This document shows positions 1 through 37,325 of a DNA stretch of 37,325 bases, piece after piece. The stretch's first letter is position 1. Each line of letters opens with the position of its first letter. The stretch is from NCBI GenBank assembly GCA_005843805.1, contig SZXY01000073.1, positions 1 through 37,325 on the forward strand, written 5' to 3'. The position numbers were made by a program, and so were the translations under genes. The DNA comes from Chlorobium sp. (GTDB taxonomy: Bacteria > Bacteroidota > Chlorobiia > Chlorobiales > Chlorobiaceae). The notes under the pieces were generated by a model. The model made no database searches. It had not been told where the DNA came from and saw only the letters and a program-made list of their open reading frames with translations.

Positions 1-84
1 GAAGTAAAAGGCCATAAACTCCGGGAAATAATGCTCAATGGCATCTTTCCACGGACTGTCGTAATGATCGTTCGAGTTCTCCAT
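1..84 (-). CDS. Partial N-terminus of an Rpn/DUF4351-like putative transposase-nuclease
   Basis: Only the first 28 codons are in the window; the gene reads leftward off the edge. The ATG at 84 is the first start after an in-frame TGA a few codons upstream. The visible peptide has the pattern DSPWKDAIEHYFPEFMAFYF, which from memory is typical of the N-terminus of large multicopy proteins annotated as Rpn-family recombination-promoting nuclease/putative transposase or DUF4351 (PD-(D/E)XK fold) in cyanobacteria and Chlorobi. The catalytic core is not in the window, so function is inferred only from this N-terminal signature. It is divergent from the toxin-antitoxin pair that follows. Confidence 0.55.
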   Translation of the reverse strand, partial: MENSNDHYDSPWKDAIEHYFPEFMAFYF

Positions 85-534
85 TCGATTCTCTATTGTT
101 CCGCCAAAGTATCAATCTGGAGCCATCGGCATGAATCATGCCAAGCCATGACCAACCCTCATACAATTAAATATAGATTGGATGGCGATGAAAACAAAAG
201 AGTTTGAATTCTTTGGATTTCGGGCGGTTGCGCTTGTGTGGTGCCAATGATGGGTAGCCATTGGGAAGTTTTGCAAGGAGCGTCAAATTACGGGACGACC
301 ATCATTTCACTCAGTAAGTCCCACCTGTTGTCACGATCCCTTTTCCATTATCTCTTCAGTTCAGACTCGCTGCTTCCAATTTCCAGATTTATTTAAAGCT
401 GAGTCCTCTCTTTGCGGCTGCGTCTCTTTTCATCAGGAGGTTATCGGATATTTTTTCCGTCTCGCTCAGTGCCGCGATATCTGTATATTCTTTAAATTTA
501 TTTTCGTAGCGAACAATCATCAACTGAGAACAAG
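85..534. other. Gene-free region between the partial Rpn-like gene and the MntA/HepT pair
   Basis: No open frame longer than about 25 codons with a credible start was found here. The right part (about 480-534) is AT-rich and must hold the promoter of the toxin-antitoxin operon; the left part should hold the promoter of the leftward gene. No clear -35/-10 pair or repeat stands out. Confidence 0.5.
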
Positions 535-939
535 ATGGCCGAAGCTATTGTGAGAACTATTCTGGAGCATTTTCCGGAAACTTTGGCCGTTTATCTCTTT
601 GGCAGCTTTGCGACCGGGGATGAAAGGGCGGATAGTGATGTGGATATTGCCTTGCTGCTGCCGCACAAGAGTTCTGTCACCACTGTGCAGCTTGCGATGA
701 GTGATGGTCGGTATGAACTGGAGCAGCTTGTGGGTCGCCAGGTTGATCTCCTGAACCTGAGGATGGTTTCGACGGTCTTTCAAAAGGAAATAATCATGAC
801 CGGTCGTGTGCTTTTCTGCTGTGACCGTTTTGTCCTTGATGAGTTTGAAATGCTTACTCTCTCATTTTATCAGAAACTTAATGAAGAGCGGGCAGGCATT
901 CTTGCCGAAATTGAACGAACAGGAGTAATCATTGCGTGA
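535..939 (+). CDS. mntA: MntA-type minimal nucleotidyltransferase antitoxin
   Basis: A 134-residue protein of the DNA polymerase beta-like minimal nucleotidyltransferase family. The signature GSx10DxD is exact: Gly23-Ser24, then Asp35 and Asp37, with Asp71 (VDLLNL) as the likely third metal-binding acid. In characterised HEPN/MNT modules such an enzyme AMPylates a tyrosine of the HepT toxin and so silences it. The downstream toxin gene overlaps its stop codon (TGATG), which indicates translational coupling. All catalytic residues are present, so it is probably active. The C-terminal 45 residues are helical and may contact HepT. Confidence 0.88.
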   Translation: MAEAIVRTILEHFPETLAVYLFGSFATGDERADSDVDIALLLPHKSSVTTVQLAMSDGRYELEQLVGRQVDLLNLRMVSTVFQKEIIMTGRVLFCCDRFVLDEFEMLTLSFYQKLNEERAGILAEIERTGVIIA

Positions 940-1364
940 TGTTTGATGATATCATTTTGAATAAAAAGGAGAGTATTGAGCGCTGTATAAAGCAAATCCG
1001 GAAGTATTACGCCTTGCCTTCAGACAAACCCTTTGAAGAGGACTTCATGCGTCAGGATGCCATCGCGCTCAATTTGCAGCAGGCATGTGAACAATCCATT
1101 GATCTTGCAAATCATCTCATTAAAGTAAATAAATTCGGATTGCCAAAAGAGAGCAGGGAGTGTTTTTCAATTCTCGCTGAAAGGGGAGTTATAGAGAGTT
1201 GGCTTGCCCGGAACCTTCAGGGTATGGTTGGATTTCGCAACACGCTTGTCCATCAATACCAGGTAGTTGATCCCGCCATTATGGTTTCCGTCATTGAACG
1301 GCATCTGGACGATCTGATCGTTTTTACCAACGCTGTGATGAATTTTCAGCACAGCGAGGGATAA
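939..1364 (+). CDS. hepT: HepT-like HEPN ribonuclease toxin (DUF86)
   Basis: A small all-helical protein of the HEPN/DUF86 family. The motif Rx4HxY (RNTLVHQY, near residues 100-107) is the catalytic Arg-His pair plus the tyrosine that the partner nucleotidyltransferase AMPylates in characterised systems. It is predicted to be a cytoplasmic RNase toxin. The start is chosen at ATG 939, overlapping the mntA stop; a GTG at 936 in the same frame is an alternative and adds one residue. AGGAG about 14 bases upstream may serve as the ribosome site. It forms an operon with mntA. Confidence 0.87.
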   Translation: MFDDIILNKKESIERCIKQIRKYYALPSDKPFEEDFMRQDAIALNLQQACEQSIDLANHLIKVNKFGLPKESRECFSILAERGVIESWLARNLQGMVGFRNTLVHQYQVVDPAIMVSVIERHLDDLIVFTNAVMNFQHSEG

Positions 1365-1553
1365 CGATATGTTTTTTTGAATCAAGGAAAGAGAGTCATT
1401 TCACTCTTTGAATTTTCTTGAATAGCCCCTCTCATGGTCACCTCCTTCCACCATATCAGCGTTAGTTTTTTCTCGGTTGTATGGTTGAGTGAAACCGGTG
1501 GTTTTGCTTTATTTTATGGGTAAAATACCCAATATTTATCTTCCTTCGGCAGA

Positions 1554-1910
1554 TCAAATTGATCCCTTACAGTTAGGAGCACCACAAGAACATTCGAAAG
1601 GTGCTGCTATTGCGGACTCATTGAGTGAGTAGTCGAAGGTGATCTCATCACCGATATTAATATCTCTGAGAGCGATCATAAGCTCTCGCTGTTTGTCAAT
1701 GGAGCAGTTTGGATCACAATGATGGTTGACATATCGGCCAAATGGATGATCAATGTGTCTCTTGGCTAACTCAATAGTCCTGAGATCCCGAGCTGAACTT
1801 TCTTCACCTATGCTGAGATCCATTACTATTTCACCTTCTTTGTAAAAATTGACCGCATAGACTCCCAGAAATCCCTTGCCTTTACCAACACCAATACCAA
1901 AAACTTTCAT
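1554..1910 (-). CDS. Stand-alone SET-domain methyltransferase, 118 aa
   Basis: A minimal SET domain. An N-terminal glycine-rich segment (GIGVGKGKGFLGVYA, about residues 5-19) matches SET motif I for S-adenosylmethionine. The pseudoknot motif VNHHCDPN lies near residue 61, GDEITFDYS near residue 87, and a post-SET Cys triad (CSCGAPNC) at the C-terminus can form the usual zinc site with the Cys of the NHxC motif. SET enzymes methylate lysine side chains. It is the last gene of the minus-strand cluster, 126 bp after the ABC exporter; that AT-rich gap may carry its own promoter. The substrate is unknown; the gene context suggests it acts with the ATP-grasp-SET fusion. Confidence 0.85.
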   Translation of the reverse strand: MKVFGIGVGKGKGFLGVYAVNFYKEGEIVMDLSIGEESSARDLRTIELAKRHIDHPFGRYVNHHCDPNCSIDKQRELMIALRDINIGDEITFDYSLNESAIAAPFECSCGAPNCKGSI

Positions 1911-2036
1911 TGTAAGCCGGTTAAATTTTTTTAAACATATATATCATCAAGCGTAAGCTTTTTCAGAAAAAAAGCGGTGCGCTGTTTTTTGTGCGTCAAA
2001 ATGTCAGGCTACAAAAAATGGTTGCCCGGCATGACT

Positions 2037-3794
2037 TTAACTGGTGCTGGTCAAACCGGTTTCTTCAAGTTTTTCGGAGTGATTCCAAAAACGCACATAC
2101 AAACCGTTATTGTTTAACAGTTGGGTATGACTGCCTTGTTCGACGATAGAGCCTTTGTCCATGACAAAAGTCATATCGGCTTCAACTGCCAAATTAAGTT
2201 TATGGGTAATTGCCACTATTGTGCATTGGCTTCGAAGTTTCAGGATGGTTTTCAGGATATCCTGCTCTGTCAGCGGATCGAGCGCTGAAGTGGCTTCGTC
2301 AAGAAGCAGCAGCAGTGGTTCACGCACCAAAGCGCGAGCCAGTGCAATACGCTGACGCTGTCCACCCGACAACAGCCCGCCTGATTCTCCGCACAATGTT
2401 TCGTATTGCTCTGGCAATGACATTATGAAGTCATGTATTTCTGCCTGCTTTGCAGCTTTTTCAATGGCTTCCTGGTCTGCCTCAAGTTTTCCCATGCGAA
2501 TGTTCTGTGCAATGGAGAGGTTAAAGAGATTGACTTCCTGGGCAACAACGCCTATGCAACTGCGAAGTAACTGGGGATTGACCAGGCGGCTTTCCATTTT
2601 GTTTATAAGGATATGCCCGGTTGTTGGCTCATAAAAACGCAGTAGTAAATTGATGAGCGTGGTTTTGCCTGCTCCGCTGGGCCCGACGAAAACGGTAAAG
2701 CTTTTTGGTTCTATCTGGAAGCTGAGGTCGTTCAACACCGACTGGCCGTTGCCATAAGAAAAACCAACATGGCGATACTCAATTGCCCCGGTAAAGCGAA
2801 CCAATTCATTGTCATTGTGCGGCTCTTCCGGGGGAAGAGGTACTTCGAGCACCTCCTGCAGGCGCTGCATGGCGGCTTTGGCTGAAGACAGGTTTGGGAT
2901 TATCCAGGTCATGTGGTTAATCGCAGCACTCATGCTGACAAAAATGATCTGGTACGAGACAAGGGCGCCAACCGACATCTTGCCCTGCATTACAAGCAGC
3001 CCTGCAGCAAACAGGACAAGTATATTTAAGAGCAAAAACGCCAGATTGGGCATCCGCTGTGATATGTAAGAGAAAAAATTGGCTCTGCTGGCAACTGTAA
3101 CGAATTGGTTCAACTGATCACGGTATTGCCCGGTGACGTGGTTTTCCAGTCCGTAAGCTCGGATCATTTTAAAGGCACGCAGATGTTCCTGTAAAAATAT
3201 TCCCATCTGCCCGTTATAACTACACAATGCATAATTGGCACTGTTGGTTTTTTTTGCCAGCAGATATGGTGAAGAGAGGCAGACAAGTATACCAAGGAGT
3301 ACGCCGGAAAATAAGAGTGGACTTAGTTGCAAGAGCAGCGCTGAGGAGATCAGTAATTCACCTATGCTGAGGAATGCAGCAGGCAATACGATCACCAGGG
3401 CGTTATCAACATTTGTGGCATCCGAGGTAAACCTTGACATCAAATCGCCAGTGCTTTGCCGCTCATGGTATTCGAGTGGAAGCAGTTGCAAGTGGCGGAA
3501 CAGGTCGTGGCAAAGGTCGCTGAAAATTTTGGAACCATATTTTGCCCAGTAGAAATCACAGGTGACGGAAAAAAAGCTGTAAACCACACCACCCAATCCA
3601 AAGAGAGCGAACAGCAGAAGAAAAATATCACTCTTTTTCTGGAGGATAACATCGTCAACCAGAAACTTGAGGCTATAGCGCAATCCTGCCTCATAGCTGA
3701 ACTCGACAGTTAATCCCAGCATGATGAACAGTACGTGCCAGCGATAAGGCCGAATGTAGTGCCACAGGTCAGTGGCAAACTTGAGATTACTCAT
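2037..3794 (-). CDS. MsbA-like ABC exporter (fused permease and ATPase)
   Basis: A 585-residue half-transporter: an N-terminal transmembrane domain of about six helices (residues about 18-310) followed by a nucleotide-binding domain. Walker A is GPSGAGKTT (371-379), the ABC signature LSGGQ (475-479), Walker B LLLLLDE ending at the catalytic Glu500, and the switch His is His531. The architecture is that of type IV exporters (MsbA, lipid, peptide and cyclic peptide exporters), acting as a homodimer in the inner membrane. There is no N-terminal C39 leader peptidase domain. It begins 38 bp after the ATP-grasp-SET gene on the same strand, so it is probably the exporter of whatever that enzyme makes. 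Confidence 0.93.
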   Translation of the reverse strand: MSNLKFATDLWHYIRPYRWHVLFIMLGLTVEFSYEAGLRYSLKFLVDDVILQKKSDIFLLLFALFGLGGVVYSFFSVTCDFYWAKYGSKIFSDLCHDLFRHLQLLPLEYHERQSTGDLMSRFTSDATNVDNALVIVLPAAFLSIGELLISSALLLQLSPLLFSGVLLGILVCLSSPYLLAKKTNSANYALCSYNGQMGIFLQEHLRAFKMIRAYGLENHVTGQYRDQLNQFVTVASRANFFSYISQRMPNLAFLLLNILVLFAAGLLVMQGKMSVGALVSYQIIFVSMSAAINHMTWIIPNLSSAKAAMQRLQEVLEVPLPPEEPHNDNELVRFTGAIEYRHVGFSYGNGQSVLNDLSFQIEPKSFTVFVGPSGAGKTTLINLLLRFYEPTTGHILINKMESRLVNPQLLRSCIGVVAQEVNLFNLSIAQNIRMGKLEADQEAIEKAAKQAEIHDFIMSLPEQYETLCGESGGLLSGGQRQRIALARALVREPLLLLLDEATSALDPLTEQDILKTILKLRSQCTIVAITHKLNLAVEADMTFVMDKGSIVEQGSHTQLLNNNGLYVRFWNHSEKLEETGLTSTS

Positions 3795-3832
3795 ATCGGC
3801 CCATTGGAAAGGATTTTCTCGTATTCACAAAA

Positions 3833-5311
3833 CTACGTTAGTTTTGATGACATTCGAGTAAGCCGTGTTTTGACATAATCTGAAACATGCCCTTCGTAGC
3901 GCAGCATAAAGGGGAGTGTGGCATCATTGCCTGTAATGTGGTGACGGCACTCCGCTTCACCGCACTCGCATTCAAATTCTTCCATCGTAGCGTGGCAGAA
4001 TGTTGCATAATCGAGAGTGATTTGTTCACCAGAACCGATAAAACGGCGGGCAACGAGATTGAGGTTTTCTAACCAGGCATTGGGATTGCAAGAGTGGTTA
4101 ATGGGCTTCCAGTCACGAGGATTTTTACTCCACATCACCCAGATTTCATCGGTGATCGGGTAAGCATATTGCCGAAGCCAGCGCAGGTTTTGGCTGTCCC
4201 AATGTTTTTCCGCATAGCTTAGCGATACCAGAACATGCTCTTGTTCTTCAAAGGCTTCGATAAGTTCGCCCGGCAGAATATCCCGGGTTGCGTACATTCC
4301 ATAAGCCTTTCGCGGGTAAAATTTTATCTTCCAGTTTTTAATGCGGTTCTGGCAGCGTTTCCATGCTGCTTCCTGCAGCAGCCGAAGAAATTCCCTGTGC
4401 CCATCTGGATAATTGAGCAGGATGAAATCAGCGCTTCCCGCATCTTCCGGGCTGTAGAAGACTCCGCAATTGGGGTTGATTTCCAGCATAAACAACTCTC
4501 CGTCAGCATTCATCCTGATATCGCACCGGCCATAGCCAGAGCCGTTCAAACCAGTGAACATTTGAGAAGATATGGTTCGAAGACGATTGTCAAGTTCCGG
4601 GTTATCTACCGGAAAGCAGTTCATGTCCTGGAAGCTGGCCCATTTCAAATCGAAGTGCTTGAAAGACTCTCCTTCTGGAAATGAAAACTCTACGGATGGG
4701 AAGACGACAGGGTTGGAAGGGTCTGCAGAATTCTCTGCGACCAACACTGTAAACTCTCTGCCTTCAATAAATTCTTCAATCAATGCCTCGCCAAACTCCT
4801 TGATAATTCGGTTGGCTTCAACGTGCAGCTCGATTGGTGTTTCTACACGGGAACTCTTTGTCATGCCAATGCTTGCATAGCTGTTTGGATGCTTGACAAT
4901 GAGGGGAAAACGTAAATTCTGGCCAGCTTCCCTAATATCAGCCTCTGTTTTAACAAAGCGATGCAGCGGAGTATCGATGCCGAAGGAGCGTGCCACACGT
5001 TTCATATCTTCGCGTGTCGGATCGTAAAAATCAGAAGCTGCACCGGTAAACGGAGCATTAAAATTTTCAAGTGTCTGCACTACCTCTATACCAGCACAGT
5101 CTGAGTCAAATGAGCCATCGCACAGATTGATGAACAAATCGAAGCCCTGCTGGATGAGTGCCCGAACCTGTTGAACGGCAGTAGCTTTATGAATGTCTGC
5201 CATTTCAACGTCATGATCTGTCAAGTACGGTTTTATACCTCTTAAAGGATCGTAATCTTTCGTTGGTGAGTCGGAATACTCATAGGAAGAGTAGAGTACA
5301 CATAGTTTCAT
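3833..5311 (-). CDS. ATP-grasp ligase fused to a SET methyltransferase domain
   Basis: A 492-residue two-domain protein. Residues about 1-320 form a D-Ala-D-Ala-ligase-like ATP-grasp enzyme: an N-terminal subdomain (INLCDGSFDSD, EVVQTLE, PFTGA), the ATP lysine Lys140 (PLIVKHPN), the IEEFIEGRE hinge (about 178-186) and metal-binding Asp264, Glu277 and Asn279 (LEINPNCG). Residues about 328-460 form a full SET domain: AYGMYATRDI, NHSCNPN (405-411), GEQITLDY (428-435) and post-SET CECGEAEC (448-455). The predicted chemistry is ATP-dependent amide bond formation and lysine methylation. ATG 5311 is preferred; TTG 5320 is an upstream alternative. It lies 9 bp after the upstream SET gene's stop. The substrate is unknown. 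Confidence 0.88.
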   Translation of the reverse strand: MKLCVLYSSYEYSDSPTKDYDPLRGIKPYLTDHDVEMADIHKATAVQQVRALIQQGFDLFINLCDGSFDSDCAGIEVVQTLENFNAPFTGAASDFYDPTREDMKRVARSFGIDTPLHRFVKTEADIREAGQNLRFPLIVKHPNSYASIGMTKSSRVETPIELHVEANRIIKEFGEALIEEFIEGREFTVLVAENSADPSNPVVFPSVEFSFPEGESFKHFDLKWASFQDMNCFPVDNPELDNRLRTISSQMFTGLNGSGYGRCDIRMNADGELFMLEINPNCGVFYSPEDAGSADFILLNYPDGHREFLRLLQEAAWKRCQNRIKNWKIKFYPRKAYGMYATRDILPGELIEAFEEQEHVLVSLSYAEKHWDSQNLRWLRQYAYPITDEIWVMWSKNPRDWKPINHSCNPNAWLENLNLVARRFIGSGEQITLDYATFCHATMEEFECECGEAECRHHITGNDATLPFMLRYEGHVSDYVKTRLTRMSSKLT

Positions 5312-5320
5312 AGCAGTCAA

Positions 5321-5827
5321 TCAATTAGTATGAGGTTCATTAACCGGTCGTTGTTCCGATAGATGCCCATGAAGTTTTTCCATGATATGGGGTGTAAATT
5401 TGTATCGGGGCAGCACCTCCTTGTTGAGATGCATCGCGCCTTTAATTTTTCCCAAACAGTTAGCACTTCGGCACCCGCAATCGAACACCTGCTCCATAGC
5501 CCATTCAGTCGAAGGATAAAAAAAGGTGATCTCTTCGTTCGCTTCGATATCACGAAGGCAGATAAACTCATGACGATTCACATCGACATAAATGTTAGGG
5601 TCACAACTGTGATTGAGATATTGAAGGAATTCTGGTTCGAGGTGAATATGGCAATGATGGTCTATTTGCATAGAAAGATAGGTGGGGTGCGTCACATATT
5701 CGCCGACAGAAAACCCATGTAATAACGATCCTGATAAATGACGGCAGGTTGTTCGCAGATGTTTTTGGCCTGAGAGAGGATCGATATAAAGGCCAAGTTT
5801 ATCCGTAACATCAGATAATTTCATCAT
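5321..5827 (-). CDS. Stand-alone SET-domain methyltransferase, 168 aa
   Basis: First gene of the SET/ATP-grasp/exporter operon. It contains LNHSCDPN, then NEEITFFYPSTEW (the second half of the SET pseudoknot with its tyrosine) and a post-SET cysteine cluster (CGCRSANC) that should bind zinc with the NHSC cysteine. A C-terminal extension of about 45 residues follows. The N-terminal SET motif I is poorly conserved. The start is placed at the tandem ATG ATG (5827/5824), because the longer reading frame back to 5908 adds a hydrophobic, non-family segment; a GGTGG six bases upstream could act as ribosome site. It is predicted to be a SAM-dependent lysine methyltransferase; the substrate is unknown. 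Confidence 0.82.
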   Translation of the reverse strand: MMKLSDVTDKLGLYIDPLSGQKHLRTTCRHLSGSLLHGFSVGEYVTHPTYLSMQIDHHCHIHLEPEFLQYLNHSCDPNIYVDVNRHEFICLRDIEANEEITFFYPSTEWAMEQVFDCGCRSANCLGKIKGAMHLNKEVLPRYKFTPHIMEKLHGHLSEQRPVNEPHTN

Positions 5828-6335
5828 GTTGACCACCAGTTTGAGCTTGTACCTGCATTGAACAGGCACGTAAATAAAAAAAATAACGGTTAATAATTCC
5901 GGACTCATCCTAATCCGCAGAAACCAGCCATGATGCTTGTAAGTAAATATTTTTACTTCTCTTGAGGTATCTTTCGGAAAAGAATTCCGGCAAGTATAGT
6001 GATAATTTCAGCACAATAAAAAGAGTTTTCGAACAGGCATGTGAGCTGATTTTCACACCGGAAAAATCAAGGTGATCGTGAAGGAGTTTAAATAATAAAA
6101 AGCGCGGCTTGAAGTCGTGCAGTAGAATTATCGGGCAGAATGGAGCTGAGCCTATTCAGGACATGCAACTCAATGGTTAAATATGGTTTTCCGGTTTGCC
6201 TTTGCGGGTTAGAGAGCGGGGAGTGCACTGGCAGTTTTACGACTGCTTTTTTTTATCCAACGGGAATTTTTTTGAAAAGGGTGTTGTTTTTTCTTAAACT
6301 GATACTATATTGATATCAGATAAATCAATTATGAG
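5828..6335. other. Divergent intergenic region between the SET operon and the Rrf2 operon
   Basis: About 500 bp without a convincing gene. It must hold the leftward promoter of the SET/ATP-grasp operon and the rightward promoter of the Rrf2-Hcp operon. A 57-codon plus-strand frame from 6140 was judged spurious because it runs through the promoter and operator just before 6336. The inverted repeat at 6299-6319 is listed separately. Confidence 0.5.
6299..6319 (+). promoter_or_regulatory. Inverted repeat, candidate Rrf2 operator
   Basis: CTGATA (6299-6304) and TATCAG (6314-6319) are perfect inverted arms around a 9-bp AT-rich spacer containing TATATTGA, 17 bp before the Rrf2 start codon. Placement across a likely -10 region suggests an autoregulatory operator. 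That the adjacent Rrf2 protein binds here is inference. Confidence 0.45.
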
Positions 6336-6791
6336 ATGAAAGTACTGACCAAAAAAACGGATTACGCAATACGGGCACTGTTGTCGCTGGCTGCTTCAAA
6401 GGGGAGTTATGTGTCGGCGAAAGCCATTTCGGCGGAGCAGGGTATTCCTTACCAGTTTTTGCGTGGGTTGCTGCAGGAGATGATTCGCCATAATCTGGTC
6501 TCTTCGAAGGAGGGGGTTCAGGGTGGGTTTATGCTCAGCAAGAACCCTGATGAGATTGGGCTCAAGCAGTTGATCGGGATTTTTCAGGGGAAGGTTGAGG
6601 TGTCGGAGTGCATGTTTCGCAAGCAGCTTTGTGCAAACCGTGCCAAGTGTGTGCTGCGTCATGAAATTATGCGCATCGAGCAGGTTGTCAATAATGAGTT
6701 TGATAAAATTACCATCGGCAAGTTGCAGAGGGATCTCGATGCGGTAAACGCGCTAAGGCCTGCATCGGGCAATGTTGAGGAGCCGAAATAG
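6336..6791 (+). CDS. Rrf2-family Fe-S transcriptional regulator
   Basis: A 151-residue Rrf2 protein. The N-terminal winged helix (KKTDYAIRALLSLA, residues 6-19, and the FLRGLLQEMI recognition region) is typical. Three cysteines, Cys92, Cys99 and Cys105 (C-x6-C-x5-C), match the cluster-binding loop of NsrR/IscR-type members, though the first spacing is slightly wider than in IscR. Such proteins sense NO, iron-sulfur status or redox. It is the first gene of an operon ending in hcp, so a role as an NO or nitrosative-stress sensor is likely. It probably autoregulates through the inverted repeat just upstream. The last 45 residues carry no recognisable domain. Confidence 0.88.
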   Translation: MKVLTKKTDYAIRALLSLAASKGSYVSAKAISAEQGIPYQFLRGLLQEMIRHNLVSSKEGVQGGFMLSKNPDEIGLKQLIGIFQGKVEVSECMFRKQLCANRAKCVLRHEIMRIEQVVNNEFDKITIGKLQRDLDAVNALRPASGNVEEPK

Positions 6792-6818
6792 ATAACCATA
6801 GAGAGGAGTGATTGAGAA

Positions 6819-7718
6819 ATGAAACGGCAGATTATTTCGATAGATGAAAAAAAGTGTACCGGATGCGGTGACTGTATTCCTGGCTGTCCTGAGGGTGCTT
6901 TGCAGGTGATCGATGGCAAAGCTCGGCTGGTCAGCGATCTATTTTGTGACGGCCTTGGTGCCTGTATTGGTCATTGTCCGACTGGTGCCATGACGATAGA
7001 GAGTCGTGAAGCGGTGCCCTATGATGAAAAGAGGGTGATGCATGAAAGTATAGCAAAGGGTGGAGCGAATGTCATTGCTGCGCATTTGCGCCACCTGATC
7101 GATCATGGTCAGAACGATTTTCTTCAGGAGGCGCTTGACTATCTCGATGAAGCGGGAATTGCCAATCCGCTTGAGCAGCAGTTGGTGGAGAGTCATCAAC
7201 CGGAGGTTCAGTCGTCGAATAGGGCGAATCACCATGTTCATCATGGAGGTGGATGCCCTGGCAGCAAGATGATGGATTTCAGTTCGAACGGGAGTCGTGC
7301 AACGTCGTCTGCCTCTTTGCCGGCTCAACCCAGAGAGAGCGCACTGAGGCAGTGGCCTATTCAGCTTCATCTCGTTTCACCGATTGCGCCTTATTACCAG
7401 CGTTCCGATCTCTTGCTTGCGGCTGATTGTGCAGCTTTTGCCGTCGGTGATTTCCATGGGGCCTTCATGAGTGGAAAAAGCCTGGCGATTGCCTGTCCAA
7501 AGCTTGATTCAGGGATGGAGATATATGTCGAAAAGCTTGTGGCCATGATCGATATGGCTCATCTCAATACCATCACGGTGGCGATTATGGAGGTTCCCTG
7601 TTGCGGCGGTCTGATGTCGATTGTTGCGGAGGCTCTTCAGAAGGCTTCACGCAAGGTGCCGGTGAAAAAGGTTGTCATCAGCCTGCAGGGTGAGATTTTA
7701 TTGGAAGAGTGGGTTTGA
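6819..7718 (+). CDS. Hcp-associated ferredoxin-like iron-sulfur protein
   Basis: A 299-residue cytoplasmic protein. The N-terminal ferredoxin domain has a full CxxCxxCxxxCP motif (Cys13, 16, 19, 23). The second motif has only three cysteines (Cys43, 49, 53; position 46 is Leu), so it may hold a [3Fe-4S] cluster or use a non-cysteine ligand. A His/Gly-rich linker (about 130-150, HHVHHGGGCPG) leads to a C-terminal domain with further cysteines (Cys204, Cys226, Cys261-Cys262 in PCCGG) that could bind a third centre. It lies 27 bp after the Rrf2 gene and is the likely electron donor to Hcp, in place of the Hcr flavoprotein of enterobacteria. That role is inferred from context. Confidence 0.82.
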   Translation: MKRQIISIDEKKCTGCGDCIPGCPEGALQVIDGKARLVSDLFCDGLGACIGHCPTGAMTIESREAVPYDEKRVMHESIAKGGANVIAAHLRHLIDHGQNDFLQEALDYLDEAGIANPLEQQLVESHQPEVQSSNRANHHVHHGGGCPGSKMMDFSSNGSRATSSASLPAQPRESALRQWPIQLHLVSPIAPYYQRSDLLLAADCAAFAVGDFHGAFMSGKSLAIACPKLDSGMEIYVEKLVAMIDMAHLNTITVAIMEVPCCGGLMSIVAEALQKASRKVPVKKVVISLQGEILLEEWV

Positions 7719-7740
7719 ACGCAGCCATAAGGAGAGAACT

Positions 7741-8169
7741 ATGCTGAAAGATGCGCTGGGAGGGTATCGCGGTACGGCTGTTGAGATAAGCCGTATCATT
7801 GTTGAACAACCTGACAATGAGGAGGCCTATTATAACAGGGGAAATGCAAGGAGCAGTTGTGGGGATTATGAGGGTGCTGTGAGTGATTATACAATGGCGC
7901 TGAAAATCGGGTTGAGGTTCCGTGAAGCAATCACGGCTTATGGAAACCGGGGAATGGCCAGAGTGCAAACGGGTGACTTTGAAGGCGCAATCAACGATTT
8001 CAGCGAGATAATTGAACGCAAGCCCCATAACTGGAGGATTTTGCGTACAGCATATAAAAACAGGGCTTTGGTTAAAGAACAGAAAGGTGACAGAGAGGGT
8101 GCGGCAATGGACAGGAAGATGATTGTCCAGATTTTGCCTGCTTATTCAACAATAAATAATGGAGAATAG
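7741..8169 (+). CDS. TPR-repeat protein in the hcp operon
   Basis: A 142-residue protein made almost entirely of about three tetratricopeptide repeats ([57 protein letters not shown]), preceded by a short helix. TPRs mediate protein-protein contacts; no catalytic motif or signal peptide is visible. The start at 7741 is supported by AAGGAGAG a few bases upstream; a longer frame back into the ferredoxin gene is not needed. It lies 22 bp after the ferredoxin gene and 4 bp before hcp, so it is co-expressed and could bridge the electron donor and Hcp. That bridging role is speculative. Confidence 0.82.
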
Positions 8170-8173
8170 AACA

Positions 8174-9802
8174 ATGGGAATGTCTTGTAATCAGTGTCAG
8201 GAGAGCATCCTTAGTACCGGGTGTACAGCGAGAGGAGTCTGTGGCAAAGACGAAATGACGGCGAAACTCCAGGATGTGCTTGTCTATGCAACCGAAGGGC
8301 TTGCGGTTTCGGCTGAGTTGTTGCCGGGTCAGGTGGAGCGAAGTGTCGGTCAGCTTGTCAGTGAGTCGCTCTTTGTAACCGTTACCAACACAAACTTCGA
8401 TGAGGATGCCATTGTTGAGCAGATTCGCAAAACGCTTGCGATGCGTGATGCGCTCAATGCCAGGCTGCCTCACCCCTCAACCCAGGATGTCGCACTGTGG
8501 AGTGGAAGTTCAAGGGAGGATTTTCTTCTTAAAGCTATAACGGTCGGTATTGAGAGTCTGAGCGAAAACGAAGATCTTCGTTCCCTGAAGAGTCTTGTGC
8601 TTTATGGTCTCAAGGGATTGGCGGCCTATACCGATCATGCTGCGGTGCTTGGATATCATGATGACGATATTTATGCTTTTTATGTCAAGGCACTTGTGGC
8701 TCTTACCAGAGATCTTGATGCCGATGAGCTGACCGATCTGGTCATGGAAACCGGTGGCAGTGCAGTCAAAGCTATGGCGCTGCTTGACCGGGCAAACACT
8801 GAAACTTATGGTAATCCTGAAATTACCGAAGTTAAAACTGGTGTTGGCAATAATCCCGGCATCCTGATTTCGGGCCATGATCTTCGTGATCTTGCCGATC
8901 TCCTTGAGCAGACAGAAGGTAAAGGCGTTGATGTCTATACCCACTGTGAAATGCTTCCTGCCCACTCTTATCCTGCTTTCAAAAAGTACAGCCATTTTGT
9001 AGGTAACTATGGTGGTTCATGGTGGTCTCAGGACAAGGAGTTTGACTCGTTCAATGGTCCGATTCTCATGACCACGAACTGTATTGTGCCTGTTCGTGAA
9101 GCTTATCGCAAAAGAATGTTTACCACTGGATTGGCTGGTTATCCTGGACTTAAGCATATACCTGCAAGGGCTGAAGGCGCTTCGAAAGACTTTTCGGAGC
9201 TGGTTGAGCTGGCAAAAAGCTGTGCACCTCCAAAAGAGATCGAAAACGGCAAAATTATTGGAGGTTTCGCTCACAACCAGGTACTCGCACTTGCCGACAA
9301 GGTGGTCGATGCTGTCAAGAGTGGTGCAATCAAGCGGTTTATCGTGATGGCTGGCTGTGATGGTCGCCATGCTTCTCGTCACTACTATACCGATGTCGCT
9401 GCAGCCTTGCCGAAGGATACGGTGATTTTAACCGCAGGGTGTGCCAAGTATCGTTACAACAAGCTTGAACTTGGCGATATTGGTGGTATTCCGCGTGTGC
9501 TCGATGCAGGTCAGTGCAATGATTCCTATTCGCTTGCAGTCATTGCACTTAAGCTCAAGGATGTTTTCGGCATGGAGGACATCAACGAGCTGCCGATCTC
9601 TTTTGATATTGCCTGGTATGAGCAGAAAGCGGTGACGGTGCTTCTTGCGTTGCTCTTTCTTGGGGTAAAAGGCATTCGCCTCGGCCCAACACTTCCCGAG
9701 TTCCTTACGCCTAATGTGGTCAGCGTACTGGTTGAAAAATTTGGCATCAAACCAATCGGCAAGGTTGAGGCTGATGTTGAGGCTATGATGGCAGGCGCAT
9801 AA
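8174..9802 (+). CDS. hcp: Hybrid-cluster protein (hydroxylamine / nitric oxide reductase)
   Basis: A 542-residue Hcp. The N-terminal cysteines Cys5, Cys8, Cys17 and Cys23 (C-x2-C-x8-C-x5-C) are the class I pattern of strict anaerobes, which binds a [4Fe-4S] cluster. The hybrid Fe-S-O cluster motifs follow in order: [39 protein letters not shown] and GQCNDSYS. Hcp reduces hydroxylamine in vitro and NO to N2O in vivo in E. coli, where it also acts in protein S-nitrosylation. GGAG at 8161-8164 supports ATG 8174; an ATG at 8159 would overlap the upstream gene. It is the last gene of the operon, followed by a strong terminator. Confidence 0.95.
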
Positions 9803-9843
9803 TATTACAATTATATCTTCGCTTCTATTCTTTATTTGAATGG

Positions 9844-9878
9844 ACAAAAGGCTGCCTGAGGCAGCCTTTTGTCTTTTT
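9844..9878 (+). terminator. Rho-independent terminator after hcp
   Basis: A perfect 13-bp stem (arms 9844-9856 and 9860-9872, core GGCTGCC/GGCAGCC) with a 3-nt loop is followed by CTTTTTT. It closes the Rrf2-ferredoxin-TPR-hcp operon. Confidence 0.93.
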
Positions 9879-10199
9879 TGGAATACTTTTTTATACCAGT
9901 TCAGCGTTTAACAATTGTAATAAACAATGGCTTGATTCAGTAAAAAAAGTAACGATTGTTATATTTTTATTGTTGATGACTATACAATAGTGGATAACAT
10001 ATATTTGTGAAGAGCAGAAGTCAGGAATAAAAAAATATTATAGAATAACCACTATCTATTCCATGCTTTAATGCAAAATGATTCTTTTATTGGCTGATTT
10101 CGATGAACCATAATCAGCGATTTCGCAGATTTTATTGCTACATTGCAAGGTTATCGAAAGAGTATGAAAGGTACTTGTTAATTTAATCTCTATTTAGCC
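9879..10199. other. AT-rich leader region before the cytochrome gene
   Basis: About 320 bp, strongly AT-rich, with no open frame worth calling on either strand. It must contain the promoter of the cytochrome c gene; several TATAAT-like sites exist but none has a convincing -35 partner. Confidence 0.45.
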
Positions 10200-10619
10200 A
10201 TGAAACGATTGTTACTTATGATTGGTATTGGGTTGCTGTTCAACTCTTCAGCAACAGCGGCAACAAACGCTCTTGATGGCAGTGCGATTTTTGCAAAGAA
10301 TTGTAGTGTATGCCATTCAGTTAATCCACCGCCAAAATTAGCTCCTCCAATTATTCCTTTGGCTTCTCGTTATCATATTCAATTCAAGACAAAGGAAGAG
10401 GGTGTCAAACACATCATTGCTTTCGTGAAATCTCCGGACAAGAAAAACGCTGTGGACACACAAGCTGTTGCAAGATTTGGTCTTATGGCTCCGATTCCGC
10501 TTTCTGACCCTGAATTGAAAGCTGTAGCCGGATGGGTCTGGGATCAGTACAATCCTGCTATGGGCAGAGGGTATGGTGGAGGCCAGGGGCAGGGGAGAAT
10601 GAATCCTTTGTCGAGGTGA
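10200..10619 (+). CDS. Small periplasmic monohaem cytochrome c
   Basis: A 139-residue protein with an N-terminal signal peptide (about residues 1-21) and one haem-binding motif CSVCH (Cys35-His39). Met96 in the segment FGLMAPIPLS is the likely sixth ligand, giving a class I, His/Met cytochrome. The C-terminal tail is Gly/Gln-rich and probably disordered. It should be exported and haem-loaded in the periplasm, carrying electrons at fairly high potential. It is monocistronic but stands 490 bp before an SQR-type flavoprotein on the same strand, suggesting use in sulfur oxidation electron flow; that link is contextual only. Confidence 0.87.
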   Translation: MKRLLLMIGIGLLFNSSATAATNALDGSAIFAKNCSVCHSVNPPPKLAPPIIPLASRYHIQFKTKEEGVKHIIAFVKSPDKKNAVDTQAVARFGLMAPIPLSDPELKAVAGWVWDQYNPAMGRGYGGGQGQGRMNPLSR

Positions 10620-11109
10620 AAAGTGTTCCTGACAAGGTGCTTCGTTGACTTTTTTTTCTTCTCCCTTGACGGAGTTGTTAAAGATTTTGTCTGAACAAAA
10701 CTGGACAGTACTCTTTTCCGGACAATAACTCACTCCAGCAAAGAGCCGATGAAGCTTGAGTTTTATCGGCTTCAATGCAGTATGTTTTCCGGCCGAAGGG
10801 AATTGATACTATTAACAGAGAGCGACCTCTGAACTATTACCGAGTTTATGATCTGCCGATAAAAAACAGTTTCATTCGTGTTTGAATGAAAAAAAATGTT
10901 CTCATAATGTTTTTTTGAACGTGTATTTTTGATGATTTTTACTGTCGAGTTGATGAGTTTTTGATCTATCTCTTTGTTTTTTTGTTGGTTGTCGGGTTTC
11001 TTGTGTGAAGTTGCAGCGAATGCAGATAGTATGGATTATTAACTTTTTAACCATATAATCATATAGTGATGGTACGATGTTTCAGCATAATTGAAAATAT
11101 TGAGTAGTT
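10620..11109. other. Gene-free region between the cytochrome c and SQR genes
   Basis: About 490 bp without a credible gene. It includes a possible hairpin (arms AGCCGAT 10745-10751 and ATCGGCT 10766-10772, loop 14 nt) without a clear U-tract, and an AT-rich stretch at 11040-11100 with a TATAAT at 11054-11059 that could be the -10 of the SQR gene, though the matching -35 is poor. Confidence 0.45.
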
Positions 11110-12564
11110 ATGGCAAAAATCGTTGTTTTGGGAGCAGGAATTTCAGGACATACCTGTGCTTCGTTTCTTAAAAAGAAACTTGGCAAACATCACGAAGTCG
11201 TTGTTGTCACTCCCAACAGTTACTATCAGTGGATTCCTTCCAATATCTGGGTCGGGGTTGGTCAGATGTCTATAGACGATGTCCGATTCGAGTTGAAAAA
11301 AGTTTATGATCGCTGGGGCATTGTTCTTAAACAGGCAAAGGCGGTTGAAATCCATCCGGAAGGCGACAGTGAGTTTCAGAAAGGATATGTGACGATAGAG
11401 TATACCGATGGAGTCCGAAACGGTCAGAGTGAAAAAGTCGATTATGATTATCTTGTCAATGCAACCGGTCCGAAGCTTAATTTCGATGCGACCGAAGGTC
11501 TTGGTCCTGATAAAAACACCTTTTCGGTATGTACCTATAACCATGCGGCTCATGCCTGGGAGCATCTTCAGGATAATATAAAACGGATGCAGGCGGGTCA
11601 AAAGCAGCGTATTTTGATTGGGACCGGTCATTCAATGGCTACATGCCAGGGAGCGGCTTTCGAGTATATTCTTAATGTTGCCTACGAAATATCCAAGCTT
11701 GGCCTCAGTAACAAGGCGCAAATTACCTGGTTGTCCAATGAGTATGAACTGGGTGATTTTGGTATGGGTGGCGCTTTCATCAACAGGGGTGGCTATTATA
11801 CTCCTACGAAGGTCTTTACGGAATCCATTATGGCCGAGTATGGCATCAACTGGATCCGAAGGGCTGGTGTCCACCATGTTGAGCCTGGCAAGGCGCATTA
11901 CGAGACTCTCGGCGGTGAAGAGTTGACGCAGGAGTTTGATTTTGCCATGCTTATCCCTTCATTTTCAGGTGTTGGGTTGACCGCTTATGACAAGGCGGGT
12001 GTGGAGATTACAGAGAAGATGTTTGCCCCGAACAAGTTTATGAAGGTGGATGCGAACTATACCGCAAAGCCATTTGAGGAGTGGGAAGCTGATGACTGGC
12101 CATCGATTTATCAGAACCCTCTCTTCAAGAACATTTATGCTCCGGGCATTGCATTCGCTCCTCCGCATCCGATTTCCAAACCGATGTCGAGCCCGAGTGG
12201 ACGGCAGATTTTCCCGACAGCGCCAAGAACCGGTATGCCTGCCGGTGTTATGGGAAAGATTGTGGCGCTTAATATTGCCGAAAAAATCCATGGAGCCAGT
12301 GAGCATCGCCATAAAGCCTCGATGAGTCGAATGGGTGCAGCTTGTGTGGTGTCGGCAGGATTTGGATCTTTTGATGGTCTGGGAGCATCGATGACGTTAT
12401 TCCCGGTTGTACCGGACTGGGAGAAGTATCCAGAGTGGGGGCGCAACATGGACTATTCTCTGGGAGAGGCTGGTCTTGCAGGCCATTGGCTGAAAGTTAT
12501 CCTTCACTATCTCTTCTTCCACAAAGCCAAAGGATATCCGTTCTGGTGGTTGATTCCGGAATAA
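11110..12564 (+). CDS. Sulfide:quinone oxidoreductase-type FAD flavoprotein
   Basis: A 484-residue two-dinucleotide-fold flavoprotein. The FAD-binding motif VVLGAGISGHTCASFL opens the protein and NATGP (117-121) ends the first Rossmann unit. Cys141, Cys179 (ATCQGAAFEY) and Cys412 (AACVVSAG) sit where the redox-active cysteines of SQR-family enzymes are expected. A C-terminal hydrophobic, aromatic tail (HYLFFHKAKGYPFWWLIPE) fits monotopic membrane anchoring. SQR oxidises sulfide and passes electrons to quinone. Of the several SQR types in green sulfur bacteria, the exact one cannot be assigned here. A flavocytochrome c-like role with the upstream cytochrome is an alternative. Confidence 0.85.
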   Translation: MAKIVVLGAGISGHTCASFLKKKLGKHHEVVVVTPNSYYQWIPSNIWVGVGQMSIDDVRFELKKVYDRWGIVLKQAKAVEIHPEGDSEFQKGYVTIEYTDGVRNGQSEKVDYDYLVNATGPKLNFDATEGLGPDKNTFSVCTYNHAAHAWEHLQDNIKRMQAGQKQRILIGTGHSMATCQGAAFEYILNVAYEISKLGLSNKAQITWLSNEYELGDFGMGGAFINRGGYYTPTKVFTESIMAEYGINWIRRAGVHHVEPGKAHYETLGGEELTQEFDFAMLIPSFSGVGLTAYDKAGVEITEKMFAPNKFMKVDANYTAKPFEEWEADDWPSIYQNPLFKNIYAPGIAFAPPHPISKPMSSPSGRQIFPTAPRTGMPAGVMGKIVALNIAEKIHGASEHRHKASMSRMGAACVVSAGFGSFDGLGASMTLFPVVPDWEKYPEWGRNMDYSLGEAGLAGHWLKVILHYLFFHKAKGYPFWWLIPE

Positions 12565-12600
12565 CCCTTTTTTTTGAAACACGTTCAAATCCGAACTCTT

Positions 12601-12759
12601 ATGGGCAAAAATAAAGTCAAGGCATATTACGACGAGGCTTATCCTCCGGTACCTTCAAAGGGGACTCTCTATTGGCGCAAGAACCTGCTGTGGCAACTTG
12701 TTCGATTTATAGTGCTCAATGTTAAAATCATGCGAATCGTTGTAGGCGGTCACTCCTGA
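12601..12759 (+). CDS. Small basic membrane-associated companion of the SQR gene
   Basis: A 52-residue frame starting 36 bp after the SQR stop. The N-terminal half is polar with YYDEAYPPVP; the C-terminal half (WRKNLLWQLVRFIVLNVKIMRIVV) is an amphipathic or transmembrane helix with basic residues. There is no clear Shine-Dalgarno site, as with several real genes here. Its last 10 bases overlap the end of the convergent ydcF-like gene. The composition looks protein-like rather than random, so it may be a small subunit or anchor for the flavoprotein. I do not recognise a family. Confidence 0.5.
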   Translation: MGKNKVKAYYDEAYPPVPSKGTLYWRKNLLWQLVRFIVLNVKIMRIVVGGHS

Positions 12760-13364
12760 AGAGTTGTTGGCCTCCAGTAGTGTACCGCAATGTAGAAGAT
12801 GTTTTTTTTGATCTCGCTGATTACAAACTGGTAACTTTTGCTGTTTTCCCACCAGGCGAAAGGGTGCCACCAAGTCGGGTTTGTCGAAACCAGAATGAAT
12901 TTTTTTGACGAGCCTTCAAACGCCCTTTTCCATGTCTGGTGAAGACGCAGCATGTGCGGGGGGTCGCTGACAACAATGGCACTCTTCCATCCTTTTGTCT
13001 CCATGGTGTTTGATGTATTGAGAGCCTCTTCCCAGGTCGTTGTTGATTTGGCATCGACCTTGATGGCTTTTTTGGGTACACCGAGTGCCATCATTCGGCG
13101 TTCGCGCCAGTTGGGGTGATTGGGATGGTAAAAGCGTTCGTCAATGCCTGTCAGAATCACATGTGAGGCGTATCCAGCATTGTACAGTTCGGCTCCCTTG
13201 TTTACGCGCAGTCCGTTGTCACCTCCAAGTACAATGATGACATCGGTTTTTGCTGGAGCTTCGGCATAACGTGAAACCAGAAATCCAAGGCTTAAAAAAG
13301 AGATAGTAGCAAGGGCGCTTGTTGAGAGAAGAACTATAATGGTCAGTTTTATAAAGCCTTTCAT
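12750..13364 (-). CDS. YdcF-like (DUF218) membrane-anchored protein
   Basis: A 204-residue protein with one N-terminal transmembrane helix (about 5-31) followed by a DUF218/ElyC-YdcF domain: DVIIVLGGD (about 41-49), a conserved turn with LTG and the VSDPPHMLR segment in the middle. Members act at the cell envelope; E. coli ElyC affects peptidoglycan and lipid carrier metabolism and YdcF binds SAM, but biochemical function is unsettled. The short single-TM architecture fits the SanA/YdcF branch. It converges with the small ORF after SQR. No operon partner is evident. Confidence 0.8.
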   Translation of the reverse strand: MKGFIKLTIIVLLSTSALATISFLSLGFLVSRYAEAPAKTDVIIVLGGDNGLRVNKGAELYNAGYASHVILTGIDERFYHPNHPNWRERRMMALGVPKKAIKVDAKSTTTWEEALNTSNTMETKGWKSAIVVSDPPHMLRLHQTWKRAFEGSSKKFILVSTNPTWWHPFAWWENSKSYQFVISEIKKNIFYIAVHYWRPTTLQE

Positions 13365-13535
13365 GGAAACGAATGAGGGGTTTTGAGCCAGGAATGCAAT
13401 AGCTCTTTTTCTGTAAATCGGTTAGTGTGCCTGTTCATTGCCTGCTTTTCCGGATTATAATCATTTTTTTGAAACCTTGCCTATCACCTGCTGGAACTTC
13501 TGGCTGAAAAGCGGGAGGATGGCGCCGGTAAGGGG

Positions 13536-13570
13536 AAAAAAAACAGCAGGCATTTTTTAATTGCCTGCTG
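13536..13570 (-). terminator. Rho-independent terminator of the outer-membrane protein gene
   Basis: On the minus strand a perfect 9-bp stem (arms 13562-13570 and 13544-13552, CAGCAGGCA/TGCCTGCTG) with a 9-nt A/T loop is followed by eight U residues (13536-13543). It begins 29 bp past the stop of the gene ending at 13600. Confidence 0.92.
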
Positions 13571-13599
13571 CAAGGGTATGAGAAAATATTCTGTAGTGA

Positions 13600-14277
13600 T
13601 CAGAACTTGTAAGCCAATCCCAGAGAGATGATCGGGTAATATTGAAGCTCATTGATTTTGTTTTTTACATCATTTGTTTCGTTGGCAAGATTTGTCTGGA
13701 ACGGGACTGTATTTACCAGAGTACCACCTTCTGCTGTAAGCGTTACATCCGGGCGACCCTGAAACATGACTCCCAGATCGAGGGTAATGGAAATGCCTGA
13801 ATCCTCTCCAACTGCATTGCCCCATCCTATTCCAGCATAGGGAGCAACATGCTTGAAGCCAACCTTGCCTGACAGATTGCCCAGCTCGCCGGGAGAATAT
13901 GTTGTGCCGCCAATATTGTATGAGGTTTGTGAGCTGCCTGTTGCTGTAACATTGTTGTTATTGATGACGACCCCTGACGAGAGCCTGAAGCCTGAGTCAA
14001 AAGGATGCCAGTCGAGCAATACGGGAAATGACTCCAGATCAAGCTTGTAGTTGTATTTGATATCGCTTTCTGTGGCATGGCCGTTATAATGGAAACCACT
14101 GCAGCCCGCTCTTGCATTAATGGAGGGTGAAAGACCGACAGTTACCTCTCCGCCAAGGCCAAGGGTACTGCCTTTGACTGCTACTCCGATATCGCCACTA
14201 TTGGCAAAAGCGGCAGGAGAGCATGCCATAGAAAAGATCGTTGCAATCAACGCCCGTTTTAATGATTTGTTTCTCAT
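13600..14277 (-). CDS. Outer-membrane beta-barrel protein
   Basis: A 225-residue protein with a signal peptide cleaved after about Ala25 (PAAFA). The mature part has alternating hydrophobic/polar strands, many Gly and aromatic residues, and ends in YYPIISLGLAYKF; the C-terminal Phe is the outer-membrane insertion signal. Predicted to be a small 8-stranded barrel of the OmpW/OmpA-like superfamily; the ligand is unknown. It is monocistronic, with a strong terminator downstream. Confidence 0.8.
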   Translation of the reverse strand: MRNKSLKRALIATIFSMACSPAAFANSGDIGVAVKGSTLGLGGEVTVGLSPSINARAGCSGFHYNGHATESDIKYNYKLDLESFPVLLDWHPFDSGFRLSSGVVINNNNVTATGSSQTSYNIGGTTYSPGELGNLSGKVGFKHVAPYAGIGWGNAVGEDSGISITLDLGVMFQGRPDVTLTAEGGTLVNTVPFQTNLANETNDVKNKINELQYYPIISLGLAYKF

Positions 14278-14410
14278 GACAGTTTTTGTTTCAGCATTAA
14301 ATAAAGTTAGAGGGATTATCGAGTAAAGTTAAAAAAGCTTGTTTTAAACGATGCAAACCACTGCCAAAAAATGTAGTTGACAGATTGAAGCCTTGATGGG
14401 GCGAGGCGAG

Positions 14411-14440
14411 AGGAGTTGTCGGTAATCCCTGACAACTCCT
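14411..14440. other. Perfect 10-bp inverted repeat without U-tract
   Basis: AGGAGTTGTC (14411-14420) and GACAACTCCT (14431-14440) are perfectly complementary around a 10-nt spacer. It lies between the starts of the barrel protein gene and the end of the NlpC gene. Neither strand has a U-run after it, so it is not a standard terminator; it could be an RNA stabiliser at the 3' end of the NlpC transcript or a protein-binding palindrome. Confidence 0.5.
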
Positions 14441-14569
14441 GTTTCCAAAAAGTCGTTATTCGGCGTAAAAACAGGGAAGAGAAAAAAAGTCAATACCGAT
14501 CAACTTGCTGCTGATAATGTGCAGACAAGAGCCATTGTGATTGTTTTTTCAGCTTCCGGAGCACTTGAA

Positions 14570-15214
14570 TCAGGAGGGCTCGGTGATATCTTCTGTTTGT
14601 TGAGACTGCGCTGGAAGAGATGGCAATTTCTCTGCTGGCTGTTCAAGTATCCGGACAGCACCGGCAAATCTTTTTTCGTAATAGTGTTTCAGTTGATCTT
14701 CGGTGATGCCCTTTGAGAGTGAGGAGTGTACAAAGGTATCGTTGCCGATAAAGATGCCTACATGGTTGATTTTTTGACCCTTTGTCTGGAAAAATACAAG
14801 GTCACCCGGCTGAAGTTCTTCTTTGCTGACTTTATTGCCAAGAGCCGACATCTCTCTTGAAGAGCGGGGAAGACGCATATTGAATACCTTGTCATACATG
14901 AAACGCACAAAACCGGAACAGTCAAATCCTGAAGGAGTCTGGCCGCCGAACCGGTATCGTGTTCCAAAATAATGGGTGACATCATTAAAGAAGCTTTTCA
15001 TCGAACTGAAGCTCTGGCGGGGTTGTTCGGAAACCGGAGCAGCCTGTCGGGTAATGGTCGTTTCGGAAGGGGATTCGCAAAGAGCGGATGCCGGAAGAGC
15101 AAACTGAAGAGAAGCAGCCGTCATGCAGAGAGCAACAAAACGGCAGGTACGGAATTTATTTTTTCGCGGCAAGGTCACGCGAAGGGATGATTGCATAGTT
15201 TTTTGAAGAGGCAT
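14570..15214 (-). CDS. NlpC/P60 cell-wall endopeptidase, exported
   Basis: A 214-residue protein with a long N-terminal signal region (hydrophobic 25-45, ending PASALCES). The NlpC/P60 domain covers about 72-190: FGGQTPSGFDCSGFV with catalytic Cys99, NHVGIFIG with His151, and His163 as the third polar residue. Such enzymes cleave the D-Glu-diaminopimelate bond in peptidoglycan peptides in the periplasm. The C-terminal 20 residues are Pro/Gln/Ser-rich. The cysteine in ALCES could also suggest a lipobox, but it lacks the canonical LxGC form. It is divergent from the SEC-C protein gene. Confidence 0.9.
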   Translation of the reverse strand: MPLQKTMQSSLRVTLPRKNKFRTCRFVALCMTAASLQFALPASALCESPSETTITRQAAPVSEQPRQSFSSMKSFFNDVTHYFGTRYRFGGQTPSGFDCSGFVRFMYDKVFNMRLPRSSREMSALGNKVSKEELQPGDLVFFQTKGQKINHVGIFIGNDTFVHSSLSKGITEDQLKHYYEKRFAGAVRILEQPAEKLPSLPAQSQQTEDITEPS

Positions 15215-15448
15215 GTGCGCTGTATTCCGGTGAATTTCTGGATTCTGTTTACAGATGGGATGCAGTATCTCCTTAAACCATAATGTAAGTATATATCATG
15301 AAATATGCCAACGTTTTACAGGAAAAGAGCAACATTTTTCTCTATTGTGTCTCATGCTTTTCGGGATTCGCTCAAAGATCATTACTTTGAATTTATTATT
15401 ACTCAAGAATGCCGGAATACAATGGCTTAATGTTCAATTTTTTTTGGA

Positions 15449-16174
15449 ATGGACACTTCAAAGGCACTTAACGACCCACTTTCCGAGCAGGAACTTTATG
15501 AACTTGAAGCTTTCCTGATTTCGGAGAGAACTGGTAATGCCATGTCGCTTGATGCACTGGACGGTTTTTTTACCGCTCTGGTCATTGGGCCGACAACTGT
15601 CATGCCTGGTGAATGGCTTCCCTGTGTTTTGGGAACAGGAGAGGATAAAAGCTCCCCGGCTTTTTCATCTGCAGAGGAGTTTCAGCGGATCATGCTGCTT
15701 CTTGTGCGCTATATGAATTCGCTTGCCGTAATTTTCAGGAATGACCCAGATAGTTTTATGCCTATTTTTGATCTTTCCTCCTATGAGAGCAAGGACGAAG
15801 AAGAGTGGGCAGTATCAACCTGGGCGAAGGCATTCATGTATGGTATGGAGTTGTGTTATGATGATTGGGAGCCTATTTTTGGATTGGAGGATGAAGATGG
15901 TGGTGAGGGTGAAGAGAGCGCCTTGTCTCTTGGCCCCATTTTTCTCCTGGCAGGTCATGAAGAAGATTCTCGCGAATTAAAAGTAAGTGAGCGTAAAATA
16001 CTCCGTGAGATGGTAGCTGAAAGTGTGAGTGATATCTATCGTTTCTGGCTGCCGTATCGAGGGGTTGCTCCTGAAAAACCCTCATCAAAAAAGGGTAAGA
16101 TTATTTCTATTGGTCGCAATGATCCCTGCCCATGCGGTAGTGGAAAGAAATACAAAAATTGTTGCGGTACCTGA
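15449..16174 (+). CDS. YecA/UPF0149-like protein with C-terminal SEC-C zinc motif
   Basis: A 241-residue protein. The N-terminal two thirds are the all-helical UPF0149/YgfB-YecA fold ([35 protein letters not shown]). The C-terminal tail ends with a complete SEC-C motif, [18 protein letters not shown] (about 222-239), the zinc finger found at the end of SecA. In E. coli, YecA binds ribosomes and SecB-related factors through its SEC-C motif, so a role near nascent chains or protein export is plausible. It starts with ATG; the ribosome site is weak. VanX follows after 36 bp on the same strand. Confidence 0.9.
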
Positions 16175-16210
16175 GTGTCGTTGTTTTATCAATGAAAGAC
16201 CCTGTTAGTT

Positions 16211-16834
16211 ATGAAGCGTCTTGTTCTCTTTGTTGTCGCGCTGTTCATTGTGTCACCATCTCTTTTGGCTGAAGATATAGATTTTGTCGATATCGCCACT
16301 CTCGATAACTCTATAGTGCTTGATATCCGCTATGCCACAAGCAATAATTTCACAGGAAAAACAGTTTATCCCGTTGCCCGCTGTCTTTTGAGACGCGATG
16401 TAGCATTGCGGTTGCTTCGGGTCGAAGAAAAACTGAAAAAACGTGGATACACTTTGATTGTTTTTGATTGTTATCGTCCATTATCGGTGCAGAAACGCTT
16501 TTGGGAGATAGTGCCTGATGAGCGCTATGTGGCTGATCCTGCAAAGGGATCACGTCATAACCGTGGATCGGCGGTCGATCTCACTCTTGCTGATCTTTCG
16601 GGTAATCCGCTCCCAATGCCATCGAATTTTGATGATTTTTCAGAAAAAGCACATCGCGATTATAAGGGAGCTTCTCCTGAAGCCCTGAAAAACAGTGCTC
16701 TGCTTGAAGCTGCAATGAAAGAAGAGGGATTTGAGCCTTTTCCGACTGAGTGGTGGCATTTTGATGCTCCGGGATGGGAGCGTTATCCTGTTTCTGATTT
16801 TCCGCTCAAAAAAAGCGGAGGGTGTGAGGAGTGA
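16211..16834 (+). CDS. VanX/DdpX-type D-alanyl-D-alanine dipeptidase, exported
   Basis: A 207-residue zinc peptidase of family M15D with an N-terminal signal peptide (about 1-20, SLLA). The metal ligands are His116 and Asp123 (SRHNRGSAVDLTL) and His183; the catalytic base is Glu180 (EWWHFD); Arg89 (DCYRP) corresponds to the substrate arginine of VanX. It should hydrolyse D-Ala-D-Ala in the periplasm, recycling cell-wall turnover products like E. coli DdpX rather than giving vancomycin resistance, since no vanHA or vanRS genes are nearby. Probably co-transcribed with the SEC-C and SDR genes. Confidence 0.93.
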   Translation: MKRLVLFVVALFIVSPSLLAEDIDFVDIATLDNSIVLDIRYATSNNFTGKTVYPVARCLLRRDVALRLLRVEEKLKKRGYTLIVFDCYRPLSVQKRFWEIVPDERYVADPAKGSRHNRGSAVDLTLADLSGNPLPMPSNFDDFSEKAHRDYKGASPEALKNSALLEAAMKEEGFEPFPTEWWHFDAPGWERYPVSDFPLKKSGGCEE

Positions 16835-16840
16835 GGGAGG

Positions 16841-17719
16841 ATGGAGCCTGAAGAAAAAGGAAAACCGAAAACATTTCGCGGCAGTGCAGGTATGAAAAAA
16901 AAGCATAACCCGGACTCTCTTGGTGTTGTCATCACCGGTGGAAGCAAGGGGGTTGGATATGCTCTTGCAGCAGCCTTTCTTCTGGCTGGTGACCGCGTGG
17001 TTATATGCGGAAGGAATTTGCAGCGGCTGGAGGATGCATTACATTCGCTCCGCCAGCTCGTGCCTCAGGGAGAGCTCTTTGGTATCGAGTGTGATGTTGG
17101 TGATCCTTTGGGCGGAAAGGCACTTGCTGAGTTTGCTTCTGTCCGGCTTGGCATAGTTGATCGCTGGATAAACAATGCCGGGAGTGCCGGGAAGTTGAAA
17201 CGACCTTTATGGGAGCTTCATGCCGATGATATTCTTGAAACCTGTACGACCAATCTTTCAGGCTCCATATTGCTTTGTGCCGAAGCTGTCAGAGTAATGG
17301 CGCGTCAGCCTCATTGGCCTGAACCGCGCTATCATATTTTCAATATGGGTTTTTCTTCGACTGGAGCGTCCTTCTCCCGTTCTGCGGTGCCGCACAAGGC
17401 GTCGAAAAGGGGGGTGGCAGAAGTGACCCGTTTTCTCTCCCGTGAGTTGAAAACAGCCGGAAAAACAAGCATCGGTGTTCATGAGTTGAGCCCCGGTCTG
17501 GTGCTTACCGGACTGTTGCTTGAGGGTATTTCGCCCCAGTCGCGTCGGATTGTCAATGTCATGGCCGAGAGCCCTGAAAAAGTTGCATCTGTGCTGGTGC
17601 CGAAAATACGATCCATAACTGGCAGCAATCGTTCTGTAAGGTATCAGCCTTTGGTTTTGACCTTCTGGAAATTGCTTGCGGGATTGCCGCAGATTTTTGC
17701 AAGCAAGGATATTGAGTGA
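16841..17719 (+). CDS. Short-chain reductase resembling chlorophyll b reductase (NYC1/NOL)
   Basis: A 292-residue SDR. The NAD(P) motif is TGGSKGVGYA (about 32-41) and the NNAG motif WINNAGSAG starts near residue 109. Segments GIECDV, WINNAG, TNLSGSILLC, HIFNM, GVHELSPGLVLTGLL and ESPEKVASVLVPKIR closely recall plant NYC1/NOL, which reduces the C7-formyl of chlorophyll b. The usual catalytic Tyr of YxxxK is His185 here (HKASK, Lys189), so activity may be altered. ATG 16841 follows GGGAGG with almost no spacing; ATG 16892 is an alternative start just before the domain. Bacteriochlorophyll modification is a plausible role. Confidence 0.78.
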   Translation: MEPEEKGKPKTFRGSAGMKKKHNPDSLGVVITGGSKGVGYALAAAFLLAGDRVVICGRNLQRLEDALHSLRQLVPQGELFGIECDVGDPLGGKALAEFASVRLGIVDRWINNAGSAGKLKRPLWELHADDILETCTTNLSGSILLCAEAVRVMARQPHWPEPRYHIFNMGFSSTGASFSRSAVPHKASKRGVAEVTRFLSRELKTAGKTSIGVHELSPGLVLTGLLLEGISPQSRRIVNVMAESPEKVASVLVPKIRSITGSNRSVRYQPLVLTFWKLLAGLPQIFASKDIE

Positions 17720-17747
17720 CTGAAAGGTTTTGTGTGAAGCCGCAGCC

Positions 17748-18497
17748 TTATTTGTTTTTCCCGAAGCTTGCGATCATCTCTTTCCAGAGGCCGAGATAAG
17801 CTTTTGCTGCAAGAGCGTTTGGCATGACGGCATTGAGTGGTGCGCGGTAGATGCCCATTTTTTCAACTTCGCAGTTGCAGGGGATTGTCTGGGAGAGGAA
17901 CCCTGGAGCATTGCTGTACTCGGTCAGGATATCACGGTGCATTTTTTTCTTCTTTTCCACCATGGTGAAAAATGTCATAATTTTGGTGGTGTCGAGTTTA
18001 TTGGCTTTGAAAAAATCGATTAACTGGGTGTATGTTCTTATTGAGAGTGTCGTAGGAATCATCGGCACAAGGATGATATCTGAGGCGGCAAAGACACTTT
18101 CGGAGAGCAGTGTCAGGTTTGGCGGGCAGTCAAAAAATATAAACCGGTACTCCTCGCTTAACTCTTCAAGATTTTTCCGGAGTTTTTTCAGGGGCTTCTT
18201 TTTTTCAGCCAGTTCGATATCAAGGTTCCGGTATGAAAAATCCGAGGCAAGCAGGTCAAGGTTTTCAAAATCAGTGGCCTTGATATTGCTGTAGATTGCT
18301 TTGCTTCCCTTGAGAAATTTGTCGCTGTTATATTTGCTGGAGGCGGAAATTCTGAAATAGTAAGAACTCGCTCCCTGGGGATCAAGATCGCATATCAGTG
18401 TCGGTCCGGCATTCAGGGAAGAGAGATAGGCAAGGTTTACTGCTGTTGCGGTTTTGCCGACTCCTCCCTTGATACTGTAAAGTGCTATAGTTTTCAT
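17748..18497 (-). CDS. ParA/MinD-family ATPase
   Basis: A 249-residue P-loop ATPase with the deviant Walker [10 protein letters not shown] (Lys10 and Lys15), Walker A' DLDPQG near residue 38 and a Walker B IFFDCPPN in the middle. ParA proteins dimerise with ATP on DNA and position plasmids, chromosomes or protein cargo. No parB gene or parS-like repeat is adjacent. It is the second gene of an operon with a CHAD protein, starting only 5 bp after that gene's stop with AGGTGA as ribosome site. This suggests a cargo-positioning ParA whose cargo or adaptor is the CHAD protein. It converges with the SDR gene. Confidence 0.92.
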
Positions 18498-18502
18498 TTC
18501 AC

Positions 18503-20068
18503 CTACTGCTCTTTGATAAGGTTTTCAAACAATCTGGCGGTTTCTGCATTGTCAAAATCCCTGAATTTTTCGTGGAATTTCTGTCGTGCCTCTTCCTGTT
18601 TCTGATAAAAGGTTGCCATAAGACCGCCTGTCGAGGCTGCAGGCAGAATTTCTCCGCTTTGTTCCTGGATGGATTCAAGGCGTTGATGCAGGAGGTTGAG
18701 TTGAATGGCAAAATCGACAAAGTTGCCAAGGTTTTCCTGTAGTTCTTTCAATTGCCGGATCACCGGGGCAATGGTTTTGATCGGGAAAAGAGAGGAGAAA
18801 AATTCAAGGAGATAGCGGAGTTTTTTGCACTCGATACGCAGGGTGTGAAGTTCTCCATCAGTTGCTTCAGGGCCGATCCGGCGACCGGTGCGGATTACTT
18901 TTTTCCATGCCTTTTTTATTGAACTAACCGCAACGGCAAGTGTCGAAAGAGTTGCGTCTGGAGGTTGTTCACCTCCGGAAATTACCTTTCGGTTCACAAA
19001 GCTTTCCCACTTTTCAAAAAAGGAGTGGCAGGCATCTGAGGCAAGGTATCGACTGAATTGTTTGTGCAGTGCCTCGCGGGAGAGGGCAATGTCGCTGAAG
19101 AAGAGTTTGAGCGATGGGCGCAGAAGTGGCGGAAGATAGTGGAAACAGGTTTGCTGGCGGAGAAGATAAACATCGCAGTCCCTGAGTTTGTTGCTTCGTT
19201 TGCCAAGTTCCCTGAAGGCATTGAGATAGTATGCAGTTTCCTCTTTGTCAAAAACTCCCTTGAGCTGCTTGAGAATTGAGCGTGTACGGCGTATGGCGAC
19301 ACGATAGTCGTGCAGAAACTCTGAGTCTATATCCTTTCTGATTCCGGTTTCGTTCTGGCGTATGATGGTGAGGGTCGCTTGCAGCAACTGGCGGACACTG
19401 TCTTGAATGATCGCATTTTTTTCGAGATGCAAATGGATTTTCGGGGAGTACTCTTTTACCCTGCATCCCGCAACGTTCATGATAAGCAAGAAGAGATCTC
19501 TGAAATCAAGGGAAGACTCTGTTTCCTGATGTTCTGCCAATGACTTTTCAATGCACTGCATCTCTTTCTGATATCCTTTTAAGGCTCTTATGGAGAAAAG
19601 ATGCGCAAATGGTTCATGTTTCTTTTTACTGACAAGGCTCAATGATTCTGAAACAAGAATAGCAACGGTTTTTTCATTGTCGTCAAGAATACGGTATGAA
19701 TGAGTAAGGGCATCGATGGAGCAAAGTCTGACAAATGCCCTTATTGAGCTGTATGAAGAGAGAGTTTGTCTGGCTTTTCCGGGTGGAAGAGAGTCTGAAA
19801 AAAAATAAGAAGGGTTTTTGCTGAAAAAAAGAGACGTTTTTTCATAACCGGTATCGAGGTCAAGAAGAGAAAGGGTGTTCTTTTTTTTGACCATGACAAC
19901 TCCTTTTTCAAAAACCTGCCATGAAAAGGTGTCATAGAATACTCTTCGTTCTTTGTGCATGGAAAGCTTTTCACAGCGCCATCCAGGAGGAAGCGGGTTT
20001 TCAGGAAGTGGCTCGCTGGAGTTTGCCTGCTTCATTCTGAAATATACAGTTTTTGGGGCAGGGCTCAT
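18503..20068 (-). CDS. CHAD-domain protein with degenerate CYTH-like N-terminus
   Basis: A 521-residue protein. The N-terminal about 150 residues have a CYTH-like remnant ([19 protein letters not shown], 41-59) but lack the ExExK catalytic motif. The CHAD domain spans about 215-510: [17 protein letters not shown] (253-269), a second repeat [18 protein letters not shown], and [11 protein letters not shown], rich in His, Arg and Lys. CHAD domains bind polyphosphate and localise to polyphosphate granules. It is the first gene of an operon with ParA. It may be a granule-associated protein acting as ParA partner. Polyphosphate kinase is encoded about 6.5 kb away. Confidence 0.88.
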
Positions 20069-20293
20069 CCGTTTCTGACAGGGGTGGAAGAGTTTGTAAT
20101 AATTACGGTAATATAGCGAGTTTCATTGAAATTATTGTTTTTTTCAAGCAAAACTCATGATGAACGACCCTGAAGGAAATTCTCGTTTATTCTCATTGTG
20201 AGGCTTTTAAATAGAGAGTTTTTTTCATACTTTTGACCACTCAAAAAAAGAGTGTGACAATAAAGGCAGGTTCAATCATTTTTTAATAATCTG

Positions 20294-21337
20294 ATGAGGT
20301 ATTTGTTCTCTTGTCTTCTTGTTTTTTTTCTTTTTCTTTCCGGTTGTTCTTCTCAAAACGGAGAAAAGAAGAGTAAAGAGTCTGTATCGAAAGGGAAGCT
20401 GCAGATCGGTTTGGTTTTTGATGTCGGGGGCAGGGGAGATAAATCATTCAATGATTCGGCCTATAACGGTCTTGAGATTGCGAAGCAAAAGCATGGGATC
20501 AATTTTCTCTATGTTGAACCACAGGGAGAGGGTGCGGATCGAGAGGCTGCATTGCGCCAGATGGCTTCAGACCCGGATATAGGACTGATTATAGGTGTTG
20601 GTTTGCTCTTCAGTGATGATATTACCGCTATTGCTGCGGAATTTCCTGATAAAAAATTTGCCTGTATTGATTATATAAGCAAGCCTGGAGTTGTGATACC
20701 GGCGAATCTTCGTGGAATCGTTTTTGAGGAGAAAAAAGGTTCCTATCTGGCTGGCGCTCTTGCCGGGCTGGTTACCAAAACCAGAACGGTTGGTTTTATT
20801 GGGGGCATGGAGTCCAGCGTCATCAAAAAATTTGAAACCGGCTTTATTGCGGGTGTTCATGCCGTTAATCCCGATGTCAGGGTTATCTCAGGTTATATCG
20901 GTATGACTGGCAGTGCATTCGCCAATCCTGCCAAGGGCAAGGAGCTTGCACTTGGACAGTATGGCAGGGGTGCTGATATCATTTACCAGGCGGCTGGAGC
21001 CAGCGGGCTTGGTGTTATCGAAGCGGCCAGAGCCAGCAAGGGGCTTGTTATCTGTACTGATCGTGATCAGGAATCTGAAGCTCCTGGATTTGTTCTGAGC
21101 AGCATGACCAAAGCGGTTGACAGGGCTGTTCTGAAAACTGTGGAAGATGTGCTGGATGGACGTTTCAAGGGTGGTGGGGTTTCGGTATTTGGTCTTGCTG
21201 ATCGCTATACGGATTATGTATACAATGAAAAAAACGCTGCCTTGATTGGTACGAAAAATCATGAACAGGTAGAGGCTATCCGCACAAAAATAGTTGAAGG
21301 AAAAATTGTTGTCGATGAGACCGCCGTTGTACAATAA
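20294..21337 (+). CDS. Bmp/PnrA-type nucleoside-binding lipoprotein
   Basis: A 347-residue substrate-binding protein of the Bmp family. The lipobox LSGC (Cys18) follows a short hydrophobic signal. The family pattern FDVGGRGDKSFNDSAYNGL (about 43-61) is present, as are LIIGVGLLFSD, FIGGMES and the GADIIYQAAGASGLGV segment. Characterised relatives (Treponema PnrA, B. subtilis BmpA-like) bind purine nucleosides outside the inner membrane and deliver them to an ABC importer. No permease or ATPase gene of such an importer is adjacent here, so it is an orphan in this window. The next gene starts 104 bp on. Confidence 0.9.
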   Translation: MRYLFSCLLVFFLFLSGCSSQNGEKKSKESVSKGKLQIGLVFDVGGRGDKSFNDSAYNGLEIAKQKHGINFLYVEPQGEGADREAALRQMASDPDIGLIIGVGLLFSDDITAIAAEFPDKKFACIDYISKPGVVIPANLRGIVFEEKKGSYLAGALAGLVTKTRTVGFIGGMESSVIKKFETGFIAGVHAVNPDVRVISGYIGMTGSAFANPAKGKELALGQYGRGADIIYQAAGASGLGVIEAARASKGLVICTDRDQESEAPGFVLSSMTKAVDRAVLKTVEDVLDGRFKGGGVSVFGLADRYTDYVYNEKNAALIGTKNHEQVEAIRTKIVEGKIVVDETAVVQ

Positions 21338-21440
21338 TTGTGGATGATAGGGTCGTTCGGGAAGAACACTTCTCCGGAGTACCCTGGCAAGAGCGGAAAA
21401 ATGAATGATTGTTAATTGATAGCTTGAAAGTACATTACTG

Positions 21441-22436
21441 GTGAACAAAAAAATTCTGGTAACCGGGGCGACCGGTTTTATTGGTTCTCGACTGGTGAAA
21501 AAATTGGCAGGCACTTCGGATGAAGTTTTTATACTTGTCCGGAAAAGTTCGGATCTGACCTCTCTGGCCGATGTTTTGGACAAGGTGCATCTTATTTATG
21601 GCGATATTACCAACCTGGCCTCGGTTGAAGCTGCGATGCAGGGCATCGATCTTCTCTATCATACGGCAGGTCTTACCTATATGGGTGACAAAAAAAATGC
21701 ACTGCTTTACAAAATCAATGTTGATGGTACCTGCAATATTTTACAGGCTGCCGCTGCTGCAGGTGTCAAGCGAGTTGTGCATGTCAGCTCCATTACGGCA
21801 GTAGGAATTGCCTTTGACAAAAAACCGGTCGACGAATCTGTTACCTGGAATTTTCACGAGATAAGCCTTGAATATGCAAGAACAAAGCATATTGCTGAAC
21901 TTGAGGTTGCCAAAGCGGTTAAAAAAGGACTGGACTGTGTTATTGTCAATCCAGCCTTTGTGTTTGGCGCCGGGGACATTAATTTTAATGCTGGTCGTAT
22001 CATAAAGGATGTTTATAACCGGCGTCTTCCTTTTTATCCACTTGGAGGAATCTGTGTAGTCGATGTGGAAATTGTTGCCGAAACAATCATGGCGGCTATG
22101 GAAAAAGGAAAAACAGGGGAGCGTTACATCATTGGTGGTGAGAACGTTTCATATAAAAAGCTTGCCGATACGATTTCCCGCATCACCGGCGCACCGAAAA
22201 TACTTTTGCCTCTGCCCTTCTGGATGGCAAAGATTCTTAAATCCGCACTTGACCTCTATAAAAACAAGAACAAGATATCGAAGCTGTTCAACCTTTCAAT
22301 GTTCAGGGTTGCCTCGGAGTTTCTCTATTTTGATTCAAGCAAGGCCAAACGGGAGTTGAACATGCGCTACGAACCCCATGAAAACAGTATCCGTAGTGCT
22401 TACGAGTGGTACAAGGAGCGTAACCTCCTTAACTGA
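21441..22436 (+). CDS. NAD-dependent epimerase/dehydratase, dihydroflavonol reductase-like
   Basis: A 331-residue extended short-chain dehydrogenase. The Rossmann motif is GATGFIG (9-15); HVSSITAVG and Tyr145-x3-Lys149 (YARTK) form the catalytic site; NPAFVFGAGD follows. The sequence recalls dihydroflavonol-4-reductase-like and hopanoid-associated HpnA-type oxidoreductases, which act on sugars or polyprenoid-like ketones; the substrate cannot be set. The start codon is GTG. No neighbours of a clear pathway: a lipoprotein gene upstream, a convergent methyltransferase downstream. Confidence 0.88.
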   Translation: MNKKILVTGATGFIGSRLVKKLAGTSDEVFILVRKSSDLTSLADVLDKVHLIYGDITNLASVEAAMQGIDLLYHTAGLTYMGDKKNALLYKINVDGTCNILQAAAAAGVKRVVHVSSITAVGIAFDKKPVDESVTWNFHEISLEYARTKHIAELEVAKAVKKGLDCVIVNPAFVFGAGDINFNAGRIIKDVYNRRLPFYPLGGICVVDVEIVAETIMAAMEKGKTGERYIIGGENVSYKKLADTISRITGAPKILLPLPFWMAKILKSALDLYKNKNKISKLFNLSMFRVASEFLYFDSSKAKRELNMRYEPHENSIRSAYEWYKERNLLN

Positions 22437-22472
22437 TACTGAGGCGCAGATTCTGGCTGGCTGGCAAGAGCG

Positions 22473-23252
22473 CTATGGCTTCCGGCAAAAGAGTATCATT
22501 CTTGGCGATTCATTTTCCTCAAATGGATCGCCGTCGTAGTTGCCGATAATAGTCTCAACGCGGAATCCCTCCCCCTGAAGCACTCTCACAATCTCACTTT
22601 TACTGTACAGCCTTACCGATTCCTGGAAGGTGAGCTGCTCTTTTGAGGGAGAGGTTATGGTGATGGTTTTGGAAATCCTCTCTCCTTCAAGCTTGCGTTT
22701 TTCATGGATGGAAAGCTCTCCACTGCTTTTGCAGCTCTCTGATAGAAGGGTTCGGGCAAGATGGAGGGGATTGATAAGATCGAGAACATACCATCCTCCG
22801 CTTCCAAGCGTATTGTATACCTTGCCGAGCACTTGGCGATCCTCCTCTTTTGAGTCGAAATAGCCAAAACTGGTAAAAAGCTGAACTACAAGATCATAGT
22901 TTCCGCCAGCAGGAATATGGCGCATGTCGCAGCAGGTGAGTTCTATCTGCAGGAGGTTTCTGGCAGCCTCTTTCCTGGCTTCTTCAAGCAGAAACGGAGA
23001 GAGGTCGTTGCCTGTGACACGGTAGCCAAGCCGGGCCAGTTCAAGGGCGTGACGACCAGCCCCGCATGCAATATCGAGTACGGATACCAAATCAGGGTTT
23101 ATAAGGTCAAGGCCGGAGAGCGAGAGAATGGTATGAATACAGCGAACGGCTTCATCCTTGTCTCTGTGACTGTAGACCGCAAGGTAGAGCGGATGGTTGA
23201 ACCACTCCTCAAACCAGGAACCTGACGGCTTCGTTTCGGAAGTATCTGCCAT
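22473..23252 (-). CDS. Class I SAM-dependent methyltransferase
   Basis: A 259-residue protein with motif I VLDIACGAGRHALEL (58-72), the acidic end of strand 2 in GNDLSP (Asp83), and CDMRHIP as motif after strand 3. It is a typical small-molecule methyltransferase fold; the substrate is unknown. The C-terminal part carries a beta-rich section typical of such enzymes (GFRVETIIGNYDGDPF). Convergent with the epimerase gene, 36 bp apart. Confidence 0.88.
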   Translation of the reverse strand: MADTSETKPSGSWFEEWFNHPLYLAVYSHRDKDEAVRCIHTILSLSGLDLINPDLVSVLDIACGAGRHALELARLGYRVTGNDLSPFLLEEARKEAARNLLQIELTCCDMRHIPAGGNYDLVVQLFTSFGYFDSKEEDRQVLGKVYNTLGSGGWYVLDLINPLHLARTLLSESCKSSGELSIHEKRKLEGERISKTITITSPSKEQLTFQESVRLYSKSEIVRVLQGEGFRVETIIGNYDGDPFEENESPRMILFCRKP

Positions 23253-23290
23253 TGTTCAGGAGAAAACAGGGGAGAAAAGTGCAGGAGAGT

Positions 23291-23314
23291 TCAGGGCATT
23301 CTGCAATGCCCTGA
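23291..23314. other. Perfect stem-loop after the small-protein gene
   Basis: TCAGGGCATT (23291-23300) and AATGCCCTGA (23305-23314) form a perfect 10-bp stem with a 4-nt loop, 17 bp after the stop of the minus-strand 64-codon gene. No U-run follows, so it is at best a factor-assisted terminator or mRNA-stabilising hairpin. Confidence 0.5.
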
Positions 23315-23331
23315 GTCGATTTCCGGCGTGA

Positions 23332-23526
23332 TTATTTTGCGTAATCGCTGATTGCTTTGGTCAGGATCGCTTGTTCATTTTCCCCGTTGGGAATACGGAC
23401 GTTTTTCTCGACGAATTTCCATGCATTGGTTTTTTCTGACTTAACAGAAAAGATAAGTTTGGCAACCTTGAAATCACTTACTCCGGTTTTTTTGCCTTTA
23501 TCTCCAAACGTTTGTTTCTTTGCCAT
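23332..23526 (-). CDS. Small basic protein, 64 aa, unknown
   Basis: A 64-residue, lysine-rich protein, probably cytoplasmic. The middle (KLIFSVKSEKTNAWKFVEKN) faintly recalls DUF4295-type small proteins of Bacteroidetes (KSxKTxAxxFxEK), but I cannot confirm this. It has an ATG start and a complete frame, a flanking hairpin and intergenic space on both sides (about 80 and 100 bp), consistent with a stand-alone small gene. No function is assigned. Confidence 0.7.
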   Translation of the reverse strand: MAKKQTFGDKGKKTGVSDFKVAKLIFSVKSEKTNAWKFVEKNVRIPNGENEQAILTKAISDYAK

Positions 23527-23629
23527 GACTTGTACGGTAGTTCTTTTGGTTAATACACTGTCCTCTTGCTTATAGCTCGGTCAAAAAGAAAGTGAAAGTA
23601 ATAAAAATATAGCCGATAATCAAGTATTC

Positions 23630-24976
23630 TCAAGAATGAATTGTTCTTACACTCTCTTCAGATTCAAGAAGTCTTCCTTTGTGAAAGATTCCGCGTGCTT
23701 TTCCTTTCAGGGAGCGATTAAGAAATGGCGTGTTGGATGATTTTGATTTCAAAGCATCGGCAGTGACGCTCCATTCTGCAAGAGGATCGATGATTGTAAA
23801 ATTGGCCTGCTCCCCCGGCTTGAACAGAATTGGTTTGAGGTTCATGATTTTTCTTGGATTGACCGAGAGCAGTTCAATGGCGCGGGAGATGGTAATGACC
23901 TGTTTATCAACCAGTTCCGTTATGGTCAGGCCTACTGAGGTTTCAAGGCCTATAATGCCGAATGCCGCCTGGTCTGGAGGACACTCTTTTTCATGGGAGG
24001 CATGAGGTGCATGGTCTGTTGCAATGGCATCGATAGTTCCGTCAGCAAGGCCTTCAAGCAGTGCATCGCGGTTTTCTTTGGAAGAGAGCGGGGGTTTCAT
24101 GATATAATTTCCCTTGCGTTCAGCAAGAAAGAGATCCTCGTCACAGAGGGTGAAGTGGTGTGGCGTTACTTCGCAGGTAACCTGCAGTCCATCACTTTTT
24201 GCCTTGCGGACAAGATCGAGCGATTCCCGTGTGCTGATATGGGCAACATGGTAACGGGGTCTTCTGAGAGGGTCGTGCAGTTTGTGCTGTTCAAGATAGT
24301 GCATCAGCAGAAGGTCTCTCGATAGCGTTATGGCTTCTGAAACATCGGGAATTCCTTTAAGGCCGAGTTTTGTCGAAAACAGTCCTTCATTCATGACCGC
24401 TTTCTCGGTCAGTGATCTCTCTTCACAGTGCTGAATAATGAGGAGGTCGAAGTTTGAGGCATATTCAAAAGCCAGTCGCATGATCTGGCTGTTCTGGATG
24501 GCGGCACCGTCATCGGAAACAGCCGTAACTCCGTAAGAACGGAACTTTCCAAACGGAGCGAGGTGTTCACCCCTGCTTTCGACGCTCATGGCTCCGATGA
24601 CCTCGATATCAATGGGAAGCGTGGTTGCATGATGACGGATGTAGGCAACGCCGAGTGGACTGTCAATAACCGGTTTGGTGTTTGGCATAAGTGCGACACC
24701 TGTAAAGCCTCCTGCGGCGGCGGCATTTGCACCGCTTTCAAGTGTTTCCTTGTATTCCTGTCCAGGTTCCCTGAAATGGCAGTGCATATCGAAAAGACCC
24801 GGAGCAAGTATCTGTCCGCGAAGATCGATAACCTGGTCTGCGGGTGAAGTGGAAATAGTTTCATTACCGAAAACGACCGATTCGATGACTCCGTTCTCAC
24901 CAACAGTTACGGTACCGGTAAGATCGAGCTGTTCAAGAGGATTGAGAATACGGGCTTGCTGAAAAATAAAGCTCAT
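23630..24976 (-). CDS. pyrC: Dihydroorotase, class I
   Basis: A 448-residue cyclic amidohydrolase that closes carbamoyl-aspartate to dihydroorotate in pyrimidine synthesis. The signature DMHCHFREPG with zinc ligands His65 and His67, the substrate-binding MPNTKP, and the distal ATDHAPH motif with the catalytic Asp are all visible. The length fits the class I, PyrC-of-Bacillus-like family. The gene lies downstream of the FAH-family gene on the same strand with 14 bp between, so the two are co-transcribed. Confidence 0.95.
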   Translation of the reverse strand: MSFIFQQARILNPLEQLDLTGTVTVGENGVIESVVFGNETISTSPADQVIDLRGQILAPGLFDMHCHFREPGQEYKETLESGANAAAAGGFTGVALMPNTKPVIDSPLGVAYIRHHATTLPIDIEVIGAMSVESRGEHLAPFGKFRSYGVTAVSDDGAAIQNSQIMRLAFEYASNFDLLIIQHCEERSLTEKAVMNEGLFSTKLGLKGIPDVSEAITLSRDLLLMHYLEQHKLHDPLRRPRYHVAHISTRESLDLVRKAKSDGLQVTCEVTPHHFTLCDEDLFLAERKGNYIMKPPLSSKENRDALLEGLADGTIDAIATDHAPHASHEKECPPDQAAFGIIGLETSVGLTITELVDKQVITISRAIELLSVNPRKIMNLKPILFKPGEQANFTIIDPLAEWSVTADALKSKSSNTPFLNRSLKGKARGIFHKGRLLESEESVRTIHS

Positions 24977-24990
24977 GGTTCTATTACATT

Positions 24991-25719
24991 TTAAGAGGGT
25001 TTGTCAACTCGTGCCTGCAGTTCAACAAGCTCCCGCCTGTTAGCGGAACTGTTTGGTGGCAGGGAGAGTATCGCTTTCAGCGTATCTCCGGATGTAACCC
25101 TGCCGACGCCAGCCGGCGTTCCTGTAAAAACAAGATCCCCGCTGCGTAATCCGTAAAGATACGACAAATAATGAATAAGCATGGCCGGTGTATGGAGCAT
25201 TTCCGAAACGCTTGCATGCTGAACCTGCGAGCCGTTAAGTTCAAGAGATAGCTCGAGATCGGGCGGAATTTCCGTATTATCGAGAGGTACAAAATCGGAA
25301 ATCAGGGCACTTTTTCTGAATCCCTTGCTTTTCAGCCAGGGGTTTCCGGCTTTTTTGGCGGCAAGCTGCACATCACGCAGTGTCATGTCAAGTCCAACGC
25401 CGTAACCCTTGATATGAGTGGTGGCATCCTCAATCGAACATCCGTCGGTTGATTTTCCTACAAGCAGCAAAAGTTCTGCCTCATAATGCATGTTGGCCGA
25501 AAGTGGTCGATCCTGAAACATTGGCATGACAATCACTCCGGAGGTTTCAAGGGCTGTCGGGGGTTTCATGAAAATGATCGGTTCCCTCTCATTTTCGGGC
25601 TGTGCCTCTGGCACTTCTCCTTCAAGTTGCAGCATTTCCCTGGCATGTTCCAGATAATTTTTGCCGACACAGTAAATAGCTCCAGGAGCAATGGTTCTTC
25701 GATCAATCAGCTTTTCCAT
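24991..25719 (-). CDS. Fumarylacetoacetate hydrolase-family enzyme
   Basis: A 242-residue FAH-fold protein. Conserved elements: GAIYCVGKNYLEHAREM near the N-terminus, IIFMKPPTAL, the metal-binding region around YEAELLLLVGK, GYGVGLDMTLRD, and the C-terminal FTGTPAGVG. FAH-family members hydrolyse or decarboxylate acylpyruvates and oxaloacetate with Mg2+. From sequence alone it is close to acylpyruvase/FAHD1-type enzymes; the substrate is not set. First gene of an operon with pyrC. Confidence 0.9.
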   Translation of the reverse strand: MEKLIDRRTIAPGAIYCVGKNYLEHAREMLQLEGEVPEAQPENEREPIIFMKPPTALETSGVIVMPMFQDRPLSANMHYEAELLLLVGKSTDGCSIEDATTHIKGYGVGLDMTLRDVQLAAKKAGNPWLKSKGFRKSALISDFVPLDNTEIPPDLELSLELNGSQVQHASVSEMLHTPAMLIHYLSYLYGLRSGDLVFTGTPAGVGRVTSGDTLKAILSLPPNSSANRRELVELQARVDKPS

Positions 25720-25813
25720 ATTGTTTAGTAGAGAGGGTTGCCTTGATTTTCTTCTGTAATACTTTTATCAGGTGATATTATTGAGTGAACAATGATGTTA
25801 ATAAAGGGCATTG

Positions 25814-25840
25814 ATAGAGAGAAAGCTCTCTATTTTAGTA
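25814..25840 (+). other. Stem-loop with U-rich 3' side upstream of the 5-formyl-THF cyclo-ligase gene
   Basis: ATAGAGAG (25814-25821) and CTCTCTAT (25826-25833) form an 8-bp stem with a 4-nt loop, followed by TTTAGTA. It lies in the 210-bp divergent intergenic region, not after a gene. If transcription starts upstream it could act as a leader attenuator. No 6S RNA-like structure was recognised here. Confidence 0.3.
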
Positions 25841-25930
25841 TTTTACGTTTGATAATGTACAGGATCCATTCGAATATTGTGTGGTGGTATCAAAAACATT
25901 GAACGGCCGGGTATGGCTGGATGGAGCACT

Positions 25931-26527
25931 ATGGATAGGGATGCAGGCATTGCCGTTAAAAAAGCTGCAATGAGAGCAATGATGATCAGTTCGAGGCGAT
26001 CATTGCCCGAAATTTCACGGTGTGGGATGAGCCGGATGATCGCGGGTTATGTGGTGGGGATGCCGGAAATTGTCAATGCACGTCATATTCATCTCTATCT
26101 CTCCATCTCCGACAAGGCTGAAGTTTCGACGGCACCTCTGCTCGACGAGCTTGTGGCTATGGGTAAAATCCTTTCTGTTCCGGTTATTCGAAAGAGCGAT
26201 CTTTTGTCGGCTGTTTTTCGGCAAGGAGAACCGCTCAAAGCGGCACAATTTGGTCAGCCCGAACCTGAGGTGGTTGCTCTTGCTGATGAATCCCGTCTCG
26301 ATGTTGTGCTGTTACCCCTTCTGGCATTTGACCGCCGAGGGTATCGGATCGGCTATGGCAAAGGTTTTTATGATCGTTTTCTCTCAAGGCTTGCCCGAGA
26401 GGGGATTAACCCTTTCCGTATCGGACTGGCATTCTCTTCGCAGATGGTTGAAGAGGTTCCCGCTGACCCCTGGGATGAACCACTTGATGGAGTTGTTCAT
26501 GAACATGGAATCATTCGATTCACCTAA
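25931..26527 (+). CDS. 5-formyltetrahydrofolate cyclo-ligase
   Basis: A 198-residue enzyme converting 5-formyl-THF to 5,10-methenyl-THF with ATP. The family motif GYGKGFYDRFL is present, preceded by LLPLLAFDRRGYRI. The start is set at ATG 25931, since GGATGGAG lies at the right distance upstream and the protein then begins with the usual short basic helix (KKAAMRAMMISSRRSL); upstream ATG 25913 and a TTG at 25877 are less likely. It stands 18 bp before ppk on the same strand. Confidence 0.92.
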   Translation: MDRDAGIAVKKAAMRAMMISSRRSLPEISRCGMSRMIAGYVVGMPEIVNARHIHLYLSISDKAEVSTAPLLDELVAMGKILSVPVIRKSDLLSAVFRQGEPLKAAQFGQPEPEVVALADESRLDVVLLPLLAFDRRGYRIGYGKGFYDRFLSRLAREGINPFRIGLAFSSQMVEEVPADPWDEPLDGVVHEHGIIRFT

Positions 26528-26545
26528 ATATTTTTTATCTCTTTT

Positions 26546-28684
26546 ATGCTGACAGGGAATGAGAACAACGGAATGAAGCATGCTTCGCTGGATTTTTTTG
26601 ATACGGCATATTATGTCAACAGGGAGCTGAGCTGGATCTATTTCAATCAGAGAGTTCTTGAGGAAGCGCTTAATCCTGCAGTTCACCCGCTGCTTGAACG
26701 GGTTAAATTCATTTCGATTTTCAGCTCGAACCTCGATGAATATTTCATGATTCGTGTTGCAGGAATCGAAGACCAGTTTGAAGCGGGTATTCAGGATCGA
26801 ACTATCGATGGTTTTACGCCTGCTGAACAGCTTGAAAAGATCCGTATGATGGTGTTGCAGCAGATCAAAGAAAGAAACAACTGTTTTTATAACGATCTTT
26901 TGCCAGCCATGCAACGCGAGGGTATTGAGTTTATTCGCTTTGCTGCCCTTTCAGGGGTGCAACAGGAGGCGCTGAGAGGTTATTTTCGCCAGGAAATCTA
27001 TCCGGTGCTGACCCCGCTGGCTTTCGATACCAGTCACCCGTTTCCGTTTATGTCCAATCTTTCTCTGAACCTTGCCATCGAGCTGGAAGATGAGGAGAGC
27101 AAGGCGCAGAAGTTTGCCCGCGTGAAGGTTCCGAGCATTCTTCCCCGGCTTCTCAGGCTCAATGATATCGAGGGATTTGACGATGAGGAGGGTGTTATCC
27201 GCTTTATCTGGCTTGAAGATCTTGTCGAAAACAATCTGGAGCAGTTGTTTCCGAAAATGAGGATTATAAAATCGCATCTGTTTCGCTTGATTCGGGATGC
27301 AGATATTGAAATCGAGGAGGACGAAGCGGGTGATCTGCTCAAGACCATCGAGCAGGGAATCCGTTCACGGCGGTACGGAAAGGTTGTTCGTCTCGACATC
27401 AATCCCTCAATGCCTCTTTCGTTGAGAAAACTGCTCATGAAAAATCTCGAAGTCTCCCAGAGAGCCGTTTATGAAATAGATGGAGCACTTGGGCTTGGAT
27501 CTCTTATCGAACTGTTGAAGATAGAGCGGCCTGAACTGAAAGATGAGCCCTTTGTGCCCAACAACATAATCGAGGAGCAGTTCGGGAGTGATATTTTCAG
27601 TGCCATCAGGGCCAGAGATCAGTTGCTCTACCATCCTTACGACTCGTTTCAGCCTGTTGTCGATTTTATCAATCAGGCGGCTACCGACCCGGATGTGCTT
27701 TCAATAAAGCAGACTCTTTACAGGGTGGGAAGCAATTCGCCGATTGTCCAGGCATTGATGAAAGCGGCTGAAGAGGGCAAGCAGGTTGCCGTGCTTGTGG
27801 AGCTCAAGGCAAGATTTGACGAAGAAAACAACATTGTCTGGGCGCGCGCACTTGAAGATGTTGGTGCGCATGTCGTCTATGGTCTTCCCGGGTTGAAAAC
27901 CCACGCAAAGCTTACCTTGATCGTTCGCCGGGAACATGAGAAGCTGAAAAGGTATCTGCATCTTGGTACAGGCAACTATAATATGGTAACCGGAAAGATC
28001 TATACCGACTACAGTCTTTTTACTGTAAACGGGGCGCTTGCCAATGAAGTGGCAGAACTTTTCAATGCTTTGACCGGGTATTCGAAACATACCGGGTATA
28101 AAAAACTGCTTGTTTCACCGATCAATACCAGAAAAAGGATCATTGAGATGATTGAACGGGAGGTCGAGTGGCGCCGGAAGGGAAAAAAGGGAAGAGTGAT
28201 CATGAAAATGAACGCTCTCGTTGATGCTCCAACCATTCGTGCCCTTTATAGCGCTTCCTGTGAAGGTGTCGAAATCGACCTTGTCGTCCGGGGAATTTGC
28301 TGTCTGAAACCTGGTATTCCGGGAATCAGTGAGCATATAAGGGTTGTCAGTGTCATAGGGCGTTTTCTGGAACACAGCCGGGCATACTATTTTTTAAATG
28401 GTGGAAAGGAGGAGCTTTTTCTCGGAAGTGCCGATATCATGCCCAGAAACCTCGATGATCGGGTTGAAACGTTGTTTCCGATTTTTGAGAACTCTTTCAT
28501 CCGTCTTGTCAAGTCTGATCTTGAACTGCTCCTGAGCGATAATACAAAAGCATGGCAGATGAATTCCGATGGCACATATTCGAAGATTCACAATGATGCA
28601 CCTGCTGTCAACAGCCAGTCGCTCTTTTTAACAAGATATACCCAGAAAAAAAATCTCTGTAAATTTAAAGTCCACAACTTATGA
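26546..28684 (+). CDS. ppk: Polyphosphate kinase 1
   Basis: A 712-residue PPK1, which polymerises ATP gamma-phosphate into polyphosphate, usually at the membrane. It has the N-terminal domain ([20 protein letters not shown]), head domain ([13 protein letters not shown]), and two phospholipase D-like C-terminal domains. The autophosphorylated histidine is His453 ([10 protein letters not shown]), and the second-domain motif [16 protein letters not shown] is present. A start 9 codons later (ATG 26573) is possible. Its stop overlaps the rpiB start (ATGA). The CHAD-ParA operon about 6.5 kb upstream may act on its product. Confidence 0.96.
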
Positions 28685-29115
28685 AAATTGCAGTTGGAAG
28701 CGATCATGCCGGATTTGAATTCAAGAAAACGGTTCTCTCCTGGCTTGAAGAGAATGGTTATGAGTTCAACGATATGGGGCCGCATAATGAAGAGTCGGTA
28801 GATTATCCTGATTATGCCCGCAAAGTTGCCGAGGCAGTTGCCGATGGAAGTTACGATCAGGGTATACTGCTGTGTGGCACAGGGATTGGTGTTTCAATTT
28901 CCGCAAACAAAATCAGGGGTATTCGTGCAGCCCTGGCCTGTAACCCTGAATTTGCAACTCTTGCCCGGCAGCATAATAATGCCAATATTATCTGTTTTTC
29001 AGCTCGCTTTACTGACAAGGCCACCATTGAGCAAAGTCTTCAAAACTGGTTTTCCACTGAGTTTGAAGGTGGCAGACATGAACGGAGAGTGAATAAAATC
29101 GAACCATGCTGTTAA
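28681..29115 (+). CDS. rpiB: Ribose-5-phosphate isomerase B
   Basis: A 144-residue RpiB/LacAB isomerase interconverting ribose-5-phosphate and ribulose-5-phosphate. [10 protein letters not shown] (Asp8, His9) and the catalytic Cys65 in LLCGTGIG are present, with the anion-hole region and ARQHNNANI (His98). It overlaps ppk by 4 bp and the next gene by 10 bp, so the three are translationally coupled. It supplies pentose-phosphate flux for the Calvin-independent sugar metabolism of the cell. Confidence 0.96.
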
Positions 29116-29795
29116 CTGAATTTATAAAGAGTGCTCTTGACCAAACCTGTCCGTTTTTTGCGGATGATATGACCGTTGTGGAGGTTATTGACCTCATGCA
29201 GAAGGGGCGCCTTGAGTGTGCCCCTGTGCTCCAAGAGGGGAAAATCACTGCCATGGTGACACTTCGGGATCTTTTGCTGCTCCGGCCCTCCTCTTCCATG
29301 AATGAGCTTTGCCTGCGGGATCTGGAGCTGGAAAAAACGGGAACTGCCGGACTTCACGAGCATTTGTTTGAAGTTTGTTCGAGGATGCGATCCTTTCCCG
29401 CAGCAATTGTTCCTGTTCTGGAAGAGGATGGGCGGTATGCCGGAATTATTGAAAAGGCGAAACTTCTTGAAAAGATAGGAGAAGTGTTCCATCTTGGAGA
29501 AGAGGGCAGTACAATTGAACTCGATGTGCCCTCTTTTGGGCTCAAGCTTTCCGAGATTATTGCAACGCTTGAAAAAAACGATGCGACTGTGCTGAGTTTC
29601 GGATTGTATCATGAGCCATCAAAACCTGAAGGCATGGTGGTAACCTTCAGGGTTCAGACACATGATCTTTTCCGGTTGGTAAAAAACATAGAAAATTACG
29701 GCTATTCGGTCCGCTACTCTTCACCCTTCTTCAGGGAAGGAGATGAAGAACTCAGGGAGAAGGCTCTTGAGTTTATCCACTTCTTGGATATGTGA
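29106..29795 (+). CDS. CBS-domain pair protein with C-terminal ACT-like region
   Basis: A 229-residue cytoplasmic protein. Two CBS motifs (about 8-60 with TVVEVIDLMQKG and APVLQEGKITAMVTLRDLL; about 70-125 with AAIVPVLEEDGRYAGIIEKAKLL) form a Bateman module that would bind an adenosine ligand such as AMP or ATP. The rest (about 140-229) resembles an ACT-like ligand-sensing fold (FGLYHEPSKPEGMVVTFRV). Predicted energy or nucleotide sensor, co-expressed with ppk and rpiB; the partner is unknown. Its stop abuts the stop of the convergent S24 repressor gene. Confidence 0.87.
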   Translation: MLLTEFIKSALDQTCPFFADDMTVVEVIDLMQKGRLECAPVLQEGKITAMVTLRDLLLLRPSSSMNELCLRDLELEKTGTAGLHEHLFEVCSRMRSFPAAIVPVLEEDGRYAGIIEKAKLLEKIGEVFHLGEEGSTIELDVPSFGLKLSEIIATLEKNDATVLSFGLYHEPSKPEGMVVTFRVQTHDLFRLVKNIENYGYSVRYSSPFFREGDEELREKALEFIHFLDM

Positions 29796-30524
29796 TTATC
29801 TGTAGTGCCGCACTGCAGCGAGTACTGTTCCCTGAATGCGGAAATCCATCTCCGGGGTAATGGCAATGGGTCGGTATCGGTTGTTTTCCGGAGCAAGCGA
29901 TACTGTGCCTCCAGGGCTGATGCACAACCGTTTGATGGTTACCTCTCCGTTGATGCTCGCAATGACAACCTGGCCATCTTTTGCCGTTTCCCGTGCTTCA
30001 ACGAGCAGGATATCTTCCGGCATTATTCCAATGTCAACCATACTGTCGCCGGTTACCTTGAGTGCATAGATGTTTTTTTTGCCCTGTGTCCATGATGCAG
30101 GCATGTCGAGATACTCTTCAACCTCGCTGGTTGCCGTGTCTGGTATACCGGCAGGTACTGAGCTTCTGTAGAGAGGAACTCTTGCAAGGCTATTGTTTTT
30201 TTTCTTTTCTTGCCTGCCATTCATGACATGCTGCATATTCTTTTCGAGCATCCTGAGACGCTGCTCAATATCAGTTTCGGATTTTGATCTCTCATTGTCG
30301 CTTTTGAGCATCTCTCCACTACCCGAAAGCAACCATTCCGGATTGACCGGAAATTCCCGGCAGATGGAGATCAGAACGACAGCATTTGTGCCTCCCTTGT
30401 CGTGTTCGATTTCGGAGACACGGTTGCCGGAAATACCTGTTTTCGCTCCAAACTCCTCCTGACGAAGTTCAAAGTGATCACGAACAGCCTTTATACGTTC
30501 GCCGAGAGAAGAAACCGTTTCCAT
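29796..30524 (-). CDS. HTH-XRE/S24 self-cleaving repressor (LexA/CI-like)
   Basis: A 242-residue regulator. Residues about 5-60 form an XRE helix-turn-helix (ERIKAVRDHFELRQEEFGAKTGISGNRVSEIE). The C-terminal S24 domain has the Ala125-Gly126 scissile bond (SVPAGIP), Ser161 (TGDSMVDIGI) and Lys198 (GEVTIKRL) at the 37-residue spacing seen in LexA. It is predicted to repress target genes until RecA-stimulated self-cleavage. A Lys-rich linker (about 75-115) joins the domains. No prophage genes lie nearby, so it may be a chromosomal stress regulator. Confidence 0.92.
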   Translation of the reverse strand: METVSSLGERIKAVRDHFELRQEEFGAKTGISGNRVSEIEHDKGGTNAVVLISICREFPVNPEWLLSGSGEMLKSDNERSKSETDIEQRLRMLEKNMQHVMNGRQEKKKNNSLARVPLYRSSVPAGIPDTATSEVEEYLDMPASWTQGKKNIYALKVTGDSMVDIGIMPEDILLVEARETAKDGQVVIASINGEVTIKRLCISPGGTVSLAPENNRYRPIAITPEMDFRIQGTVLAAVRHYR

Positions 30525-30952
30525 TGTGTGCAGATGTCTGGTTCTTTTTTTTCTGTTATCGGAATATCGGTAATTTCCAAAGATTATTCACTATTAATCG
30601 AGCAAAAAAAAGAAATGCCTAATTTTCAAAAAAGTTGAAGCAAAGGCTTTCAGGCATGGGTTGATGCTATGCTCGGGTTTTTCATTTTACGCCGATATTT
30701 TGTACTTTAAAGTCGTTACCCGCAGAAGCAGGAACAAGCGCGCATTTGCAACCGCTTTTTCCTGCTTCAGTAATTCATAATAGCCCCGGCATTATACTCC
30801 CGTTTGATTTCAGGAGTTTTTTCCCTTTCTTTTTTATAGGGTTAACGAAAGATTGTTCTCATGAGCCTCTTTTTTACTATATCATTATTCGCTTTTCGCA
30901 TTCCGGACCGGTACTGTTCAGGTGATGATTTCAACCGTTAATTACTTTTTTT
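30525..30952. other. Divergent intergenic region between the S24 repressor and the M20 hydrolase
   Basis: About 430 bp. It holds a duplicated CCGATA sequence about 35 bp upstream of the repressor (minus-strand reading, near 30560-30580), a possible operator, and a long stem-loop at 30725-30768 listed separately. No open frame with a plausible start was found. Confidence 0.5.
30725..30768. other. Long imperfect stem-loop in the repressor-M20 intergenic region
   Basis: Outer arms GAAGCAGGAA (30725-30734) and TTCCTGCTTC (30759-30768) are perfectly complementary; after one mismatch the stem continues with AAGCG (30736-30740) and CGCTT (30753-30757), leaving a 12-nt loop. There is no U-tract on either side, so it is not a standard terminator. 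It might be a structured leader, a small RNA element or a repeat unit. Confidence 0.55.
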
Positions 30953-32164
30953 ATGAGCGCAGATGATTCGACCTCTCTTGGTGGGCAGATAAGGGAACGT
31001 GCGGCAGAGATTTTTCAGGAACTGGTTGCTGTTCGAAGGGATATTCATCAGCATCCAGAACTCTCCTTTGAAGAGGTAAGAACCACCAGGCTGATAAATG
31101 ACTATCTTGTGGCTCTCGGCATTACGCCTGAGCCGCCTTTGCTTGAAACCGGGGTTGTTGCCCTCATAAGGGGAGAACATGGTTCAGCCAATGGAAAGCT
31201 TGTGGCGTTAAGGGCTGATATCGATGCATTGCCAATGGCTGAAGAGAACAGCCATGGTTTCTGCTCCCTTGAGTCAGGAAAGATGCATGCCTGCGGTCAT
31301 GATATGCATACGGCAATGCTTCTTGGCGCGGCAAAAATTCTTTCCGGAATGAAAGAACGGTTGAGGGGGGATGTGCTTCTTGTTTTTCAGCCTGCCGAGG
31401 AAAAAGCACCCGGTGGTGCAAAACCTTTTCTTGATGCTGGTCTGTTCAGGCAGTTCAACCCTTCGGTCATTATTGGTCAGCATTGCTTCCCCAATGTTGA
31501 AACCGGTAAGGTTGCCTTGTGCCGAGGGAGCTTTATGGCGGCTGCCGATGAGTTATATTTTACCGTTACAGGAGAGGGTGGTCACGCTTCCGCTCCTCAC
31601 AAGGCGGCGGATCCTGTTCTTGCGGCAGCGCATATCATCACGGCGGCTCAGTATCTTGTCAGCAGGGTTGCTCCTCCGCATGAACCGGCTGTGGTGTCGA
31701 TAGCATCGATTCATGGTGGCAATGCCCCCAATGTTATTCCCAGACAGGTCACCATGTCCGGCACAATGAGAACCATGAATGAGGAGTTACGATCTCTCTT
31801 GCAGGAAAAACTGCGCCAGACTGTCACGCATGTGGCTGAAGGAGTTGGAGTCACGGCTGAAGTTGAAATCAGGAAAGGGTATCCTGTGCTGTTCAACGAT
31901 CCTGATGTTACCGCCAAAGCCGAGATTGTCTGCTCTGAGTATCTTGGACAAGCAAATGTACTTCAGAGTGAGCCCATCATGACGGCGGAGGATTTTGCCT
32001 GTTATCTTCAGGAGTGTCCCGGAACGTTCTGGCAAATAGGAACAGGAACGCCCAATTACGAAAAGGGCAACACCCTGCACTCTCCAACCTTCAATCCTGA
32101 AGAACGTGCTCTTGAGACGGGCAGTGGCCTGCTTGCCTATGCTGCTTGCCGGTTTCTGGAATAA
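30953..32164 (+). CDS. M20-family amidohydrolase (hippurate hydrolase / N-acyl-amino acid deacylase)
   Basis: A 403-residue M20D peptidase-like enzyme. The metal region MHACGHDMHTAMLLG (about 103-117) with its His/Asp/Cys ligands, the QPAEEKAPGG segment with the catalytic Glu, the lid domain (TVTGEGGHASAPHKAADP) and the C-terminal MTAEDFACYLQ are all present. Relatives release amino acids from N-acyl or indole-conjugated amino acids. The start is the first ATG. It is followed by the small winged-helix gene on the opposite strand. Confidence 0.94.
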   Translation: MSADDSTSLGGQIRERAAEIFQELVAVRRDIHQHPELSFEEVRTTRLINDYLVALGITPEPPLLETGVVALIRGEHGSANGKLVALRADIDALPMAEENSHGFCSLESGKMHACGHDMHTAMLLGAAKILSGMKERLRGDVLLVFQPAEEKAPGGAKPFLDAGLFRQFNPSVIIGQHCFPNVETGKVALCRGSFMAAADELYFTVTGEGGHASAPHKAADPVLAAAHIITAAQYLVSRVAPPHEPAVVSIASIHGGNAPNVIPRQVTMSGTMRTMNEELRSLLQEKLRQTVTHVAEGVGVTAEVEIRKGYPVLFNDPDVTAKAEIVCSEYLGQANVLQSEPIMTAEDFACYLQECPGTFWQIGTGTPNYEKGNTLHSPTFNPEERALETGSGLLAYAACRFLE

Positions 32165-32287
32165 ACAAGAGTGAAATTCCACACACTCCCGTACTCCAGA
32201 CTTTTTGGATTTTGCTGGCACAGATAAATGCCGGGTCTGTAGTGCGGGAGAGTAAGGTTTTTGTGGTGGAGGCTTGTGGACTGACGA

Positions 32288-32467
32288 TTATTTCTTTGCT
32301 TCCCAGTAACAGCGCTTTGGAGAGACTATCAGCTCTTCATCTTTCAGCGTTTTCATGGCCTTGTCTACTACTTTGCGATCCAGTCCACTGATTTCTGCAA
32401 TCTGACCTGCGTTCATTGGTGTGCCTTCCTTTTTCATCACTTCAAGAACGGTATCTTTCGCTTCCAT
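32288..32467 (-). CDS. Small winged-helix DNA-binding protein, 59 aa
   Basis: A complete 59-residue frame from ATG 32467 with a strong ribosome site GGGAGGAG directly upstream. The translation reads [18 protein letters not shown], then [16 protein letters not shown], a helix-turn-helix of the winged-helix type, and [17 protein letters not shown] as the recognition helix and start of the wing. It is only one minimal winged helix, without a ligand domain. It is divergent from the liv operon (232 bp between starts) and convergent with the M20 gene, so it is a candidate local regulator of the amino acid transporter. That target is inferred. Confidence 0.85.
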
Positions 32468-32699
32468 TTCTCCTCCCTGGGTTAATGTTAGTTTTCCTGC
32501 TTTTTCGTAGCTTCAATGAAATATATATTACCTTTCAGGATTATTGAAGTTCTCTGTTCCATTGCTTTTTTTGGGGCTCTATTTTATACCAGCCGGGTCA
32601 TTCAGCGCTCAAACGGGTTAGATCGGACCCACTGATCAATACTTTTCAGCACAGCTCTCTACAATGTCATTAACTTAAACCAGGGGAGGAAAATCGTCA

Positions 32700-33845
32700 A
32701 TGAAAAGAAAGTTTCTTTCAATAGTCGCAGCCATAGTGATGGCGTTTCCATTGCTGGCTCAAGCTGCTCCGGTAAAGATAGGCTTTATCAACTCAATTAC
32801 CGGCAAAGAGGCTCAAATCGGTGAAAACCTGACCAATGGTGCCGCAATGGCGATTGAAGATCTCAAGGCAAAAGGGATCCAGGTGGAGCTTGTCAAGGAA
32901 GATGACGGAGGAGATCCGAAAAATGCACTTGCGGCCTATGAAAAGCTGGTCACCCGTGATGGCGTCATCGGTGTTGTCGGGCCCTACACTTCCGGCTGTG
33001 CCAATGTGGTTGCTTCAAGAGCTGATCAGTACAATGTTCCTCTTTTGGTTCCTGCTGCAGCCAAGGAAGAGATTACCATGAAAGGGTACAAGAATGTTTT
33101 TCGCCTGAACGCTCCGGCCAATGTCTATTCGATGGTGCTTATGGATGCCGTAAAGACTTTCAAGCCAAAAACCATTGCTTATGTCTATGCGGCAACTGAT
33201 TTCGGTGTTTCAACGGTTAAGACTGCGCAGGAGAATGCCCTGAAAATGGGTTTGAAGGAGGTTGCCAACGAAAAGTACCAGCAGGGACAGCCGGACTACC
33301 GGCCTTCTCTTTCCAAGGTAAAGGCCGCAAACCCTGACCTGGTTTTTCTTGTCTCTTATGATGCCGATGCAATCCTCCTGATGCGCCAGGCCAAGGAGAT
33401 CGGATTGACTCCAAAGGCGTTCCTTGGTGCAGGTGCAGGTTATACCACGGCTCAGTTTGCCCAGCAGACGGAAATTTCCAATCTGGTTGTTTCTGCAACG
33501 CAATGGACGGATGATGTCAACTGGACTGGTGCTGCTGACTTTGCCATTCGCTACAAGGCAAAATATGCAAAGGAGCCTTCCTATCATGCTGCATGTGCTT
33601 ATGAGGCGATGAGGATTATGGTTGAAACTGCCGTCAAGAGCGGAACTGCCGCCAAACTCCAGGTTGCTCTTAAAGCCGGAAGCTGGTCAGGCATCATGGG
33701 TCCGGTCAAATTTGCCAATTATGGTGGTTTTACCAACCAGAACAACCATCCAATGCTGGTACAGCAAATCCAGAACGGCAAGTATGAAACCGTTTATCCT
33801 GTACAGTTCAGCAAAAAGAAGCTGGTTTATCCTTTCAAAAGGTAA
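32700..33845 (+). CDS. livK: Periplasmic branched-chain amino acid-binding protein (LivK type)
   Basis: A 381-residue binding protein with a Sec signal peptide (about 1-22, LLAQA then APVKIGF). The type I periplasmic fold is shown by GKEAQIGENLTNGAAMAIEDL, EDDGGDPKNALAAYEKLV and IGVVGPYTSGC near the N-terminus. Such proteins bind leucine, isoleucine, valine or related amino acids and feed the LivHMGF transporter, whose genes follow. A ribosome site GGGGAGGAAAA lies before the ATG. The exact ligand could also be an amide or other amino acid. Confidence 0.92.
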   Translation: MKRKFLSIVAAIVMAFPLLAQAAPVKIGFINSITGKEAQIGENLTNGAAMAIEDLKAKGIQVELVKEDDGGDPKNALAAYEKLVTRDGVIGVVGPYTSGCANVVASRADQYNVPLLVPAAAKEEITMKGYKNVFRLNAPANVYSMVLMDAVKTFKPKTIAYVYAATDFGVSTVKTAQENALKMGLKEVANEKYQQGQPDYRPSLSKVKAANPDLVFLVSYDADAILLMRQAKEIGLTPKAFLGAGAGYTTAQFAQQTEISNLVVSATQWTDDVNWTGAADFAIRYKAKYAKEPSYHAACAYEAMRIMVETAVKSGTAAKLQVALKAGSWSGIMGPVKFANYGGFTNQNNHPMLVQQIQNGKYETVYPVQFSKKKLVYPFKR

Positions 33846-33885
33846 AAGCTTGCTCTGTTTTTTTACCCTTGACCTGTAAATCAAG

Positions 33886-33912
33886 GCGCTTCCGGAAAGG
33901 TTCCGGAAGCGC
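33886..33912 (+). terminator. Strong hairpin between livK and livH
   Basis: A perfect 12-bp stem (arms 33886-33897 and 33901-33912, core GCGCTTCCGGAA) with a 3-nt loop AGG sits between the binding-protein gene and the permease genes. The tail GTTATATT is only weakly U-rich, so it is probably a partial terminator or RNA-stabilising element that keeps livK mRNA in excess, as in other ABC operons. Confidence 0.7.
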
Positions 33913-34011
33913 GTTATATTCCCGGATTTTTGCCCTTATGCTGTAAAGTCGTTGCATACGCTTTCACTGCACCAAACCAGCCTGAAAGCTCATTTCACAG
34001 GGAGAATCATT

Positions 34012-34881
34012 ATGTTATTTCTTCAATCCTTGCTATCCGGAATTCTGACCGGAGGGGTATATGCTCTTGCCGGAATAGGTATGTCCCTTGTCTTTGGCGT
34101 CATGAATATCAGCAACTTCGCTCATGGAGATCTGATGATGCTTGGGATGTATCTGGCATATTTTGCTTTTACACTGCTTAAAATTGATCCATATCTGGCG
34201 CTGCTGCTGATCATGCCGATCACCTTTTTATTTGGCTTTATGCTCGAAAAGGTTTTTATCAACCGGGTGATCAATCATCCTCATCAGAATCAGATTCTTT
34301 TGACCATAGGTCTTGGACTGATCATGAGCAATACGGCGCTTCTTGCATTTACCAGTGATCCAAAAATACTGACAACCACCTACTCGAGCAGTGCGTTCAA
34401 CTCAGCCAGTGGCATTTCAGTTTCAGTTCCATTATTGCTCTCTTTTCTCATTACCTGCGCCATTACGGCAATTCTCTATCTCTTTCTCTCCCGAACCCGA
34501 ACAGGCATGGCTCTGAGGGCAACGAGCCAGAATCGTGAGGCGGCTCAGTTAATGGGAATCAACGTTGCAAAAATGAGCGCTATCGCTTTTGGTATTGGTA
34601 CCGCCCTGGCGGCCACTGCAGGTGCACTGATAGCTCCGACCTACTACATTCATCCGCTTGCGGGGCACAGTTTCCTCTTGAAAGCCTTTACGATTTGCGT
34701 GCTGGGCGGTCTTGGTTCGGTTGTCGGGGCGGGAGTCGGGGGTGTCATTATCGGCGTCGTTGAGTCAATGGCCTCTACCTACATTTCTTCCGACTGGAAG
34801 GATGTTGTGGTCTTTATGCTCTTTCTTGCGGTTTTGCTGTTTCGTCCGCAAGGTTTGTTCGGTAAAAAGGGAGGACAGTAA
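34012..34881 (+). CDS. livH: Branched-chain amino acid ABC permease (LivH type)
   Basis: A 289-residue inner-membrane permease with about eight transmembrane helices. Conserved LivH patterns: GGVYALAGIGMSLVFGVMNISNFAHGD at the N-terminus and TGMALRATSQNREAAQLMGI near the cytoplasmic EAA-like loop. The start ATG 34012 follows AGGGAGA; a longer frame to 33952 adds a non-family segment. Its stop TAA shares the first base of the livM start. Confidence 0.95.
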   Translation: MLFLQSLLSGILTGGVYALAGIGMSLVFGVMNISNFAHGDLMMLGMYLAYFAFTLLKIDPYLALLLIMPITFLFGFMLEKVFINRVINHPHQNQILLTIGLGLIMSNTALLAFTSDPKILTTTYSSSAFNSASGISVSVPLLLSFLITCAITAILYLFLSRTRTGMALRATSQNREAAQLMGINVAKMSAIAFGIGTALAATAGALIAPTYYIHPLAGHSFLLKAFTICVLGGLGSVVGAGVGGVIIGVVESMASTYISSDWKDVVVFMLFLAVLLFRPQGLFGKKGGQ

Positions 34882-35879
34882 TGAAAAAACAGTTAACAAT
34901 CATCGCTATTGTTGCCGCTGCAGCCGCACTTTTGCCTATCATCATCGGTGAAAATCCCTATATCACCGGCATAATGATTTCAATGCTGATGATGGCGGCA
35001 CTCGCTTCTGCCTGGAATATCCTTGGCGGATTTGCCGGGCAGTACAGCTTTGGTCACGCCGCTTATTTTGGCGCTGGTGCCTATACCACCATGATCGTGC
35101 TTTCACGGCTCAATCCGAATCCGCTTTTTGGTATTGTGGCGGGGATTATCGTGGCCTGCATTATTGCTCTGGTTACCGGAAGCATTGTTTTCAGGCTTCG
35201 CGGCCACTATTTCGGGCTTGCCTCTATTGCCGTTGCCGAGATAGTTCGCCTCTCGACGCTGAACTTTGAGTTTACAGGAGGTGCGCAGGGAATTTTGCTT
35301 TCCGATGTTTCGCTCTGGGGCATCGACCTGAACAGCAAAAACCCCTTTTACTACGGGATGCTGCTGCTGCTTGTCGTTACACTCTCGATAACGGTCTGGC
35401 TCGGAAAATCGAAAACCGGATACTATCTGCAGGCAATTCGTGAAGACCAGGATGCAGCCGCCTCACTGGGTATCAATCTGGCTTTCTACAAAAAAAAGGC
35501 TTTGCTGATTTCGGCAGCATTGACTTCCGTTGCCGGAAGTCTCTATGCGGTCTATATTCGCTTTATCGATACCTCGGCTGTTCTTGATCTTCGTCTCTCC
35601 ATTGAAATCATCCTGACGGCAATTATCGGCGGTGTAGGAACCTTGTGGGGGCCGGTTATCGGTGCACTTTTGCTGGTGCCTCTGGCCGAGGTGCTGCGCT
35701 CCAACGTTCTCGGCGATTTGCTGGTGAAACTTGGTCTGGTCTCTGAAACATCGGGTATCGGAATTTTCCTGAAGGAGAACCTCGCTCATGCCCACGTTCT
35801 TGCTTACGGAATCATTACCGTGCTCTGCATACTTTATCTGCCCAAAGGCATTCTTGGGCTTTTCCGGAGGGTGAAATGA
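34881..35879 (+). CDS. livM: Branched-chain amino acid ABC permease (LivM type)
   Basis: A 332-residue second permease with about nine transmembrane helices. LivM patterns NILGGFAGQYSFGHAAYFGAGAY and GYYLQAIREDQDAAASLGI, and the C-terminal GRLFRR-like basic end, are visible. It pairs with LivH to form the membrane pore. It overlaps livH at the stop/start junction and livG by 4 bp (ATGA), so synthesis is coupled. Confidence 0.95.
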   Translation: MKKQLTIIAIVAAAAALLPIIIGENPYITGIMISMLMMAALASAWNILGGFAGQYSFGHAAYFGAGAYTTMIVLSRLNPNPLFGIVAGIIVACIIALVTGSIVFRLRGHYFGLASIAVAEIVRLSTLNFEFTGGAQGILLSDVSLWGIDLNSKNPFYYGMLLLLVVTLSITVWLGKSKTGYYLQAIREDQDAAASLGINLAFYKKKALLISAALTSVAGSLYAVYIRFIDTSAVLDLRLSIEIILTAIIGGVGTLWGPVIGALLLVPLAEVLRSNVLGDLLVKLGLVSETSGIGIFLKENLAHAHVLAYGIITVLCILYLPKGILGLFRRVK

Positions 35880-36604
35880 TACAACATCTTCTCTATATCA
35901 AACGTCTCAACAAGCATTTCGGCGGCAATGTGGCTGTTGCCGATGTCAGTTTTTCTGTCGAAGAGAAGCAGATTTTTGGTCTTATCGGTCCCAACGGGGC
36001 GGGGAAGACAACCTTGTTTAACTGTATCACCGGTTTCTATCCGGTAACTTCCGGGGACATTATTTTCGATAACCAGAGGCTCAATAAACGTCGTCCTGAC
36101 GAGATCTGCCACCTTGGCATGGCTCGTACCTGGCAGAGGGTCAAGCCACTGGGGAGCCTCACGGTACTTGAAAATGTCATGATCGGTGCATTCTCGATAA
36201 CCAGTGCAGTCGGTGAGGCTGAAAAGATGGCCATTGAACAGTTGAATATTGTCGGGTTGAGCGATTATGCAACCAAACCTGCAGGTTCTCTGCCCATAGG
36301 CCTCAAGAAAAAGCTTGAACTTGCAAGGGTGCTGGCTACTCACCCGAAAATGCTGCTTCTCGACGAAATCTGCGGTGGTCTGAACCATACCGAAACGGAT
36401 ACCATCCTTGATATCATCCGAAGTGTGCGAAACAAAGGAACAACGATAGTCTTTATCGAGCATGACATGAAAGCTGTCACCTCGATCTGTGACCGGATTG
36501 TCGTTTTGAATTCCGGGGAAAAGCTTGCCGAAGGCACTCCCGAAGAGATTACCAATAATCCAGACGTCATTGCAGCTTACCTTGGAGGTGGACACCATGC
36601 TTAA
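35876..36604 (+). CDS. livG: Branched-chain amino acid ABC ATPase (LivG type)
   Basis: A 242-residue ABC ATPase. Walker A GPNGAGKT (38-45), the NxxGxxxTxQ-like switch region (MARTWQRVKPLGSLTVLENV) and Walker B MLLLDEICGGLNHTE are present. The ABC signature is degenerate (LPIGLKK where LSGGQ is usual), as often seen in LivG. It energises LivHM together with LivF. It overlaps livM by 4 bp and livF by 8 bp. Confidence 0.94.
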   Translation: MIQHLLYIKRLNKHFGGNVAVADVSFSVEEKQIFGLIGPNGAGKTTLFNCITGFYPVTSGDIIFDNQRLNKRRPDEICHLGMARTWQRVKPLGSLTVLENVMIGAFSITSAVGEAEKMAIEQLNIVGLSDYATKPAGSLPIGLKKKLELARVLATHPKMLLLDEICGGLNHTETDTILDIIRSVRNKGTTIVFIEHDMKAVTSICDRIVVLNSGEKLAEGTPEEITNNPDVIAAYLGGGHHA

Positions 36605-37292
36605 GATTGAAAATCTCAATGCCGGATATGGCGAAATGCCGGTGCTTCGCTCAATCAATATCACCATTGCCCAAGGCGAAATTGTCTCTGTTGTCGGCAG
36701 CAATGGTGCTGGAAAGTCAACCCTTCTCAAGGCAATCTCAGGCATTATAAAGTCAAGTGGCACAATCAGCTACAACGATGAATCGCTTCGTAATCTTCCG
36801 GCCCACACCATTGTTCAGAGAGGGATTGTGCATGTTCCGGAAGGACGCAAGATTTTCCCTGAAATGAGTGTTCTTGAAAACCTGATGATGGGAGGCTTCC
36901 TTCACCAGAGCGACCGCCAGAAAAACATTGAACGGGTTTTTACCCTTTTTCCCAAACTGGCCGAACGCCGCAAACAGCTTGGTGGCACCATGTCAGGAGG
37001 TGAGCAGCAGATGCTTGCAATCGGCAGGGGACTCATGGGTAACCCGAAACTGCTGCTTCTCGATGAACCAAGCCTTGGTTTGTCACCCCTCTTTACCGAT
37101 GTGGTTTTTGGCGCAATTGGCACCATCAACAGCAGCGGTGTCACGGTAATGCTGGTCGAACAGAATGTCTATCAGTCACTGAGCATCAGCAACAGGGGAT
37201 ACGTTATTGAAACCGGACGTATTGTACTGACCGGAACAGGAAAAGAGTTGCTCGATAACCAGGATGTCAAGAAAGCGTTCCTTGGAATGTAA
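36597..37292 (+). CDS. livF: Branched-chain amino acid ABC ATPase (LivF type)
   Basis: A 231-residue ABC ATPase, second nucleotide-binding subunit. Walker A GSNGAGKS (34-41), the LivF-typical HVPEGRKIFPEMSVLENL segment, signature MSGGEQQ and Walker B LLLLDEPSLGLSP are all intact. ATG 36597 is preferred over an earlier frame because GGAGG lies 8 bases upstream and the protein then starts at the usual point. It ends the operon; only a weak AAAAGC-GC-T7 element follows at 37291-37310. Confidence 0.95.
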   Translation: MLKIENLNAGYGEMPVLRSINITIAQGEIVSVVGSNGAGKSTLLKAISGIIKSSGTISYNDESLRNLPAHTIVQRGIVHVPEGRKIFPEMSVLENLMMGGFLHQSDRQKNIERVFTLFPKLAERRKQLGGTMSGGEQQMLAIGRGLMGNPKLLLLDEPSLGLSPLFTDVVFGAIGTINSSGVTVMLVEQNVYQSLSISNRGYVIETGRIVLTGTGKELLDNQDVKKAFLGM

Positions 37293-37310
37293 AAGCTATA
37301 GCGTTTTTTT
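37291..37310 (+). terminator. Weak terminator-like element after livF
   Basis: AAAAGC and GC with a TATA loop, followed by GTTTTTTT, immediately after the livF stop. The G-C stem is only two base pairs, so termination by this element alone is doubtful. Confidence 0.3.
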
Positions 37311-37325
37311 GCAAACCATGACGAA

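Follow-up and report, generated by a model that had tools for sequence, protein, structure and literature searches.

It is fairly probable, in our judgement, that a four-gene cassette on a Chlorobium sp. contig serves as a small unit to make and export a methylated amino-acid conjugate. The cassette joins two stand-alone SET proteins (SET1 and SET3), a fusion of a D-Ala-D-Ala ligase (Ddl)-type ATP-grasp domain to a third SET domain, and an ABC exporter. In the mechanism that we propose, the ATP-grasp domain would use ATP to activate a carboxylate and couple it to an amine, with two amino acids as the most likely partners. The fused SET domain, SET1 and SET3 would move methyl groups from S-adenosylmethionine onto the conjugate or onto a building block that is still free. 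Methylation on a side-chain nitrogen or sulfur would make the product cationic, and the exporter would remove it from the cell. Small-molecule substrates, the order of these steps and the product as the cargo of the exporter are what we infer. A co-functional unit is supported by linkage that is conserved across phyla, by an exporter that varies in type but not in role, and by SET domains nearest to a small-molecule methyltransferase, BurB; as BurB acts on free methionine, a small-molecule pathway is the best reading.

The initial annotation of this DNA had proposed that the cluster makes, methylates and exports a lysine-containing peptide or amino-acid conjugate, or else modifies a carrier protein. 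Linkage, exporter exchange and kinship with BurB support the making, methylation and export of a small molecule, but not the 'lysine-containing' part, which had been drawn from the SET fold by itself, whereas BurB, the closest relative of known activity, puts its methyl group on the sulfur of free methionine (PMC12542666). For the carrier-protein alternative we found no positive evidence. More tentatively, the cassette could represent an undescribed class of bacterial metabolite pathway, shared by Chlorobia, other Bacteroidota and Gemmatimonadota, where Ddl-type ATP-grasp enzymes fused to and teamed with SET enzymes make an exported, methylated (onium-type) amino-acid conjugate. If this is true, SET enzymes would become established small-molecule tailoring enzymes, with BurB no longer the single exception, and a conserved unit that groups three distinct SET domains with an exporter and a ligase of peptide-bond type, and that has relatives in two phyla, would reveal a broader role for bacterial SET domains in metabolite chemistry. 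Proteins that now carry the label 'protein-lysine N-methyltransferase' would also gain testable functions, and the cassette would hint at a compound that green sulfur bacteria, among them the cultured Chlorobium ferrooxidans, export.

Gene content and distribution in Chlorobium

All four genes lie on the minus strand of the window, the whole stretch of 37,325 nucleotides that was analysed. The first, SET1 (5321..5827), encodes a stand-alone SET protein of 168 aa (Pfam SET, 38.6 bits), and is followed by the ATP-grasp-SET fusion (3833..5311; 492 aa; Dala_Dala_lig_C, 65.9 bits; SET, 40.2 bits), by an ABCB-type ABC exporter half-transporter (2037..3794; 585 aa; ABC_membrane, 107 bits; ABC_tran, 109.7 bits) and finally by SET3 (1554..1910), a stand-alone mini-SET protein of 118 aa (SET, 41.9 bits). 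Every one of these domains scored above its curated Pfam cut-off. The intergenic gaps are 9, 38 and 126 bp, and the initial annotation had the four open reading frames, their strand, coordinates and gaps right; the open reading frames listed from 5908 and 5320 are longer than the genes, as relatives place the starts at 5827 (SET1) and 5311 (fusion). The window's genome (2.38 Mb) contains four SET matches, three of them within this 4.3-kb cassette. With dN/dS values against relatives of 0.03–0.21 for all four genes, the cassette is under purifying selection.

Among 61 Chlorobium genomes, nine contained the fusion (G000, which is the window's own, and G003, G007, G015, G027, G066, G067, G070 and G082), so that eight genomes beyond the window's carry the cassette, and the fusion was absent from the other 52 sampled. 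The carriers of SET1 and SET3 were the same nine, save for genes cut off at contig ends. Gene order and orientation were identical, and spacing close, in every complete Chlorobium locus, with the exporter always at the same position, and loci were incomplete only at contig ends. The fusion is 84–88% identical within Chlorobium as against 36–53% outside, and SET3 is 86–92% identical in seven other Chlorobium loci. The named relatives of the window's DNA are members of Chlorobium and Chlorobiaceae, and C. ferrooxidans DSM 13031 is one of them. The surroundings of the cassette represent at least four different genomic contexts in Chlorobium: flanks are common to two loci (L026 and L028) and partly to a third (L027), while those of the window, L025 and L039 match neither each other nor these. 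Either the cassette itself has thus been mobile or the DNA around it has undergone rearrangement.

Some kind of SET match occurred in 56 of the 61 Chlorobium genomes, and nearly all of the genomes that lack the cassette hold just one, unrelated, core SET gene. A separate SET protein with an N-terminal stretch resembling a membrane helix is present in nearly all Chlorobium genomes, near cobalamin-type biosynthesis genes (G000:C163 2297-2584, that is, L036 2156-2611; L054 5931-6395; L055 6686-7150). In two genomes of the same phylum, two adjacent tandem SET genes lie upstream of a UvrA-like gene (L031 6720-7963; L032 6653-7869).

The gaps between the four genes, 9–150 bp in seven loci, leave little room for a precursor peptide gene, and in Chlorobium the cassette is not accompanied by a precursor-supplying enzyme. 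An Rfam search upstream of the cassette returned no riboswitch. We considered and rejected an anti-phage defence system, since SET1, SET3 and the fusion had no match among the PADLOC models and the exporter had only generic ATPase matches; the phages searched contained no SET1 relative. The cassette is directly followed by an MntA-HepT type VII toxin-antitoxin pair (535-1364), which is encoded on the opposite strand of the window.

The SET and ligase domains

Almost all that is known of SET enzymes concerns the methylation of lysine in proteins. The three domains of the cassette have the features of SET-domain (class V) methyltransferases, namely NHxCxPN, a catalytic tyrosine motif and post-SET CxC...C. 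The initial annotation had given all three the NHxCxPN motif, the post-SET cysteines and an ExITxxY element; the first two hold throughout, while the last is found in SET1 (EEITFFY) and the fusion (EQITLDY) but not strictly in SET3, whose version begins with D (DEITFDY). The fuller signature of SET1 reads NHSCDPN ... FFYPSTEW ... CxC...C(L)GxIxGA.

Among sequences in the PDB, the best match was in each case BurB of Burkholderia thailandensis (PDB 9l4t, 9l4v), which outscored every protein methyltransferase for SET1 (E 6e-14), SET3 (1e-11) and the fusion SET (5e-9). This enzyme S-methylates free methionine, giving S-methylmethionine (PMC12542666, PMC7496086), and was in 2020 the first SET enzyme reported to act on a natural-product building block (PMC7496086). 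Like SET1 it is a small SET protein, of similar length; it shares its post-SET cysteines with the cassette domains, and it acts in small-molecule biosynthesis, as we propose for them. On the other hand, BurB has LHSC where the cassette domains have NHxC, and it belongs to a polyketide/DMSP pathway whose described steps from methionine to DMSP involve no ATP-grasp enzyme. In a tree, SET1 (support 90/91), SET3 (100/100) and the fusion SETs (96/98) formed three separate clades, which rules out that they are recent duplicates of each other, and all fell outside the clade that unites BurB with Eleftheria and Rhizobium sequences (100/99). The cassette SETs are thus, from their sequences, not orthologues of BurB, which is only a distant relative. 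The contacts of BurB to methionine are main-chain (PMC12542666), and so are not of a kind that sequence can check in the cassette SETs.

SET genes related to SET1 also occur on plasmids in small-molecule settings, in a polyketide cluster in Eleftheria and beside a group of PLP-enzyme, kinase, racemase and transporter genes in Tabrizicola. On Rhizobium plasmid p7, a BurB-clade SET gene lies between asparagine-synthase-like and S-adenosylmethionine decarboxylase genes (L143 4811-6723). Kinship with BurB raises the alternative that the cassette turns S-methylmethionine or a betaine-like amino acid into a compatible solute or stress metabolite, for which the pump would be an efflux valve: BurB makes S-methylmethionine for DMSP (PMC12542666), and the BurB-type SET gene of Eleftheria adjoins transaminase and aldehyde dehydrogenase genes. 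The cassette, however, has a ligase in place of the decarboxylase, transaminase and dehydrogenase of a DMSP pathway, and with SET1 and SET3 outside the BurB clade we regard this alternative as very unlikely.

The fusion consists of a Ddl-type ATP-grasp domain (residues ~1-310) and a SET domain (~335-460), and it aligns with D-Ala-D-Ala ligases at E 1e-17. It has in common with Ddl and the Ddl-type dipeptide ligases the ATP-grasp fold, a Lys and a Glu for ATP, and Asp, Glu and Asn for metal. Residues K140, E179, D264, E277 and N279 are invariant in 15 fusion homologues, and R262, at the position of the Ddl arginine, is kept in all aligned homologues; alignment with Ddl structures and conservation over the 15 fusions thus bear out the earlier view that the ligase keeps its ATP and metal residues. 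In contrast, the fusion missed every D-Ala-D-Ala ligase cut-off (the best model, PRK01372, gave 76 bits against 243), its SET domain has no counterpart in Ddl, and the C-terminal segment with which Ddl binds D-Ala is replaced by NPNCGVFY. As the ATP and metal residues are kept while the Ddl cut-offs and C-terminal segment are not, use of ATP and metal is likely and D-Ala as substrate unlikely; judged from these residues, the ligase probably joins amino acids or amines other than D-Ala. An AlphaFold2 model of the fusion, built on eight sequences, had a pLDDT of 36.9 and was discarded.

A Ddl-type ligase beside an ABCB/MsbA-type exporter would also suit the tailoring of cell wall or membrane, in which an unusual peptidoglycan-type dipeptide or a lipid-linked amino acid is methylated by the SET enzymes and flipped by the ABC protein. 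The wide miss of the ligase cut-offs and the exchanged substrate motif both argue against this, as do the absence of any cell-wall gene alongside the cassette and the MATE and MFS transporters linked to other fusions (below), which fit soluble small molecules better. We find cell-wall tailoring quite improbable, and retain the methylated, exported amino-acid conjugate as the preferred reading.

Relatives outside Chlorobium and their transporters

Fusions occur beyond Chlorobium in other Bacteroidota and in Gemmatimonadota, where the core of the cassette is found in recombined arrangements; phyla other than these two were covered by one genome-contig scan, which returned one Gemmatimonadota fusion (47% identity), plus plasmids. 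In a profile search, 16 of 150 Gemmatimonadota genomes proved to carry a full-length fusion. Four of these fusions are stand-alone genes and resemble the Chlorobium protein more closely (44–49% identity), while the other twelve are more distant (~36%) and each has a further Ddl-type ATP-grasp gene immediately upstream, which overlaps or almost touches the fusion gene in most of the distant loci examined. In one Gemmatimonadota locus (L072 7548-9976) the fusion overlaps by 4 bp a radical SAM gene, possibly a further tailoring enzyme.

Within Bacteroidota the fusion was present in 16 of 394 genomes, seven of them from outside Chlorobium. Overall, fusions outside Chlorobium usually come with a second ATP-grasp gene, and several with a SET1 orthologue, recognised by FFYPSTEW or near variants together with GxIxGA. 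Such orthologues adjoin ATP-grasp or fusion genes in four Bacteroidota loci (L107, L108, L109 and L113) and one Gemmatimonadota locus (L080); in L113, SET1 lies beside the ATP-grasp partner and the fusion is on another contig. At a profile threshold of E < 1e-28, SET1 occurred in 15 of the 394 Bacteroidota genomes and together with the fusion in 14, far more often than expected by chance, which gives Fisher p = 9e-23, or 3e-9 outside Chlorobium (approximate total 350), values uncorrected for kinship and thus too optimistic, as related genomes are not independent. One genome (G462) has SET1 and the fusion far apart, and another (G434) has SET1 without the fusion. The four stand-alone Gemmatimonadota fusions and two from Bacteroidota have no linked SET1, and most of these have no obvious exporter. 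We did not find SET3 beside fusions in the Bacteroidota and Gemmatimonadota loci outside Chlorobium. The search for the same gene neighbourhood that the initial annotation suggested shows that the genes do co-occur across genomes and phyla, contrary to the possibility, also raised there, that they never would.

The exporter of the window has an intact Walker A (GPSGAGKTT), LSGGQ, LLLLDEATSALD and H-loop. 'MsbA-like', as it was first described, is too loose a term: the MsbA equivalog models fell far below cut-off (TIGR02203, 327 bits against 602; PRK11176, 275 against 867), and among solved structures its closest kin are exporters of the ABCB type, for example the bile salt pump and P-glycoprotein. 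The ABCB-type exporter stands beside the fusion in Chlorobium; in its place are a PF13748 (ABC_membrane_3) ABC transmembrane protein without an ATPase domain in L084, L107 and L109, a MATE protein in L077, L078 and, by similarity, L076, and an MFS/ATG22-like protein in L071. Several other fusion loci have no transporter nearby, and a transporter next to the fusion is therefore a tendency, not a rule. The interchange of unrelated transporters at this position suggests a small product that crosses the membrane.

These exchanges also bear on the alternative of a protein-modifying system, in which the ATP-grasp domain adds an amino acid to a protein, the SETs methylate lysines there or on a partner, after the manner of enzymes that modify tubulin or histones, and the exporter is incidental. 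Most characterised SET enzymes do act on protein lysine, and the fusion SET also scores against MLL1. There is in addition a precedent, albeit a catalytically inert one, in TTLL12, which joins a SET-like domain to an ATP-grasp-type domain of the TTL kind (PMC3520985). Nonetheless, the ATP-grasp domain here is of Ddl and not of RimK or TTL type, all three SETs score better with BurB than with any protein methyltransferase, and four unrelated kinds of transporter adjoin the fusion. Moreover, related genes have neighbours that work on free amino acids, and the cassette comes with no conserved candidate target protein. Protein modification is thus unlikely in our view, and export of a small methylated conjugate remains the reading that we favour.

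Known systems and related gene groups

TTLL12, a eukaryotic protein, is like the fusion in having SET-like and ATP-grasp-type domains in one chain (PMC3520985), but the order of the domains is opposite, the ATP-grasp domain is of TTL and not Ddl type, and the catalytic residues are lost. Its context is cytoskeletal and chromatin-related, and there is no evidence for a common origin with the fusion. Closer in overall composition are graspetide and other ATP-grasp peptide clusters, which centre on an ATP-grasp ligase and in many cases also have an ABC exporter and a methyltransferase (PMC8939145); the cassette differs from them in its Ddl-type ligase and apparently also in having no precursor peptide. 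A survey of ATP-grasp peptide clusters does not mention SET domains (PMC8939145). We found no description of a bacterial ATP-grasp and SET gene set in the literature searched, which excluded the 2009 amidoligase survey (doi 10.1039/b917682a). The initial annotation, which knew of no described pathway with this gene set, thus agrees with our search, and the cassette looks like a variant of ATP-grasp metabolite clusters that is undescribed in that literature.

Other Ddl-like ATP-grasps that the ligase search matched lie with enzymes of free amino acids, among them lysine 2,3-aminomutase (KamA). In a Chlorobium genome free of the fusion, SET, KamA-like and Ddl-like ATP-grasp genes adjoin on one strand (L049 6663-9402; G034:C19). 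A plasmid of Thioflavicoccus carries a Ddl-like ATP-grasp gene with diaminopropionate-type (Dap-synthesis) genes and KamA. Finally, a group of two ATP-grasp genes and KamA recurs within the window's phylum (L029, L030, L115, L148 and L149), and some of its loci also encode a GNAT-like acetyltransferase or an M24-type peptidase; in L115, L148 and L149, KamA and the two ATP-grasps are found with an acetyltransferase-like protein. This group looks like another lysine-derived small-molecule pathway.

Follow-up and report, generated by a model that had tools for sequence, protein, structure and literature searches.

What would one polypeptide chain do with both an ATP-grasp ligase and a SET methyltransferase domain? 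The question is raised by a gene on the minus strand of a contig of Chlorobium sp., a green sulfur bacterium (SZXY01000073.1, assembly GCA_005843805.1), positions 1 to 37,325 of which are referred to here as the window. An earlier reading made without database searches (the sequence-only reading) had described a single chain carrying an apparently active Ddl-like ligase and an apparently active SET domain. Both Pfam domains indeed score above their cut-offs in one 492-aa frame, Dala_Dala_lig_C with 65.9 bits (E 4.7e-18, cut-off 24) and SET with 40.2 bits (E 5.1e-10, cut-off 22.4), and the residues that it had named (Lys140, Asp264, Glu277, Asn279 and the zinc cysteines at 448-455) were confirmed in the 492-aa numbering. 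The ATG lies at 5311 and the stop codon ends at 3833, while an in-frame TTG at 5320 provides an alternative upstream start and a 495-aa ORF. Coordinates of the gene, its parts and its neighbors are collected in Table 1. The predicted model of the whole protein (AlphaFold, 27-sequence alignment) has a pLDDT of 87.4 and a pTM of 0.72.

Table 1. Features of the fusion gene and the surrounding cassette (window positions)
Feature	Position	Strand	Description	Basis
Fusion gene	3833..5311	minus	492 aa, ligase half and SET half	Pfam, homologue alignment
ATP-grasp (Ddl-fold) half	4358..5311	minus	residues 1-318	Pfam, predicted model, invariant residues
SET half	3836..4357	minus	residues 319-492	Pfam, alignment, fold match
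K140 codon of fusion	4892-4894	minus	ATP-grasp half	
R262/D264 of fusion	4520-4528	minus	ATP-grasp half	
E277/N279 of fusion	4475-4483	minus	ATP-grasp half	
NHSC 405-408, D434-Y435, post-SET C448, C450, C455			SET half of fusion	
SET-A	5321..5824	minus	stand-alone SET, directly upstream of fusion	Pfam SET 1.6e-9
ABC exporter	2037..3794	minus	585 aa, membrane and ATPase domains	Pfam ABC_membrane, ABC_tran
SET-B	1554..1910	minus	stand-alone minimal SET, 118 aa, last cassette gene	Pfam SET 1.5e-10

A frameshift joining two separate genes, or an assembly artefact, could produce such a frame. A search for the same domain architecture, which had been proposed as a check, recovered the fusion in Chlorobium and in several other bacterial phyla. 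In eight other Chlorobium genomes it is full-length and without internal stop, at 84-88% identity to the window protein. Seven more Bacteroidota genomes contain it at 36-53% identity, and outside Chlorobium it is found in Bacteroidota, Chloroflexota, Gemmatimonadota, Planctomycetota and Acidobacteriota at 35-54% identity, in MAGs and isolates alike. Because the uninterrupted fusion recurs in all of these genomes, a frameshift, a two-gene origin and an assembly artefact are ruled out.

Within Chlorobium the fusion is an accessory gene that nine of the 65 genomes possess. Among GTDB representatives, a scan located it in Chlorobium ferrooxidans, Caldilineaceae, Longimicrobiales and other Gemmatimonadota, Planctomycetota, Acidobacteriota and many Chitinophagaceae. 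A search of plasmids gave only unfused ATP-grasps, none of them spanning 80% of the query. Across 27 full-length homologues K140, R262, D264, E277, N279, H406, C408, C448, C450 and C455 are invariant, and Y435 is almost so. Values of dN/dS ranged from 0.06 to 0.13 in the ligase half and from 0.06 to 0.23 in the SET half, so both are under purifying selection. Conservation across phyla, together with ratios well below 1 for each half taken alone, indicates that the fusion is real and that both of its halves are maintained.

The fold of the ligase half is complete in the predicted model, with pre-ATP-grasp and ATP-grasp parts, and residues 1-324 matched solved Ddl structures with a best Z of 30.4 (rmsd 2.3, 297 residues aligned). 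The same genome encodes a separate true Ddl (G000:C181, 356.5 bits, above cut-off), and alignment with this protein was used for the comparison of residues. The fusion has the whole fold of Ddl, its ATP/Mg residues (K140, R262, D264, E277 and N279) and its omega-loop lysine (K223). However, it lacks the N-terminal GGRSAEHE segment of Ddl. In the alignment the first Ser of the Ddl GSS motif is lost, with YAS or GDS found instead, the omega-loop Tyr is Trp or Thr, and the PGFT..S segment is replaced by an invariant segment of the CGVFY...GSAD type. In Ddl the Glu of GGRSAEHE, the first Ser of GSS and the omega-loop Tyr serve the first substrate; E15, S150, Y216 and S281 are the established substrate-binding residues of E. 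coli DdlB. The fusion also falls below the NCBIfam cut-offs for PRK01372 (76.1 bits, cut-off 243) and TIGR01205 (68.1 bits, cut-off 245.65). With the substrate residues lost, these cut-offs missed and a separate Ddl in the genome, the ligase half is not a D-Ala-D-Ala ligase. Retention of the ATP/Mg residues and omega-loop lysine, combined with loss of the Ddl substrate residues, points to an ATP-grasp amide-forming ligase with a substrate other than that of Ddl. The term Ddl-like is therefore apt for the fold and the ATP site, but not for the substrate residues.

The SET half carries the NH-C motif (N405, H406, C408), the catalytic-site tyrosine Y435 and a post-SET CxCxxxxC motif (C448, C450, C455). 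The GxG SAM-binding motif is GYG in the family consensus and AYG in the window protein (KAYGMYA), the second glycine being kept. By sequence, the nearest solved protein to the fused SET, SET-A and SET-B alike is BurB, which uses SAM to methylate free methionine to S-methylmethionine (PMC12542666). For SET-A the lead is large (9.2e-14 with the next hit at 4.5e-4; 54.7 versus 23.1 bits). SET-B matches BurB at 1.1e-11, just ahead of histone SETs, and the fused SET at 3.7e-9, only about 6 bits ahead of histone enzymes. Structure matching of the fused SET left BurB (Z 10.6) and ASH1L (Z 11.0) tied, SET domains generally giving Z of about 10-11. The premise that SET methyltransferases act on proteins is not supported at this locus, given a free-methionine S-methyltransferase as the nearest solved relative of all three domains, although the fused SET's lead is small.

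BurB and MSMT, SET-domain methionine S-methyltransferases of the DMSP pathway (PMC12542666), share an NHSC-like motif, the catalytic-site tyrosine and CxCxxxxC with the cassette SETs. BurB is small and stand-alone, as is SET-A. Unlike the fusion, it is a single-domain tetramer without a ligase. The fused SET also has an insert of its own, longer than in BurB, in which W371, Y382, P385, W394 and W401 are invariant across the 27 homologues; this insert is a candidate substrate pocket. Since BurB contacts methionine through main-chain atoms (PMC12542666), a specificity of the BurB type cannot be read from sequence. No BurI-, BurD- or BurE-like pathway genes were seen in the cassette.

The fusion appears to have a single origin. 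The 27 fused SET halves group together in a single clade (100/98), separate from SET-B and from the SET-A clade (99/94), which has 23 members across phyla. The midpoint-rooted ligase tree divides the fusion family between a Bacteroidota-type clade and one that includes the window protein, and fusions are found in both. Nested among them are 19 SET-less relatives, one of which, a cyanobacterial protein, lies within the Bacteroidota-type clade. Midpoint rooting leaves some room for repeated gain, but the grouping of all SET halves in one clade speaks against it. Together with the presence of fusions on both sides of the basal split of the ligase tree, this grouping is most simply explained by one ancient fusion from which the SET half was then lost three to four times.

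In Chlorobium the fusion belongs to a cassette of four consecutive minus-strand genes, in the order SET-A, fusion, ABC exporter and SET-B. Only 9 nt separate the SET-A stop codon from the fusion ATG. The SET-A ORF opens at 5908, yet its homologues begin near 5824-5827. The other Chlorobium cassettes share this gene order on every contig of sufficient length, and their flanks mostly differ; the exporter is kept beside the fusion, and SET-B is 86-92% identical to its counterparts in those cassettes. Aside from one core SET, nearly all SET genes in the 65 Chlorobium genomes belong to the cassette. The exporter has no fused peptidase domain in Pfam searches, and no ORF of 15 aa or more that might encode a precursor peptide is shared by the Chlorobium cassettes in flanks of 1.5 kb. 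The two further same-strand SET genes and the exporter had gone unmentioned in the sequence-only reading.

Several other features were noted around the cassette and in the genus. The core Chlorobium SET protein (about 155-175 aa, G000:C163:2297-2584) lies apart from the cassette and has homologues in 60 of 65 genus genomes. An MntA/HepT type VII toxin-antitoxin pair, both members scoring above NCBIfam cut-offs, adjoins the cassette on the plus strand (window 535-1364). On the other side, also on the plus strand, an Rrf2-type regulator, a ferredoxin-domain protein and a hybrid-cluster protein (hydroxylamine reductase) stand in a row (window 6336-9802).

A core of SET-A and fusion recurs in Chlorobium, in Chitinophagaceae and in a Caldilineaceae MAG, where SET-A immediately precedes the fusion. 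In Chitinophagaceae, SET-A is followed by a second ATP-grasp (about 370 aa), then by the fusion and an ABC-membrane-region protein (PF13748). This last protein (L066 6384-7274, L081 10517-11413) is without an ATPase domain, and no adjoining ATPase gene was seen. Roughly half of the fusions found outside Chlorobium lack an adjoining SET-A or exporter. In a cyanobacterial MAG, a SET-less ligase of the fusion clade stands in a run of genes (L124 358-10993) with an NRPS module (A-MT-T-TE), an ectoine synthase-like cupin, two ATP-grasps and an HlyD protein, apparently an uncharacterised biosynthetic cluster. Both extra ATP-grasps of this run group with the partner ATP-grasp of Chitinophagaceae. The run also carries a cyclic-nucleotide-binding protein. 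The neighbors of SET-less ligases in Anaerolineae, Planctomycetota and Acidobacteriota show no common context.

We propose, with a probability of about 0.62, that the fusion is a bifunctional enzyme of a small-molecule pathway by which a small methylated amino-acid amide or peptide is made and exported. The N-terminal half would use ATP to convert a carboxylate into an acyl phosphate and join this to an amine, in a substrate pocket unlike that of Ddl. The fused SET and SET-A, along with SET-B in Chlorobium, would use SAM to methylate an amino-acid side chain, whether of a building block before ligation or of the ligated product, and the ABC exporter would move the product out or across the membrane. 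The analysis shows the architecture, its conservation, the common descent of the fusions, their linkage in a cassette and the kinship with BurB; from these we infer ligase and methyltransferase activity, one pathway common to both, the order of steps, the product and its export. Pointing to a small molecule are the conservation of the fusion and its catalytic residues across phyla with purifying selection on both halves, and the position of BurB as best solved relative of all three SETs. The recurrent core, accompanied in Chitinophagaceae by a second ATP-grasp and an ABC-type membrane protein, points the same way, as do the biosynthesis-and-export setting of the SET-less cyanobacterial clade member (NRPS, HlyD-type), the missing conserved short ORF in the cassette flanks and the near confinement of SET-A and SET-B to the cassette in Chlorobium. 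Counting against it are the fusions that stand without SET-A or an exporter next door, and the narrow BurB lead and tied structure scores of the fused SET, which leave room for a protein substrate.

The sequence-only reading had gone on to suggest that ligation and methylation act in sequence on one substrate, possibly a peptide built on lysine. A shared substrate is plausible; it is not required, since ligase relatives persist after three to four losses of the SET half. Nothing in the cassette directly supports lysine as the building block. The sole hint comes from another Chlorobium genome, where a SET gene of 127 aa that lacks the post-SET cysteines stands in a row with genes for a lysine-2,3-aminomutase and a Ddl-like ATP-grasp on the minus strand (L046, G074:C19, 6663-9402). 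Because this row is a single case, seen in one genome only, and its SET is of another subfamily, it is no more than a hint of SET and ligase going together with lysine chemistry. A more specific proposal, to which we give somewhat less than even odds, is a widespread new metabolite class. Its precursor, a free amino acid (lysine-derived or methionine) or a dipeptide, would be methylated by the SET half and passed to the Ddl-type ligase of the same chain, with SET-A performing a second methylation and with an exporter dedicated to the pathway.

The enzyme might instead modify proteins, its ATP-grasp half attaching an amino acid to a protein in the manner of tubulin tyrosine ligases, and its SET half methylating a lysine of that protein or of a partner. 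Characterised SET enzymes mostly methylate protein lysines, the fused SET resembles KMT2/ASH1L-type domains almost as closely as BurB, and eukaryotic TTLL12 joins a SET-like domain to a TTL (ATP-grasp) domain (PMC3520985). Yet the ligase fold is of the Ddl amino-acid-ligase type, Pfam matches to the fusion with E up to 0.1 do not include TTL (PF03133), the cassette links the gene to an exporter and a BurB-like SET-A, and a SET-less member of the ligase clade stands in an NRPS cluster, all of which make protein modification unlikely. Tailoring of a ribosomal precursor by the ligase and SETs, followed by export in the manner of graspetides, would agree with the common RiPP layout of an ATP-grasp ligase and an ABC exporter, and peptide lysines are possible targets of SET methylation. 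Known graspetide ligases are of the RimK/MdnC-like type, however, whereas this ligase is of Ddl type; with no short ORF shared by the Chlorobium cassettes in the 1.5 kb to each side, and an exporter without a fused peptidase domain, a RiPP pathway seems decidedly improbable.

One half might also be non-catalytic, the ligase being a real enzyme and the SET sensing SAM or binding a methylated substrate, or the reverse, as in the dead TTLL12. Retention of the ligase through three to four losses of the SET half would suit such an arrangement, as would the alanine in place of the first GxG glycine in the window protein, and the invariant W371, Y382, W394 and W401 of the SET insert could bind a methylated cation. 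Nearly all 27 fusions nonetheless keep the NH-C motif, D434-Y435 and the three post-SET cysteines, in contrast to TTLL12 with its missing critical residues, and we regard a non-catalytic half as improbable. Barely credible is a cell-wall role, in which a variant D-Ala-D-Ala ligase would supply precursors and the SET would be an unrelated addition. The top profile matches are Ddl models and the fold match reaches Z of about 30, but the scores lie far under the Ddl cut-offs (76 versus 243 and 68 versus 246 bits), and the cassette is accessory, occurring in 9 of 65 genomes. This candidate was rejected on the missed cut-offs, the absent Ddl substrate residues and the true Ddl elsewhere in the genome.

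Among open-licence papers no published bacterial fusion of ATP-grasp and SET was found, TTLL12 being the only such combination. TTLL12 likewise combines ATP-grasp and SET, but it has the opposite domain order, a TTL-type ligase and a SETD3/4/6-like domain. It lacks critical residues and displayed neither methyltransferase nor tyrosination activity (PMC3520985). It resembles the bacterial fusion in architecture but arose independently. The fusion accordingly joins two known kinds of enzyme in a combination that we did not find described in the open-licence literature, although an earlier mention is possible.

The fusion is real, ancient, widely inherited and part of a conserved cassette, and is a good candidate for the source of a new metabolite. 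SET domains have been studied almost solely as histone or protein lysine methyltransferases, BurB and MSMT being the exceptions in the literature searched. A conserved SET-ligase fusion, accompanied by a second SET gene and an exporter, in at least six phyla points to an overlooked small-molecule branch of SET proteins and to an uncharacterised metabolite. If the more specific proposal is true, no catalytically active ATP-grasp-SET fusion would precede this one, and small-molecule methylation would be a major role of bacterial SET proteins. With the fusion, SET enzymes can be assayed directly for action on free amino acids, and two of its hosts, Chlorobium ferrooxidans DSM 13031 and Lacibacter cauensis, are cultured.

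Clusters of lysine-2,3-aminomutase, GNAT and paired Ddl-like ATP-grasps resemble the fusion cassette in placing Ddl-like ATP-grasps with amino-acid tailoring enzymes. They differ in that their ATP-grasps form a separate clade, no SET is fused and acetylation is implied rather than methylation. Adjacent pairs of Ddl-like ATP-grasps beside lysine-2,3-aminomutase were seen at three loci (L128, L130 and L145), with a GNAT gene in L128 and L145, which suggests a family of beta-lysine-based metabolites.
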